Assembly (NCBI RefSeq): GCF_020181355.1
Contig: NZ_CP084004.1
Coordinates: 186,001 to 250,000 of the forward strand
DNA length: 64,000 bases
Source: Collinsella aerofaciens
Lineage (GTDB): Bacteria > Actinomycetota > Coriobacteriia > Coriobacteriales > Coriobacteriaceae
Direction: 5' to 3'
A program made the position numbers and the translations under genes. A model generated the notes under the pieces. It was given only the letters and a program-made list of their open reading frames with translations. It was not told where the DNA came from and made no database searches. This document shows, in pieces, positions 1 to 64,000 of the stretch. Each line of letters starts with the position of its first letter. Position 1 is the first letter of the stretch.

Positions 1-912
1 GCAACCGTACAGCGCCGGCTCGCTTACGCCGCCAAGAACACCCGAGATTGAATAGCCCAGCATGAGCGCCTTCTCGTCCGTATCCGCAACGCGAAGCGAC
101 GCGCCAAAGGGCATGCCCCAAACGGCGAACGTTGCCATTGTCGCGGCGATCAGGATGCACGAATCCGTTCCCACACTCATAAACTGCGCATAGGCGAGCG
201 ATAGGACAACGTTGCTGACGCCGGCGATCTTTAGGAACTCCCAGCCCGCGGCAAGCCCCATGAGCGTGAGCAGCGACACGATGCCACCGGAATTGCCAAG
301 CATAAACATAAGCTGGCCCAACAGCATGCCCAGATAGCTGCCCGCCGGCGCCGTAATGCACAGGGAAACCGGAACCATGACGAGCATGGTCGCAAACGGA
401 ACGAACGAAAACGCCACGGCCTTAGGGATAACGCGCTGAAAGAAACACTCCACTCGCCATAGCGCGGGCACCGAGATGAGAACCGGAATAACAGTCGTCG
501 TGTAATCGTTGACCGGCGCGGGAAGCAGACCATACACGGAAGTCATCGATGCCCCCGTCGTCGATGCGGCATCGACGAGCTTAAGCAGATCGGGCGCAAT
601 CAATACGCCGCCCAGCATCATGCCTAGCTGCTCCGAGCAACCGAGCTGGCGGGCGGCCGCCCAACCAAGATAGATGGGCAAAAAGTAGTAGCCGGCGTTA
701 TAGAGCCAACTGTAGAACAGGCGATAGATTTCGGAATCGGCAGACCACAGGCCCAGCATGCCTTCGCCCATAATGACGGCGACGGTGCGAAACAACGCCG
801 CGCAGACAATAAACGGCAGCGCCGACATCATGCTTTTGGACAGATAGTCCACCACGGCCATGACGGTCGACTTCAACGTCGTTGGCAGCGTAGCCTTAGA
901 AACTTGTGACAT
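1..912 (-). CDS. PTS sugar transporter EIIC component, partial (3' end outside window)
   Basis: The first 304 codons of a membrane permease of the glucose/beta-glucoside PTS superfamily; the gene runs off the low-coordinate edge of the window. ATG at 910-912 is preceded by GGGAAAGG on the coding strand. The translation starts MSQVSKATL and has several hydrophobic segments. Near the visible end it carries GGVSEPALYG, matching the conserved G-[IV]-[ST]-EP-[AS]-[IL]-YG sugar-binding loop of EIIC domains. No EIIB domain precedes the EIIC part, unlike the EIIBC gene at 59239, so EIIB/EIIA would have to follow it or be supplied elsewhere, for example by the EIIA at 38547. Substrate unknown; a beta-glucoside or sucrose-type sugar is plausible by family only. 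Confidence 0.8.
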   Translation of the reverse strand, partial: MSQVSKATLPTTLKSTVMAVVDYLSKSMMSALPFIVCAALFRTVAVIMGEGMLGLWSADSEIYRLFYSWLYNAGYYFLPIYLGWAAARQLGCSEQLGMMLGGVLIAPDLLKLVDAASTTGASMTSVYGLLPAPVNDYTTTVIPVLISVPALWRVECFFQRVIPKAVAFSFVPFATMLVMVPVSLCITAPAGSYLGMLLGQLMFMLGNSGGIVSLLTLMGLAAGWEFLKIAGVSNVVLSLAYAQFMSVGTDSCILIAATMATFAVWGMPFGASLRVADTDEKALMLGYSISGVLGGVSEPALYGC

Positions 913-952
913 GGAACGCCTTTCCCAATGTGACATGCGGGCTGTCCCTTTG

Positions 953-2677
953 TCACATCGTGCGGTACTGACCGATTGCGCGGTACTTTTCGTAGCGGCG
1001 GTTTGTGAGGGTCGCGTCGTCGAGCCGCCCAAGCGTATCGAAGGCATCAAATGCCGAGGACATGACGGCACCGGCGATCTCCTCATGCGACAGGCCCCTA
1101 TCGTCGACAATGCCGTCGATGATGCCGAGCGCCAACAGATCGGGGGCCGTGAGCTTAAGAGCCTCGGCGGCCTCATTCGCGCGCTCGGTATCCTTCCATA
1201 GGATCGACGCACAGGCCTCGGGGCTCACGACCGAATAGGCCGAGCTCGAGAGCATCAGGATGCGGTCGGCCACGGATAGCGCCAGCGCGCCACCAGAGCC
1301 GCCTTCGCCTGTCACCACCGAGACAATCGGTGTCTTAAGGCCGCTCATCTCCATGAGATTCTGGGCAATCGCCTCGCCCTGGCCGCGCTCCTCGGCACCG
1401 ATGCCGCAAAACGCACCCGAAGTATCGACCAGGCACAGAACCGGTCGACCAAACTTTTCGGCCTGACGCATAAGGCGACGCGCTTTGCGGTAGCCCTCGG
1501 GATGTGCCATGCCAAAGTTGCGGCGCATACGCTCTTTGGTCGTGGTGCCGCGCTCGATGGCGATGACCGTTACGGGGCGTCCGTCTTTCCAGCCAATGCC
1601 AGCCACCACAGCGGCGTCGTCGCCAAAGTAACGGTCGCCGTGCAGCTCCACAAACCCATCCAGGCCCAGCAAGATCATCTCGCCTGCCGTGGCGCGATCT
1701 GCCGAGCGGGTCTGCTTGACAATCTCGAGCGCGGTTTTTGGTGCCGCCGAGCGCTTAAACAAGTGTCCCAGCTTTTTGCCGCGACGACCCGTATGCACGA
1801 TCTCATGCGGTGCCCCCAGGCCGGGCGCGTGGCCTTCGTGCAGCGCCAACAGCTCGCCTACCGTGAGCGCAATCTCGCCACGTGGAACAACGGCATCGCA
1901 AAAGCCGTGCTCCAACAAAAACTCGGAGCGCTGGAATCCCTTGGGCAGGCGCTTGTGCATGTTCTGCTCGATCACGCGTGGGCCGGCAAATGCCGTCAGG
2001 GCGTCGGGCTCGGCCAGGATAATGTCGCCCTCCATGGCAAAGCTCGCGGTTACGCCTCCGGTCGTGGGGTCGGTGAGCACCGTGATATACAGGCCGCCCG
2101 CCTCGCTGTGGCGCCTAACCGCCGCAGAAATCTTGGCCATCTGCATAAGCGATGTCACGCCCTCTTGCATGCGCGCACCGCCCGAAACGGTAAAGCCGAC
2201 AACTGGCAATCCCAGCTCGGCCGCACGCTCAAATGCGCGACAGATCTTCTCGCCCACCACGGAACCCATCGAGCCCATCATAAAGTTGGCGTCCATAAAG
2301 AAGAGCGCCGTATCGCAACCGCAGATTTTGCCCCTGCCGCACACAACGGCATCGCGCTCGCCCGAACGCTCGCTTACGCTCTTGAGCTTGTCGGCATAGC
2401 CGGGAAACGAGAGGAAGTCCTCCGACGCCAGATTGGCATCCCATTCCTCAAACGTGCCCTCGTCGACCGTCATGCGCATGCGCGCGCGACCGCTCACGCG
2501 AAAGTGTTTGCCACAACGAGGGCAGACCTCGAGGTTGTCGTGCAGGCGCGTCTCATCAATCACACGGCGGCACTCCGGGCACTTGATAAACACGTGGCGC
2601 GCGGGAAACTCGGCGCACGACTCGGTCATCGGCCCCTCGAGGACGTTTACCGTCTTCGCTTTTCTATTCATCAGCAT
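953..2677 (-). CDS. accDA: Acetyl-CoA carboxylase carboxyltransferase, fused beta (AccD) and alpha (AccA) subunits
   Basis: A 574-residue fusion that moves the carboxyl group from carboxybiotin-AccB to acetyl-CoA, giving malonyl-CoA. Residues about 30-285 are AccD-like: a four-cysteine zinc ribbon (KCPECRR ... VCPRCGKHF) followed by the crotonase-like fold with VSGGARMQEG. Residues about 310-560 are AccA-like, with GRPVLCLVDTSGAFCGIGAE and GEGGSGGALAL. E. coli uses two separate proteins of about 304 and 319 residues, so the fusion is slightly compressed. It is the last gene of the fatty-acid cluster and overlaps the accC stop by 14 bases. A second ATG two codons in (2669-2671) is an alternative start; neither has a clear ribosome site, so translational coupling is likely. 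Confidence 0.95.
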   Translation of the reverse strand: MLMNRKAKTVNVLEGPMTESCAEFPARHVFIKCPECRRVIDETRLHDNLEVCPRCGKHFRVSGRARMRMTVDEGTFEEWDANLASEDFLSFPGYADKLKSVSERSGERDAVVCGRGKICGCDTALFFMDANFMMGSMGSVVGEKICRAFERAAELGLPVVGFTVSGGARMQEGVTSLMQMAKISAAVRRHSEAGGLYITVLTDPTTGGVTASFAMEGDIILAEPDALTAFAGPRVIEQNMHKRLPKGFQRSEFLLEHGFCDAVVPRGEIALTVGELLALHEGHAPGLGAPHEIVHTGRRGKKLGHLFKRSAAPKTALEIVKQTRSADRATAGEMILLGLDGFVELHGDRYFGDDAAVVAGIGWKDGRPVTVIAIERGTTTKERMRRNFGMAHPEGYRKARRLMRQAEKFGRPVLCLVDTSGAFCGIGAEERGQGEAIAQNLMEMSGLKTPIVSVVTGEGGSGGALALSVADRILMLSSSAYSVVSPEACASILWKDTERANEAAEALKLTAPDLLALGIIDGIVDDRGLSHEEIAGAVMSSAFDAFDTLGRLDDATLTNRRYEKYRAIGQYRTM

Positions 2678-4007
2678 AGAGATGCCCCATCAGATCGGTG
2701 TGATACATGCCCGACAAGAACTCGTCGTTTGCCAGCACGTCGAGCTGAAGCTCGCTGTTTTCGCTCACGCCCTCGATCACGAGCTCGCCCAGGGCCGAGC
2801 GCATCTTGCGAATGGCGCTGTCACGCGTGGGCGCACACACGATGAGCTTGCCGAGCATGGAGTCGTAGAACGGTGGAACGTTCGCACCGGTAAACATGGC
2901 GGAATCCCAGCGCACGCGCGGACCACCCGGCACACGCAACGCGGTGACCGTTCCGCATGACGGCAGAAAGTCCGGCGTTTCGGCATTGATACGGCACTCC
3001 ATGGCGTGGTTGCGGACCGGCATGTCCTCCTGCTCAAAGGGCAGAGGCTGGCCGGCTGCCACGCGCAGCTGCCACTTGACCAAGTCGGTATCGGTCACAA
3101 ACTCCGTAACCGGATGCTCCACCTGCAAGCGCGTGTTCATTTCCATAAAGTAGAAATTGCCGTCGTCCGAATACAGGAACTCGATGGTACCGGCGCCCTC
3201 GTAGCCGACAGCACGTGCCAGGTCACGCGCTGCTTTGTGCATGCGGGCACGAATGTCGTCGTGTCCGTCGAGGCACGGCGCGGGGCTCTCCTCGATCAGC
3301 TTTTGGTTGCGACGCTGCACCGAGCACTCGCGTTCGCCGAGCGAAAACACATGGCCCTGCTTATCGGCCATAATCTGCACTTCAACGTGGTGTGCCGGCG
3401 CGACGAACTTCTCCATGTAGCACTCGCCGTCGCCAAAAACGGCCTCACCCTCGGCACGCGCCTCGATGAACGCCTTTGCCGCATCTTCCACGCGCTCGAC
3501 CTTGCGAATGCCGCGGCCGCCACCGCCGGCACGCGCCTTAATAAGCACGGGGCAGCCAATGCGCTCGGCCTCGACCGTTGCCTCCTCGGGGCTTTTGAGC
3601 AAATCGCAGCCCGGCACGATGGGCACGCCTGCCGCGGCAGCCGTTCGACGCGCGGCGTCCTTGTCGCCCATGCTGTCGATCACCTCGGCCGAAGGACCGA
3701 CAAACGACAGACCGTACTTGTCGCAGTCGCGCACGAAACTTGCCTTCTCGGAAAAGAAGCCATAGCCGGGATGAATTGCCTTAGCTCCCGACTTTACGGC
3801 ACAGGTGAGCACAGCATCGTCGTTGAGGTAGCTCTCGGCAAGACGCGGGCCGCCGATGCAATACGCCTCGTCGGCAAGCTGCACGTGCAGCGCGTCCGCA
3901 TCGGCCGTGGAATAAACGGCGACGGTCTTGATGCCCATATCGCGGCACGCGCGGATAACACGGACCGCGACTTCGCCGCGGTTGGCGATGAGCACTTTGT
4001 CGAACAT
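2664..4007 (-). CDS. accC: Acetyl-CoA carboxylase, biotin carboxylase subunit
   Basis: A 447-residue ATP-grasp enzyme that carboxylates biotin on AccB using bicarbonate and ATP. It starts MFDKVLIANRGEVAVR, the usual biotin carboxylase opening. It has the glycine-rich ATP loop KARAGGGGRGIRKV and the core MEMNTRLQVEHPVTE, which contains the catalytic Arg and Glu. Length matches the family (about 450). I chose ATG at 4005-4007 because it has AAGGAAGG just upstream and gives the conserved N-terminus. The frame is open further upstream, but that extension overlaps fabZ and is arginine-rich noise. It lies between fabZ and accDA in the same transcript. Confidence 0.97.
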   Translation of the reverse strand: MFDKVLIANRGEVAVRVIRACRDMGIKTVAVYSTADADALHVQLADEAYCIGGPRLAESYLNDDAVLTCAVKSGAKAIHPGYGFFSEKASFVRDCDKYGLSFVGPSAEVIDSMGDKDAARRTAAAAGVPIVPGCDLLKSPEEATVEAERIGCPVLIKARAGGGGRGIRKVERVEDAAKAFIEARAEGEAVFGDGECYMEKFVAPAHHVEVQIMADKQGHVFSLGERECSVQRRNQKLIEESPAPCLDGHDDIRARMHKAARDLARAVGYEGAGTIEFLYSDDGNFYFMEMNTRLQVEHPVTEFVTDTDLVKWQLRVAAGQPLPFEQEDMPVRNHAMECRINAETPDFLPSCGTVTALRVPGGPRVRWDSAMFTGANVPPFYDSMLGKLIVCAPTRDSAIRKMRSALGELVIEGVSENSELQLDVLANDEFLSGMYHTDLMGHLYADE

Positions 4008-4017
4008 GAAGCCTTCC

Positions 4018-4449
4018 TTAACTTTCGTGCATGAGTGCAAAAGACATATCGGCGCGGCAGCAAACCTCACCGTTGACGCTCGCAGTACCCGTCGCAAAGC
4101 GGAACGGCCCGCGCGCACGCGTGATGGAGCACACCAGATCCACCGTGTCGCCCGGGCGCACCGGACGCTTAAAACGCACCTTGTCCAGACTCGTGTAGAA
4201 CGGCGTCGCGCCGCGCGCCTCCTCATCGCCCATCAGCAGCACGCAGCAGTTCTGGGCGAGCATCTCGCACTGAATCACGCCGGGGACGACCGGGTTTCCC
4301 GGAAAATGTCCCTGCAAAAAGTACTCGTCGCCCGTAATCGTGATCTTGCCGTGGGCCTCGTCGCCCACCAGCTCGGCTTCGTCGAGCAAAAGCATCGGCT
4401 CGCGATGCGGCAACAGCTTCTTGAGCTCTTCTTTGTTCATGGATATCAC
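4018..4449 (-). CDS. fabZ: 3-hydroxyacyl-ACP dehydratase FabZ
   Basis: A 143-residue hot-dog-fold dehydratase that converts 3-hydroxyacyl-ACP to trans-2-enoyl-ACP in the elongation cycle. It carries the signature GHFPGNPVVPGV with the catalytic His, then E-x-L-AQ (QCEMLAQNC) with the catalytic acidic residue. The N-terminal KLLPHREPMLLLDE is typical of the family. Its ATG directly abuts the accB stop codon, so the two are probably coupled. No FabA/FabM isomerase is visible in the cluster, so the source of unsaturation, if any, is elsewhere. Confidence 0.96.
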   Translation of the reverse strand: MISMNKEELKKLLPHREPMLLLDEAELVGDEAHGKITITGDEYFLQGHFPGNPVVPGVIQCEMLAQNCCVLLMGDEEARGATPFYTSLDKVRFKRPVRPGDTVDLVCSITRARGPFRFATGTASVNGEVCCRADMSFALMHES

Positions 4450-4923
4450 CTATCCGATCCTCATGAGGCAGCTGCCAAACTCCACGAGGTCGCCGTCGGC
4501 CACGCAGATCTCGAGCACCTCACCGTCTGCCTCGGCCGTCACCTCGTTGAGAACCTTCATGGCCTCGATGATGCAAAGGGTCTCGCCAGCCTTGACCTTG
4601 GAGCCCACGTGCACAAACGGTTCGTCGCCCGGCGCCGGGGCAGCATAGAAAACGCCGACCATGGGAGCGGTCACCTCGGTGCCCTTGGGCTCCGGTGCGG
4701 CGGCAGGTGTCTGCGCGGCGGGCTCCGGTGCGGCAGGCGCGACTGTGGGAGCTGCAACTGGAGCGGCCATAGCGCTCGGCATAGGCATGGGCACGGCAAC
4801 CGGCTGCGCGGCGCTCGCGCGCTCGAGTTCGACCGCGGTGCCATCGGGCTCCTCAACGCGCACGCGCGTGAGGCCGCGGTCCTCCATAACATCGGCTATC
4901 TCGGCAAGTCTTTTGGAATCCAT
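4450..4923 (-). CDS. accB: Biotin carboxyl carrier protein of acetyl-CoA carboxylase
   Basis: A 157-residue carrier protein that shuttles carboxyl groups between AccC and AccDA. The C-terminal biotinyl domain (about residues 85-157) contains EAMKVLNEV, with the lysine that is biotinylated. The common form is EAMKMMNE, so the residue after the lysine is Val here. An Ala/Pro-rich flexible linker spans about residues 38-82. The target lysine is the expected substrate of the biotin ligase encoded at 10303. It sits between fabF (3-base gap) and fabZ (no gap). Confidence 0.95.
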   Translation of the reverse strand: MDSKRLAEIADVMEDRGLTRVRVEEPDGTAVELERASAAQPVAVPMPMPSAMAAPVAAPTVAPAAPEPAAQTPAAAPEPKGTEVTAPMVGVFYAAPAPGDEPFVHVGSKVKAGETLCIIEAMKVLNEVTAEADGEVLEICVADGDLVEFGSCLMRIG

Positions 4924-4926
4924 GCT

Positions 4927-6174
4927 CTAGCTCCTCGTATATCTACGCAGCGCGATGGCGGCGTTGTGTCCGCCAAAGCCCAGGTTGGTCGAAAGCGCCC
5001 AGGTAAGGTCGGCGCGAACCGCTCGATTAGGCGTGTAATCAAGATCGCAGACGGGATCGGGCGTGTGGTAGTTAATGGTCGGGGGCACCACGCCCTGCTC
5101 GAGCGCCATGGCACAGGCCATGACCTCGATGGCGCCCGTAGCACCGATCATGTGGCCGGTCATCGACTTGGTCGACGAGACGTGCGCGGCGCGCGCCGCG
5201 TCCTCGCCGAGCGCACGCTTAATGCCCGCCGTCTCGGACGAATCGTTGAGCTTGGTCGAGGTGCCGTGAGCGTTGATGTAGAGGCCCTCGGAAGGCTTAA
5301 CGTCGCCCTCGGCCACCGCCAGCGATATCGCACGGGCGATGCCGGCAGCCTCGGGATCGGGGCTCGTGATGTGATAGGCATCATCGGTGTTGCCGTAACC
5401 CACGACCTCGGCATAAATGTGCGCCCCGCGAGCCAGCGCGTGTTCCATGCTCTCGAGCACCAGCACGCAGGCGCCCTCGCCCATCACAAAGCCGTCGCGG
5501 TCTGCATCGAACGGACGGCATGCCGTCGACGGGTCAGGATTAGTGGTGAGAGCACGGCAGGACGTAAAGCCCGCAACGGCATCGGGGATGATTGCGGCCT
5601 CGGCGCCGCCAGCCAGGATTGCATCGGCATAGCCATGCTTGATGGCGCGGAACGCCTCGCCCACGGCATGGGCCGAGGTCGCGCAGGCGGTCACCACGGG
5701 CAGGGTCGGGCCCTTTGCCTTGTGGCGGATTGCGATATTGCCCGATGCCATGTTGGGGATCATCATCGCAATCATATAGGGTGATGCGCGGCGAGGCCCA
5801 CGATCGGCAATCGTATGGACGTTATCGACGAGCGTCGTCATGCCGCCCACACCCGAGCCCACGTAGACGCCCAGGCGCTCGCGATCGATGGCACCTTCGA
5901 CATCAAAGCCCGCATCGTGCATTGCCTCGTCCGAAGCCGCCATCGCAAACTGAACGCAAGGGTCCAGATGCTTGGCGTCACGCTTACCAAAGTACTCGTT
6001 GCCGTCAAACCCTTTTACCTCGGCCGCCACCTTGACGGTAAACGCATCGGTATCGAAGTGCGTGATCGGGCCGATGCCGCACGTGCCGGCGCACATGGCT
6101 GCCCAAGTGGCAAGCGCGGTGTTGCCGAGCGGCGATACGGCACCGATGCCGGTGATTGCAACTCTCTGTTCCAT
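4927..6174 (-). CDS. fabF: 3-oxoacyl-ACP synthase II (FabF)
   Basis: A 415-residue condensing enzyme that extends acyl-ACP with malonyl-ACP. The Cys-His-His triad is visible: active-site Cys in VTACATSAHAVGEA, His in NAHGTST, His in KSMTGHMIGATG. Start: three in-frame ATGs lie close together (6190-6192, 6175-6177, 6172-6174). The last has GAGGAG six bases upstream and gives MEQRVAITGIGAVSPLG, the normal N-terminus, so I used it. Length is typical (about 410-415). It is the only long-chain condensing enzyme visible, so it probably does most elongation after FabH. Confidence 0.96.
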   Translation of the reverse strand: MEQRVAITGIGAVSPLGNTALATWAAMCAGTCGIGPITHFDTDAFTVKVAAEVKGFDGNEYFGKRDAKHLDPCVQFAMAASDEAMHDAGFDVEGAIDRERLGVYVGSGVGGMTTLVDNVHTIADRGPRRASPYMIAMMIPNMASGNIAIRHKAKGPTLPVVTACATSAHAVGEAFRAIKHGYADAILAGGAEAAIIPDAVAGFTSCRALTTNPDPSTACRPFDADRDGFVMGEGACVLVLESMEHALARGAHIYAEVVGYGNTDDAYHITSPDPEAAGIARAISLAVAEGDVKPSEGLYINAHGTSTKLNDSSETAGIKRALGEDAARAAHVSSTKSMTGHMIGATGAIEVMACAMALEQGVVPPTINYHTPDPVCDLDYTPNRAVRADLTWALSTNLGFGGHNAAIALRRYTRS

Positions 6175-6213
6175 CATGGTCTCCTCATCCAAGCCATTCT
6201 TCGGCCCTGGTTT

Positions 6214-6987
6214 CTACATCGCCATTCCGCCGTCGACGCGCACGACCTCACCCGTAATGTAGGCCGCCGCATCGCTTGCCAAAAAGCGCACCACGCCGGC
6301 CACTTCCTCGGGGCGCGCCATGCGCTTTAGGGGAATCTGCTCCTCGGTTGCCGCGCGAACCTTCTCCGAGAGCTTTGCCGTCATATCCGTCTCGACAAAC
6401 CCGGGGGCGACCGCGTTCACTCGTACGCCGCGGGGCGCAAGCTCGCGCGCCACCGCCTTGGTAAGCCCTATCACGCCCGCCTTGGAGGCAGCGTAGTTGG
6501 CTTGCCCGGCATTGCCCATCAGGCCCACGACCGAGCTCATGTTGACGACGCAGCCGCCGCGCTGGCGCATAAAGGTCTTGGTGAGCGCGCGCGTCATATT
6601 GAATGTTCCCTTGAGATTGACATCGAGCACGCGGTCGAAGGCGTCATCGCCCATGCGCATGAGCAGGCCATCGCGGGTGATGCCGGCGTTGTTGACGAGC
6701 GCCCAAATGGAGCCAAAGTCGTTGAGGACCGCCTCCACGCACGCGTTGACGGCAGCGGGATCGGCCACGTCGCATTGATATGCACGTGCCGCGGCGCCAA
6801 CCGCCTCGCAGGCTTCGCACGTCTCGCGCGCCGCATCGACGCTACCGGCATAGACGACGGCGATATCAAAGCCGTCCTCCGCCAGACCGACAGCGCAGGC
6901 GCGGCCGATACCCCGCGAGCCGCCCGTGACCAGTGCCACGCGACGTGAGTCGTTGCGCTCGAGCGCGCCGTTGTTCAAGTTGCCCAT
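6214..6987 (-). CDS. fabG: 3-oxoacyl-ACP reductase FabG
   Basis: A 257-residue short-chain dehydrogenase that reduces 3-oxoacyl-ACP with NADPH. It carries TGGSRGIGRA (cofactor loop), NNAG, the catalytic Ser (NMSSVVGLMGN) and YAASK with the Tyr/Lys pair. The C-terminus DGGMAM is typical of FabG. The ATG has AAAGGA six bases upstream. About 12 residues precede the conserved core, slightly longer than E. coli FabG. It lies between fabD and fabF. Confidence 0.95.
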   Translation of the reverse strand: MGNLNNGALERNDSRRVALVTGGSRGIGRACAVGLAEDGFDIAVVYAGSVDAARETCEACEAVGAAARAYQCDVADPAAVNACVEAVLNDFGSIWALVNNAGITRDGLLMRMGDDAFDRVLDVNLKGTFNMTRALTKTFMRQRGGCVVNMSSVVGLMGNAGQANYAASKAGVIGLTKAVARELAPRGVRVNAVAPGFVETDMTAKLSEKVRAATEEQIPLKRMARPEEVAGVVRFLASDAAAYITGEVVRVDGGMAM

Positions 6988-7017
6988 GTCATTCCTTTCG
7001 GGTTACAGCCCTGTGGA

Positions 7018-7950
7018 CTATGCGAGCTCGTCGGCAATAGCTGCGACCTGCTCGGCCGTTTCGCACGAATACACGCGAACGTCGCTCAGCGTACGCTTGA
7101 CCAGGCCCGACAGCGTTTTGCCAGGGCCGACCTCAATAAACGTGTCGATGCCCTGATCCTGCAGAGTATGCAGCGTGTCGACCCAGCGCACGGCATGGCT
7201 CACCTGGTTGACCAAGACATCCGATGCCGCTCGCGGGTCCGCCGGATAGGGCGCCGCCGTCATATTTGCCATGACCGGAATCAACAGCGGAGATGGCGCG
7301 TGGCCGGCTTGGATATACGTCGCCAGCCCCTCAGTCGCCTCGGCCATATAGGGGCTATGAAATGCACCCGACACCGCGACTTTCATAGCGCGGCCGCCAG
7401 CCTCTTTTACGAGGACGTCGAGCTCCTGCAGTGCCTCGGGCGCTCCGGCAACAACCGTCTGCTGCGGGCTGTTGTAGTTGACCGGCCAGCAGTCCTCGCC
7501 GGCCTGCGCAGCCAGGCCCTCGACTTGCGCCGCATCAAGCTTGATGACGGCGCGCATGCCGCCCGGATGGCGCTCGGCAGCCGCGGCCATCAGCGCCGCG
7601 CGCTCGCACACGAGCTCAAAGCCTGCTCGCGTATCGAATGCCCCCGCAAAGGTGAGCGCGGCGACCTCGCCAAGCGAAAAACCCGCACAGGCGGCAGGTG
7701 CCACGCCGCGCTCGCGCAGGGCGGCAGCTGCTGCCAGGTCGTGCACGAACACGCAAGGCTGCGTGTTCTCGGTCTGCGAGAGCTCCTCCTTGGAGGCGCT
7801 CCGGCACTGCTCGCTCGTCCCCGGGCGCACCTCATCGGCAATGGCGAACACCTCGGCGGCCGCCGGCGATGTCTCGATCAAGTCGACGCCCATCGCGGGG
7901 TGTTGGGCACCCTGGCCGGCAAACAAAAACGCTACGCCACCCATGCGCAC
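7018..7950 (-). CDS. fabD: Malonyl-CoA:ACP transacylase FabD
   Basis: A 310-residue acyltransferase that loads malonyl groups onto ACP. It has FLFAGQGAQHPAMG at the N-terminus, the nucleophile elbow GFSLGE with the active Ser, and AFHSPYM with the catalytic His. Most FabD proteins read GHSLGE; the His-to-Phe change next to the nucleophile is unusual. It overlaps the end of fabK by 19 bases, so translation is probably coupled. An alternative ATG lies two codons in (MGGVAFLFAGQG). Confidence 0.95.
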   Translation of the reverse strand: MRMGGVAFLFAGQGAQHPAMGVDLIETSPAAAEVFAIADEVRPGTSEQCRSASKEELSQTENTQPCVFVHDLAAAAALRERGVAPAACAGFSLGEVAALTFAGAFDTRAGFELVCERAALMAAAAERHPGGMRAVIKLDAAQVEGLAAQAGEDCWPVNYNSPQQTVVAGAPEALQELDVLVKEAGGRAMKVAVSGAFHSPYMAEATEGLATYIQAGHAPSPLLIPVMANMTAAPYPADPRAASDVLVNQVSHAVRWVDTLHTLQDQGIDTFIEVGPGKTLSGLVKRTLSDVRVYSCETAEQVAAIADELA

Positions 7951-8876
7951 GCACCCTTCAGGACGTGCTCGGCGCCATCGACCAGGTCGTCAACGATTTC
8001 GCGTGCGCTCTGGCGCTCGTTGACCATGCCGGCAATCTGTCCACACAAAAACGAACCCTCTTCGTAGTTGCCGTCCTTGGCGGCCTTACGCAGCGCACCG
8101 GTTCCCATAGCACCGAGCTCCTCGGCACTCGCGCCGGAACCCTCGCTCTTGGCATAGGCGTTGGTGAAGGGGCTCTTGAGGGCGCGCACTGGATGTCCCG
8201 TCGAGCGACCGGTCGCACGCGTCGAAGTGTCGTTGGCCTTCAGGACCATCTCTTTGTACTGCTCCGAGACGGTGCACTCATTCGCAACGAGAAAGCGCGT
8301 ACCCACCTGGACGCCGGCAGCGCCCAGCATAAAGGCGGCCGCCACGCCGCGGCCGTCGGCAATACCGCCGGCGGCCACGACGGGAATGTCGACCGCATCG
8401 ACGACCTGCGGCACCAGTGCCATCGTCGAGGTCTCGCCAATATGGCCGCCCGATTCGGTACCCTCGGCAACAACCGCCGTGGCTCCACGACGTGCCACGA
8501 GGCGCGCCAGCGCCACCGAGGCAACGACCGGGATGACCTTGATGCCCGCCTCGTTCCACGCCTTCATGTACTTGGCGGGATTGCCGGCGCCCGTCACGAC
8601 GACCGGCACTCGCTCGTCAATCACGACCTGCGCGACCTCGTCGGCAAACGGGCTCATGAGCATGACGTTGACGCCAAAGGGCTTATCCGTCCTGGCGCGC
8701 AGCTCGTGAATCTGGTCGCGCAGCCAGTTGGCATCGGCGTTCATGGCCGCGATAATCCCTAAGCCGCCCGCCTCGGACACTGCGGACGCCAGCGAGGCGT
8801 CGGCAATCCAGGCCATACCGCCCTGGAACACGGGCTTTTCGATGCCGAGCAGATCGCAGAGAGGAGTCTTGAGCAT
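7932..8876 (-). CDS. fabK: Enoyl-ACP reductase II, FMN-dependent (FabK)
   Basis: A 314-residue TIM-barrel flavoprotein of the nitronate monooxygenase/FabK group that reduces enoyl-ACP to acyl-ACP. It carries FQGGMAWIADASLASAVSEA, AEGTESGGHIGE and AAGGIADGRG with GAAGVQVGTRF, which form the FMN site. It lies between acpP (2-base gap) and fabD, the classical FabK position in Gram-positive bacteria. Plain nitronate monooxygenase is excluded mainly by this context. No FabI-type enoyl reductase is visible; FabK enzymes as a family are insensitive to triclosan. Confidence 0.93.
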   Translation of the reverse strand: MLKTPLCDLLGIEKPVFQGGMAWIADASLASAVSEAGGLGIIAAMNADANWLRDQIHELRARTDKPFGVNVMLMSPFADEVAQVVIDERVPVVVTGAGNPAKYMKAWNEAGIKVIPVVASVALARLVARRGATAVVAEGTESGGHIGETSTMALVPQVVDAVDIPVVAAGGIADGRGVAAAFMLGAAGVQVGTRFLVANECTVSEQYKEMVLKANDTSTRATGRSTGHPVRALKSPFTNAYAKSEGSGASAEELGAMGTGALRKAAKDGNYEEGSFLCGQIAGMVNERQSAREIVDDLVDGAEHVLKGACAWVA

Positions 8877-8878
8877 CT

Positions 8879-9115
8879 CTACTTCTCCAATGCCGCCTCG
8901 ACCGTATCGGCGAACTCGCCGACCGTCTTAGGGTTCTCCTCGGTATCGAGTTGGATGCCAAACTCGTCCTCGACGGCGACGAGGATCTCGACGGTGCCCA
9001 GACTGTCGAGACCAATCTCCTCGAGCGTGGACTCGGGCTTCATCTCGACGTCGTCAAGACCGGCGGTCTCGCGGATAACGTCGCAAACGCGCTCGAAGGT
9101 CTTCTGATCTGCCAT
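8879..9115 (-). CDS. acpP: Acyl carrier protein
   Basis: A 78-residue acidic protein that carries growing acyl chains on a 4'-phosphopantetheine arm. The attachment Ser lies in EEIGLDSLGTVEI, the usual DSL motif. Composition is strongly acidic with Glu-rich helices, and length is standard. The start has a weak AAGGAG-like site. It is the second gene of the cluster after fabH, and the phosphopantetheinyl transferase that would modify it is not in this window. Confidence 0.97.
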   Translation of the reverse strand: MADQKTFERVCDVIRETAGLDDVEMKPESTLEEIGLDSLGTVEILVAVEDEFGIQLDTEENPKTVGEFADTVEAALEK

Positions 9116-9166
9116 GGTAGTTCTCCTTTGGTTGTGCCCTAGGGCGTTTTTATTTCCTATGTGCGA

Positions 9167-10126
9167 CTACTTCCAACGAAGCAGATAGCCACCTATATCC
9201 AGACCGGCGCCAAATCCAACCAAGGCGATGGTGTCGCCTGTGTGAAGTGCACCGGCGTTTGCCAGCCGGTCGAGGGCAAGCGGAATGCATGCGCTCGAAA
9301 TGTTGCCGGTCTCGCGCAACGTGCGAACCACGCGCTCGTCCGGCACGCCCAGGCGCTTGACCGCCTGGCTCAGGATTCGTTCGTTAGCCTGATGGAATAC
9401 AAAATGATCGATGTCTTCGACCAAAATGCCCGCATCGATCGCAAGCTTATGGACCGTGTCGCAGATGGCGTTGACGCCGAACTTGAACACGCGGCGGCCG
9501 TTCATGGAAAGCACACTCTGGCAGTCCGAGGGAACCTTGAATGGCGAGGTGCCATCCAGCCCGGGAACGCGTAACGTCTCGACATCGGGTGCGGTCGAAA
9601 GCTCAACGGCAAGGGGATTCTCTCCCCCGGCCTCCATGACTGCAGCGCCCGCGCCATCGCCAAAGAGCACGCACGTGGCACGGTCAGTCCAGTCGAGCGC
9701 GCGCGTCATCTGCTCGGCAGCAACAACAAGCACGCGCTCGGCACGGCTGCGGGCGATATAGCCCTCGGCGACATCGAGCGCAAATACGAAGCCGGCGCAG
9801 GCCGCCGAGACATCGAAGGCAGGGCACGTCGCGCCAAGTCGCTCAGCAACGGCACACGCCTCGGCGGGAACAAGGTGGTCACCCGTCGTCGTCGAGCAGA
9901 CGATCAGATCCAGCTGGCTCGCGTCGATTCCGGACACCTGGAGTGCCCGCTCGCTCGCCGCTACGGCAAGGTCGTCAAGTGACTCGGTGGTGCAGACGTG
10001 GCGGCTCTTGATACCTGTGCGAGTAAAAATCCACTCATCCGAGGTATCGAGGAACTCAGACAGCTCGTCATTGGAAACGCTGCGCTCAGGAAGCGCCGAG
10101 CCTGTTCCAAGAATCGTGAAACCCAT
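9167..10126 (-). CDS. fabH: 3-oxoacyl-ACP synthase III (FabH)
   Basis: A 319-residue condensing enzyme that starts fatty-acid synthesis by joining an acyl-CoA primer to malonyl-ACP. The Cys-His-Asn triad is visible: Cys in VSAACAGFVFALD, His in FHQAN, Asn in ETGNISSA. I chose ATG 10124-10126 because AAAGGAGG lies five bases upstream and the protein then starts MGFTILGTGSALPE. The frame stays open for 19 more codons, but those would include the promoter region. It is the first gene of the fatty-acid cluster, and its upstream region holds two copies of an 18-bp motif. Confidence 0.96.
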   Translation of the reverse strand: MGFTILGTGSALPERSVSNDELSEFLDTSDEWIFTRTGIKSRHVCTTESLDDLAVAASERALQVSGIDASQLDLIVCSTTTGDHLVPAEACAVAERLGATCPAFDVSAACAGFVFALDVAEGYIARSRAERVLVVAAEQMTRALDWTDRATCVLFGDGAGAAVMEAGGENPLAVELSTAPDVETLRVPGLDGTSPFKVPSDCQSVLSMNGRRVFKFGVNAICDTVHKLAIDAGILVEDIDHFVFHQANERILSQAVKRLGVPDERVVRTLRETGNISSACIPLALDRLANAGALHTGDTIALVGFGAGLDIGGYLLRWK

Positions 10127-10143
10127 CACTAACCTCCTTTGAG

Positions 10144-10209
10144 TTGTTGACGTGTTTACATCGACCAAGAGAGGATAACGCATTTCAGTCTTTGTTGACG
10201 TGTTAACAT
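10144..10209. promoter_or_regulatory. Two near-identical 18-bp direct repeats in the fabH-birA intergenic region
   Basis: TTGTTGACGTGTTTACAT at 10144-10161 and TTGTTGACGTGTTAACAT at 10192-10209 differ at one base and are 48 bp apart start to start. Each contains an imperfect dyad (GTTGAC ... GTTAAC). They sit between fabH (start 10126) and birA (start 10303), close upstream of the fabH ribosome site. They are probably operators for a fatty-acid or biotin-linked repressor; the regulator cannot be named from the sequence. Confidence 0.55.
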
Positions 10210-10302
10210 TAAATTGTCCAAATGCGACAAAGGCTTCACATTGTGTCTATCTCTCGACACCATTGCGCGATTGCCTTATTTACTTAGGAGGTAGCAGCTG
10301 TT

Positions 10303-11079
10303 ATGGATTCTCGTTTAACGATAGTCGACGTAACCGGATCGACCAACGATGACCTGCTCGAAGCAGGAAAACAGGGAGCGACGCACGGCACAGGACTTGC
10401 CGCCCGCGCGCAAACGGCAGGACGCGGCCGGCGCGGCCACAAGTGGGATTCAACCGCCGGCAACCTATTGCTTTCGATTGTCCTGCGTCCATGCGTTAAT
10501 CCCGCAAAGTACTCTGGTCTTGCCGCCGTCAGCGGCCTAGCGGTGCTCGAAGCACTCGAAAAGCAGGGTCTTGCAAACGAGATTGGCCTCAAATGGCCCA
10601 ACGACCTGGTCGCGCGAGGACGCAAGCTCGGCGGCATTCTGGTCGAGGCCGCACGCGATAACGAAGGCAAACCTTTCGCCGTCTGCGGCATTGGCGTCAA
10701 TGTGAACTATGTGCCCCAAGAGGTGCCCGATGGCGGCCTGCCGGCAATCGGTCTCTCGGACCTTAACGAAAACGTTCCTGCCGTCGACATGCTCCTCGAT
10801 GAGGTCTATCACGCAGTCGTGAACGCTGTAGATGCGTGGGCAGAACGCCTCAACGCCATGGAAGAAGACGCCGGACCGCTCGCGCCCGTCCGCGATGACT
10901 ATGTCGGTCACCTCAATTGGATCGGGGAGCACGTTATCGCCCGCTCCCCCGCTGGAGACGAGCTGGCACGAGGCATATTTAGAACGGTCGACGATTGCGG
11001 CCGCGCATGCATTGAGACCGAGAGCGGCTTGTGCGTCTTCCACTTCGAAGAAGCATCCTTGCGCCCCCTGAGCGAATAG
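10303..11079 (+). CDS. birA: Biotin-[acetyl-CoA-carboxylase] ligase without DNA-binding domain
   Basis: A 258-residue biotin-protein ligase that activates biotin with ATP and attaches it to the AccB lysine. It contains GSTND, AQTAGRGRRGHKW (the biotinyl-5'-AMP binding loop), KWPNDL and GGILVE, and a C-terminal SH3-like region (about residues 210-258). It begins directly at the catalytic domain, so it is a class I ligase that lacks the winged helix of E. coli BirA and cannot act as a BirA-type repressor. ATG has AGGAGG 11 bases upstream (10286-10291). It is divergent from the fatty-acid cluster it serves. Confidence 0.93.
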   Translation: MDSRLTIVDVTGSTNDDLLEAGKQGATHGTGLAARAQTAGRGRRGHKWDSTAGNLLLSIVLRPCVNPAKYSGLAAVSGLAVLEALEKQGLANEIGLKWPNDLVARGRKLGGILVEAARDNEGKPFAVCGIGVNVNYVPQEVPDGGLPAIGLSDLNENVPAVDMLLDEVYHAVVNAVDAWAERLNAMEEDAGPLAPVRDDYVGHLNWIGEHVIARSPAGDELARGIFRTVDDCGRACIETESGLCVFHFEEASLRPLSE

Positions 11080-11139
11080 GGCGCCGCAGCCGTCGGCTCG
11101 GCAGACGAATTCGCTATCCCAAAATCTAAACTCAAAACA

Positions 11140-11176
11140 AAAGGGCCCCGCTACCGTAACGGCAGCGGGGCCCTTT
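11140..11176. terminator. Bidirectional terminator between birA and rpsJ
   Basis: An 18-bp stem with one mismatch and a very tight loop (left arm from 11140, right arm ending 11176; core AAAGGGCCCCGCT / GGCAGCGGGGCCCTTT). It is flanked by A-runs and T-runs on both sides, so it can end transcription of convergent birA (+) and rpsJ (-). Confidence 0.85.
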
Positions 11177-11195
11177 AAGCTATGAGCGATATCGC

Positions 11196-11504
11196 TTAAA
11201 GCTTGATGTCGATGTCGACGCCAGCGGGGAGGTCGAGACGCATGAGCGAATCAACGGTGCCCGAGGTGGGGTCGAGGATGTCGATGAGGCGCTTGTGGGT
11301 GCGCATCTCGAACTGCTCACGGGAGTCCTTGTTCACGTGCGGCGAGCGGATAACCGTGTACAGGTTGCGCTCGGTGGGCAGGGGGACAGGACCGGAGACG
11401 CGAGCGCCGGTCTTCTGAGCGGTCTCGACGATGAGCTTCGCGGACTGATCGACGACCTCGTGATCATAGCCCTTGAGGCGAATGCGGATCTTCTGGGTAG
11501 CCAA
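11196..11504 (-). CDS. rpsJ: 30S ribosomal protein S10
   Basis: A 102-residue ribosomal protein S10 (also NusE in antitermination). It starts [19 protein letters not shown] and carries [20 protein letters not shown] and [13 protein letters not shown], the conserved blocks. Here it ends the str operon after fusA, and a strong hairpin follows its stop. In many bacteria S10 heads its own operon; here no other S10-operon genes follow. Confidence 0.97.
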
Positions 11505-11565
11505 CTTAAACCTCCAAAGAGTGCGAGAGATGTTCTCGCAGGATTACGTAACAGGGAGCTCGAAC

Positions 11566-13665
11566 TTAGGCGTTCTTGCTCATGACCTCGTCCACGATGG
11601 ACTTGGGCGCAGGCTCATAAGAGTCGAACTGCATCGTGTAGGATGCACGGCCCTGGGTCTGGGAGCGAAGGTCGGTAGCGTAACCGAACATCTCGCCCAG
11701 CGGCACCTTGGCACGGATGAGCTTACTGTTCTTGCGATCCTCCATGCCCTCGATCTTGCCGCGGCGACCGGAGAGGTTGCCCATAACGTCGCCCATGTAC
11801 TGCTCGGGGGTCTCGACCTCGACAGCCATGATCGGCTCGAGCAGCTGCGGATCGGACTTCTTGAGGGCGTCCTTGATAGCCATGGAACCGGCGATCTTGA
11901 AGGCGGCCTCGGAGGAGTCGACCTCGTGGTAAGAACCGTCGAACAGGGTGACCTTGACGTCGAGGACCGGGAAGCCGGCGATAACACCGGTGTTCAGGGC
12001 CTCCTGGATGCCCTTGTCGATGGACGGGATGTACTCCTTGGGCACGACGCCGCCGACGATAGCGTTGACGAACTCGTAGCCGAAGCCCTCCTCCATCTTC
12101 TCGAGCTTGATGACGGCGTGGCCGTACTGACCGCGACCGCCGGACTGACGGACGAACTTGCCCTCAGCCTTCTCGACGTCGTGACCAGCGGTCTCGCGGT
12201 AGGCAACCTGGGGCTTACCAACGTTAGCGTCAACCTTGAACTCACGGAGCAGACGGTCGACGATGATCTCGAGGTGCAGCTCGCCCATGCCGGCGATGAT
12301 GGTCTGGCCGGTCTCGTGGTTGGTGGACACCTGGAAGGTCGGGTCCTCCTCGGCGAGCTTGGTCAGAGCAAGGGACATCTTGTCCTGCTCGGCCTTGGTC
12401 TTGGGCTCGATGGCAACGTCGATAACGGGCTTAGCGAACTCGATCTTCTCGAGGACGATCTCCTTGCCCTCGGCGCACAGGGTGTCACCGGTGGTGGAGT
12501 TCTTGAAGCCGACGCAAGCAACGATGTCGCCGGCGGCAGCGTCGTCACGGTCGATACGCTCGGCGGCGTTCATCTCGAGGATGCGGCCGAGGCGCTCGCG
12601 CTGACCGTTGGAAGCGTTGACCACGTAGGAGCCGGACTCGGCACGGCCGGAGTAAACGCGGACATAGGTGAGCTTACCGACGAACGGGTCGGTCATGATC
12701 TTGAAGACCAGGCCGGAGAAGGGCTCGTCGAAGGAAGGATGACGCTGGATCTCCTCGCCGGTGTCCGGATCGGTACCGGTGACAGCCTCAACGTCGAGCG
12801 GGCTGGGCAGGTAGTCGACGACAGCGTCGAGCAGCTCCTGAACGCCCTTGTTCTTGTAGGCGGAGCCCACGAAGACGAGGTTGAGCTCGTTGGCCAGAAC
12901 GCCCTTACGCAGAGCCGCCTTGAGCTCCTCGACGGTGAAGTCCTCCTCCATGAGGATCTTCTCCATGAGCTCGTCGTCAAAGCTGGCAGCAGCGTCGAGG
13001 AGCTCCTCGCGCTTGGTGGCAGCGATGTCGGCGAACTCAGCCGGGATCTCGTCCATCGGCTCGGGGTAGGTCATACCCTTCTCGTCGGCCTTGAAGTCCC
13101 ATGCAGTCATGGTGACCAGGTCGATGACGCCCCAGAAGTTGTCCTCGGCGCCCATCGGGACCTGAGCGGCCACGGCGTTAGCGTCGAGACGATCCTTCAT
13201 GGTCTCGATAGCGTTGAAGAAGTCAGCGCCCACGCGGTCATACTTATTGATGAAGGCGATGCGGGGGACGTTGAAGGTGGAAGCCTGACGCCAAACGGTC
13301 TCAGACTGGGGCTGAACGCCGGCAACGGCGTCGAAGACGGCGACAGCGCCATCGAGGACGCGCAGGCAGCGCTCCACCTCGGCGGTGAAGTCAACGTGGC
13401 CCGGGGTGTCGATGATCTGGATGCGGTAGTCCTTACCGTCCTTGTTCCAGAAGCAGGTGGTAGCAGCGGAGGTAATGGTTACGCCGCGCTCCTGCTCCTG
13501 AACCATCCAGTCCATGGTGGCAGCGCCCTCATGGACCTCACCGATCTTGTGGGTCTTGCCGGTGTAGTAAAGAATACGCTCGGTCGTGGTGGTCTTACCG
13601 GCATCGATGTGAGCCATGATGCCGATGTTACGGGTATCGGAAAGCTTGTACTTAGGCTTAGCCAT
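11566..13665 (-). CDS. fusA: Elongation factor G
   Basis: A 699-residue translational GTPase that moves tRNA and mRNA through the ribosome. GTP-binding motifs are [17 protein letters not shown] (G1), DTPGHVDF (G3) and NKYDRVGAD (G4). Domains II-V follow at full length. It is third in the str operon: rpsL, rpsG, fusA, rpsJ. The tuf gene is not next to it but at 54886. A 736-residue open frame on the opposite strand is an artefact of high GC3. Confidence 0.98.
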
Positions 13666-13684
13666 GTTAGTTCCTTACCTTAAC

Positions 13685-14158
13685 TTACCAACGATAGTGA
13701 GAGAACGCGCGGTTGGCCTCGGCCATCTTGAAGACGTCCTCACGCTTCTTGACGGAAGCGCCCAGGCCGTTGGAAGCGTCGAGGATCTCGTTGGCGAGAC
13801 GCTCGGCCATGGTCTTCTCCTTGCGAGCGCGGGAGAAGTTGACGATCCAGCGGATGCCCAGAGCGGTGGAACGACGGGAGTTGACCTCCATCGGGACCTG
13901 ATAGGTAGCGCCACCGACACGCTTGGGCTTAACCTCGAGCGTGGGCTTGACGTTGTCCATAGCCTTCTTGAAGGTAGCGAGAGCGTCGCCACCCTCGGAC
14001 TTCTCGGCAACGATCTCGAAAGCGGTGTAAACGATGCGCTCAGCGGTGGCCTTCTTGCCGTCAAGAAGGACCTTGTTGATGAGCTGAGTCACCAGGCGGT
14101 TGTTGTAAACGGCGTCAGGCTGAACCTCACGACGATTAGCTGCTGCACGACGCGGCAT
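13685..14158 (-). CDS. rpsG: 30S ribosomal protein S7
   Basis: A 157-residue primary 16S rRNA-binding protein of the small-subunit head. It starts [20 protein letters not shown] and has [15 protein letters not shown], and [11 protein letters not shown] as [17 protein letters not shown]. Length is normal (156 is typical). It lies between rpsL and fusA with a 19-base gap to fusA. Confidence 0.98.
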
Positions 14159-14231
14159 GTGAAATCTCCTTAAGTGTCTACCGTGCGGCGCTTAGGCGGC
14201 ACACGGCGAAAGTATCAAAACGTTATCTGGC

Positions 14232-14609
14232 TTATTTGGCCTTGGGGCGCTTAGCACCGTACTTGGAACGGGCCTGCATACGGTTCTGGACCGGAGCAGC
14301 GTCGTAGGCGCCACGGATGACGTGATAACGGACACCAGGGAGGTCACGGACACGACCGCCGCGGACGAGCACGATGGAGTGCTCCTGCAGGTTGTGGCCC
14401 TCACCCGGGATGTAGGCAGTAACTTCGATGCCGTTGACAAGGCGAACACGGGCAACCTTACGAAGAGCCGAGTTCGGCTTCTTGGGGCTCGTGGTGAAGA
14501 CACGGGTGCACACGCCGCGCTTCTGGGAGTTGTGCTGCAGAGCAGCGTTCTTGGACTTCTTGGGCACGGAACGACGGCCCTGGCGAACCAGCTGGTTAAT
14601 AGTAGGCAA
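14232..14609 (-). CDS. rpsL: 30S ribosomal protein S12
   Basis: A 125-residue decoding-centre protein. It starts [13 protein letters not shown] and contains [15 protein letters not shown] and [17 protein letters not shown]. The conserved lysines at the streptomycin-sensitive positions (TSPKKPNS and [11 protein letters not shown]) look wild type. It is the first gene of the str operon; a promoter with good -35/-10 spacing lies at 14703-14731. Confidence 0.98.
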
Positions 14610-14702
14610 AGCGTACTCCTTCTCGAATGATTCCAGCTTTCTGTAAAGTGCAACGGCTTGAATCGAGGGGTCAGCATCCCCCTACGAAACACGCAGTTCG
14701 AT

Positions 14703-14731
14703 AGGATACGTGGCGTTAGCTGTGCCGTCAA
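14703..14731 (-). promoter_or_regulatory. Sigma-70-type promoter of the rpsL operon
   Basis: On the minus strand TTGACG (14726-14731) and TATCCT (14703-14708) are separated by 17 bases. This leaves a leader of about 90 bases before rpsL. Confidence 0.6.
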
Positions 14732-14871
14732 CAGACCACGCCGCCGGGCGTATCCCAAAATGAGTATATTTCCGCAAAGCCTACACAAAAGGAATCCCCT
14801 TCTGTGCGCGGGGGCGGCCGCCCGGTCCGGGAATCCGACGTGCTTGTCGGGGCAACGTTCCCTTCCAAATA

Positions 14872-14912
14872 GGGACAGGTTTATTTTGGTCGGTTTTATC
14901 TGGGGAAACGTC
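14872..14912. repeat. Dispersed 41-bp intergenic sequence, copy 1
   Basis: This 41-bp stretch, beginning GGGACAGGTTTATTTTGG and ending AAACGTC, recurs with about four changes at 44807-44847. A shorter related GGGACAGG stretch is at 47758. The rest of 14732-14972 shows nothing recognisable. Confidence 0.6.
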
Positions 14913-14972
14913 GCGCTCCAGCGGTAATCTGCTCTCATCTGTCGCATGGAAATCGGCGGCGTTTCCATTTAA

Positions 14973-15005
14973 CGCAAAAGAGGCCGCTTCCCCTAGTAGG
15001 AAGCG
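14973..15005 (-). terminator. Terminator after the sigma/anti-sigma pair
   Basis: On the minus strand a CGCTTCC/GGAAGCG stem (14999-15005 and 14985-14991) with a 7-base loop is followed by a T-rich stretch (14973-14980), just after the stop at 15016. Confidence 0.6.
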
Positions 15006-15015
15006 ACCCCAAATC

Positions 15016-16092
15016 TTACGAATAGACGATGGTAAAGGGCTCTTTCGTTTCGGTCTCCCCTGTTGATGTATACCTCACAATTTCAAGGGTTACCGAGACA
15101 ACTTGATCGACATCAATCAACTTCGTTGGCACCCAGATGTTCTCTCCGCTATTGCGCCCATAAGAAAAATATAAGTTGAACAGCCCTGCGTCGTCATCTT
15201 CGATAATCTGCTCCGATCCATCCTTGTAGCTGACGGTCAGCTTATTATCAACTGCTTCATAGCCCAAATCATCGATGTGCGTCTGGATGGAAAACGGGCT
15301 AATCTCAAGAGGCGAGTCACCGGAGCGGAGTTCCTTTGTATCGACGTACGCTCCAATAGTGAACTCGGGTGTCGACGCCTCAAACCGCCTCGCACTCTCA
15401 CCTTCACCCTCGGTCCAATGGATATTCCAGGTGACAGCATGTTGCAAATCTCGCTCGCGATCCATAGCGGCAAAGTACATCGTGCCATTAATGACAGTAT
15501 CGCTTGATGTGTCCTTATCAATTGTGCTGCGTGTGTCAGGCCATTCCTCGCCGAACTTCATATCGGGCGTGCCGATGCCCTGCTCTTCTTCACCATAGAG
15601 AACAAGTTCGCCAATCTCTGCTGCTGGCTTGTAGTAGTTAACTCCATTTGGATTGGACAACGTAAACGTCACGGCTCCGCAGCCGTTTTGGTCGATTGCC
15701 ATCTCATGGATATCAAGCGTATAGCCGTTGCCCTCGACGGACAGATTAACCTCCTGGACTGCGCCTTCCAGGCTTTGGGGCGCGATGCCATCGCCAAACT
15801 CTCTGGTGTAGGTATATTTAGTTCCCGATGAGCCGCCGTTGGTCCAGGTAATGGAATCCCCGTTGCCGTGGTTTCCCCAAGCTGAGGCAAAATAGCTGGA
15901 ATTGATAACTGCGTAGGCGACCCCTCCGGTCGCCAACACTCCGACAAGACACCCGATTACGGCAACATAGAGAGGCTTCGCGTGGCCCTTTCGATGAAGC
16001 GGCTCACCCGCAGCAGTATTAAGGACGCGATCTGCAAGATTGCTATCGGCTTGGATGGACTCGAAGGTCTGCTTGATTTGATTGGATTTCAC
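15016..16092 (-). CDS. Membrane-anchored anti-sigma-like protein with DUF4179-type extracellular part
   Basis: A 358-residue protein with a cytoplasmic N-terminus (about 1-38), one transmembrane segment at about 39-63 (PLYVAVIGCLVGVLATGGVA) and a large outside region rich in beta-type sequence. No enzymatic motif is seen. Its gene overlaps the end of the upstream ECF sigma gene by 50 bases, the typical arrangement for an anti-sigma partner. Start is GTG with GGAGG six bases upstream. The family resembles DUF4179/RsiV-like proteins of Firmicutes and Coriobacteria, but no zinc-binding HxxxCxxC anti-sigma motif is present. The anti-sigma role is inferred from context. Confidence 0.7.
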   Translation of the reverse strand: MKSNQIKQTFESIQADSNLADRVLNTAAGEPLHRKGHAKPLYVAVIGCLVGVLATGGVAYAVINSSYFASAWGNHGNGDSITWTNGGSSGTKYTYTREFGDGIAPQSLEGAVQEVNLSVEGNGYTLDIHEMAIDQNGCGAVTFTLSNPNGVNYYKPAAEIGELVLYGEEEQGIGTPDMKFGEEWPDTRSTIDKDTSSDTVINGTMYFAAMDRERDLQHAVTWNIHWTEGEGESARRFEASTPEFTIGAYVDTKELRSGDSPLEISPFSIQTHIDDLGYEAVDNKLTVSYKDGSEQIIEDDDAGLFNLYFSYGRNSGENIWVPTKLIDVDQVVSVTLEIVRYTSTGETETKEPFTIVYS

Positions 16093-16561
16093 GGTCGCCC
16101 TCCTCTAGGATGAACTTGAGCTTCGACCTGCCGCGAGCCAAACGCGTTCGAACGGTCGCGGCTGGTACATGCAACAACTCGGCAATCTCTGAGGTCGAAA
16201 AGCCCAGATAGTAATAGAGCACGATGGGAACGCGGAATCGCTCCGGAAGTCGCATAACGTCTGACAGGACCGCCTTGGTCTCATCCTGCGCCGCCGAAAG
16301 CGAATCGGCCAGGTTCTCAATATCCTCCACACGCCTCCATGGCTTTCGAAAGAGCGATTTGCATTCATTGATCGTGACCCGGATAAGCCATCGACGAAGA
16401 TGTTCCCAACTTTCAAAATGTCCATCGCTTTTAAGCAGCTTAAGAAAGACATCCTGGGCAACATCGTCGGCGTCGGCACGATCGCGCAGGTACGTCAATG
16501 CGATTCGAAACACGACATCACGGTGATCCTCGACCGCCTGTCTAAATGCTTGTTCTTCCAT
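16043..16561 (-). CDS. ECF-family RNA polymerase sigma factor
   Basis: A 172-residue sigma-70 family protein with region 2 (about 20-85, including YLRDRADADDVAQDVFLKLL) and region 4 (about 105-160, including STSEIAELLHVPAATVRTRL). The sigma-1 and sigma-3 regions are absent, which defines ECF type. ATG at 16559-16561 has GGGAGG five bases upstream; a GTG two codons earlier lies inside that ribosome site and is rejected. The downstream gene overlaps it and is probably its membrane regulator. The stimulus is unknown. Confidence 0.9.
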   Translation of the reverse strand: MEEQAFRQAVEDHRDVVFRIALTYLRDRADADDVAQDVFLKLLKSDGHFESWEHLRRWLIRVTINECKSLFRKPWRRVEDIENLADSLSAAQDETKAVLSDVMRLPERFRVPIVLYYYLGFSTSEIAELLHVPAATVRTRLARGRSKLKFILEEGDREIQSNQADLRVHPSR

Positions 16562-16727
16562 AATCACCTCCCTGTGACGTTAATGGTTCTCGATGAGGCC
16601 CTCACCATAGATACGCTTTGACCGAACGGAATGTTTCAAATTCAAGCAGGAATAACCTATCAAAATGACTCTGTCCCTTATTGGCAAGGGATCAACGGAA
16701 CGCAACAGGTTGAGCATACGCAAGCGA

Positions 16728-16865
16728 GCGGCCCCCAGAGCGTACAAGGTGGCATGAAAAAGGCAGGGCATTGACCTTTTGGTCATGCCCTGCCTTTTGA
16801 ATGACAGATTGTAGCTCTGGGGGCCGCGCAGCGACGGAGGTCGCCGCCGTTCGTTAGAACGGCGG
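16728..16865 (-). ncRNA. Structured 3' element A downstream of rpoC
   Basis: On the minus strand, six bases after the rpoC stop, comes a hairpin (16844-16865, 9-bp stem, 4-base loop). It is followed by a long structure closed by a perfect 14-bp stem (16814-16827 with 16728-16741). Inside that is a second hairpin (16758-16798) ending in a T-run, which probably works as the rpoC terminator. The same architecture recurs at 37262-37401 with different paired bases but the same unpaired sequence. Nothing else is evident between 16568 and 16727 apart from the probable sigma-gene promoter region. Confidence 0.6.
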
Positions 16866-16871
16866 AACTAA

Positions 16872-24848
<7,977 letters not shown>

Positions 24849-24921
24849 CAGGTTTTTCCTCCTTCACGGAAATGCTCGGTGGGTTGGCGAGGCATAGCTT
24901 CGCCAGTTATCGCAACCTAAT

Positions 24922-24949
24922 AGTTTATCAGGTAGCGACCGTTGGGCAA
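24922..24949 (-). promoter_or_regulatory. Candidate rpoBC promoter
   Basis: On the minus strand TTGCCC (24944-24949) and TAAACT (24922-24927) are 16 bases apart, about 75 bases before the rpoB start. Apart from this and the galU terminator, 24950-25082 shows nothing definite. Confidence 0.4.
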
Positions 24950-25082
24950 GAAAAGCCTTGACGCGATTGAGTTTTTGGAGTAGCAAAGTTTTTCGACAGA
25001 AAACACGCAGGTAGATGTATGTGTATCGAACATATGTTCATATGTTTTCTGTGAACAGAGAGCCGGAAATCGCAGCTCTTAT

Positions 25083-25115
25083 AAAAAACGGGCGCGAACC
25101 GAGGTCCGCGCCCGT
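25083..25115 (-). terminator. galU terminator
   Basis: CGGGCGCG/CGCGCCCG stem (25089-25096 with 25108-25115) followed on the minus strand by TTTTTT (25083-25088), 20 bases after the galU stop. Confidence 0.85.
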
Positions 25116-25135
25116 AAATGTCGATGTCCGAAGGC

Positions 25136-26044
25136 TTACTTGCGCATCAATCCGCCGCGCTCGTCGATGGCGTCCCAGAAGGCGCCGGCAAAGCGGGGAT
25201 CGCTTGCAGCCATGAGGGCGTTGGTGGCCATCCAGCCAGAGGGAGTGCCGGTGTCGTAGCCCGACAGCGGGTCGATGACGACGGCATACATGGCCTCGCG
25301 GTCGAGCGAACGGGCCATGGCGTCGGTGAGCTGGATCTCGCCGCCCTTGCCGGCCTGCTGATCTGCCAGCAGGTCCATGACCAGCGGGCTCAGCAGATAG
25401 CGGCCGACGATGTACAGGTTGGACGGAGCAGCCTCGGGAGCGGGCTTCTCGACCAGACCGCCGATACGCCAGACAGCGCCCGGCTCTGCATCGGCAACGT
25501 CCTCGGCGCCCTCGAGCGAACCGACGCGCTCGCCGGCGATAACGCCGTAGCGGCTGACTTCCTCGGGCGAGCAAGCAGCGACGGCGATAACCGAAGCGCC
25601 ACCGTGCTCCTTGGAAACGGCGAGCATCTTGTCGCAGATGTCGCGGTTAGGCACAACGTAGTCGCCCAGAAGAACCAGGAAGTTCTCCCCTGCCACGGCG
25701 TCGGCAGCAGAGCGGATAGCATGGCCGAGGCCCTTGGGCTCGTACTGATAACGGAAGTCGACCGGCATACCGCCAGCGTGGGCGACGGCATCGGCATAGG
25801 CGTTCTTGCCGCGCTCGCGCAGCAGGTTCTCGAGCGAGCGATCGGGCTGGAAGTAGTTCAGCAGCTCGGGCTTGCCGGGAGAAGTAACGATGATGGCATC
25901 GTCGACCTCCTCGGGGTCGAGCGCCTCCTCAACGACATACTGAATGACGGGCTTGTCGAGCACCGGCAGCATCTCTTTGGGCGTGCACTTAGTGCCAGGC
26001 AGAAAACGCGTGCCAAGACCGGCGGCGGGGATGATTGCCTTCAT
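25136..26044 (-). CDS. galU: UTP--glucose-1-phosphate uridylyltransferase
   Basis: A 302-residue nucleotidyltransferase that makes UDP-glucose for glycan and glycolipid synthesis. It begins MKAIIPAAGLGTRFLPGTK and contains PKEMLPVLDKPVIQYVVEEA and KPELLNYF, all typical of GalU. ATG 26042-26044 gives the conserved N-terminus and has AAAGGA upstream; longer frames are not supported. It lies alone between rpoB and rplL with its own terminator. Confidence 0.95.
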   Translation of the reverse strand: MKAIIPAAGLGTRFLPGTKCTPKEMLPVLDKPVIQYVVEEALDPEEVDDAIIVTSPGKPELLNYFQPDRSLENLLRERGKNAYADAVAHAGGMPVDFRYQYEPKGLGHAIRSAADAVAGENFLVLLGDYVVPNRDICDKMLAVSKEHGGASVIAVAACSPEEVSRYGVIAGERVGSLEGAEDVADAEPGAVWRIGGLVEKPAPEAAPSNLYIVGRYLLSPLVMDLLADQQAGKGGEIQLTDAMARSLDREAMYAVVIDPLSGYDTGTPSGWMATNALMAASDPRFAGAFWDAIDERGGLMRK

Positions 26045-26295
26045 GTTATTCAAAGATCCTTTCGCAGGCGCAAAAGCGCCCCATGCGTGCGGCACACAGC
26101 CGCAGACCAAATTGCGATACCTAAGCATCTTACCGCTGGAACTATATGTCGCTACAAGGCAGAGACAATTCTTCAGCAGGTCAACGCAAATTATTGCTCG
26201 AATGGTGCAATTTTATTGCCCAACGGCAGGGTGCCCGATACGACGCAAATCACAGAACATGGCAGTTTGAGCTACCGATGTCGAGGGACCGAAAA

Positions 26296-26331
26296 ACAAA
26301 AAAGACGGGGCTCGCAATGCGAACCCCGTCT
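26296..26331 (-). terminator. rplJL operon terminator
   Basis: AGACGGGG ... CCCCGTCT stem (26303-26331, AAT loop inside TCGC/GCGA pairs) followed on the minus strand by a T-rich run. The remainder of 26045-26295 (galU leader/promoter region) shows nothing definite. Confidence 0.85.
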
Positions 26332-26358
26332 GCAAAGAAATCTGGCGAGAAAGCCTGA

Positions 26359-26736
26359 TTACTTGAGGGTGACAGCAGCGCCAGCAGCCTCGAGCTTCTC
26401 CTTGGCAGCCTCGGCGTCCTCCTTCTTGGCACCCTCGAGAACAGCCTTGGGAGCGCCCTCGACGACCTCCTTGGCCTCCTTCAGGCCAAGGTTGGTGAGC
26501 TCACGGACGGCCTTGATGACCTGGATCTTGTTGTCGCCGAAGCCCTCGAGCACGACGTCAAACTCGGTCTTCTCCTCGGCCTCAGCAGCGCCAGCAGCGG
26601 GAGCGGCGACAACAGCGGCAGGAGCAGCGGCGGAAACGCCGAAGGTGTCCTCGATAGCCTTGACGAGCTCGGAAGCCTCGAGAAGGGTCATTTCCTTAAG
26701 AGCATCGATGATCTCATCGGTGGTAAGCTTAGCCAT
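26359..26736 (-). CDS. rplL: 50S ribosomal protein L7/L12
   Basis: A 125-residue stalk protein that recruits translational GTPases. It has an N-terminal dimerisation part ([20 protein letters not shown]), an Ala-rich hinge (about 35-55) and the C-terminal domain [23 protein letters not shown] 26734-26736 gives the normal N-terminus MAKLTTDE. It follows rplJ after 102 bases, the common two-gene L10 operon. Confidence 0.97.
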
Positions 26737-26838
26737 TTCTAAGTCCTTTCGGTTTCCGTGTCTGTGCACGGAGATCAGTTAAAACACAGCGCGAATGCGC
26801 CAGGGGTGCGGCGTTGCCGCCGCGGGTGAAAACAGCAA

Positions 26839-27360
26839 CTAGGCTGCCTTCTGCTCGGAGACCTGCTGGATCGAACGAGCGAGACCAGAGGAAACGCCGT
26901 TGACGCAGACAGCGATGTCGCGAGCGAAACCGGAGATGAGACCGGCGATCTGGCCGAGAAGCTGATCCTTGGTGGGCAGCTCGGCGATAGCCTTAACATC
27001 ATCAGCGGAAACGGCCTTGCCGTCGGAGATACCGCCCTTGATCTCAAGGACGCCCTTGGACTTAGCGGAGAAGTCCTTAAGGGCCTTAGCGGCCTCGACC
27101 GGCTCGGACTCGTAGAACACATAAGCGACGGGGCCGGCGAGGATCTCGTCGAGCTCGGGCTGCTCCTGGTTCTTGAGAGCGATCTTGACCAGGTTGTTCT
27201 TGTAGACCTTCATCTCGGCGCCGCACTCGCGAAGCTGATGACGCAGCTCCTGAGCCTGCTTAACCGTCAGACCGTTGTAGTTGACGACGAACAGACCGGC
27301 GTTCTCGGCGATACGGGACTCGATCTCTGCAACCTTGTCGATTTTGTACTGCTGGGGCAT
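26839..27360 (-). CDS. rplJ: 50S ribosomal protein L10
   Basis: A 173-residue base of the ribosomal stalk. It has the typical opening MPQQYKIDKVAEIESRI, FVVNYNGLTVKQAQELR and YKNNLVKIAL. It is the first gene of the operon, behind a leader of about 210 bases with an attenuator-like hairpin at 27421-27462. L10 with L12 normally represses its own operon by binding the leader. Confidence 0.96.
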   Translation of the reverse strand: MPQQYKIDKVAEIESRIAENAGLFVVNYNGLTVKQAQELRHQLRECGAEMKVYKNNLVKIALKNQEQPELDEILAGPVAYVFYESEPVEAAKALKDFSAKSKGVLEIKGGISDGKAVSADDVKAIAELPTKDQLLGQIAGLISGFARDIAVCVNGVSSGLARSIQQVSEQKAA

Positions 27361-27420
27361 GAATTACACCTCCTCGAATTCTTTCCGGGCACGGTCCGCC
27401 ACAAGGACGTGACGGGGGCA

Positions 27421-27462
27421 TGTCCAAAAAGAAAGCCCCCGCGCTGCATGAGCGACGGGGGC
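27421..27462 (-). promoter_or_regulatory. Attenuator hairpin in the rplJ leader (L10-leader type)
   Basis: On the minus strand GCCCCCG ... CGGGGGC (27435-27462) is followed directly by CTTTCTTTTT, an intrinsic terminator located inside the leader, about 60 bases before the rplJ start. This is the layout of L10 autoregulatory leaders. Confidence 0.65.
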
Positions 27463-27576
27463 GAGAAGACATATCTACTCGACCACCTCGGCTGGCGGGA
27501 TATCCCATTAAGCTCGCGGGCGATGCCCGTTTGCACCGGCTGTCTCTGGCAGCGGATTCGTGCGTGAACCGAAAGT

Positions 27577-27605
27577 ATTATGGCGGGGACCCCGGCGTCG
27601 GTCAA
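27577..27605 (-). promoter_or_regulatory. rplJL promoter
   Basis: TTGACC (27600-27605) and CATAAT (27577-27582) on the minus strand are 17 bases apart. The -35 box lies at the edge of the large palindrome. Confidence 0.65.
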
Positions 27606-27807
27606 CGGGCGCGAGGATTCGTACACAAACCCTGCATACGCTCCGACCGGGAGGGGCAGGGCGAGTTTTCCGCTCGGTCAAGTCCTGGGCTCGCACGAAG
27701 GCCACATTAAGTGGCCTTCGGCTCGTGCGGAATCTACGGAAAACTCGCCCTGCCCCTCCCGGCCGGAGCTACGTTGCCTTTGCTGCGAATCCTCGTGTCC
27801 GTTGGCC
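27600..27807. repeat. 208-bp imperfect palindromic element
   Basis: The left arm (27600-27672) and right arm (27737-27807) are inverted copies, identical over GAGGGGCAGGGCGAGTTTTC and diverged further out (for example GAGGATTCG is kept in both). The centre holds another hairpin (27692-27730, GGCCAC ATTAA GTGGCC core). It fills most of the gap between the aminotransferase stop and the rplJ promoter. It could be a non-autonomous mobile remnant or a large RNA structure. Confidence 0.7.
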
Positions 27808-27865
27808 GGCGCGCCCCACTCATAATGCTTGGGTCGGTGGGCTGATGGTTTTGGATCCCGGTGGG

Positions 27866-29002
27866 CTATAGGGTTGACACGAAGTTGGACAGGCGGCGGA
27901 GGCCTTCGTCTAGGTCTTTGTCGGAGACGCAGTAGCTTAGGCGGATGTGGCCTTCGGTTCCGAAACAGTCGCCCGGGACTAGGGCTACGTTTGCCTCTTT
28001 GATGGCTTTGATGCAGAAGTCTTCGCTGGTTAGGCCGAACTTTTTGATGCTCGGGAAAGTGTAGAAGGCTCCTGCGGGCTCTACTACGTCGAGGCCCATG
28101 GCGTCTAAGGCCGCGAGTACGCGTTCGCGACGGGCTCGGTAGACTTCGAGCATGGGGGTTGGGTCGACGGTCAGGGCTCGGGCTGCGGCGTCCATCTCGA
28201 AGGAGACGGCGCTCGATACTAAGTATTGGTGAGCCTTGGCGATCTCGGCGATGACGGGTGCCGCTGCCGCGAGCCAGCCCAGGCGCCAGCCGGTCATGGA
28301 CCAGGGCTTGGAGAAGCTCTCGATGATGACCGTCTGTTCACGCAGCTCCGGGTGACGCTGGGCAAAGCGCTCGTAGCCGTCCACGTAGACCAGGCGGTTG
28401 TATACGTCGTCGCAGACCACGTAGATGCCCGCCTGCTCTGCCACGCGCGCCACGGCGTCGAGCGAAGCCGCGTTGAGGATGCAACCCGTAGGATTGTTGG
28501 GCGTGCAGATGACGATGGCCTTGGTCGCCGGCGTCACGCAAGCACGAAGTGCGTCCTCGTCAATCTGGAATTGCGCAGGCTCCGTATCCAAAAAGACCGC
28601 CTTGGCGTGGTTGGCCACGACGATGCTCTCGTACAGGCCAAAGGCAGGCGTGGGGATGATGACCTCGTCGCCGGGGTTGAGCATAGCCATGAATGTTGCC
28701 GACAGTGCCTCGGTCGCACCGTCGGTCAGGATGACCTCATCGGCGGAAAACGTAAGGCCCGCGTCCCCCATGTAGGCAGATAACGCCTCACGCAGGGCGG
28801 GGCGCCCGTTGTTGGGCGGATAGTGCGTGTCACCGCGGTCCAGTGCGGCGGTCACCTCGGCGCTAATCACATCGGGCGTGGGAAAATCGGGCTCGCCAAG
28901 CGCAAGCGCGATGCACCCCGGGTGCTGGGCGGCGAGCGCGTTGATTCGGCGGATACCGGAGGGCTTGAGCGTGGCAAGCGAGGTATTCATGGGCAGTCGC
29001 AT
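27866..29002 (-). CDS. PLP-dependent aminotransferase class I/II
   Basis: A 378-residue fold-type I aminotransferase. It has the substrate Arg region and YPPNNGRPALREA, NPTGCILNAASL, the D-x-x-Y pair in CDDVYNRLVY, and the PLP lysine in ESFSKPWSMTGWRLGW. This is close to aspartate or aromatic aminotransferases (PatA/AspB-like). Which amino acid it uses cannot be read from the sequence. ATG has AAAGGA five bases upstream. It is a monocistronic gene; downstream lies the 208-bp palindrome. Confidence 0.9.
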   Translation of the reverse strand: MRLPMNTSLATLKPSGIRRINALAAQHPGCIALALGEPDFPTPDVISAEVTAALDRGDTHYPPNNGRPALREALSAYMGDAGLTFSADEVILTDGATEALSATFMAMLNPGDEVIIPTPAFGLYESIVVANHAKAVFLDTEPAQFQIDEDALRACVTPATKAIVICTPNNPTGCILNAASLDAVARVAEQAGIYVVCDDVYNRLVYVDGYERFAQRHPELREQTVIIESFSKPWSMTGWRLGWLAAAAPVIAEIAKAHQYLVSSAVSFEMDAAARALTVDPTPMLEVYRARRERVLAALDAMGLDVVEPAGAFYTFPSIKKFGLTSEDFCIKAIKEANVALVPGDCFGTEGHIRLSYCVSDKDLDEGLRRLSNFVSTL

Positions 29003-29095
29003 GGCGTTCCTTTCGTAAGGGTTGCACTAGGATAGCGCGGCGGGGCGCCGCCGGACGGTGTAACCTAAACGGAAACCAACCGGAAAGGAGGCAGC

Positions 29096-29758
29096 ATGGA
29101 GCCGACCGCGCGCAGCGATGTACCAAAAACGCTGCAAACCATTGCGTATATCAGCATTCCCAATAGTGCCGATCTTGAGTTTTTGCTCTGGGACCTGCAG
29201 GATGCCATCGCCGCCTATGCACAGCTTTCCGGCACCGCACTCCCCCGCCCGGTCGACTTGAAGGCAAATGACGCCGGCAGCGTTGCCGATGGCATCGTGC
29301 TGGCCATTGAAGATGTGGCTGACGATGAGACGTTGACAGCCATCGAGCAGGCGCTTGAGCGCTTTGGCGGTACGGGAACGCGCGTCTATGCCGCGATTCG
29401 AGCCGCACAAGAGAGCACTGAGCAGGCGCGTGGGACCGCCGTTCGCCTGCACAAGGCATGTGAGCGCCATGACCAATTGTGGTGTGGCGGCGTTGCCATC
29501 TGCGCCGGCAGCGGCATCGCAGCGCTTCGTCGCTCCCCGCGCATGGGCCTCTTGCGCCGACCGTTTTCGGAAGCGATGGACAAGCTCGTGGGCGCTGTGC
29601 GCATGGGCTGCTCCGTCAAGCATGCACAGCGACTTGGCGGCGGCAATGCCGCCAACGTCGACGCCGACGGCATGGTTTGCGCCGAGCCAGCCGTGCCCGC
29701 GCCGATCTGGCGAGGCGTTCTGAAACGTCTGGGCGCCCACGCTCAAACAAAAATCTAA
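29096..29758 (+). CDS. Uncharacterised protein, possibly flavodoxin/NADPH-FMN-reductase-like
   Basis: A 220-residue protein with AGGAGG four bases before ATG, so the start is firm. No catalytic motif is clear. The C-terminal part WCGGVAICAGSGI followed by SPRMGLLRRPFSEAMDKL resembles the end of flavodoxin-family proteins of Coriobacteria and Firmicutes, from memory of that text pattern. No signal peptide or membrane segment is apparent. It is convergent with the DNA glycosylase gene, with the stops about 1 base apart, so it is not in an operon with it. Function unknown. Confidence 0.6.
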   Translation: MEPTARSDVPKTLQTIAYISIPNSADLEFLLWDLQDAIAAYAQLSGTALPRPVDLKANDAGSVADGIVLAIEDVADDETLTAIEQALERFGGTGTRVYAAIRAAQESTEQARGTAVRLHKACERHDQLWCGGVAICAGSGIAALRRSPRMGLLRRPFSEAMDKLVGAVRMGCSVKHAQRLGGGNAANVDADGMVCAEPAVPAPIWRGVLKRLGAHAQTKI

Positions 29759-29759
29759 A

Positions 29760-30323
29760 TTAAATAACAGCCCAGTCAACGGCTTCGTGCCAACGCTCGA
29801 CAAGACGCTCCAGGCGCCAGGCGGCATTGGCGGGACTTGTCGAGGGCAGGACGATGGCAGGCAGCCCCGTCCGATCTTGCAAGTAGCGTTTGTAGAGTCG
29901 CCCTGCCGTGCCGCCGTTACAGGCAACGACCTCAATCGGCGCGGCATCGGTAATGCGCTCGATATGTGCCGGCACAACGTTGCGGATGCTCGCGTCGCTC
30001 GAGCCCTTAATGTCGCAGCTCTCGACCACATCCCACAGGGCCACGCCGCCGTTCAGCAGCATGGCCCGCTTGGCGGCAATGGAGGCATCGAGCGTCGCGG
30101 GCTCACCGCTTGCCAAAGGATCGCCCTCGTTGGGCGGCACAGGCATACCGAGGCACGTGGCCATCACGCGCCAAAAGCGATTCTGAGGGTTGCCGTAATA
30201 AAAGGCATTGGCGCGCGAAAGCACCGAGGGAAACGACCCGAGCACCAAAACGCGCGAGTGCTCGTCAAACACGGGCTCAAACCCATGCTCAATATGTTGA
30301 TAGCCCTCGTCAGACACGGCCAT
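29760..30323 (-). CDS. DNA-deoxyinosine (hypoxanthine) glycosylase, UDG superfamily
   Basis: A 187-residue member of the uracil-DNA glycosylase superfamily. Motif 1 is GSFPSVLSRANAFYYGNPQNRFW (read as GSFPS then YYGNPQNRFW) and motif 2 is LPSTSPANA. In the hypoxanthine-DNA glycosylase group the Asn of NPQN acts in base removal. The role is repair of deaminated adenine or related lesions. Its ATG lies 3 bases after the upstream amylase stop with no clear ribosome site, so it is probably translated by coupling. Confidence 0.8.
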   Translation of the reverse strand: MAVSDEGYQHIEHGFEPVFDEHSRVLVLGSFPSVLSRANAFYYGNPQNRFWRVMATCLGMPVPPNEGDPLASGEPATLDASIAAKRAMLLNGGVALWDVVESCDIKGSSDASIRNVVPAHIERITDAAPIEVVACNGGTAGRLYKRYLQDRTGLPAIVLPSTSPANAAWRLERLVERWHEAVDWAVI

Positions 30324-30326
30324 GGG

Positions 30327-31703
30327 CTAGGCTCTCAACAGATAGCGCACCTCGTAGGGTGCAAGCTCAAGGGTACCCGTCAGCTCGACCGTGGGCGCAT
30401 CGTCGGCAAGCAGGTCGACGAAGGAGCCGTTGAGTTCGCCGGCACCAAAGGTGTAAGGCTCACCCACGGCATTCACCGCCACGAGCACCGCCGCGTCGTC
30501 GCAGGCGCGCTCGAACAGCAGCTGCTTGTTCTGGATCACCACGTTGCGATAGGCACCGTAGTTGAGAGCACGGGCAGCCGCGTCGTCGGCCGAGCGAAGG
30601 TGCGCAAGCTGCGTGATGAACGCCGTCAGCTCGTTGGGCGCAGGCTCATTGAGCGCAGGTCGCAGCGCCCAGTCGCCATCGGGGCCGCCCTTTTCGCCAG
30701 CAATTCCCCACTCGCTGCCATAGTAGACGCACGGGATGCCCGGCATGCCAAAGAGCATGCCATAGGCGGGACGCAGGCAGGATTTGTCGGTGAGGATACT
30801 TGCCAGGCGCGGCACATCGTGGTTGTCGACAAACGAAAGCAGATGTTTGCCGCGGTAGATGCACCAAGGGTCGCCGCCAAACTGACGGTGCAGCGAATGG
30901 GCGATCTCGAACATGTTGACCGAGTTAAAGCTGGAATACAGGCCCTTGTAGCACTCGTAATTAGTGCACGAGTCGAGCATCTCGTCGTTGACGATCTGAT
31001 TGTAGTCGCCGTGGAGCGTCTCGCCGATGAGCACAAAGCCGGGCTTGAGCTCACGGGTAAAGGAGTGTAGGCGGCGCATAAAGTCGCGGTCGAGCATGTA
31101 GGCGACGTCCAGGCGCAGGCCGTCGACGCCAAAGACGTCGGCCCAACGGCGCACAGACTCGAGCAGGTAATCGACCACAGCGGGATTTTGCAGGTTGAGC
31201 TTCACAAGCTCAAAATGACCCTCCCAGCCCTCGTACCAAAAGCCGTCGCCATAGCAGGAGTCGCCGTCAAAACTGATGTGAAACCAATCCTTGTACGGCG
31301 AATCCCACTTGCGCTCCTGCACATCGCGGAAGGCCCAAAAGCCGCGACCGACGTGGTTGAAGACGGCATCGAGCACCACGCGGATGCCATGGGCGTGCAG
31401 CGTGTCGCATACGGCGGCAAAGTCGGCATCCCCGCCCAGGCGACGGTCTATATGGCGCAGGCTGCGCGTGTCGTAGCCGTGACTATCGGACTCGAGCGGC
31501 GGGTTGATGAGCACAGCGCCAACGCCGAGTTTTTGCAGGCAGTCGGCCCATTGGGCAATCTTCATGATAGGAGCATCGGGGTTGGGTTCGACATCGGCGG
31601 CCTGGGCGAGCTCATCCTCGGCAACGGGGGCGGCGTTTTCGCGCGGAGCTCCGCAAAAGCCCAGCGGATAGATCTGATAGAACGTCGTCTCGTATGCCCA
31701 CAT
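30327..31703 (-). CDS. GH13 alpha-amylase family glycosidase
   Basis: A 458-residue (beta/alpha)8 enzyme of glycoside hydrolase family 13 acting on alpha-glucans. The four conserved regions are visible: DAVFNHVG, GLRLDVAYM (nucleophile Asp), GETLHGD (acid/base Glu) and FVDNHD. There is no signal peptide, so it works in the cytoplasm on maltodextrins, for example as a cyclomaltodextrinase or neopullulanase-like enzyme. It lacks the N-terminal CBM34 of neopullulanases. The acceptor and linkage specificity cannot be read from sequence. It heads a two-gene unit with the DNA glycosylase. Confidence 0.9.
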   Translation of the reverse strand: MWAYETTFYQIYPLGFCGAPRENAAPVAEDELAQAADVEPNPDAPIMKIAQWADCLQKLGVGAVLINPPLESDSHGYDTRSLRHIDRRLGGDADFAAVCDTLHAHGIRVVLDAVFNHVGRGFWAFRDVQERKWDSPYKDWFHISFDGDSCYGDGFWYEGWEGHFELVKLNLQNPAVVDYLLESVRRWADVFGVDGLRLDVAYMLDRDFMRRLHSFTRELKPGFVLIGETLHGDYNQIVNDEMLDSCTNYECYKGLYSSFNSVNMFEIAHSLHRQFGGDPWCIYRGKHLLSFVDNHDVPRLASILTDKSCLRPAYGMLFGMPGIPCVYYGSEWGIAGEKGGPDGDWALRPALNEPAPNELTAFITQLAHLRSADDAAARALNYGAYRNVVIQNKQLLFERACDDAAVLVAVNAVGEPYTFGAGELNGSFVDLLADDAPTVELTGTLELAPYEVRYLLRA

Positions 31704-31774
31704 AGCAACCTCCCGGTAAGCTCAACACAACGACATCCATTGTATGCCCAGCTTGTATCCCCTCCCCCAAAATA

Positions 31775-31841
31775 AGTTGCGGTGGAATAGTTCCTGCTTG
31801 GGTCTTCAAAGGCCTTAAACAGGAACTATTCCACCGCAACT
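31775..31841. repeat. Perfect 22-bp inverted repeat between amylase and MFS genes
   Basis: AGTTGCGGTGGAATAGTTCC begins the left arm (31775-31796), and its exact reverse complement ends at 31841, with a 23-base loop. It lies between the amylase promoter region and the stop of the MFS gene at 31857. It may terminate the MFS transcript, but no T-run follows it. Confidence 0.7.
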
Positions 31842-31856
31842 GATGAGGGGACGTGG

Positions 31857-33053
31857 CTAGGCGACGGGCTTGGCGCGGCGGATGGCTGGGAACATCACCG
31901 TGATGGCGAGGATAACGCCCACGACGGCAATCGCCCCGCCCACAAAGCCGATCCAGGCGATACCGGGACCCGAAACCACGGCTCCGCCGATCGCGGTACC
32001 CGTGCCGATACCGAGGTTGAACAGGCCCGAGAAGATCGACATGGCGACGGCCGACGAATCTGCCGGCGTGTGCTTGATGAGCTCGGCCTGAAACGCCACG
32101 TTAAAGGCCGTGGCGCAGCAACCCCACAGTGCGCACACAGCGAGAACCGCAGCGAGTGACGATGCGGCCGGACCCATGAGCAGCAGAGCCACCGGCACGC
32201 CGGAGAGCGTGATAGCCAAGAACGGGAAGCGATGCCCATCGAACAGGCGGCCAAACAGCCAGCTTCCGAGCAAACCAGAGCAGCCAAACGCCGTCAACGT
32301 CATGGTAATGGCGCCCGCATCGACGTGCGCGACCTGCGCCAGGAAGGGCTCGATATAGCTGTAGCTTGCGTAATAGCCGGTCGCCATGAAGACCGTGACT
32401 GCGTAGAGCGCGATGAGGAACGGGTTCTTGAGCAGCTCGGGCAGCTGCTTGAGCGTAAAACGCTCGCCCGCTGGCATGGCAGGGAACACCGTGGCCTGGT
32501 AGACGACCGCGACAGCAGACAGCGCTCCGACCACGGCAAACGTCATGCGCCAGCCCACGGCCAAGCCAATGGCGCGACCGAGCGGCAGGCCAAAGATCTG
32601 TGCGATGGAAGAGCCCGTGGCGATCATGCTGATAGCGAGCGCCCCGTGGCGTGTGTCAACCAGGCGCGACGCCATGATCGAGGCGACCGACCAGAACACG
32701 GCGTGCGCGCAGGCAACCACCAGGCGCGCGCAGACTAAGATGGGATAGGTCGGTGCCAAGGCGGACAGGAACTGGCCCAGCGAGAACACGGCGAGCACGC
32801 CCAGCAGCATCCGCTTGAACTCGAAACGCGAAGCGAACACCATGAGCGGCAACGACAGCAGCATGACGCCCCAGGCATAGACCGAGATCATGATGCCCGC
32901 CTGGGCCTCGGTGAGCGAGAACGACGCGGCGATATCAGTCAAAAGGCCGATGGGCATAAACTCCGACGTGTTGAACACGAACGCACAGCAGGTGAGCCCG
33001 ACGAGCGGGAGCCACTGCCTGAGCGTGATGCCGTCTTGCCTTGCCTGACTCAT
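31857..33053 (-). CDS. MFS transporter, DHA1 family (SotB/AraJ-like efflux)
   Basis: A 398-residue, 12-segment major facilitator superfamily protein. It carries the N-terminal FNTSEFMPIGLLTDIA signature of the sugar/drug efflux SotB-AraJ-PbuE group, and a second hydrophobic half after the cytoplasmic loop (about 195-215). ATG at 33051-33053 has GGAG nine bases upstream; a TTG 15 bases earlier is rejected. The substrate cannot be read, since sugars, purines and drugs are all exported by relatives. Confidence 0.85.
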   Translation of the reverse strand: MSQARQDGITLRQWLPLVGLTCCAFVFNTSEFMPIGLLTDIAASFSLTEAQAGIMISVYAWGVMLLSLPLMVFASRFEFKRMLLGVLAVFSLGQFLSALAPTYPILVCARLVVACAHAVFWSVASIMASRLVDTRHGALAISMIATGSSIAQIFGLPLGRAIGLAVGWRMTFAVVGALSAVAVVYQATVFPAMPAGERFTLKQLPELLKNPFLIALYAVTVFMATGYYASYSYIEPFLAQVAHVDAGAITMTLTAFGCSGLLGSWLFGRLFDGHRFPFLAITLSGVPVALLLMGPAASSLAAVLAVCALWGCCATAFNVAFQAELIKHTPADSSAVAMSIFSGLFNLGIGTGTAIGGAVVSGPGIAWIGFVGGAIAVVGVILAITVMFPAIRRAKPVA

Positions 33054-33099
33054 ATATAACGTCTCCAATCATTTTGAGCGGAGGCGATTATATAGCAAC

Positions 33100-33132
33100 G
33101 GCCCCGCATCCGTCAGCAACAGATGCGGGGCC
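33100..33132. terminator. Hairpin between MFS and feoAB genes
   Basis: An 11-bp perfect stem (GGCCCCGCATC / GATGCGGGGCC, 33100-33110 with 33122-33132, 11-base loop) downstream of feoAB. There is no T-run on either side, so termination is likely but not certain. Confidence 0.5.
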
Positions 33133-33174
33133 GAAAACAATTCGATACACAGAGGTTGCGCCGTCAATTCATAA

Positions 33175-35535
33175 CTAAGCCAACCCCAGCAACATGCCCG
33201 CCGAATGCACGACAAACGCCACGACCCAGGCGACCGTCACCTGAAACGCGAATACGGCCACGGCATAGCGTGCGCCCAACTCGCTCTTGACGGCGCCGAT
33301 GGACGCCACGCAAGGCGGGTACAGCAGCGTAAAGACCAAGAACACGTAGGCGGTAAACGGCGAAAACATGGCTGACAGTGCCGCGGGCGACGTTGCGCCC
33401 AAAAGCACCGTGAGCGTCGAGATGACGCTCTCCTTGGCAATGAGCCCCGTGACGAGCGCCGTCGAGGCGCGCCAGTCGCCAAAGCCGAGCGGGGCCAACA
33501 CCGGCGCGATGATGCTACCCAGACCGGCAAGCAGGCTTTGCGACTGGTCGGCGACCACGTTAAAGCGGATGTCGAACGTCTGAAGGAACCAGATGACCAC
33601 GGTCGCGGCAAAGATAATGGTAAAGGCCTTAGTGATGAAGTCCTTGGCCTTATCCCATGCCAGCATCACTGTCGTCTTGACGCTCGGCAGGCGGTAATTG
33701 GGGAGCTCCATGATAAACGGCACCGGGTCGCCCTTAAATGCCGTGCGGTTGAGCACCAAAGCCGCGACGCAGCCGACCACGATACCGATCAGATAGAGCG
33801 AGACCATGGCGGGAACCGTCGCCTGCGGGAAAAACGCCCCGCACAGCAAGCCGTAAACCGGCAGCTTGGCTGAGCAGCTCATAAACGGCGTGAGCATGAC
33901 CGTCATCTTGCGGTCGTGCTCGGATGGGAGCGTACGGGTCGACATGATAGCCGGCACGGTGCAGCCAAAACCGACGAGCATGGGCACGAAACTGCGGCCC
34001 GACAGGCCAAAGCGACGCAACACCTTATCCATGACAAAGGCCACGCGCGCCATGTATCCGGAGTCTTCCAGAATGGAGAGGAACAAAAAGAGCACGACGA
34101 TAATCGGCAGGAAGGTCAGCACACTGCCCACGCCCGTAAGCACGCCGTCGACAGCCAGCGAGCGCACCACGTCGTTGGTACCGAACGCCTTGAGGCCCGC
34201 ATCGGCCGAGGCGATGATGGCAGCGATACCGTCCTCCATGAGTCCCTGCAACGCCGCGCCGATCACGCCAAACGTCAGCCAAAAGACGAGGCCCATGATC
34301 ACCAGAAACGCCGGAATGGCTGTGTAACGACCTGTCAGGATGCGGTCAATCTTGACGGAGCGCACGTGCTCGCGGCTCTCGTGCGGCTTGACGACGCAAC
34401 GCCCGCACACGTCGCCGATAAAGCTAAAACGCATATCGGCCAGTGCAGATAGGCGGTCGGTGCCGGCCTCGCCCTCCATCTGGGTGATGATGTGCTCGAT
34501 AGCGTCGAGCTCATTGCGATCCAGGTGAAGCGCCTCGGTTACCAGCTCATCGCCCTCGACCAGCTTGGTCGCCGCAAAGCGCACCGGGATGTGCGCCGTC
34601 ACGGCATGGTCCTCGATCAGGTTAGCAATACCGTGGATGCAGCGATGCAGCGCACCGCCGTCCGGACCGTCGGGCGCGCAAAAGTCCAGGCGACCAGGGC
34701 GCTCGCGGAACCGCGCCACGTGCAGGGCGTGGTCCACCAGCTCGCCGATGCCCTCGTTGCGGGCAGCGCTAATGGGGACAACGGGCACGCCCAACAGGCT
34801 CTCGAGCAAGTTGACGTCTACGGCGCCGCCGTTGGCGGTCACCTCGTCCATCATGTTGAGCGCGATGACCATAGGACGATCAAGCTCCATGAGCTGCAGT
34901 GTCAGGTACAGGTTGCGCTCGATGTTGGTGGCGTCAATGATGTCGATGATGGCGTCGGGGTTTTCGTCAAGGATGAATTGACGGCTCACGATCTCTTCGC
35001 CCGTGTACGGCGACAGCGAATAGATGCCAGGCAGGTCGGTAACGCTTGCCTCGGGGTGGTTGCGGATGGTGCCATCTTTGCGGTCGACCGTCACGCCGGG
35101 AAAGTTACCGACGTGCTGGTTGGAGCCCGTCAGCTGGTTGAATAACGTGGTCTTGCCGCAGTTTTGGTTGCCGGCGAGGGCAAAGTGCAGCGGCGCGCCC
35201 TCGGGCACGGCCGTCTTTGCCGCACGGGGCGAATACGTCCCCTCGCCCAGGGCCGGATGCTCCGTCGTGCCGATTGCGGCGTTAGCGCGCGGACCCGTAT
35301 CGGTGTCGTGAATACCCACGAGCTCGATGCGAGCGGCATCGTCCTTGCGCAGTGTCAACTCGTAGCCACGCAGGCGGATCTCGAGCGGATCGCCCATGGG
35401 GGCGTACTTCATCATGGTGACTTCGGTGCCCGGCGTTAGACCCATGTCCAAAATATGCTGTCGGAGTGCCTGATCGTCCGATGCCACCGATGCGACAACG
35501 GCGTCCTTTCCAATCTCGAGTGTATCGAGCTTCAC
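33175..35535 (-). CDS. feoAB: Ferrous iron transporter, fused FeoA-FeoB
   Basis: A 786-residue Fe(II) permease. Residues about 1-75 are a FeoA/SH3-like domain (MGLTPGTEVTMMKYAPMGDP). A G-protein domain follows with GNQNCGKTTLFNQLTG (G1), VTDLPGIYSL (G3) and LNMMDE (NKxD variant). The rest is the membrane permease with two Gate-like repeats. FeoA and FeoB are separate proteins in E. coli. Start is GTG with GGGAGGA eight bases upstream. Two copies of TGGCTAACC lie upstream and may be an iron-responsive operator. Confidence 0.95.
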   Translation of the reverse strand: MKLDTLEIGKDAVVASVASDDQALRQHILDMGLTPGTEVTMMKYAPMGDPLEIRLRGYELTLRKDDAARIELVGIHDTDTGPRANAAIGTTEHPALGEGTYSPRAAKTAVPEGAPLHFALAGNQNCGKTTLFNQLTGSNQHVGNFPGVTVDRKDGTIRNHPEASVTDLPGIYSLSPYTGEEIVSRQFILDENPDAIIDIIDATNIERNLYLTLQLMELDRPMVIALNMMDEVTANGGAVDVNLLESLLGVPVVPISAARNEGIGELVDHALHVARFRERPGRLDFCAPDGPDGGALHRCIHGIANLIEDHAVTAHIPVRFAATKLVEGDELVTEALHLDRNELDAIEHIITQMEGEAGTDRLSALADMRFSFIGDVCGRCVVKPHESREHVRSVKIDRILTGRYTAIPAFLVIMGLVFWLTFGVIGAALQGLMEDGIAAIIASADAGLKAFGTNDVVRSLAVDGVLTGVGSVLTFLPIIVVLFLFLSILEDSGYMARVAFVMDKVLRRFGLSGRSFVPMLVGFGCTVPAIMSTRTLPSEHDRKMTVMLTPFMSCSAKLPVYGLLCGAFFPQATVPAMVSLYLIGIVVGCVAALVLNRTAFKGDPVPFIMELPNYRLPSVKTTVMLAWDKAKDFITKAFTIIFAATVVIWFLQTFDIRFNVVADQSQSLLAGLGSIIAPVLAPLGFGDWRASTALVTGLIAKESVISTLTVLLGATSPAALSAMFSPFTAYVFLVFTLLYPPCVASIGAVKSELGARYAVAVFAFQVTVAWVVAFVVHSAGMLLGLA

Positions 35536-35584
35536 GTCCGTGTTCCTCCCCCGGCGCCCACAGGGCGTTGCATTTTGTTTATCT

Positions 35585-35610
35585 TGGCTAACCGTTTGCC
35601 ATGGCTAACC
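35585..35610 (-). promoter_or_regulatory. Candidate iron-responsive operator of feoAB
   Basis: TGGCTAACC occurs at 35585-35593 and 35602-35610, 17 bp apart. Read on the minus strand (GGTTAGCCA) it resembles half-sites of DtxR/IdeR operators (TTAGGTTAGC type). It is 50-75 bp upstream of the feoAB start. The rest of 35611-35700 shows no feature. Confidence 0.4.
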
Positions 35611-35765
35611 ATTTAACCACGCATGATAGCGCGAACATACGACGATGTTCAATCAACAGATTGTTGCAAGGACCGTCCCCAAGTGCCGCATCTGGGCCAT
35701 AGCAACGCCGATGTCTTGGAACCGACAGACACTATGACCCAATCCGAGGGCACTAAAAAGATAGG

Positions 35766-35795
35766 AGCCCCCGCTCGTGACCGCGGGTCGGGGCT
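35766..35795 (+). ncRNA. Hairpin in the non-coding 5' end of the IS110 element (candidate bridge-RNA region)
   Basis: AGCCCC(C)GC ... GCGGGTCGGGGCT can fold as a stem at 35766-35795, about 60 bp before the transposase ATG. Known IS110-group elements carry a non-coding bridge RNA on the 5' side of the transposase, so the 35700-35856 stretch is the place to look. The RNA itself is not proven by this sequence alone. Confidence 0.3.
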
Positions 35796-35856
35796 GCGAC
35801 AATGATGTTGAAGTGCCATAGGCGCAGCCGCGCCGCAACGAGGTTGGGAGGCTCCC

Positions 35857-36978
35857 ATGCCAAAGTATTCTACCGCGTTCGGGATGGACGTCCACCTGAG
35901 GTCGACCACCGTCTGCGCCCTCGACGCGGACACCGGCGAGGCCGTGACGAGGAGGTTCCCCGGCAACCCCTGGGGCGAGATCGCCGGGTGGATGGATGGG
36001 TTCCCCGGGCCGTCGCTCGCGGCCTACGAGAGCGGCTACCTCGGCTTCGCCCCGCAAAGGGAGCTCGCCGGGCTCGGCATCGAGTGCGTCGTCGCCGCGG
36101 TCTCGAAGATCCCCAGGTCGGCCGCCGACTCGGCCTCCAAGAACGACAGGAACGACGCCGCCAGGATGGCCAAGGCGATACTCGCCCACGACATCTCCCC
36201 CGTATGGGTCCCCTCCCCCGAGGTCGAAGGCATCAGGGACCTCGCCGGCGCCTACGACGGGGCGACCGCGCGCCTGGCGACCGCCAAGCAGCGGCTGCTC
36301 GCCTTCCTCGCAAAGCGGGGGTTCGTCTACGGCGGCACCACGCCCGCCGGCAACCCGAGGAAGTACTGGGCCTACGACTTCCTGAGGTGGCTCGACAAGG
36401 TCAGGCCGGAGGACGATGGCGGGGTTCGGGCGCTCGCCGCCCTGAGGAACGAGGTCGAGGCCGCGGCGGAGGCCCGGGCGGACCTGCTCTCCGAGTACAG
36501 GGCCGCCGTGGATGCCGGCCCGATCGCCGCGGAGGTGGCCGCCCTCCAGTCGATCAAGGGCTGCGCCTTCGCGCTGGCCGCAGCCTTCTCGGCCGAGGTC
36601 GGCGACTTCACGAGGTTCCGTTCCGGAAGGCAGGTCACGGCCTATTTCGGCCTCGCGCCGAGTCAGAGGTCGAGTGGCGACTCCGTGCGGCTCGGAGGCA
36701 TCAGCGGTGCGGGCAACGCGCTCGTGAGGAAGCTGGCCGTTGAGGGCTCATGGTGCTACGCCGCGGCACGGCACCAGCCGAAGCTCATGCCGAGGGACAC
36801 GGGCGTGCCCCTCGAGATAAGGATGCACGGGAGGAAGGGGTCCGAGCGGCTCCTGCGGCGGCGCGAGGAGATGCTCGCCCGCGGCATGCCCCAGGCGAAG
36901 GCCAACGCGGCCACCGCGGCCGAGCTCGTGAGGTGGCTCTGGGCCCTCGGCATGATGTGCCGGGAGGGCGCGGAATAG
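35857..36978 (+). CDS. IS110-family transposase
   Basis: A 373-residue serine-type DEDD recombinase. The N-terminus FGMDVHLRSTTVCALDAD is the RuvC-like domain with the first Asp. The C-terminal transposase-20 domain carries LQSIKGCAFALAAAFSAEVG and FGLAPSQRSSGDSVRLGGIS with the catalytic Ser area. GGGAGG precedes ATG by five bases. Base composition is clearly more GC-rich than the flanking genes, with many AGG and CTC codons, a sign of transfer. Because IS110 elements lack inverted repeats, the exact ends cannot be fixed; flanking 36979-37187 holds no gene. Confidence 0.92.
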   Translation: MPKYSTAFGMDVHLRSTTVCALDADTGEAVTRRFPGNPWGEIAGWMDGFPGPSLAAYESGYLGFAPQRELAGLGIECVVAAVSKIPRSAADSASKNDRNDAARMAKAILAHDISPVWVPSPEVEGIRDLAGAYDGATARLATAKQRLLAFLAKRGFVYGGTTPAGNPRKYWAYDFLRWLDKVRPEDDGGVRALAALRNEVEAAAEARADLLSEYRAAVDAGPIAAEVAALQSIKGCAFALAAAFSAEVGDFTRFRSGRQVTAYFGLAPSQRSSGDSVRLGGISGAGNALVRKLAVEGSWCYAAARHQPKLMPRDTGVPLEIRMHGRKGSERLLRRREEMLARGMPQAKANAATAAELVRWLWALGMMCREGAE

Positions 36979-37187
36979 ACATGGCCCCCGTCCCGGCGAG
37001 CCGGGCGGCCTTCGGGGATACCCCCTATTTCGCTGTGCGCGCGGAGCCCTCCGCATGCGCCTCGACAGACTTGGGGAACCCCGCCGAAGGAATGGAGTGC
37101 GGGCCGACAGAACGGTATCCGCGGATATGAGACTGAGCCGAAGGCGTCGATTACATGCCGGGGGCGGACCGGGACGGGTTAACGGCA

Positions 37188-37223
37188 GGCCCCGCCGACC
37201 GATTGCAAGCGGTCGGCGGGGCC
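37188..37223. repeat. Strong hairpin downstream of the IS110 transposase
   Basis: Perfect 14-bp arms (GGCCCCGCCGACCG and its complement, 37188-37201 with 37210-37223) around an 8-base loop. It may be a terminator or may mark the element's right end. No T-run follows. Confidence 0.5.
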
Positions 37224-37261
37224 ATTGTGGCTCTTGACAGCGGATTGGGTCATATGAGCGA

Positions 37262-37401
37262 AAGCCCGCCAGGGCGAGCAAGGTGCCTTGAAGCGAGGTG
37301 GCATTGACCTTCTGGTCATGCCGCCGAAGCTGAAAGGCAGATTGCCGCTCTGGCGGGCTTGCAGCGTCAAATGGTTACGGCGTTTGGTAAAACGCCGTAA
37401 C
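37262..37401 (-). ncRNA. Structured 3' element B downstream of the esterase gene
   Basis: On the minus strand a 12-bp hairpin (37374-37401, GTTACGGCGTTT stem, 4-base loop) touches the stop codon. A long structure follows, closed by AAGCCCGCCAG (37262-37272) with CTGGCGGGCTT (37350-37360). Its inner hairpin (37300-37322) has the same loop and flanks as element A at 16728: TTGACCTTYTGGTCA and CAGATTG read on the plus strand. Stems differ in sequence but pair in both copies. Confidence 0.6.
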
Positions 37402-38303
37402 TAAAACCCGTGGCGCTCCAGAAAGCGGAAGGCCAGGCGGATCCAGGGACGGACTGCCACCTGCTTGTCCTCGTTGTCGACCGCGGTGTTGGCGTTGCCG
37501 AGCGAAAGGCCGTGACCACCCTGGTCGAAGACGTGCATCTCGCATGCAACGCCCTCCTCGGCCATGCGCTGCGCAAACGGGTAGACCTGCGCGATCGGCG
37601 CCGTCTTGTCGTCGGACACGCCCCACACAAAGGTCGGTGGCATCTGACGCGAAACATGCGTGGTGGGGCAGATGTCGGCCAGATGCTCGTCAGTTGCCTC
37701 GCCGCCCGTCACCATCGACAGGTAGTCGTTGAGCAAATCGCGTCCCGTCTTGCCGCCCGTCTTGGGCACGCGCAAGTCAATGCGCGGATCGCGCGTCTGC
37801 ATGTCGCGCACATAGGCAAAGTCGAGCAATGGATAGCCCAGCACCACGGCATCGGGACGAATGTCGTCCGGACGCGCCCCGGCAAGTGCCGCAAAGGGGC
37901 CGGTCTTCCACTGTGTTGCCAGCGAGGCGCAAATCATGCCGCCAGCAGAAAAGCCCACGACGCACACGCGCTTAGGATCGACATGCCACTCGTCGGCGTT
38001 GGCGCGCACCGTGGCGACCATCTTGGCAAGATCTGCCTGGGGATGCGGAAAGCTCACGTCACCCGTAGAACTCGTGACATAGTTGAGCACAAAGGCCTGG
38101 TAACCGTGATCCAAAAACGCAAACGCCACAGGATCCTGCTCATGCGGAGCGATATGCGTAAACGCACCTCCGCCACAGATAATCACCGCGGGGCGGCGGC
38201 CATTCGGTTTATCGGGCAACGGCTCGGCACCCAAATACGTAAACGTCGCCGGATAATCCTCGGTCGGCTCCTCGCCCCACAGCGCATGGTTCTCGACAAT
38301 CAT
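37401..38303 (-). CDS. Alpha/beta-hydrolase fold esterase
   Basis: A 300-residue serine hydrolase of the esterase/acetyl-xylan-esterase-like (Axe/BD-FAE) group. It has the oxyanion region ICGGGAFTHIAPHE, the nucleophile elbow GFSAGG, an Asp about residue 240 (VSDDKTAP) and His in QGGHGLSLG. No signal peptide is visible, so it acts in the cytoplasm. Deacetylation of imported oligosaccharides is plausible but not shown. I chose ATG 38301-38303 with AAGGGAG upstream; the frame extends further but without support. Its 3' end carries structured element B. Confidence 0.85.
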   Translation of the reverse strand: MIVENHALWGEEPTEDYPATFTYLGAEPLPDKPNGRRPAVIICGGGAFTHIAPHEQDPVAFAFLDHGYQAFVLNYVTSSTGDVSFPHPQADLAKMVATVRANADEWHVDPKRVCVVGFSAGGMICASLATQWKTGPFAALAGARPDDIRPDAVVLGYPLLDFAYVRDMQTRDPRIDLRVPKTGGKTGRDLLNDYLSMVTGGEATDEHLADICPTTHVSRQMPPTFVWGVSDDKTAPIAQVYPFAQRMAEEGVACEMHVFDQGGHGLSLGNANTAVDNEDKQVAVRPWIRLAFRFLERHGF

Positions 38304-38546
38304 ATGTGCTCCCTTCGCGCAAATTATGCGCCCTTGTTTTTCGCCTTCAAGCGTACCCCACTTGAACCCGTGGCGCAGAAACACTCCGGCAATAAGTTTC
38401 CCTTCAACTGATATATCACATAATCCCAGTTCAGAGGTATCGTTGAGCAGCGTAGAATAGGGGCGTTGACCAAGCCGCGAAACACATGTGAAACGTTTCC
38501 GGCAAACCAAACGCGCGATATGCGCCTATTTAAGTTGGAGGCAACT

Positions 38547-39110
38547 ATGGGTCTGCTCGATTCGCTTAAGTCCACCTTCACCTCGACCGGCGAGGCGTCC
38601 GTTCCGCCCGCAGCAAGCTTCGCTACCCGCGAAGGCGTCATCTATGCCCCCGTCAACGGCGTGCTCGTCAACCTGAACGAGGTTCCCGACGAGACGATCG
38701 CCTCGGGCATGCTTGGCCAGGGCTATGGCATCGAGCCCATTACCGGCACCATCTATGCGCCCGCCAACGGCCGCATCGGTGCCACCACTGTCACCAACCA
38801 CTCCATCGGCATGATCACCGAGGACGGTCTGCGCGTGTTCATCCATGTTGGCCTGGGCACCGTGGAAATGAACGGCAAGGGTTTTGCCCGCTTTGTCGAG
38901 ATGGGCGATGTGGTCAAGGCAGGCCAGCCGCTCATCAGCTTCGACCGCGAGGCCATTAAGGCCGCTGGTCACGAGGACATCGTGACCGTCATCGTCTCCG
39001 AGCTCGATCGTCTTAAGAGCATCGACCATGTCGGCGAGTCTGGAACGCTTATCGGCGGCAACCCGCTCGTCAAGCTTGGCGACCCGCTGCTGGTTGCCAA
39101 GACCAAGTAG
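38547..39110 (+). CDS. PTS EIIA component, glucose (Crr) type
   Basis: A 187-residue phosphocarrier of the PTS glucose family. It carries the conserved APANGRIG and the phosphorylated His in [18 protein letters not shown]. The N-terminal stretch of about 30 residues is longer than in E. coli Crr. GGAGG lies six bases before ATG. It stands alone between an esterase and asnS, so it is probably a shared EIIA for EIIBC proteins that lack one, such as those at 1-912 and 59239. Regulatory roles like those of enterobacterial EIIA are not established in this group. Confidence 0.9.
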
Positions 39111-39291
39111 CCAGGCCCCACGCCACACAGCCAAAAGGCACCTCGTCAAGCGCCCACGACCATTTGGCCGCGGGCGCTTTTCGTTTGAAAAACCATCCCG
39201 CCAATGCCTTATCTGTATAGCCCAAATGAGCCGAGCTGCTAGAATATCGAACTGTATGGATAACTATCATTCAACCGTTATGGGAGGATAC

Positions 39292-40695
39292 GTGAACCGC
39301 ACCAAAATCGCGCAGCTCTATGCCGATGCCGAGCCGCTCGGCGGCCAGACCGTCACCGTCGCCGGCTGGGTCAAGTCCGTCCGCGACATGAAGAACTTTG
39401 GCTTCGTTACGCTCAACGACGGCAGCTGCTTCCGCGACCTGCAGGTCGTCATGAACCGCGAGGCACTCGACAACTACGACGAGATCGCCCATCAAAACGT
39501 CTCGGCCGCACTCATTTGCACCGGCACCGTCAAGCTGACCCCCGATGCGCCCCAGCCTTTCGAGCTTTCTGCCACCTCCATCGAGGTCGAGGGCGTCAGC
39601 GCCCCGGATTACCCGCTGCAGAAGAAGCGCGCAACCGTCGAGTTCCTGCGCACCCAGCAGCACCTGCGCCCGCGCACCAACCTGTTCCGCGCCGTGTTCC
39701 GCATCCGCTCTGTCGCGGCTGCCGCCATCCACCGCTTCTTCCAGGAGCAGGGCTTTGTCTACGTCAACACCCCCATCATCACCACGAGTGACTGCGAGGG
39801 CGCCGGCGAGATGTTCCGCGTGACCACGCTCGACCCCAAAAATCCGCCCCTCACCGAGTCCGGCGAGGTCGACTGGAGCCAGGACTTCTTCGGCAAGCAT
39901 GCAAGCCTCACCGTGTCCGGCCAGCTCAATGCCGAGAACTTTGCCATGGCCTTTGGCGACGTGTACACCTTTGGCCCCACCTTCCGTGCCGAGAACTCCA
40001 ACACCACGCGCCACGCCGCCGAGTTTTGGATGATCGAGCCCGAGATGGCCTTTGCCGACCTTAACGACTACATGGATAACGCCGAGGCCATGCTCAAGTA
40101 CGTCCTTAAGGACGTCATGGCCACCTGCCCCGACGAGCTCAATATGCTCAACAAGTTTGTGGACAAGGGTCTGCTCGAGCGCCTGGACCATGTCGCCAAC
40201 TCCGACTTCGCCCGCGTTACCTACACCGAGGCCGTCGAAATCCTGGAGCAGGCAGTCGCTGCTGGCCACCAGTTTGATTACCCCGTCAGCTGGGGCATCG
40301 ACCTGCAGACCGAGCACGAGCGCTTCCTGACCGAGGAGCACTTTAAGCGCCCGACCTTCGTGACCGACTACCCGGCCGAGATCAAGGCGTTCTACATGCG
40401 CATGAACGAGGACGGCAAGACCGTCGCCGCCGCCGACTGCCTGGTTCCCGGTATCGGCGAGATTATCGGCGGCTCCCAGCGCGAGGAGCGCCTGGATCTG
40501 CTCGAGGCCCGCATCAAGGACCTGGGCATGAATCCCGAGCAGTACAAGTACTACCTTGACCTGCGCCGCTACGGTTCCTGCAAGCACGCCGGCTACGGTC
40601 TGGGCTTCGAGCGCTTGGTCATGTATCTGACCGGCGTGGGCAACATCCGCGACGTCCTGCCGCACCCGCGCACCGTGGGCAACGCCGACTTCTAA
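39292..40695 (+). CDS. asnS: Asparaginyl-tRNA synthetase
   Basis: A 467-residue class II synthetase that charges tRNA-Asn. An OB-fold anticodon domain ([21 protein letters not shown]) precedes the catalytic core with class II motif 2 ([19 protein letters not shown]) and motif 3 ([13 protein letters not shown]). I chose GTG 39292-39294 because GGGAGG precedes it by four bases and the protein then starts like other AsnRS ([10 protein letters not shown]). ATG 39280 and ATG 39256 in frame are possible alternatives. It has its own promoter-like TAGAAT and a strong terminator. Confidence 0.95.
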
Positions 40696-40743
40696 TCGTC
40701 GGACGCTAGCTCGCGTCGCCACACGCCAACGCTCATCGCATAA

Positions 40744-40777
40744 GCGTCTCTCGACATCGGTCGAGAGACGCTTTTTT
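40744..40777 (+). terminator. asnS terminator
   Basis: Perfect GCGTCTCTCGAC / GTCGAGAGACGC stem with an ATCG loop followed by TTTTTT, about 50 bases after the asnS stop. Confidence 0.9.
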
Positions 40778-40898
40778 CAACAGCATCCGTCAAGCTTTTG
40801 GCAAGTTTTTGGTCAGTTGAGCAGGGCTGTTGAAAACTCGGCCCGCCGTTTGCCGACGACTACCGACCGCCCAGAGCGCCCTGCGCCCCTGGGAAAGC

Positions 40899-40949
40899 CC
40901 CACGTCCTAGGCTCCATACCGTCGCCACCCAAAACGGAAAGGACGTGGG
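40899..40949 (+). promoter_or_regulatory. Inverted repeat covering the ribosome site of the WYL regulator gene
   Basis: CCCACGTCCT (40899-40908) and AGGACGTGGG (40940-40949) are exact inverted copies. The right copy overlaps the AAAGGAC ribosome-binding stretch just before ATG 40954. It may be an autoregulatory operator, or a hairpin that hides the ribosome site. Confidence 0.5.
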
Positions 40950-40953
40950 CACG

Positions 40954-41739
40954 ATGACCGAAGCCGCTGTTGAAACCTACGACACCACGACGAGGGGCGC
41001 CGCCTCGATGGCAGCCTATCGCGCCGTTCGCATCCTGCAGCTCTTGAGCGAAAACACCGGCGAAGACAAGGCCATGCTTTCCGATGAGCTGATCCGGCGC
41101 CTCGCCCATCCCGACGACCCCGCCCGCATGCCCATCTCGGCGGCGCGGCGCAGCATCTACACCGCCATCTCCGCGCTTCGCCATGCCGGATACGAAATTG
41201 AGTACAAACGCGGCGTGGGCTACAAACTTCTTACCCGCCCGCTCACCGATGAAGAGATCATCCGGCTCCACGGTATGGTCATGCGCAACCGCTCCACGCC
41301 TATCGCTATCCGCAAGAGCATGGCGCAGCACTTAGTTGCCATGGCGAGCGCCGACGTTCGCGGCTACCTCGATACACCCGAACCCGCTCCAAGCGCAGGC
41401 AGCAAGGCTACCAAGGCAACACGCACGCCCATCAAGCGCATCGACACGTGCGAGCTCGTCGAGCAGGCCATCGACCACGGAACCACGGTGAGTTTTGATA
41501 TTTCGAGCGTCACGACACGCGGCGAAACCGAAGCAGCACGGATGACACTCCGTCCCTTTGCCATCAGGCAGCGCGATGGCATCTCGTATCTGCTGGGAAC
41601 GGTCTACGACGCCCGAGGCACCGACGATACGCTGCGCACCGTCGAGATCGCCCGTATGAGAAACGTCACCACACGTCTCCTCGACGGCAAGAAGCTCTTC
41701 GCCGCCCTAGACGAGGACGACGCCTCCTCCGCCGCATAA
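40954..41739 (+). CDS. WYL-domain-like transcriptional regulator with N-terminal winged helix
   Basis: A 261-residue regulator. The N-terminal part (about 20-90) has AVRILQLLSENTGED and SARRSIYTAISALRHAGYEI, a DeoR/HTH_11-like winged helix. The C-terminal part (about 165-250) reads like a WYL ligand-sensing domain (RPFAIRQRDGISYLLGTVYD). These proteins often sense nucleic acid, nucleotides or other ligands. ATG 40954 is preferred over GTG 40945, which is too close to the ribosome site. It precedes the ABC importer but is separated from it by 159 bases with its own promoter-like region. Confidence 0.75.
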   Translation: MTEAAVETYDTTTRGAASMAAYRAVRILQLLSENTGEDKAMLSDELIRRLAHPDDPARMPISAARRSIYTAISALRHAGYEIEYKRGVGYKLLTRPLTDEEIIRLHGMVMRNRSTPIAIRKSMAQHLVAMASADVRGYLDTPEPAPSAGSKATKATRTPIKRIDTCELVEQAIDHGTTVSFDISSVTTRGETEAARMTLRPFAIRQRDGISYLLGTVYDARGTDDTLRTVEIARMRNVTTRLLDGKKLFAALDEDDASSAA

Positions 41740-41898
41740 GACCCTCCGCCGCCCATTCGACTACCCGTACCGCCCATCCGATTCTGTATTAAAAACCCGC
41801 CAGGCTGTTGTAAAAATGGACATCAGCGCTACTATAGTTCCACTTGCACTTTGTCCCAGTGCAGTGTTTCCAGCCATTTTTATACTGGGGGTAATGAT

Positions 41899-42879
41899 AT
41901 GAAGGACATCACCATCAGCCGCAGGAGCCTTCTGGTCTCCGCTGGCCTGCTCGCGCTCGCCCCGCTCGCCGGATGCGGCGGCAACTCTGGTTCCGGCTCT
42001 GTTGCCGCCGGTTCCGACTACACTATCGGCGTTCTGCAGCTCATCGAGCACTCCGCACTCGATGCCGCCAACGACGGCTTTGTCAAGGCCATCAAGGAGA
42101 GCGGCCTTAAGGTCAAGATCGACCAGAAGAACGCCCAGAACGACCAGTCCACGTGTAAGTCCATTGCTGACAAGTTTGTGGGCGACAACGTCAACCTGAT
42201 TTATGCCATCGCCACGCCCGCCGCGCAGGCTGCCGCCGGCGCCACGGCCGATATCCCCATCGTGGGCTGCGCCATCACCGACTACGCCGCCTCCGGCCTG
42301 GTCCAGGACAACGACAAGCCGGGCACCAACGTCACGGGCGCTTCCGACCTCACCCCGGTCGCCGAGCAGCTCGAGATGATGCAGAAGGTCCTGCCCGACG
42401 TTAAAAAGGTCGGCCTGCTCTACTGCACCGCCGAGTCCAACTCCGACGTCCAGATCAAGGCCGCCAAGAAGGAGCTCGACAAGCTGGGCCTCGAGTACAC
42501 CGATTTCACCGTCTCGAGCTCCAACGAGATTCAGTCCGTCGTCGAGTCTGCCGTGGGCAAGGTCGACGCGCTGTACTCCCCCACCGACAACACCATCGCC
42601 GCGGGCGCCTCGCAGGTGGGCCAGATCTGCAAGGAGAACAAGCTTCCCTTCGTGACTGGCGAGGAGGGCATGTGCATGGCCGGCGGCCTGTTCACCCTCT
42701 CCATCAATTACGAGGATCTGGGCTACGCCGCGGGCGAGATGGCCGTCAAGATTCTGAAGGGCGAGGCCAAGCCCGAAGACATGCCTATCAAGCACCTCTC
42801 GAGCAAGGACCTGGTCGTCGTCAAGAACGACGAGATGGCCGAGGCCCTGGGCATCGACCTTTCCGCTCTGGACGCGTAA
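41899..42879 (+). CDS. ABC transporter substrate-binding lipoprotein (ABC_sub_bind family)
   Basis: A 326-residue solute-binding protein of the family found with TrpXYZ-type aromatic-amino-acid importers. It has an N-terminal signal with SRRSLLVSAG and lipobox LAGC, so it is anchored to the outer face of the membrane. The SRR also allows a twin-arginine reading. The two-lobed fold of the PF04392 group follows. It is the first gene of SBP-permease-ATPase. TATAGT at 41833 is a plausible -10. The ligand is inferred only from relatives. Confidence 0.85.
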   Translation: MKDITISRRSLLVSAGLLALAPLAGCGGNSGSGSVAAGSDYTIGVLQLIEHSALDAANDGFVKAIKESGLKVKIDQKNAQNDQSTCKSIADKFVGDNVNLIYAIATPAAQAAAGATADIPIVGCAITDYAASGLVQDNDKPGTNVTGASDLTPVAEQLEMMQKVLPDVKKVGLLYCTAESNSDVQIKAAKKELDKLGLEYTDFTVSSSNEIQSVVESAVGKVDALYSPTDNTIAAGASQVGQICKENKLPFVTGEEGMCMAGGLFTLSINYEDLGYAAGEMAVKILKGEAKPEDMPIKHLSSKDLVVVKNDEMAEALGIDLSALDA

Positions 42880-43082
42880 TGCTATACGCGGCATGCGTCT
42901 AGAGCCCGTGCTCGCGCTTTAGCTGCGTTATTCAATATCTGAGCCACAGGGGCGGGCGCTGTAGACCGGCGTCCGCCCTGCTTGTTTCAGGTAAAACAAA
43001 ACGTCTGTCCGCAGCTCTTCTATGCATTGTTACCGCTATTATGGTGAATCACGTGTCCACCCTATCCTAGGAGGTATGAAGC

Positions 43083-44006
43083 ATGCTCATTGCATTGCAG
43101 GGCGCCGTTTCGCAGGGCGTCCTCTGGGGCATTATGGTGCTTGGCGTGTTTATCACGTTCCGCCTGCTCGACATTCCCGATATGACCTGCGACGGCAGCT
43201 TTGCCCTCGGCGGCTGCGTCTGCGCTGTGCTCATCGTCAATAACAACGTCGACCCGCTGCTCGCCGTGCTGGCCGGTATGTGCGCCGGCGCCATCGCGGG
43301 TGCCGTCACGGGCATTTTGACCACCGTCTTCGAGATTCCCGCGATCCTCGCCGGAATCCTCACCCAGATCAGCCTGTGGTCCATCAACCTGCGCATCATG
43401 GGCAAGTCCAATACGCCAATTCTTGCCAAGGGCACCGTGTTCTCGGCCGTCAGCAATATGACCGGTCTGCCGCAGTCCACCGTTGCCATCATCTTGGGCA
43501 TCCTGCTCGCCGTGGCTATCGTTGCCATCCTGTATTGGTTCTTTGGCACCGAGATCGGCTCGGCGCTGCGCGCCACCGGCAACAACGAGTACATGATCCG
43601 CGCTCTGGGCGTCAACACCAACTCCACCAAGATGATCGCCCTCGTGCTCTCCAACGCCCTCATCGGCCTTTCGGGCGCGCTTATCTGCCAGAGCCAGAAG
43701 TATGCCGACATTGGTATGGGCACCGGTGCCATCGTTATCGGTCTTGCCGCCATTGTTATCGGTGAGGTGCTCGGCCGTCTGCTGCCCGGCGGCCTCACGC
43801 AGTTTAGCGTCCGTCTTGCCTCCGCCGTCTTTGGCTCCGTGGTGTACTTCCTTATCCGCGCCATCGTGCTGCAGTTGGGCATGGACGCCAACGACATGAA
43901 GTTGCTCTCCGCCGTGATCGTCGCCGTGGCCCTGTGCGTGCCCGTGGTTTGGGAGCGCTATAAGCTCCGCAGCTCCTACACGAAGGGGGATGAGGCAGAT
44001 GCTTAA
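43083..44006 (+). CDS. ABC transporter permease (BPD_transp_2 family)
   Basis: A 307-residue inner-membrane permease with about nine hydrophobic segments, of the branched-chain-amino-acid type permease family. Glycine-rich membrane text such as GVLWGIMVLGVFITFRLLDI and a loop with DALRAtgnNEYMIRALGV (ATGNNEYMIRALGV) fit the EAA-type loop that contacts the ATPase. AGGAGG lies eight bases before ATG. A GC-rich hairpin is in the 203-base gap after the SBP gene. The ATPase gene follows immediately and overlaps. Confidence 0.85.
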   Translation: MLIALQGAVSQGVLWGIMVLGVFITFRLLDIPDMTCDGSFALGGCVCAVLIVNNNVDPLLAVLAGMCAGAIAGAVTGILTTVFEIPAILAGILTQISLWSINLRIMGKSNTPILAKGTVFSAVSNMTGLPQSTVAIILGILLAVAIVAILYWFFGTEIGSALRATGNNEYMIRALGVNTNSTKMIALVLSNALIGLSGALICQSQKYADIGMGTGAIVIGLAAIVIGEVLGRLLPGGLTQFSVRLASAVFGSVVYFLIRAIVLQLGMDANDMKLLSAVIVAVALCVPVVWERYKLRSSYTKGDEADA

Positions 44007-44793
44007 GCTCTCGCACGTCAAGAAGACCTTTAACAAGGGCACCGTCACCGAGAAGCGCGCGCTCACCGGCGTCGACCTCACCCTGAATGACGGCGACTTT
44101 GTAACCGTGATCGGCGGCAATGGCGCCGGCAAGTCCACGCTGCTCAACATGATCGCCGGCGTGTACCCGCTCGATTCGGGCGTTATTGAGCTCGACGGCA
44201 CCGACATCTCGCGCCTGAGCGAGTCGCAGCGCGCCAAGTACCTGGGCCGCGTGTTTCAGGACCCCATGCGCGGTACCGCTGCCGACATGCAAATCGCCGA
44301 GAACCTGGCCCTCGCCAAGCGTCGCGGCCAGCGTCGCGGCCTTTCGTGGGGCGTCACCAAGGCCGAGAAAGATGAGTACGTTGAGCTGCTCAAGCGCCTG
44401 GACCTTGGTCTGGACACGCGTCTCAACGCCAAGGTCGGCCTGCTCTCGGGCGGCCAGCGCCAGGCACTCACCCTGCTCATGGCCACGCTCACCAAGCCAC
44501 GCCTGCTGCTGCTCGACGAGCACACCGCGGCCCTCGACCCCAAGACGGCCTCTAAGGTGCTCAATCTGACCGAGGAGATCGTCGACGAGAACCACCTCAC
44601 CACGCTCATGGTCACGCATAACATGAACGACGCTATCCGTCTGGGCAACCGTCTGATCATGATGCACGAAGGCCACGTGATCTACGACGTGGCGGGCGAT
44701 GAGAAGAAGTCGCTCACCGTAGCCGACCTGCTGCAGAAGTTCGAGGAGGTCTCGGGCGGCGAGCTCGCCAACGACCGCATGCTGCTGAGCTAA
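43999..44793 (+). CDS. ABC transporter ATP-binding protein
   Basis: A 264-residue ABC ATPase with Walker A GGNGAGKST, Q-loop region VFQDP, signature LSGGQRQALTLL and Walker B LLLLDEHTAALD, then the H-loop MVTHN. It overlaps the permease by 8 bases. ATG 43999 is preferred as it is nine bases from AAGGGGG; ATG 43990 is nearer. With the two preceding genes it makes one importer. Confidence 0.9.
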   Translation: MLKLSHVKKTFNKGTVTEKRALTGVDLTLNDGDFVTVIGGNGAGKSTLLNMIAGVYPLDSGVIELDGTDISRLSESQRAKYLGRVFQDPMRGTAADMQIAENLALAKRRGQRRGLSWGVTKAEKDEYVELLKRLDLGLDTRLNAKVGLLSGGQRQALTLLMATLTKPRLLLLDEHTAALDPKTASKVLNLTEEIVDENHLTTLMVTHNMNDAIRLGNRLIMMHEGHVIYDVAGDEKKSLTVADLLQKFEEVSGGELANDRMLLS

Positions 44794-44832
44794 AACCTGC
44801 CAAAAAGGGACAGGTTTATTTTGGCAGGTTTT
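44792..44832 (+). terminator. Inverted repeat after the ABC operon (contains dispersed element copy 2)
   Basis: AAAACCTGCCAAAA (44792-44805) and TTTTGGCAGGTTTT (44819-44832) are perfect inverted copies around a 13-base loop, starting within the stop codon. The dispersed element at 44807-44847 matches 14872-14912. Confidence 0.6.
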
Positions 44833-44847
44833 ATCTGCGCAAACGTC
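44807..44847. repeat. Dispersed 41-bp intergenic sequence, copy 2
   Basis: Begins GGGACAGGTTTATTTTGG and ends AAACGTC like the copy at 14872-14912, with about four differences. It forms the loop and right arm of the inverted repeat at 44792-44832. Confidence 0.6.
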
Positions 44848-44887
44848 AAAACCGCCGCTAAGGGACAGGCGCCCTTGCGGCGGTTTT
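44848..44887 (+). terminator. Terminator hairpin after the ABC operon
   Basis: AAAACCGCCGC (44848-44858) pairs with GCGGCGGTTTT (44877-44887), with AAGGG/CCCTT inside. It ends in TTTT just upstream of the nucleotidase gene. Confidence 0.7.
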
Positions 44888-44951
44888 CGCATATTATGTC
44901 GATAATCCGATATTCAACCAGACATTCTGGCTAAGGACTAAGGAAACTGCC

Positions 44952-46850
44952 ATGAAAAGACTCCCCCGCCTTGCGTTAGCCGCCGCGTTGTTTGCCGGCG
45001 CGCTCGCAGGCATCCCAAGCCTCGCTTTCGCGGGGAACCTGCCCGCCGCCATTGACGGCTCCGTGGCCGTCATGCACACCAACGACATCCACGGCAGCTA
45101 CAAGTACAGCTACAACGCAAGCAAGGGCACCGGCACTGTGGGCTTTGATGGGCTGGCGGTTCTCTATAGCGCCCAAAACAGCGCCCCCGATCTTTTGCTC
45201 GATGCGGGCGACACCTTCCACGGGCAGTCCTTCGCCACCATGAGCGAGGGCAAGAGCATCGCCGAGCTCATGGACACCTTCTATGTAGACGGCTACGACG
45301 CGACCACGCCGGGCAACCACGACTGGAGCTACGGCGCAGACAAACTCCGCACCATGACCGGCTACAGCACCACCGGCACGCCCTTCGCCATGCTCTGCGC
45401 GAACGCGAAGTCCACGAGCGGCGTATGGAGCTCGAGCATCACGAAGACGCTCGATCGCACCTGGGAGGATACCGAGGATCACTCCACATTCGACTACAAA
45501 ATCAAGGTCGGCGTCGTGGGTGCCATGGATGAGTCGCTAGGTTCCTCGCTGCGCGCGGACCTGGTCGCGGGCACCAGCTTCTCGAGTGCCGCGAACGCCA
45601 TCAATACCGAGGCAGAGCAGCTGCGCAAGGAGGGCTGCGATGTTGTTGTGTGTATCGCGCACACGCTCGACGCCAAGACCTTTGCCACGCGACTCCGTGG
45701 CGTCGATGCCCTTATCGCAGGCCACGAGCACATCAACCTTAACGAGAAGGTGACGGGAGCCGACGGCAAGACGATCCACGTTGTCGAGGCAGGCAGCGCC
45801 TTTGCCGAGGTGGGGCTGCTTTCCATTCCGTACAAGTACAACACGAATGACACCGAGACGACCGACGATGACACGGTCACGGTCCCTGCAGACGGTAGCG
45901 ACGAGAAGCTCTACACCGCCAAGAACGTCAACGACCTTTTGGCAGACCCCGACAAGGGCTCCGACTACCAAAGCCGCCTTGAAGCCGTCCGCAACAAGAT
46001 CAAGCCGCTCGACGAGGACTTTGAAAACGAATCGAACAAGGTGCTCGGCACATCCACCACCAACTATTTCTACGGCGAGGACGCCGCAGGCACGCATGGT
46101 TGGGAAATGGTGCGCACCACCGATTTCCGCCCCAGCAAGGAGGGCGACACCACCAAGGCCCAGACCATCGGCCACGTGATTTGCGGCTCCTATCTTGCCC
46201 TGACGGGCGCGGACTTCCTCGCAGCGCTCGAGCACTCGCTACAAATCAGCGACGATTGCAACGACAGCTACGAGCTTCAGCAGGCTTATGTGGCGGCCGG
46301 TCACACCGAGCAGGAGGCGCAAAACAAGTACAAGTGGCGCGATGACTCTGGCAGCGTTCTCTCCTTTGGCGGCATCAACGTGACGATTGATTGGACGCAG
46401 CCCGAAGGCAAGCGCATTGTGAGTGCCACACTCACCAAAGACGGCAGCACGTTCGATCCCACCAAGACCTATACCGTCGCCACCAACAACTACATCATTA
46501 CCAACACGACCGACTTCCCCACCTTCGCAAACGCCACCAAGCACACCGAGTGGGGTACCTGCGAGTCAGCGCTAAGGGCGCTGATCGGGCAGAACGGCTG
46601 GGAGAGCAAGATGGCCGGGCTCGCCGGCACCATCGGCTTCGGCTCCGCAGCCGTGGACCCCACGCCCTCACCGGCCCCGACGCCTAAGCCCTCGTCTAAG
46701 ACGGACACGGCGACCACGAAGGTCATCACCAAGAAGACGACCGGTAAGCTTGCCGCAACGGGAGACCGCACGCTGGCAGTAGTTGGCGCGTGCCTTATCG
46801 GCGGCATCATCGTCATCATGCTCGGCATTATCTGGAAGCGTCGACGCTAA
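44952..46850 (+). CDS. Wall-anchored 5'-nucleotidase/2',3'-cyclic phosphodiesterase family protein
   Basis: A 632-residue secreted metallophosphatase. It has a Sec signal peptide (about 1-27, LALAAALFAGALAGIPSLAFA). Metal ligands are in HTNDIHG, LDAGDTFHG, GNHDWSYG and AGHEH. The C-terminal nucleotidase domain (about 330-560) includes TNTTDFPTF. A proline-rich linker follows. The end is LAATG, a hydrophobic stretch and KRRR, a variant of the LPXTG sortase signal, so it is anchored to the cell wall. It probably removes phosphate from nucleotides outside the cell. Start has AAGGA upstream. Confidence 0.9.
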   Translation: MKRLPRLALAAALFAGALAGIPSLAFAGNLPAAIDGSVAVMHTNDIHGSYKYSYNASKGTGTVGFDGLAVLYSAQNSAPDLLLDAGDTFHGQSFATMSEGKSIAELMDTFYVDGYDATTPGNHDWSYGADKLRTMTGYSTTGTPFAMLCANAKSTSGVWSSSITKTLDRTWEDTEDHSTFDYKIKVGVVGAMDESLGSSLRADLVAGTSFSSAANAINTEAEQLRKEGCDVVVCIAHTLDAKTFATRLRGVDALIAGHEHINLNEKVTGADGKTIHVVEAGSAFAEVGLLSIPYKYNTNDTETTDDDTVTVPADGSDEKLYTAKNVNDLLADPDKGSDYQSRLEAVRNKIKPLDEDFENESNKVLGTSTTNYFYGEDAAGTHGWEMVRTTDFRPSKEGDTTKAQTIGHVICGSYLALTGADFLAALEHSLQISDDCNDSYELQQAYVAAGHTEQEAQNKYKWRDDSGSVLSFGGINVTIDWTQPEGKRIVSATLTKDGSTFDPTKTYTVATNNYIITNTTDFPTFANATKHTEWGTCESALRALIGQNGWESKMAGLAGTIGFGSAAVDPTPSPAPTPKPSSKTDTATTKVITKKTTGKLAATGDRTLAVVGACLIGGIIVIMLGIIWKRRR

Positions 46851-46902
46851 GCTACACCGCCGGGCCTTACAGCCCCGCCGCGTAAACCTTATATCGAGCA
46901 CA

Positions 46903-46935
46903 GAAGCCCGTCCGATGTGATCGGACGGGCTTCTT
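46903..46935 (+). terminator. Terminator after the nucleotidase gene
   Basis: GAAGCCCGTCCGAT and its exact complement (46903-46916, 46920-46933) around a 3-base loop, followed by TTGG. The stem is strong but the T-run is short. Confidence 0.7.
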
Positions 46936-46978
46936 GGTGGGTATCATGGTTGGACGATCATTAGGAGGTTTTCCCTAC

Positions 46979-47746
46979 ATGGAATTGTTTGAGCCGATTC
47001 TTCATTTCTTTGAGCAACGGTGGGTCCACAACATCATCTGGGCCGTCATCTTGGCGATAGGCACCGCCGTCGCCGCCAAGGTCGTATCCAAGACCCTGAA
47101 CCATCTGCTTAACCGAGACGATAACCCGCTTCCGGCATCGAGTATCTTCATCAACATCGCGCGCGCCGTCATCTGGATGATCGGCGGCAGCTTTATCCTC
47201 GACAACTGCTTTGGCATTAACGCAAACGCGCTCGTCGCCGCTCTTGGCGTCGGCGGCATCGCTATCTCGCTCGGCTTTCAGGACACGCTGTCAAACCTTA
47301 TCGGCGGCATGCAGGTGACCTTTATGGGCATCATCAAGCCCGGCGACAATATCGAGGTCGGCGGCGTATCCGGCGTGGTCCAAGACATCACTTGGCGCCA
47401 TACAACGATTGAGGATGCCTGTGGACAGACCATCATTGTGCCCAACTCCAACATTTCCAAGAACACACTCGTGCATTTGATGCCCTTTGGGCGCGTGGCC
47501 GTGCCCGTTGCCGTAAAGGACACGTCCAAGTGGGCTTCCCTTGACGTGCTGGCAGACGAGCTGACCAGCGCCACCAAGACCGCCGTGCTTCCCATCTCGG
47601 GCTTTGACAAGGAGCCCTACGTACTCTTTAGCGAAATCGGCGACTTTGGCATCAAAGGAAAGATCATCTTTATCGTCAGCGACGACAGCACTACTTTCAC
47701 GGCAGCCGACGCCTGCATCCGTGCCATCGCCCCCATCATCGCCTAA
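46979..47746 (+). CDS. Small-conductance mechanosensitive channel (MscS family)
   Basis: A 255-residue membrane channel that opens under turgor to release solutes. It has three N-terminal transmembrane segments, then the pore helix region ALGVGGIAISLGFQDTLSNL and the MscS beta domain with VGDxIEV-like KPGDNIEVGGVSG and IIVPNSNISKN. AGGAGG precedes ATG 46979 by ten bases; a GTG further up in frame has no support. The length is normal for the compact MscS group. Confidence 0.92.
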   Translation: MELFEPILHFFEQRWVHNIIWAVILAIGTAVAAKVVSKTLNHLLNRDDNPLPASSIFINIARAVIWMIGGSFILDNCFGINANALVAALGVGGIAISLGFQDTLSNLIGGMQVTFMGIIKPGDNIEVGGVSGVVQDITWRHTTIEDACGQTIIVPNSNISKNTLVHLMPFGRVAVPVAVKDTSKWASLDVLADELTSATKTAVLPISGFDKEPYVLFSEIGDFGIKGKIIFIVSDDSTTFTAADACIRAIAPIIA

Positions 47747-47837
47747 CCCGCCAAAAAGGGACAGGCACCTTTGTGGTGGTTTTCATTCGTGGTACCATGG
47801 TTCATATAGTTGTTTAAACGACTAAGGGAGCAACATC

Positions 47838-49754
47838 ATGGAAGAGGCCTATCGTCAAGCACGCAAGCGCGGCGAGCAGGGACGCCGTCGCGCCATCAGC
47901 CAAAGCGAGCACCCGTACCTTACGGACCTCGACAGCCTCGTTGCCCAGCTCCCCTTAGGTCAGCGAGAGAATGTCGGCCTAAGGGATATTCCGCTCGAAA
48001 TGGTCGTCGGCACAGTCACCAAAGGCCGTCAGTCCGCCTTTTCATGCAACTTTATGCCCCTGCTGCCGTTTAACACTGAGTTCGCCCGCAAGTGGTCCAA
48101 CCTCTACGACATCCAGGTAACCGAGGGCTATCGCGATCCCATCATCGTCACCGAGTTCATGCATCGGTTCTATGTCCAGGAAGGCAACAAACGCGTCAGT
48201 GTCCTCAAATTCCTGGACGCTCCAACGGTTTCGGCCAGGGTCACCCGTCTCTACCCCGGCACATGGGATTCCGTCGAAAGCCGCCTGTACGGTGAATTCT
48301 GCGCGTTTTGGCGCGTCTGCCCCCTATACGAAATCGAGTTCTCGCGTGAGGGAAGCTACGAGACGCTCGCCAAGATGCTCGGTCGGAACCTTATCGAAAA
48401 ATGGCCGCAGAAAAAGGTCGACTACCTGCGCCACACCTTCCTGCTCTTTAAGCGCGCCTACCTTCGCGCAGGCGGCGACCACCTGGACATTACGCCCGCC
48501 GACGCCATGCTCGTCTACCTCAATGTGTACAACCAGGACCGCCTGCTGGATACGCCGACGGATATCGTCGTAAACCGCCTGTGCAAGATTTGGCGCGAGC
48601 TGGTCATTGCCGGCAAAAACGACGAGGACAAGGTCGATCTTGTCGAAGCGCCGAGCGTCGATGAGGAGGAGTCGCCCGCCAAGTCCACCTCCGGCGTGCT
48701 CAACTTCTTTATGGGCAAGACTGTCTATTCGGCGGCCAACCCCCTGCGTATCGCCTTTATCCATGAGTTCCCCTGTGCGGCGTCGAGCTGGGACAGTCTG
48801 CACGACCAAGGACGTCAGTATCTCGATGAGCACTTTGACGGTATCGTGCGCACCGAGGCGTTCGAAGACTGTCACGATCCGGACGTGTTCTACGCCGCCG
48901 TGGAAACGGCTGTCAAACATGGAGACAACGTCATCTTCTCGACCTCGCACCGCCTGATGGAATACACGCTCAGAGCTGCCGTTGAGTATCCCCAGGTTCG
49001 GTTCCTTAACTGCTCTATCGGCCTTCCCCACCAAAGCGTCCGTTCGTACTTTGGCAAGATGTACGAGGCCAAGTTCCTCCTGGGCGCCCTTGCCGCCAGC
49101 ATGGCGGACAACCATCGCATCGGCTACCACGCGTCGGTCTTCGCATCCGGCGCGCTCAGCGAGATCAATGCCTTTGCCATCGGTGCCTCGCTGCTCGACC
49201 CCCGCGCGCAAATTATCCTCACCTGGGGCGATGTGCCCGCCGGCGGTCTCGCCGAGGCCATGTGCCGCGAAGGCGTGAGCGTCATGACCGGCGCTGACAT
49301 GTCAAAGTCGCTCGAAGACCCTACGGCCTACGGACTCCACCGCCTGGTCGATGGCAAGGTTACCGGCATCGCCATGCCGGTATGGAACTGGGGCCGTTAC
49401 TACGAGCTCATCGTTCGCAGCCTTCTGCACGGCACGTGGGACGAGACCAGCGATGACAACCAAGTGCGCGCCGTCAACTACTGGTACGGCATGAGCTCCG
49501 GCGTTATCGACATCCGTTACGCTCCGGGCCTACCCTACCAGACGCGCAAACTCGTGCAGTTGCTCCGCAACGGCATTGTCGAGGGATCCATCAACCCCTT
49601 TGGCGGCGAGCTCCACAGTCAGAACGGCGTGGTACAGATCGAAGGCTTCCCTCCGCTGCCGAGCACGCAGATTGTCGAGATGAATTGGCTGGCGGATAAC
49701 GTGGTAGGCACCATTCCGCAGCTCGACGATGAGCCGAAAGTCCCTGCCCTATGA
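47838..49754 (+). CDS. Cytoplasmic protein with ParB-like N-terminal and BMP/PnrA-like C-terminal domains
   Basis: A 638-residue protein. Residues about 85-130 carry DPIIVTEFMHRFYVQEGNKR and VSVLKF, the pattern of ParB/sulfiredoxin-like domains (GNKR in place of GEKR). Residues about 300-620 resemble BMP/PnrA family solute-binding proteins (LRIAFIHEFP, LSEINAFAIGASL, TWGDVPAGGLAEAMC). There is no signal peptide or lipobox, so it is not an ordinary importer component. The gene overlaps the next gene by four bases (ATGA). It may be an intracellular nucleoside or metabolite sensor; this is inferred. GGGAG precedes ATG. Confidence 0.65.
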   Translation: MEEAYRQARKRGEQGRRRAISQSEHPYLTDLDSLVAQLPLGQRENVGLRDIPLEMVVGTVTKGRQSAFSCNFMPLLPFNTEFARKWSNLYDIQVTEGYRDPIIVTEFMHRFYVQEGNKRVSVLKFLDAPTVSARVTRLYPGTWDSVESRLYGEFCAFWRVCPLYEIEFSREGSYETLAKMLGRNLIEKWPQKKVDYLRHTFLLFKRAYLRAGGDHLDITPADAMLVYLNVYNQDRLLDTPTDIVVNRLCKIWRELVIAGKNDEDKVDLVEAPSVDEEESPAKSTSGVLNFFMGKTVYSAANPLRIAFIHEFPCAASSWDSLHDQGRQYLDEHFDGIVRTEAFEDCHDPDVFYAAVETAVKHGDNVIFSTSHRLMEYTLRAAVEYPQVRFLNCSIGLPHQSVRSYFGKMYEAKFLLGALAASMADNHRIGYHASVFASGALSEINAFAIGASLLDPRAQIILTWGDVPAGGLAEAMCREGVSVMTGADMSKSLEDPTAYGLHRLVDGKVTGIAMPVWNWGRYYELIVRSLLHGTWDETSDDNQVRAVNYWYGMSSGVIDIRYAPGLPYQTRKLVQLLRNGIVEGSINPFGGELHSQNGVVQIEGFPPLPSTQIVEMNWLADNVVGTIPQLDDEPKVPAL

Positions 49755-50461
49755 AAATCCTTGCCATAGCCGATACCGAAGAACGATGCCTTTGGGAGTG
49801 CTTTCGCAAGGAACGCTTTGAGGGCGTCGACCTGATTTTGTCCGCCGGCGATCTGGACCCGGACTATCTTGAGTTTTTGGTTACGGTCATCAACAAACCG
49901 CTCATCTACGTGCGCGGCAATCACGATGACCGCTACGCACGTCATGCACCGGGTGGATGTATCTGCGTAGAGGACAGCGTGTACACGTACCGAGGGATTC
50001 GCATTGCGGGCCTTGGCGGGTCCATGCGTTATCGCGACGGCGCCAACATGTACACCGAACGCGAGATGTCCAAGCGCATGCGTAAGCTGTCGCGTAAGGT
50101 TAGGATGGTCGGCGGGTGCGACATTCTGCTTACCCATGCACCCGCCGCCGGTATGGGTGATCTGGACGATCTGCCGCATCGAGGATTCGAGTGTTTTAAC
50201 ACAGCACTCGAATCCTGGAATCCCGACTACATGGTGCACGGGCATGTGCACCAAAGCTACGGTTGCGATTTTCAGCGCGAGCGTCAGCATGTGTGTGGAA
50301 CGACGATCATCAACGCCTGCGGCTATACGCAGTTTGAGCTCGACCAGACGCACTACCCCATCCGCGGCTGGCAAGCAGCTTGGCTCAACTCACAAACCAT
50401 GCGCCGCGAGCTCAAACGCCACGAAGCCATCGAGTCTTCAACAGCCAGAACACCCTGGTAA
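49751..50461 (+). CDS. Metallophosphoesterase
   Basis: A 236-residue calcineurin-like phosphoesterase. Motifs GDLD, GNHDD, THAP and GHVH are clear. The first motif, normally DxH, reads IADTEE here, so one histidine metal ligand is missing or replaced. Its start overlaps the stop of the BMP-domain gene, so the two proteins are co-translated and probably work together. No membrane segment. Substrate unknown. Confidence 0.8.
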   Translation: MKILAIADTEERCLWECFRKERFEGVDLILSAGDLDPDYLEFLVTVINKPLIYVRGNHDDRYARHAPGGCICVEDSVYTYRGIRIAGLGGSMRYRDGANMYTEREMSKRMRKLSRKVRMVGGCDILLTHAPAAGMGDLDDLPHRGFECFNTALESWNPDYMVHGHVHQSYGCDFQRERQHVCGTTIINACGYTQFELDQTHYPIRGWQAAWLNSQTMRRELKRHEAIESSTARTPW

Positions 50462-50462
50462 C

Positions 50463-50500
50463 CACCATAAAGGGGACACTGTCCCCTTTATGGTGCTTTT
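50463..50500 (+). terminator. Terminator after the phosphoesterase gene
   Basis: A perfect 16-bp stem (CACCATAAAGGGGACA with 50480-50495) around one unpaired base, followed by CTTTT. Confidence 0.85.
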
Positions 50501-50507
50501 GACGCGA

Positions 50508-50511
50508 TAGC
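50508..50511. repeat. Target-site duplication, left copy (TAGC)
   Basis: TAGC directly before the left inverted repeat; the matching copy is at 52003-52006. The left inverted repeat is 50512-50556. Confidence 0.75.
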
Positions 50512-50570
50512 AAGAAACCCGGTCCTGCACAATGAACTGCGTCCCAAATCTTGGACGCCCTAAATAGCGA

Positions 50571-51482
50571 CTAGGCCGCGAGGGCCTGATTCCGGAACTC
50601 CTCCGGGGTCAGGCCCTTCAATCTTACCTGCCTCCGGCTCGTGTTCCAGTGGACTATGTATTCCTCCAGGTCGCGTTTGAAATCCTCGAACGTCTCCCAC
50701 TCGCGGCCCCGGTAGAACTCGTCCTTGACGTGGCCGAAGAGCTGCTCGGTGGCGGCGTTGTCGATGCAGTTCGCCTTCCTGGACATGCTCTGGACGATGC
50801 CGGCGGCCTCGAGCCTGGATGTGTACGAGGCGTGCTGGTACTGCCAGCCCCGGTCCGAGTGCATGGTCGGGGCGGCGCCCTCGGGGATCTTGGACAGCAG
50901 CTCGTCGAGCATCCTGACCTGCTGGGCCATGTCGGGCGTGGTCGATATGTCGCTCGCCACGATCTCCTTGGTGCAGAAGTCCAGCGTCGGGGCCCAGTAG
51001 GCCTTGCCGCCCGCCACCTTGAACTCGGTGACGTCCGTTCCCAGCTTCCGCCACGGGGCCCCGGCGTCGAAATCCCTCGCGATCACGTTCTCGAACGTCC
51101 TGCCGACGACGCCCCTGTACGAGTTGTACCTGTGGTAGGCCGTCTCGCGTCTGATACCGCAGCGAATCCCCATCTCGCGCATCATCTTGAGCACGGTCTT
51201 GTCGGCTATCACGGTCCCCTCTTCCGCCCTGAGGCACATCGCTATCTGCCGGTGCCCGCAGCCGTTGGCGGTGCGCGAGAAGATCTCGGCGGCCGCCTCC
51301 CAGAGCTCGGGGCGCGTGGGCCTCGGCGGGTGCGCGAGGGCGTAGTAGTAGGTCGACCGCTTGAGCTCGGCGCATGCGAGCAGGTGCCCGAGCGCGTGCC
51401 CCTCGGCGCGCAGGGCCGCGACCGCTTCGGCCTTCGCCCTGGTCAGAGCCCGTCCCTCTCGACCAGGGCGCGTAATTTTTTT
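50571..51482 (-). CDS. IS3-family transposase OrfB (catalytic part, expressed by -1 frameshift)
   Basis: The retroviral-integrase-type half of the transposase, about 303 codons. The DDE residues are visible in TDVTEF (first Asp), MHSDRGWQY (second Asp) and NAATEQLFGHVKDE (Glu). The N-terminal part RSTYYYALAHPPRP and NGCGHRQIA is the usual HTH_21 region. There is no start codon at its beginning: it is joined to OrfA by slippage on AAAAAAA at 51476-51482. A GTG/ATG at 51239 is internal and would remove the N-terminal domain. Confidence 0.85.
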   Translation of the reverse strand, partial: KKITRPGREGRALTRAKAEAVAALRAEGHALGHLLACAELKRSTYYYALAHPPRPTRPELWEAAAEIFSRTANGCGHRQIAMCLRAEEGTVIADKTVLKMMREMGIRCGIRRETAYHRYNSYRGVVGRTFENVIARDFDAGAPWRKLGTDVTEFKVAGGKAYWAPTLDFCTKEIVASDISTTPDMAQQVRMLDELLSKIPEGAAPTMHSDRGWQYQHASYTSRLEAAGIVQSMSRKANCIDNAATEQLFGHVKDEFYRGREWETFEDFKRDLEEYIVHWNTSRRQVRLKGLTPEEFRNQALAA

Positions 51483-51934
51483 AGGTAGGCCACCTCGGCC
51501 TCGAGCCTACGGCACCGCTCCTCGAGCTCCTCCTCGCGGGTCCGCGGCCTCGCCTTGGAACCGCTCGGGCGGCCCTTGGGCCTCGGGCGCAGGGCCTCCG
51601 CGCCGCCCCGGCGGTATAGCGCGCACCACTTCTTGAGCGGCGACATCGACATTATGCCGAACGCCGCCATCGCCTCGGTCTTCGTCATGCCGCCGTCGAC
51701 GACGGCGGAGGCGGCGGCGACCTTCTGCTCGTATGTGTACCTGCCCTGCTTTCCGTCCATGCGCAGCAGCACCTCGCTCCCGAATGCGCGGTATATCTCC
51801 TGCCATCTTCTCACGGCTTCCACGGGAAGCGAAAGGGCGATCGCGGCAGATTTATACCCGTGCCCGAGCTCGAAGAGCCCTATGGCCGCCTTCCTGGCCT
51901 CGATATCATGCTTCACTCTCAAATCAACGCGCAT
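51443..51934 (-). CDS. IS3-family transposase OrfA (DNA-binding part)
   Basis: A 163-residue protein with two helix-turn-helix segments (SAAIALSLPVEAVRRWQEIY and AAFGIMSMSPLKKWCALYRR), like IS150 InsJ. The C-terminal coiled segment EEELEERCRRLEAEVAYLKK is a leucine zipper. ATG 51932-51934 has GGGAGG eight bases upstream; a GTG further out would lie in the inverted repeat. It overlaps OrfB by 40 bases. Confidence 0.88.
   Translation of the reverse strand: MRVDLRVKHDIEARKAAIGLFELGHGYKSAAIALSLPVEAVRRWQEIYRAFGSEVLLRMDGKQGRYTYEQKVAAASAVVDGGMTKTEAMAAFGIMSMSPLKKWCALYRRGGAEALRPRPKGRPSGSKARPRTREEELEERCRRLEAEVAYLKKLRALVERDGL
51476..51482 (-). other. -1 programmed frameshift site A_AAA_AAA
   Basis: The OrfA frame reads CTA AAA AAA TTA. 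Slipping back one base gives AAA AAA ATT ACG, which enters the OrfB frame. This is the usual signal of IS3-family elements. Confidence 0.75.
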
Positions 51935-51957
51935 AAAGAAAGCCTCCCATTTCTCAT

Positions 51958-52006
51958 GTCCAAGAAATGGGAGGCAGTTCACAAGGCAGAACCGGGTTTC
52001 TTTAGC
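51958..52006. repeat. Right inverted repeat of the IS3 element and target-site duplication
   Basis: 51958-52002 is the inverted copy of 50512-50556 with 8 mismatches; TAGC at 52003-52006 duplicates the left flank. Confidence 0.85.
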
Positions 52007-52038
52007 AATGCTTGCTGTACTCAGGCAGTAACTAGCAG

Positions 52039-52746
52039 TTACTCAGCCAGGAAGTCACGCTGGACAGCGGGATCGACCTTGACGCCAGGGCCCATGGTGG
52101 AAGACACGGAGATGGACTTGACGTACTTGCCCTTAGCAGAAGAGGGCTTGACGCGCAGAATCTCGGTGTACAGGGCAGCGTAGTTCTCGACGAGCTGCTG
52201 CTCAGAGAAGGACTTCTTGCCCAGGGGCACGTGGCAGATGCCGTAGCGGTCGGCGCGGTACTCAACGCGGCCAGCCTTGAGCTCGGAGACCATCTTGGCG
52301 ACGTCCATGGTCACGGTGCCGAGCTTGGGGTTCGGCATGAGGCCACGGGGACCAAGGATCTTACCGATGCGGCCAACCTTGGCCATCATGTTCGGCGTAG
52401 CGATAGCGGCGTCGAAGTTGATCTCGCCCTTCTGAATCTGGGCGACGAGCTCGTCGGAACCGATGATGTCGGCGCCGGCAGCCTCAGCCTCACGGGCCTT
52501 CTCGCCCTCGGCGAAGACGGCAACACGAACGGTCTTGCCGGTGCCGTGGGGCAGGGAGATGGAACCACGGATGTTCTGGTCAGCCTTACGAGTATCGATG
52601 CCCAGACGGAAGTGAGCCTCGACGGTCTCGTCGAACTTGGCGGTGTCGAGCTCCTTGATGAGCTTGGCAGCCTGAAGGGGGGTGTAGAGCGTGGCGCGGT
52701 CGATCTTCTCGGCAGCGGCGTTATAGCTCTTACCATGCTTAGCCAT
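52039..52746 (-). CDS. rplA: 50S ribosomal protein L1
   Basis: A 235-residue rRNA- and mRNA-binding protein of the L1 stalk. It has the conserved [14 protein letters not shown] and [10 protein letters not shown] blocks, and the RNA-binding GDTVRKADQ-like [16 protein letters not shown] 52744-52746 has AGGAGG eight bases upstream; an ATG two codons earlier is too near. L1 normally represses its own operon. It is the last gene of its cluster, 36 bases from the IS3 element. Confidence 0.97.
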
Positions 52747-52818
52747 GTGCATTACCTCCTGTGGTTAAACGGGCGTGAGCCCTCCCACATCGTATCGTGT
52801 GCCCTATTGCACACATTT

Positions 52819-52849
52819 AACGGGCGCCCCGGTCGGAGCACCCGCCGTT
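52819..52849 (-). promoter_or_regulatory. Hairpin in the rplK-rplA gap
   Basis: AACGG ... CCGTT with GC-rich inner pairs can fold between rplK and rplA on the minus strand. It may be the L1-binding or processing structure. The gap is 117 bases. Confidence 0.35.
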
Positions 52850-52863
52850 ACCATAAGAAATCG

Positions 52864-53292
52864 CTACTCAGCGATGGTGACGCCCATGGAACGGGCGGTA
52901 CCGGCGATGATCTTCTTGGCGGCGTCAATGTCGTTGGCATTGAGGTCCGGCATCTTGATCTCGGCGATCTTGGTGAGCTGCTCCTGGGAGAGCTGACCAA
53001 CCTTGTCAGCCTGGGGCTTAGCGGAACCAGACTTGAGGTTCAGCTCCTTCTTGATAAGGTGAGCCGCCGGCGGGGTCTTGGTGATGAAGGAGAAGGACTT
53101 GTCCTCGTAGACAGAGATCTCAACGGGGATGATGTCACCCTTCTTGTCCTGCGTCTCGGCGTTAAAGGCCTGGCAGAACTGCATGATGTTCACGCCAGCA
53201 GCGCCCAGGGCGGGGCCGACGGGAGGAGCGGGGTTTGCTGCACCAGCAGGAATCTGGAGCTTAATGACGTTGGCAACCTTCTTCTCAGCCAT
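52864..53292 (-). CDS. rplK: 50S ribosomal protein L11
   Basis: A 142-residue protein of the GTPase-associated centre. It contains [19 protein letters not shown] and [10 protein letters not shown] and the C-terminal [15 protein letters not shown] 53290-53292 has AAAGGA six bases upstream and is preferred to an ATG two codons before it. Cotranscribed with rplA. Confidence 0.97.
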
Positions 53293-53412
53293 GGTCATTC
53301 CTTTCGAATCACGAGTGTGAAGTACTTGCTATATCGTAAGCACGCACGTGTTAGAAGCACTCCTGAGATGAGCAGTCACAGAAGAAGCACGCTCGCGCGA
53401 ACGGACGAAAAC

Positions 53413-53949
53413 TTAAGCGATGACAGCGACCTGGTTAAAGTCGAGCTCGACCGGCGTCTCGCGGCCAAAGATCATCAGCGTGACCTTGAGCTTGCCAGCC
53501 TCGGTGTTAACCTCGGAGACCTTGCCATCAAAGTCGGTAAGCGGGCCATCGGTGACGCGGACGGACGTACCGACCTCAATATCAACCGAGGTGCGCTTGG
53601 GCGAATCGCCCTTACCGGGACGACGAGTCATCTTGTTGTACTCGTCGCGGGAAAGCGGAGCGGGCTTGCCGTTGCCGCCTAGGAAACCGGTGACGCCAGG
53701 CGTGTTACGAACACACGTCCAAGCATCGTCATCCATCTCCATGCGGACCAGGACATAACCCGGGAAGATCTTGGAATCCTTGGTCTCACGCTTGCCACCC
53801 TCTTTAATCTCGGTGACGCGCTCCATAGGAATCTCGATATCAAAGATACGGTCCTGCATGCCCATAGTCTCGATGCGATGCTCGAGATCGGACTTAACGC
53901 GGTTCTCGTATCCAGAGTAAGTGTGAACGACGTACCAACGCTTAGACAT
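53413..53949 (-). CDS. nusG: Transcription termination/antitermination protein NusG
   Basis: A 178-residue protein. The NGN domain begins [18 protein letters not shown] and includes [16 protein letters not shown]-terminal KOW domain has [19 protein letters not shown]. It lies downstream of secE (3-base gap), the conserved secE-nusG pair, and before rplK. Confidence 0.97.
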
Positions 53950-53952
53950 GGT

Positions 53953-54291
53953 TTAGCCCCTCAATCCAGAGAACAGAGCAAGAGCCTCGCCAAAGCCAGC
54001 ATCGAGCAGAGCGATGACGACGCCGACGACGATCAGAGAAGCGCAAACAACAACCGAGTAGTTCACGAGCTCCTTCTTATCGGGCCACGTGACACGCTTC
54101 ATCTCGGACTTGACCGAAGCGAAATACTTCTTGGTGCGGGCGAAGAAACCAGGCTTCTCGTTCTTCTTGGACTTCGCAGCCTTCTCGTTCTTCTTGGCAA
54201 CGGCCTTCTTGGCCTCAACCTTGGAGTTGGCGGCAGCTTTGTTGGCAGGTGCCGGCTGCTGAGCCTTCTTCTTGTTCTTCTTGTTGGCCAT
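53953..54291 (-). CDS. secE: Preprotein translocase subunit SecE
   Basis: A 112-residue protein of the Sec channel. A Lys/Ala-rich cytoplasmic extension of about 45 residues comes first. The core KSEMKRVTWPDKKELVNYSV and one transmembrane segment (VVCASLIVVGVVIALLDAG) follow. The N-terminal extension is longer than in Firmicutes SecE of about 60 residues. It lies between tRNA-Trp and nusG. Confidence 0.95.
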   Translation of the reverse strand: MANKKNKKKAQQPAPANKAAANSKVEAKKAVAKKNEKAAKSKKNEKPGFFARTKKYFASVKSEMKRVTWPDKKELVNYSVVVCASLIVVGVVIALLDAGFGEALALFSGLRG

Positions 54292-54367
54292 TTGGGTTAC
54301 CTCCGCGCAATGCGCTTATACATGAGTAAACCGTAAGCCCCCAAGTGGGAGCTTACGGAATAATGAC

Positions 54368-54443
54368 TGGCACGCCAGGAAGGACTCGAACCCTCAACAC
54401 TCGGTTTTGGAGACCGATGCTCTACCAATTGAACTACTGGCGT
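54368..54443 (-). tRNA. tRNA-Trp (anticodon CCA)
   Basis: A cloverleaf on the minus strand. Acceptor ACGCCAG pairs with CTGGCGT and CCA is encoded. Anticodon arm is CGGTCT-CCA-AAACCG. It lies between rpmG and secE, the conserved position. Confidence 0.93.
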
Positions 54444-54456
54444 ATGTGACTAGAGA

Positions 54457-54606
54457 CTAGCGAGTCTCTTTGTGCAGCGTGTGGTGACGGCACCAGGGGC
54501 AATACTTCTTGATCTCCATACGATCAGGCATGGTCGACTTGTTCTTGGTGGTCGTATAGTTGCGGCGCTTGCACTCAGTGCACGCAAGAGTAACTAGAGT
54601 ACGCAT
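54457..54606 (-). CDS. rpmG: 50S ribosomal protein L33
   Basis: A 49-residue small ribosomal protein. The translation is [19 protein letters not shown] followed by [17 protein letters not shown] and [13 protein letters not shown]. Two CxxC pairs (CTEC, CPWC) indicate a zinc-binding form. GAAAGG is upstream of the ATG. It precedes tRNA-Trp and secE on the same strand. Confidence 0.93.
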
Positions 54607-54651
54607 GTATCCTGAACCTTTCATTTCCGCCCCGTACGGGCACGAGTTGTT

Positions 54652-54681
54652 ACTTTATCAGCTCCACGTAAGTGCTGTCAA
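54652..54681 (-). promoter_or_regulatory. Promoter of the rpmG-secE-nusG transcript
   Basis: On the minus strand TTGACA (54676-54681) and TAAAGT (54652-54657) with an 18-base spacer. The stretch AGGTTTTCATTGACA also occurs (one change) in the tRNA-Tyr promoter at 56507. The rest of the 54607-54822 stretch holds nothing else recognised. Confidence 0.6.
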
Positions 54682-54822
54682 TGAAAACCTCGAGTCAATT
54701 GGTTCTCGGTGGATCCATTCATATTTGGAACACATCAATGAAGCCATCGAGAGCTAATCGACGGTGCATCCAGGACCATTATCGATCCTCTCGACACCAG
54801 CAACGGCTCAATATCCATTGCA

Positions 54823-54857
54823 GAAAAGAACCCGGCACCCATATAAGTGCCGGGTTC
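54823..54857 (-). terminator. tuf terminator
   Basis: GAACCCGGCAC (54828-54838) and GTGCCGGGTTC (54847-54857) form a perfect 11-bp stem, with TTTTC on the minus strand after it. It separates tuf from rpmG. Confidence 0.88.
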
Positions 54858-54885
54858 TCTAAGTCAGCTATATCAAAGAGCTAAT

Positions 54886-56076
54886 TTACTCAATGATCGT
54901 GGAGACGATGCCCGAACCAACGGTGTGGCCACCCTCGCGGATAGCGAAGCGCAGGCCCTCCTCCATGGCGATCGGGTGGATGAGGTCGCCCTCGATGGTG
55001 ATGTGGTCACCAGGCATAGCCATCTCGGTGCCCTCGGGGAGCTTGACCGTACCGGTAACGTCGGTGGTACGGAAGTAGAACTGAGGACGATAACCATCGA
55101 AGAACGGGGTGTGACGGCCGCCCTCCTCCTTGGTCAGAACGTAGATCTCGCCGGTGAACTTGGTGTGCGGGGTAACCGAACCGGGCTTGCAGAGAACCTG
55201 GCCGCGCTCGATGTCCTCACGCTTGATGCCGCGGAGCAGCAGACCGACGTTGTCGCCAGCCTCGCAGAAGTCCATGGACTTACGGAACATCTCGATACCG
55301 GTAACGACGGTGTTCTGGGTATCCTTGATGCCGACGATCTCGACGGGCTCGTTGAGCTTGAGCTCACCGCGCTCGACACGGCCAGTAGCAACGGTACCAC
55401 GGCCGGAGATGGTCATAACGTCCTCAACGGCCATCAGGAACGGGAGGTCGTTGTTACGAGCAGGCGTCGGGATGTACTCGTCGACGGCCTTCATGAGCTC
55501 GCGAATGGCGTCCATCCACTTGGCGTCGCCCTCGAGAGCGCCCAGAGCGGAGCCACGGATGACGGGGATGTCGTCGCCGGGGAAATCGTACTCGGAGAGG
55601 AGCTCACGGGTCTCCATCTCGACGAGGTCGATGAGCTCGTCATCGTCGACCATGTCGCACTTGTTCAGGAAGACGACGATGTAGGGAACGCCGACCTGAC
55701 GGGCGAGCAGGATGTGCTCGCGGGTCTGAGCCATGGGGCCGTCGGTAGCAGCGATGACCAGGATAGCGCCGTCCATCTGAGCAGCGCCGGAGATCATGTT
55801 CTTGACGTAGTCAGCGTGGCCCGGGCAGTCAACGTGAGCGTAGTGACGGGCAGCGGTCTCGTACTCAACGTGGGAGACGGAAATCGTAATGCCGCGCTCG
55901 CGCTCCTCGGGAGCCTTGTCGATGTTCTCGAACGCAGTGAAGTCAGCCTTGCAGCCCTCGGTCTCGGAGAGAACCTTGGTGATGGCAGCGGTCAGCGTGG
56001 TCTTGCCGTGGTCGACGTGACCAATGGTGCCGATGTTAACATGCGGCTTAGTGCGCTCAAACTTCTCTTTGGCCAT
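54886..56076 (-). CDS. tuf: Elongation factor Tu
   Basis: A 396-residue GTPase that delivers aminoacyl-tRNA to the ribosome. It has [14 protein letters not shown] (G1), [13 protein letters not shown] (G3) and NKCDMVDD (G4). Length is normal. It follows a cluster of three tRNA genes on the same strand, the layout known from E. coli tufB. It ends in a strong terminator. Confidence 0.98.
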
Positions 56077-56172
56077 AAAGCCCTCCTCTTAACAGGTCGT
56101 CCCCGGACGGGACTTTGCCTTTATACCATAGTGGCCTCTCAACATACTATTGAGAAGCCACCGTGTTACCTA

Positions 56173-56249
56173 TGGTAGCGGTGACTGGATTCGAACCAGT
56201 GACGCCACGGGTATGAACCGTGTGCTCTAACCAACTGAGCTACACCGCC
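56173..56249 (-). tRNA. tRNA-Met (anticodon CAT, elongator type)
   Basis: Cloverleaf on the minus strand: GGCGGTG acceptor, anticodon arm CACGGTTCATACCCGTG, CCA encoded. The first acceptor pair (G-U) is present, which points to the elongator and not the initiator tRNA. Confidence 0.9.
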
Positions 56250-56252
56250 GGA

Positions 56253-56328
56253 TGGAGCCTGCAACCAGACTTGAACTGGTGACCTCTTCGTTACCAACGA
56301 AGTGCTCTACCGACTGAGCTATACAGGC
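56253..56328 (-). tRNA. tRNA-Thr (anticodon GGT)
   Basis: Cloverleaf on the minus strand with GCCTGTA acceptor, anticodon arm CTTCG-TTGGTAA-CGAAG and encoded CCA. It lies 3 bases from tRNA-Met. Confidence 0.92.
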
Positions 56329-56338
56329 ACTTGACGGG

Positions 56339-56420
56339 TGGGAGCTATAGGATTCGAACCTATGTAGGCAGAGCCAACGGGTTTACAGCCCGTCCCCATT
56401 AACCACTCGGGCAAACTCCC
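56339..56420 (-). tRNA. tRNA-Tyr (anticodon GTA)
   Basis: A class II tRNA with a long variable arm: GGGAGTT acceptor and anticodon arm ACGGG-CTGTAAA-CCCGT. The 3' bases after the discriminator read CCC, so CCA is not encoded here. Confidence 0.9.
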
Positions 56421-56482
56421 AATCGTTCAAGTATCCGCAGGTCCTTTGGTCTTTTGGACCGCCGCCCCCGCGAACGAAGAAG

Positions 56483-56512
56483 ATAATACGATGCCACCTT
56501 GGGGGCTGTCAA
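56483..56512 (-). promoter_or_regulatory. Strong promoter of the tRNA-Tyr/Thr/Met-tuf transcript
   Basis: TTGACA (56507-56512) and TATTAT (56483-56488) on the minus strand with an 18-base spacer, preceded by AGGTTTTCG like the promoter at 54652. Confidence 0.75.
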
Positions 56513-56731
56513 CGAAAACCTCTAGATACACGGTGCCGGGCGTATCTATATAGCCGTGACCTGCGGTTTTATTGAGTTTGGATATGAAGGACAGTGGTTT
56601 TGGATACTGAGGTGACGTTTCCCAAGGTAACACTTTGCTGTAGTGGAGTACACCTTCAGTATCGAACTTCGATACCAGCTTATTTGCACCTATATATAGG
56701 TCGAGATCGGGGCTTCCACGCCACGATCGAG

Positions 56732-56789
56732 CGTGGATTATCTCCCACTTTTAGCGCGGCTCTAAGGCCAAAGTGGCAGATTATCCACG
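56732..56789. repeat. 20-bp imperfect inverted repeat downstream of the RpiR gene
   Basis: CGTGGATTATCTCCCACTTT (56732-56751) pairs with 56770-56789 with two mismatches. It lies just after the stop of the regulator gene, so it may be a terminator or operator. Nothing else is visible in 56513-56731. Confidence 0.5.
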
Positions 56790-56823
56790 TTCATTCCCAG
56801 GCGAGAGAACTGTAAAGCCGCAA

Positions 56824-57696
56824 CTACTCGGGCCAGGCCAAAGTAGACCCATAAAGCGGCTCCCCCTTGGTGCAGGGGTAGCGACTCAAGTAACACGACG
56901 ATAGCAAGTCGAAAAAATAAGTCGTGGCGTATTTCGAATAAACGCCGAGTCGGTCAATTCCGTTTCCCGCATTACCAAGACGATATACACGGTCAAAAGA
57001 CCTCGATTTGTCATCGTTGCTAAACGCAGTAATTAGAATCTTCCTGCCCGAACGGCAATCAAGATACTCACGCGCCTGTGACGCAAATAGCCCGGAGACC
57101 GATACGAGAATTATCAATGACTGCGAAGCGTCTCCCATGTTTTTCAATTCCGCGACGTTAGCCCCAGCAACTATGCGAACTATCTTGCCCGCATAAAACA
57201 TTTCCTGCTGAAATCGTACGAGATTGGCGCTCACATTATTGGTGCACCAGATTTCAACGTTTTTATGGCCATCAATTTCGTCGACAAGATGCTTAATAGC
57301 GATATCGGACACGCCGCTTTCAACCTCAGCGAACATCTCGATCATGCGAACGTCGAGCTCTGCCCTGTACTCCTCGTAGCCAAATTCCTCCTCTCGATGG
57401 CTTAAGTCGCTTGGAAAGACTGACTGAGTAAATGATTCTTTCAAATCGCTAAGAGACTGGTAGCCCAATCGATTGCAGAAACGACGAACAGCGGAACGAG
57501 TCACGAATGCATCGCGGGTTATTGCGGCAACATTGATTTCGCTCGAACGCCTAATGTGAGCGATGAGATATCGGGCGATGGCGGCATCGTTTGACCCAAA
57601 CTCGCTGTTGATGATGGAGCTAATGCGATTGAGCACATCGAAGTCATTGATATTCACGTGATCCCTCTTTCCGCTCTCCTCGAAATCATGGTTCAT
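56824..57696 (-). CDS. RpiR-family transcriptional regulator
   Basis: A 290-residue regulator with an N-terminal HTH_6 domain (INVAAITRDAFVTRSAVRRF, about 55-75) and a C-terminal SIS-type sugar-phosphate sensing domain (about 125-260). It is divergent from the beta-glucosidase and PTS genes it probably controls. The start is uncertain: ATG 57694-57696 has no ribosome site, while GTG at 57655-57657 has GAGGG five bases upstream. Confidence 0.85.
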   Translation of the reverse strand: MNHDFEESGKRDHVNINDFDVLNRISSIINSEFGSNDAAIARYLIAHIRRSSEINVAAITRDAFVTRSAVRRFCNRLGYQSLSDLKESFTQSVFPSDLSHREEEFGYEEYRAELDVRMIEMFAEVESGVSDIAIKHLVDEIDGHKNVEIWCTNNVSANLVRFQQEMFYAGKIVRIVAGANVAELKNMGDASQSLIILVSVSGLFASQAREYLDCRSGRKILITAFSNDDKSRSFDRVYRLGNAGNGIDRLGVYSKYATTYFFDLLSSCYLSRYPCTKGEPLYGSTLAWPE

Positions 57697-57699
57697 TTA

Positions 57700-57737
57700 T
57701 TGAATCAAACAGCTTTGGTCGTTCTCCTATGATTCAA
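57700..57737. promoter_or_regulatory. Candidate RpiR operator between regulator and beta-glucosidase gene
   Basis: TTGAATCA (57700-57707) and TGATTCAA (57730-57737) are perfect inverted copies, 22 bases apart, in the divergent promoter gap. Confidence 0.5.
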
Positions 57738-57810
57738 ATCAGTTGACGTCATCTTAATCATAATTCCGCCACACGTATCCACCGTGTTTTGAGTGACGGA
57801 AAGGGGATTC

Positions 57811-59229
57811 ATGGGCAACGTGAACAACATGCCGTTTCTCTGGGGTTCCGCCACGGCGTCTTATCAGTGCGAGGGTGCCTGGAACGAAGACGGCAAAGGC
57901 CTTGGTGAGTGGGATTTCTTTAGCCACACAAGCAATAAGAACATCAACCATGTTGACGGTGATGTATCTTGCGACTTCTACCATCGCTATGAAGAAGATA
58001 TCCGCATGATGAAAGAAGGCGGACAAAACACCTATCGCTTCTCTCTTTCATGGAGTCGAATCATCCCCACGGGTATCGGCGAAGTGAATGAAGAGGGTAT
58101 CGATTTTTATAATCGGGTCATTGATTGCTGCCTCGAAAATGGCATAGAGCCCAACGTTACGCTGTTCCATTACGATCTGCCATTCACGCTTGCTTGCAAA
58201 GGCGGATGGCTGAACAACGACATGGCAGAGTGGTTCTGCAAATACGCCAAGATTTGCTTTGAGCGCTTTGGAGACCGCGTCAAAATCTGGGCTACCGTTA
58301 ACGAGCCGCATTTCTACAGCTACTGCGTAAACATGTTGGGCAACTATCCCCCCAATCGATCGCTCGATGTTCAGTCGTACATGCAGTTTCAGTACAACCT
58401 GATGCGCGCAAGCGCACTCGCAGTCCGAGCATATCGTCAAATGGGCTACGACGGCATCATCGGCGCCGTCCACGATGGCGGCGTTGTCGAACTCGACCCG
58501 GCAACCGAGCACCCTGATGACGTATTTCGATACGCAGACTTTTTCGCCAATCGCATGATTCTGGCACCAGCGCTTCAGGGTCAACTGCCGCCAGAAATGG
58601 ACGAAATCCTTGAAAAACTTGGCGTCTCGCTCTATCGATCCCCAAATGACGTAAAAGAATTCAGAGACGGTAAAGTCGATTTTATTGGACTCAACGTGTA
58701 TTGCCGAGAGTATGTAACCGACTGGCACGGTGGAGAGCTTGCCGTTTCGGCGAACAATAAGGGCAGTTCGAGCAAAAGGGTCGAAGGAAAATGCATTGCG
58801 CCCTTGTTTGAAAGCGCCCGCGACAGCAATGTTCCCCGCAATAAATGGGGCCGCGAAATACTCCCAAGTTGCATGTATTCAACCATCATGGATGTCCACG
58901 AGCGCTATGACGCGCCCCGCATCTTTATTACGGAAAACGGACATGGCGCCTATGAGCAACCAGACACAGACGGAATGATCCACGATGATGACCGCATCGA
59001 GCTTCTGGGCCAGTTCATCGAGCACATGATGAGGGCTAAGCGCGACGGCGCGCGCGTTGAGGGTTACTACCTCTGGTCGACGATGGATCTGTATAGCTGG
59101 ATCAACGGCTACGAAAAACGATACGGACTTGTCCATATCGACTTCGAGAACAATCTGGAGCGCACCCCCAAAAAGAGCTGGTATTGGTACCGAGACCTTA
59201 TCTCGAAGTATCAAGAGCAGGAAGGTTAG
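57811..59229 (+). CDS. GH1 6-phospho-beta-glucosidase
   Basis: A 472-residue glycoside hydrolase family 1 enzyme. The acid/base Glu is in ATVNEPHFYSY and the nucleophile Glu in FITENGHGAY. The N-terminal FLWGSATASYQCEGAWNEDG is the family opening. In GH1 the Ser/Lys/Tyr region near the C-terminus that binds the 6-phosphate is expected in phospho-enzymes; the adjoining PTS EIIBC supports a phosphorylated substrate such as cellobiose-6-P or arbutin-6-P. AAAGGGG lies five bases before ATG. The next gene starts 9 bases after its stop. Confidence 0.88.
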   Translation: MGNVNNMPFLWGSATASYQCEGAWNEDGKGLGEWDFFSHTSNKNINHVDGDVSCDFYHRYEEDIRMMKEGGQNTYRFSLSWSRIIPTGIGEVNEEGIDFYNRVIDCCLENGIEPNVTLFHYDLPFTLACKGGWLNNDMAEWFCKYAKICFERFGDRVKIWATVNEPHFYSYCVNMLGNYPPNRSLDVQSYMQFQYNLMRASALAVRAYRQMGYDGIIGAVHDGGVVELDPATEHPDDVFRYADFFANRMILAPALQGQLPPEMDEILEKLGVSLYRSPNDVKEFRDGKVDFIGLNVYCREYVTDWHGGELAVSANNKGSSSKRVEGKCIAPLFESARDSNVPRNKWGREILPSCMYSTIMDVHERYDAPRIFITENGHGAYEQPDTDGMIHDDDRIELLGQFIEHMMRAKRDGARVEGYYLWSTMDLYSWINGYEKRYGLVHIDFENNLERTPKKSWYWYRDLISKYQEQEG

Positions 59230-59238
59230 GAGAAAGAG

Positions 59239-60639
59239 ATGAAATATCAGGCAATGTCCGAAACAGTCCTAAAGGCTGTTGGCGGCAAAGAGAACATTAC
59301 ATCGGTAACTCATTGTGCGACACGCCTTCGCATCGACGCACGAGACACCTCGATCATCGATCTCCAGCTCGCCAAATCGGCCGATCAGGCGCTCGGGGCA
59401 GTAGTCAGCGGTGGCCAGCTTCAGGTGATCATCGGCCCCAACGTCACCGAGGCTTACAACGACTTCCTCGACTTCGCGGGAATCGAAGTCGGCGGTGGCA
59501 CGGTTGCCGACGATGCCCAAACCGCCAAAGACCTTGCAGAAGGCATTAAAAGCGGTAACACCGCCATGGGCTTGATTGAGAAATTCGGGAACGTCTCTGC
59601 ACAGGTATTCATGCCCATCGTCCCGGCGCTCATCGTTGGCGGACTCATTCTTTCGATCAAGAATCTCCTGGTCAATTATTGCGGATTAAGCACCGATAGC
59701 GGAACCGCCCAGGTCCTGTTGGCGATCTTTAGCGCTTCGTTTAGCTTCTTGCCCGTTTATCTTGGTTATCAGCTCGCAGCCGTCATGAAGATGCAGCCCA
59801 TCATGGGCGCATTGCTGGGCGCGATCATGATCAGCTCGTCCATTAGCGGTGCCGAGGGTCTCGACTTTCTTGGTATCCCCATCCCGACGAACGACTATTC
59901 GAGTACGGTAGTGCCCATCGTACTGGGCGTTGTGTTCATGTACTTTGTCGACCGCAGCCTTCAGAAGATCATTCCCGACGTTACCAAACTGTTCTTGAAG
60001 CCGCTGCTCACCATGATCATCGTCGTGCCCGTCGAGCTGATTATCCTTGGCCCCGCCGGCAGCATGATGGGCTACGCGCTGAGTGATGCCGTCACGTGGC
60101 TTATGGACAACGTGGCATTTATCGCTACTCCGATCCTGGCAGCCCTTAACCCCTATTTCGTCATGCTCGGTCTCGATAAGGCTTACATCGCAATCGAAGT
60201 TACGAGCCTGGCGCAGCTCGGTTGGGCACCCATTATCTTTGGATTCATCTCGAACCTCTGCATTGGCGGCACGAGCCTCGCCCTGGCAACTGCCATGAAG
60301 GGAAACAAGGAGAAGAAGGGTATGGTCACCACGGTTGCCGTTACCGCACTCTGTGGCGTAACCGAGCCCGCGTTCTACGGTTGCCTCATCGAGCGTCCCC
60401 GCCTGCTTGTCGGCACGGCAATCGGCGCGCTCTGCGCTGGACTCCCTGCAGGCATCTTTGTTCTGAAAGAGTATGTTGCGGGAGCATGCCCCGGCCTTCT
60501 TTCGGCACTCATCTTTATCGCTCCCGATGGGTCCATGGGCAACTTCGTGCTGGCATGCGTTGTCGCCATCATCGCCATCGTCGTCTCTTTCATCGCTGCA
60601 CGCGTAATCATCAAGAAGAACCCCAGCTATATTGAGTAG
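59239..60639 (+). CDS. PTS beta-glucoside-type EIIBC component
   Basis: A 466-residue membrane permease. The EIIB domain (about 1-90) has the phosphorylated Cys in THCATRLRI. The EIIC domain follows with about ten hydrophobic segments and GVTEPAFYGCLI. No EIIA domain is attached, so phosphate must come from a separate EIIA, for instance the Crr-like protein at 38547. It is cotranscribed with the phospho-beta-glucosidase. It shares the EIIC fold with the partial gene at 1-912. Confidence 0.93.
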   Translation: MKYQAMSETVLKAVGGKENITSVTHCATRLRIDARDTSIIDLQLAKSADQALGAVVSGGQLQVIIGPNVTEAYNDFLDFAGIEVGGGTVADDAQTAKDLAEGIKSGNTAMGLIEKFGNVSAQVFMPIVPALIVGGLILSIKNLLVNYCGLSTDSGTAQVLLAIFSASFSFLPVYLGYQLAAVMKMQPIMGALLGAIMISSSISGAEGLDFLGIPIPTNDYSSTVVPIVLGVVFMYFVDRSLQKIIPDVTKLFLKPLLTMIIVVPVELIILGPAGSMMGYALSDAVTWLMDNVAFIATPILAALNPYFVMLGLDKAYIAIEVTSLAQLGWAPIIFGFISNLCIGGTSLALATAMKGNKEKKGMVTTVAVTALCGVTEPAFYGCLIERPRLLVGTAIGALCAGLPAGIFVLKEYVAGACPGLLSALIFIAPDGSMGNFVLACVVAIIAIVVSFIAARVIIKKNPSYIE

Positions 60640-60741
60640 ATGCCCGCTGTTTGCATTGGGGACATCCTCGGCAGACCATTAGCAAGAACCCAAGAAGTCC
60701 CTTAGGAGCTCGATTAATCCATTCGGATTCCTGAGGCACAA

Positions 60742-60778
60742 ACGACCCCGATTCCACAATGAAATCGGGGTCGTTGTT
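60742..60778 (+). terminator. Terminator of the beta-glucoside operon
   Basis: ACGACCCCGATT (60742-60753) pairs with 60763-60774 and is followed by TTGTTTC, about 100 bases after the EIIBC stop. The stretch 60779-60927 has no gene. Confidence 0.8.
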
Positions 60779-60931
60779 TCTAAAGCCGTCGATAGACAAT
60801 CGGTGTTTACCTTAGCTCCCTATCCAAGTTAATTATCCACGCTCGTTCTCCGGTCGGGAGATTTTCTTCGCTCGCGTGTCCAGAAATCCACGCTCGAGCA
60901 GGACATCCAGGTCCGCGCCCGCCCTTGTCTC

Positions 60932-61058
60932 GATCTGTAACAGCAAGAGGCCTATTCCGCTTCTACATGTTACAGATCAAGATATTCTTAAAACACCCTA
61001 AGTTTCATCTCAATCTGTAACAGTTAGATGCCAAATATCGGTCTTGGTGTTACAGATT
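60932..61058. repeat. Two tandem 47-bp hairpin units (TGTAACA-type)
   Basis: Unit 1 is GATCTGTAACA (60932-60942) with TGTTACAGATC (60968-60978). Unit 2 is AATCTGTAACA (61012-61022) with TGTTACAGATT (61048-61058). Both loops are 25 bases, the units repeat every 80 bp, and the outer pair changes from G-C to A-T in both arms. They lie in a 533-base gene-free stretch. Confidence 0.65.
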
Positions 61059-61132
61059 TAGACAAACTGGAGGACGAGACAAACCAAAAACGGGATGGGC
61101 GCTAACCCGATGGCGCACCACCTAAATAGAAA

Positions 61133-61163
61133 CGGGCCCTGTCCCATATAGAGACAGAGCCCG
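61133..61163 (-). terminator. Terminator after tRNA-Thr(TGT)
   Basis: CGGGCCCTGTC (61133-61143) and GACAGAGCCCG (61153-61163) form a stem. On the minus strand a T-rich stretch follows, about 10 bases after the tRNA 3' end. Confidence 0.7.
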
Positions 61164-61172
61164 AAACTCTCA

Positions 61173-61247
61173 TGGAGCCAGTGACAGGAATCGAACCTGC
61201 AACCCACTGATTACAAATCAGTTGCGCTACCGTTGCGCCACACTGGC
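61173..61247 (-). tRNA. tRNA-Thr (anticodon TGT)
   Basis: Cloverleaf on the minus strand with GCCAGTG acceptor, anticodon arm ACTGA-TTTGTAA-TCAGT and encoded CCA. It is a single gene beside the HTH-HipA fusion gene. Confidence 0.92.
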
Positions 61248-61400
61248 ACACTTGGCGCTTTCACGCGAAGCGAGTTAAGAATAAAGGAATTGCGGACGGG
61301 GCGCAACAGGCCGCACGGCGTTATACAAATATGCAAAATCCAGCAACAACGCGTACCAGGCCCGTTCATTTCTGTCAGTGCGCCCTCAATCTTAAAACCA

Positions 61401-61461
61401 TTCGCCAGAACGAATAGTTTTAATTACAATTGCTATATATAAAACTATTCGTTCTGGCGAA
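61401..61461. promoter_or_regulatory. Perfect 21-bp inverted repeat around the promoter of the HTH-HipA gene
   Basis: TTCGCCAGAACGAATAGTTT starts the left arm (61401-61421). Its exact complement is 61441-61461. The 19-base centre holds TATATAT, a good -10 element. The right arm ends 10 bases before the ATG at 61472. A repressor bound here would block transcription start, so it is probably an autoregulatory operator. Confidence 0.7.
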
Positions 61462-61471
61462 GGGTTTCGCG

Positions 61472-62812
61472 ATGCTTACTACCAAAGAAGCCGCCGAGCT
61501 GCTCGGCATCACTCCGCGCAGGGTGCAGGAGCTCATAAAAAACGGAGCACTTGAGGCCCGCAAGGCTTCTGGTGTATGGCTCATCGACAAAGACAGCGTC
61601 GACACGCGACTCCGCTCTGTGACCAAAACGGGGGGACGTCCCCGCCGCGGCCACGGTAAGAGCGAGATCGCGTTCACCCTCATGAACCGCACGTACGAAG
61701 TCGCTCAGCTGGTCTACAGTACATCGCGAAAAGACTTTACCCACATCGGTGCCGACATCGATTACGCCCACGCCCCTATTGGAGTATTTGGCCCTAATAG
61801 CCCCATATCGCTAGACTCCTTCCGCATCTGGTGGCGCGGCCGCGGTATCCCGCTCGCACGCATTGGGCTAGCCTCCCTGCTTGCAGAAGCCGCAGTCGAT
61901 GTTCCCGATGAACTCGTCCAGCGAAATCTCGGCCTCTCCTTATCCGACCAGTATTGGATTAGGCCCCAAGGTTCCGGTCTCACCTGGGAGGATATCAACT
62001 TCTTCAATAACGCCTTTGATGACGTCTCGCTGTCCATTGCACCCTTTGCCCCAGAGGGAAAAGCGGCTGCCGCAAAGCCCGATAACACCTCGGACGGCAA
62101 TCTTCAAAAGAACTGGACGTGCGAGGGCGAACGTCGAATTCTGCATAAGGCAGGAGCGCACCTGGACCAGGAACCTTATAACGAGCTGGTGGCGACCGCG
62201 CTCCACCGTCGCATCCTAAACGCCTGCGATTATGTGCCTTACTCGCTCGAGGGCACGGGCACTTCCGCCCTGAGCACATGCGATGTCTTCTTAACTGATG
62301 AAGAAGAGTATGTCCCTGCGTTCTATGTAAACCAGCACGCAAACGCAGATGAACGGCTAACCGACTACGAGCGATATGTAGCAAACTGCGAGGAGCTCGG
62401 GGTGACAGGCGTCAAGGATGCCCTTGACCGCATGATCGTATGTGACGACATCATTGCCAACTACGATCGTCATTGGCGCAACTTCGGCCTCGTGCGAAAC
62501 GTAAACACGCAAGCTTGCAGACCTGCCCCCATCTTCGATTCGGGCTCATCGCTCTGGTGCAACATATCACTAGAGGAGCTTAGGGCGGGAGAGCACAGTT
62601 TTACCAGCGCACAATTTCATTCAAGCCCCGCCAAACAAATGTTGCTCGTCGAGGACATGGGCTGGTTTGACTGCGACAAACTCGAAGGCTTCGTTGACGA
62701 GGCAATCGAGATTCTTTCCAGAAACGACGCGCTCACGGCAAGGCTGCCATATCTAAAAGAGGCGCTAACGTGGCGCCTCGAAAGAATGATCGACATCGCT
62801 GAATGGAGTTAG
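61472..62812 (+). CDS. Helix-turn-helix/HipA-like kinase fusion protein
   Basis: A 446-residue fusion. Residues about 1-50 (LTTKEAAELLGITPRRVQEL) are an excisionase/MerR-like helix-turn-helix. The remainder is like the HipA toxin kinase: K226 in RILHKAG, E238 as a possible helix partner, D332 in NYDRHWRNFGL (the catalytic D-R-H-x-x-N motif) and D356 in PIFDSGSSLW (metal-binding). No separate HipB gene is next to it; the HTH domain may replace it. ATG 61472 is preceded by GAAGG. A perfect inverted repeat at 61401-61461 covers the promoter. The HipA-type target is not known. Confidence 0.75.
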   Translation: MLTTKEAAELLGITPRRVQELIKNGALEARKASGVWLIDKDSVDTRLRSVTKTGGRPRRGHGKSEIAFTLMNRTYEVAQLVYSTSRKDFTHIGADIDYAHAPIGVFGPNSPISLDSFRIWWRGRGIPLARIGLASLLAEAAVDVPDELVQRNLGLSLSDQYWIRPQGSGLTWEDINFFNNAFDDVSLSIAPFAPEGKAAAAKPDNTSDGNLQKNWTCEGERRILHKAGAHLDQEPYNELVATALHRRILNACDYVPYSLEGTGTSALSTCDVFLTDEEEYVPAFYVNQHANADERLTDYERYVANCEELGVTGVKDALDRMIVCDDIIANYDRHWRNFGLVRNVNTQACRPAPIFDSGSSLWCNISLEELRAGEHSFTSAQFHSSPAKQMLLVEDMGWFDCDKLEGFVDEAIEILSRNDALTARLPYLKEALTWRLERMIDIAEWS

Positions 62813-62839
62813 CGAGGCAGCATTGCCCCGCCAACTTCC

Positions 62840-63517
62840 CTACCTCCCGCGCAGGGCCTTGAGCTTGGCCAGGGCATCGGGGCTCAGGCGACTGCCCAGA
62901 GTCATCTTGATTTGTGGAGCTTCCTCGGCCTCGTGCACGTCGTTGTCGATCTGTTTGATCTCGTCCACCAGCATACGGCTCGAGATGCGCGTAACGCCCT
63001 TGCCCATGACGACGGCCTGGATCGTGCCGTCGCTCGACACTACAGAACACGCGCGGCCTTCCTCGCGCGCCTCGATGCAGAGCTTCTGCACCACGGTATC
63101 GGCCGAAACACCCGTCGGCGAAAACTCAATGCGCACACCGCGGGCCGGTAGGTTGGGGCGCTCGCTGGAGATATTGCCCGCGCCGTCAAATACGATCACG
63201 GCCTCGTAGCGGCCCTGGGCAAACGCAGCTACGTCATTAATGAGCGCCGTGCGCGCCATATCGTGAACGTCGCTGGAATACGGATCGTCGGAATGGTCGT
63301 ACACGAGCTTTTCGTAGCGCGGCGTGCAGTGGATCACGTTGTAACCGTCGACCACCAGCAGCTCGGGCTTGTTGGAGTGCACCGTCGAGACTGGGTCGGC
63401 GATAGCCTGCGCAAACGCATTGCCGCCCACGCCATAGGTCGCGGCCGAAACAATCGGCTTGGCCGAGCCCTCGCCAAAGCGCTTGGCCTTGGACTTGGCA
63501 CGGTTCTTTTTGGACAT
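62840..63517 (-). CDS. YacP/Rae1-like NYN-domain ribonuclease
   Basis: A 225-residue protein of the PIN-like NYN group. LLVVDGYNVIHC and IVFDGAGN give the acidic metal site, and SSDGTIQ is the third acidic area. It is related to YacP/Rae1, an endoribonuclease that cuts mRNA in the ribosome in Bacillus. A Lys-rich N-terminus of about 15 residues precedes the fold. It directly follows the RlmB-type gene (gap 3 bases), the same order as rlmB-yacP in Bacillus. Confidence 0.85.
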   Translation of the reverse strand: MSKKNRAKSKAKRFGEGSAKPIVSAATYGVGGNAFAQAIADPVSTVHSNKPELLVVDGYNVIHCTPRYEKLVYDHSDDPYSSDVHDMARTALINDVAAFAQGRYEAVIVFDGAGNISSERPNLPARGVRIEFSPTGVSADTVVQKLCIEAREEGRACSVVSSDGTIQAVVMGKGVTRISSRMLVDEIKQIDNDVHEAEEAPQIKMTLGSRLSPDALAKLKALRGR

Positions 63518-63520
63518 GCG

Positions 63521-64000
63521 CTACTCCTCCCCCATCAGCTCGCCGGCGTTGCGGCGCAGCCACTCAAAGCACAGCGCCGTGGTCGCCTGGGCAACATTGA
63601 GGCTCTCGGTCATACCGCGCTGGGGAAGCTTGGTCAAAAAGTCGCATTTCTCGAGCACCAGACGCGAGATGCCGTCGCCCTCGGAGCCCATGACGAGCGC
63701 CACGCGGCCCTCGAAAGGAGCATCCCAGCAACTGCCTTCGGCGTGCTCGGAAGCACCGCCCACCCAAAAACCAGCGGCCTTAAAATCGTCGAGCGCACGG
63801 GCGATATTGGGAACCTGCGCGATAGGCAGATGCATGACGGCACCGGCTGAGGTCTTATAGCTGCCCACGGTCACGCCGGCGGCACGCTTATTGGCAATGA
63901 CGACGCCCGCCGCGCCCACAACCTCGGCGGAGCGCACGATGGCGCCAAAGTTGCCGTCGTCAGTCACGTGGTCGAGCACCACGACAAGTGCCGGGCCCTC
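63521..64000 (-). CDS. rlmB: RlmB-type 23S rRNA methyltransferase (SpoU/TrmH), partial (5' end outside window)
   Basis: The last 159 codons of a SPOUT methyltransferase; the gene begins beyond the high-coordinate edge. Motif 1 is DHVTDDGNFGAIVRSAEVVG, motif 2 MGSEGDGIS and motif 3 ESLNVAQATTALCFEWLRR, all of the TrmH/RlmB type. In RlmB the target is the ribose of G2251 in 23S rRNA. The downstream NYN nuclease gene supports RlmB over other SpoU members. Confidence 0.85.
   Translation of the reverse strand, partial: EGPALVVVLDHVTDDGNFGAIVRSAEVVGAAGVVIANKRAAGVTVGSYKTSAGAVMHLPIAQVPNIARALDDFKAAGFWVGGASEHAEGSCWDAPFEGRVALVMGSEGDGISRLVLEKCDFLTKLPQRGMTESLNVAQATTALCFEWLRRNAGELMGEE

Follow-up and report, generated by a model that had tools for sequence, protein, structure and literature searches.

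A one-gene HTH–HipA/CtkA-type kinase of Collinsella aerofaciens and a putative operator pair at its promoter

In the HipBA system of E. coli, HipB is encoded by a separate gene; at the locus described here, the DNA-binding part is instead fused to the kinase, which raises the question of whether such a kinase could repress its own gene. The locus lies in a 64,000-nucleotide stretch of Collinsella aerofaciens DNA (contig NZ_CP084004.1, positions 186,001 to 250,000; hereafter the window, whose numbering is used throughout). The first-pass annotation had suggested a toxin carrying its own repressor. Operator conservation, the association of operators with a fused helix-turn-helix (HTH) and a recurrent operator spacing now make it probable that the fusion protein is its own repressor. 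The explanation that we favour, and consider likely, is a one-chain HipA/CtkA-type kinase that represses its own gene: its HTH dimers would shut off transcription from two operators spaced by about 47 bp, and its release would slow growth. If this is true, self-regulation without a partner protein exists in a HipA-type kinase of a genus common in the human gut, and the question of how a toxin can do without a separate antitoxin could be studied there in minimal form.

Domains and conserved residues of the fusion protein

The fusion gene (61472–62812, plus strand, from the ATG at 61472 through the stop codon) encodes a product of 446 residues. Residues 1–48 (61472–61615) form an excisionase-type HTH, matched by Pfam HTH_17 (E 4.7e-11) and by TIGR01764 ‘excise’ (E 6e-8), and the predicted kinase part has a HipA/CtkA-like kinase fold with the DRHxxN and Asp metal motifs intact; the excisionase-like HTH–HipA fusion of the first-pass annotation is thus borne out. 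Structural alignment of HipA rows to the model delimits an intervening HipA-N-like (HipS-like) region at residues ~66–200 (61667–62071, plus strand). Twelve of 13 HipA rows start at residue 65–67 (309–333 residues) and one at residue 50 (340 residues), the ranges being taken only from the outermost aligned residues. Pfam made no Couple_hipA call in residues ~66–200 of the fusion protein, and parts of this region have low pLDDT in the predicted structure.

Eight residues (K213, K226, D332, R333, H334, N337, D356 and G358) are invariant in two alignments, A1 (12/12 rows) and A2 (32/32 rows), the fusion protein itself being one row of each. They include D, R, H and N of the catalytic loop D332-R-H-W-R-N337 (62465–62482) and D356 and G358 of the metal-binding motif D356-S-G-S-S (62537–62551), both on the plus strand and both aligning with CtkA, so that the kinase motifs are indeed intact, as had been claimed. 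Closer to the N-terminus, the segment PDNTSDGNLQK (residues 203–213; 62078–62110, plus strand) has P203, G209, L211 and K213 invariant in A1 and A2; we take this segment, with G209 and K213, to be the likely Gly-rich loop by analogy with HipA.

CtkA is the nearest match of the kinase in both sequence and fold, followed by HipT and HipA. The CtkA profile matches the fusion protein at E 2.3e-14, and fold matches to CtkA of Helicobacter pylori (PDB 3akj) span model residues 201–446, with no HTH aligned. Pfam HipA_C gives the fusion protein 21 bits, below the 30.5-bit gathering score, and is found at E 0.01 or better in 31 of 32 HTH-fused family members (best 1.6e-9). The assignment as a HipA-type kinase with HipA catalytic residues therefore stands, with the amendment that CtkA is the nearer relative. 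PMC5536186 presents CtkA as a pro-inflammatory kinase that depends on a type IV secretion system for its activity.

A pooled dN/dS of 0.08 (105 pairs from 15 orthologous sequences) indicates that the fusion gene is under strong purifying selection. The gene is monocistronic in the window, flanked on the opposite strand by a tRNA-Thr gene and an NYN-domain gene; the NYN-domain gene likewise lies 3′ of the kinase gene in the annotated relative L122. No HipB-like antitoxin gene adjoins it on the same strand among window ORFs of at least 60 codons, and none is annotated in L122. As no antitoxin gene was found, the label ‘toxin-antitoxin’ is unproven.

Paired palindromes at the promoter

A repeat search identified inverted arms of 28 nt each upstream of the gene (61395–61422 and 61440–61467), 96% complementary, with a perfect core of 22 bp (61401–61422 and 61440–61461) that stops 10 bases 5′ of the ATG. 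The perfect inverted repeat of the first-pass annotation, and its distance from the start codon, are therefore real; its length is 22 rather than 21 bp, and the whole is better understood as a 28-bp palindromic operator, AAAACTATTCG-N6-CGAATAGTTTT, that occurs twice and brackets the promoter. With up to 3 mismatches, the repeat arm occurs at two places only in the whole window, where none is expected. Putative operator O1 (61394–61421, unstranded) is the 28-bp palindrome AAAACCATTCG-N6-CGAATAGTTTT, with one mismatch to the consensus. Putative operator O2 (61441–61468, unstranded) is the O1 palindrome with 3 mismatches, its right half being altered where the ribosome-binding site sits (GAAGGG, 61459–61464, plus strand, 7 nt 5′ of the ATG; identified by eye). 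The two centres are 47 bp apart, or 46 bp in 6 of the 15 orthologous sequences.

Across these 15 sequences, 4 of the 44 columns that make up the four half-sites are variable, against 6 of the 12 columns of the two cores, and the cores of O1 and O2 are mutually reverse-complementary in just nine. Because of this, the perfect long repeat appears to be partly a coincidence of matching cores, and a functional 22-bp stem-loop was ruled out. The same data bear on a reading of the inverted repeat as an RNA element (a hairpin or attenuator) or the end of a mobile element, with the HTH binding elsewhere. Perfect 22-bp arms could, as predicted from their complementarity, form a long stem, and some alleles that lack the gene retain the sites, in one case beside a tRNA-Thr-like stretch (29 nt, 96.6%). 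Against this, arm complementarity is not kept and half-sites are, family members share the spacing with different sequences, and the motif lacks copies elsewhere; we consider this reading highly improbable.

In the genome, the operator motif has 3 matches at up to 1 mismatch, every one inside the repeat; at up to 3 mismatches it has 37 matches, compared with 43 for a reversed-pattern control, and hence no excess. Allowing up to 3 mismatches, the 28-bp pattern is present in 21 of the 43 genomes of the genus, always at the fusion-gene locus when coordinates were compared. With no copies away from the locus in either the genome search (up to 1 mismatch) or the genus search (up to 3), a dispersed genomic repeat was ruled out.

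Between the operators lies a probable –10 region (61425–61443, plus strand; TACAAT and TATATATAAA), inferred from the sequence and from a scan at chance level. This plus-strand consensus promoter scan returned only TCGCCA-17-TACAAT (61402–61430), with ~1 match expected by chance in the region, and TATATATAAA at 61434–61443 is a –10-like stretch by eye. The –10 box previously placed at the repeat centre thus has a plausible counterpart, the exact box being unconfirmed. The –35 element would fall within O1.

A profile match (E 1e-10 or better) was present in 101 of 247 genomes of the order; of 198 sampled Actinomycetota genomes, 4 had a match at E 1e-30 or better, all Coriobacteriales. The family sample was hand-picked from the matches listed in the order-wide search and from loci of other searches. 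Seventy-one sequences scored at least 250 bits, of which 56 were left after clustering at 80% identity; these were sorted by HTH profile and L124 was dropped for its short upstream sequence, giving 32 fused and 23 unfused members. The search for HTH–HipA fusions across genomes proposed earlier therefore yielded 32 non-redundant fused members in a hand-picked sample, which include the window gene, the others being 33–55% identical to it. HTH_17 was found in all 32 fused members scanned, and by eye no consistent separate HTH partner of the unfused members was seen among the upstream rows listed.

Upstream inverted repeats were present at shuffle p<0.01 in 18/32 fused and 2/23 unfused members (Fisher 5e-4), and at p<0.05 in 20/32 and 5/23 (Fisher 0.005). 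Some of the repeats counted lie, by eye, 60–90 bp from the start, as in L048 and L152, and may be terminators of upstream genes. We also scored a two-site model of four half-site copies sharing one consensus, with the 95% shuffle level as threshold, which was exceeded by 22/32 fused and 2/23 unfused members. A spacing of 43–48 bp was found in 15/32 fused members (47 bp in seven, 45 in four, 48 in two, and 46 and 43 in one each), in 0/23 unfused members, in 4/119 upstream regions of neighbouring ORFs and in 2/384 shuffles; this spacing range was picked after the first two-site result, from the very sequences that were then counted, and members of one family do not count as independent observations. 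Seven of the 32 fused members have the two-site signal at other spacings (21–31 bp), and 10 of 32 lack a two-site signal above threshold. The raw threshold was also exceeded by 27/119 neighbouring-ORF regions, with scattered spacings. L046 and L051, at 54–55% identity the closest of the tested relatives from outside Collinsella, have a best spacing of 48 bp with scores of 13.5 and 10.5, under the threshold of 14.5. Operator sequences vary by subgroup, for example AAATACTATAAACATTTATAGTATTT in L151 and AAAAATATTTCGATTTCGAAAGATT in L156. Overall, an HTH fused to the kinase tends to be accompanied by a promoter with two palindromes, whose sequence changes and whose geometry is often retained.

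Autoregulation by the fused HTH thus appears well supported. The supported elements are the domains, the catalytic residues, the predicted kinase fold, the operators and their constraint, their association with a fused HTH, and purifying selection; from them we infer the following mechanism. Dimers would bind both palindromic operators through the N-terminal HTH, with ~47 bp between centres, bracketing the core promoter and covering the ribosome-binding site, and would thereby stop transcription. The recurrent ~47-bp spacing suggests that the kinase parts bridge the two DNA-bound dimers, which could then be held together as a rigid body spanning the promoter. HipA joins HipB dimers at hipBA, an analogy for such kinase-bridged dimers. 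The fusion protein and its locus share with HipBA the HipA fold, here from about residue 66 on, and palindromic operators 5′ of the first gene; E. coli hipBA has four operators with centres 28, 39 and 28 bp apart, spacings that depend on what we take to be the hipBA operator motif, whereas there are two at 47 bp here. A spacing that recurs while the operator sequence changes leads us to expect a particular quaternary structure, two dimers bridged by kinase domains, and this regulatory geometry is open to test.

Self-limited, low expression would suit a kinase that is harmful to its host. A trigger, which might be phage infection, a ligand or autophosphorylation, would free the protein from DNA or activate the kinase, and the active kinase would phosphorylate a host target and slow growth, perhaps with a role in persistence or defence. 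This growth-slowing role is proposed on the basis of kinship with HipA and HipT and of the analogy with YjjJ.

History of the locus in Collinsella

Orthologs of 95–100% identity occur in 14 of 43 genus genomes, with the operators adjoining in every one. Seven others have both operators, 46 bp apart, with a different spacer and no gene, and the remaining 22 have neither. A fused paralog, 37–40% identical, is found elsewhere in 13 of the 43. In the gene-absent alleles (L057–L060, L063, L064 and L072), 68–69 bp separate O2 from the stop codon of the next gene. In the topology of a FastTree tree built on the flanking gene region these alleles are dispersed, a pattern that repeated loss or exchange would produce. 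That seven Collinsella genomes keep the operators without the gene is not accounted for by simple autoregulation. A more far-reaching proposal is a one-chain toxin family of Coriobacteriales that fuses the parts played by HipB (DNA binding), HipS (N-terminal lid) and HipT (kinase) and whose kinase dimers lock operators ~47 bp apart, so that DNA occupancy would equal kinase silence and the operators would act as both repressor site and antitoxin, the operator-only alleles of sister strains being leftovers of the module or a means of immunity to it. We regard this as speculative and unlikely. The gene-absent alleles also contain a hairpin-like stretch, TTCGCCAAAACC...GTTTTGGCGA, seen at up to 3 mismatches only at this locus and in 7/43 genomes.

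The tRNA-Thr(TGT) gene next to the module, and outside it, is intact (61173–61247, minus strand), which agrees with the adjacency noted in the first-pass annotation. In all five Collinsella ortholog loci scanned it lies 5′ of the gene, at 160–225 bp in four and at 1.7 kb in L041. The proposal that a tRNA serves in general as the integration site was not upheld. A scan of 17 loci found tRNA-Thr in all 5 Collinsella orthologs and any tRNA in only 1 of 12 others, 6 of which are only ~4.3 kb long; the exception is the paralog locus L022, with a tRNA-Leu ~350 bp from the gene. In ~13 kb of sequence at four non-Collinsella relatives there is no tRNA, and a general tRNA site was ruled out on the 11 of 12 non-ortholog loci without one. 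As the tRNA is whole, and is absent near the four relatives (L022 aside), its position hints, at most, at a past integration at this site.

Several smaller features were seen around these loci. In L041 (Collinsella sp. WCA1-178-WT-3), the upstream flank, as far as roughly O1, is unlike that of the remaining orthologs, which would fit an insertion beside O1. L059 contains, downstream of O2 (1430–1458), a 29-nt tRNA-Thr-like stretch corresponding to tRNA positions 24–52 (96.6%, E 2e-9), a possible att relic; five other gene-absent alleles have tRNA-Thr matches of 13–15 nt (E 0.025–0.4), and L063 has none. Elsewhere in the window, a dispersed palindromic repeat resembling TCTCGATCTGTAACAG...CTGTTACAGATCAAGA is present in two copies 80 bp apart (60928–60982 and 61008–61062). 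A 16-mer of this repeat has 58 genome copies at up to 1 mismatch (39 forward, 19 reverse), often clustered in steps of ~80 bp, and its reversed control has no matches; the element is a Collinsella repeat family.

Known relatives and possible roles

One-gene HTH–HipA kinases are already known in kind. In Gerdes et al. 2021 (PMC8262856), YjjJ/HipH of E. coli K-12 appears as a monocistronic HTH–HipA kinase in the monophyletic clade X of the HipA homologues, and section 8 of that paper suggests that its HTH could serve as an antitoxin in cis. The fusion protein is likewise the product of a single gene, with an N-terminal HTH, a HipA-type kinase and no linked antitoxin; it is therefore not categorically new, and the earlier description of an unreported one-protein kind had to be given up. 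A description of HTH_17–HipA fusions as such was not found in the open-licence literature, covered mostly as titles and the beginnings of abstracts, which is weak evidence of absence. HipBST, to which HipT belongs, has three genes where the window system has one.

The fusion protein matches YjjJ at BLASTP E 1.1 and an hhalign probability of 2.3%; E. coli HipA matches no better (hhalign 2.1%), so the YjjJ comparison does not place the fusion kinase. At E 0.01 or better Pfam calls no HTH in YjjJ, whereas the fusion protein carries HTH_17. Being not measurably close to YjjJ and having a different type of HTH, the HTH–kinase fusion likely arose separately from YjjJ/HipH. Just 5′ of the yjjJ/hipH start codon (L185), several direct TCTATTCA repeats were noted by eye, possibly binding sites of YjjJ’s own HTH.

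Rather than a toxin, the fusion protein could be a transcription factor regulated by its kinase, which would act as a sensor or autokinase tuning DNA binding in a housekeeping or signalling regulator. A conserved and specific operator pair, strong purifying selection and the lack of a visible antitoxin partner in the window and in L122 would all suit such a regulator. The genome, however, holds no second operator at up to 1 mismatch, leaving nothing evident to regulate but its own gene; presence in the genus is patchy (14/43 genomes); the gene of one relative without an HTH overlaps that of a HicB-family antitoxin; and YjjJ, according to PMC9948734, is a kinase that is toxic when overexpressed. 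We think this alternative rather unlikely.

A special case of the self-repressing kinase that we favour is a one-gene anti-phage (abortive-infection) system, in which infection would free the kinase from its operators. The PADLOC candidate-defence profile PDC-M03A matches the fusion protein at E 1.3e-14 and the kinase region of all 32 fused members; a text search of the open-licence literature found no paper for the PDC-M03A name. More distant kin of the kinase occur in 7 phage records and 12 viral loci, and DS-6/HipAD, a HipA-family two-gene system, loses defence when a predicted catalytic residue is mutated, according to PMC13092281. HipAD, however, includes a second protein, and the neighbours in L122 are ribosomal, translation and biosynthesis genes, with no defence island. 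An anti-phage role is accordingly possible rather than probable.

The wider family shows other gene arrangements. Distant kinases fused to HTH_3 were found in Vescimonas and in one viral contig, and two viral-contig kinases have upstream a weak Phd/YefM-like ORF (below cut-off) and a ParB-like ORF. Two kinase ORFs of the family lie adjacent and in tandem in two genomes (L145 and L147). On a Selenomonas plasmid (L123, 2660–4173), a HicB-family gene overlaps an HTH-less kinase of the family by 4 bp, a possible HicB–kinase pair. Distant kin on a Helicobacter cinaedi plasmid (L121, 2839–4829) are followed directly by a Fic-family gene, and those on a Campylobacter helveticus plasmid (L120, 3869–8062) by small genes, a second HipA-domain gene and a Fic-family gene.
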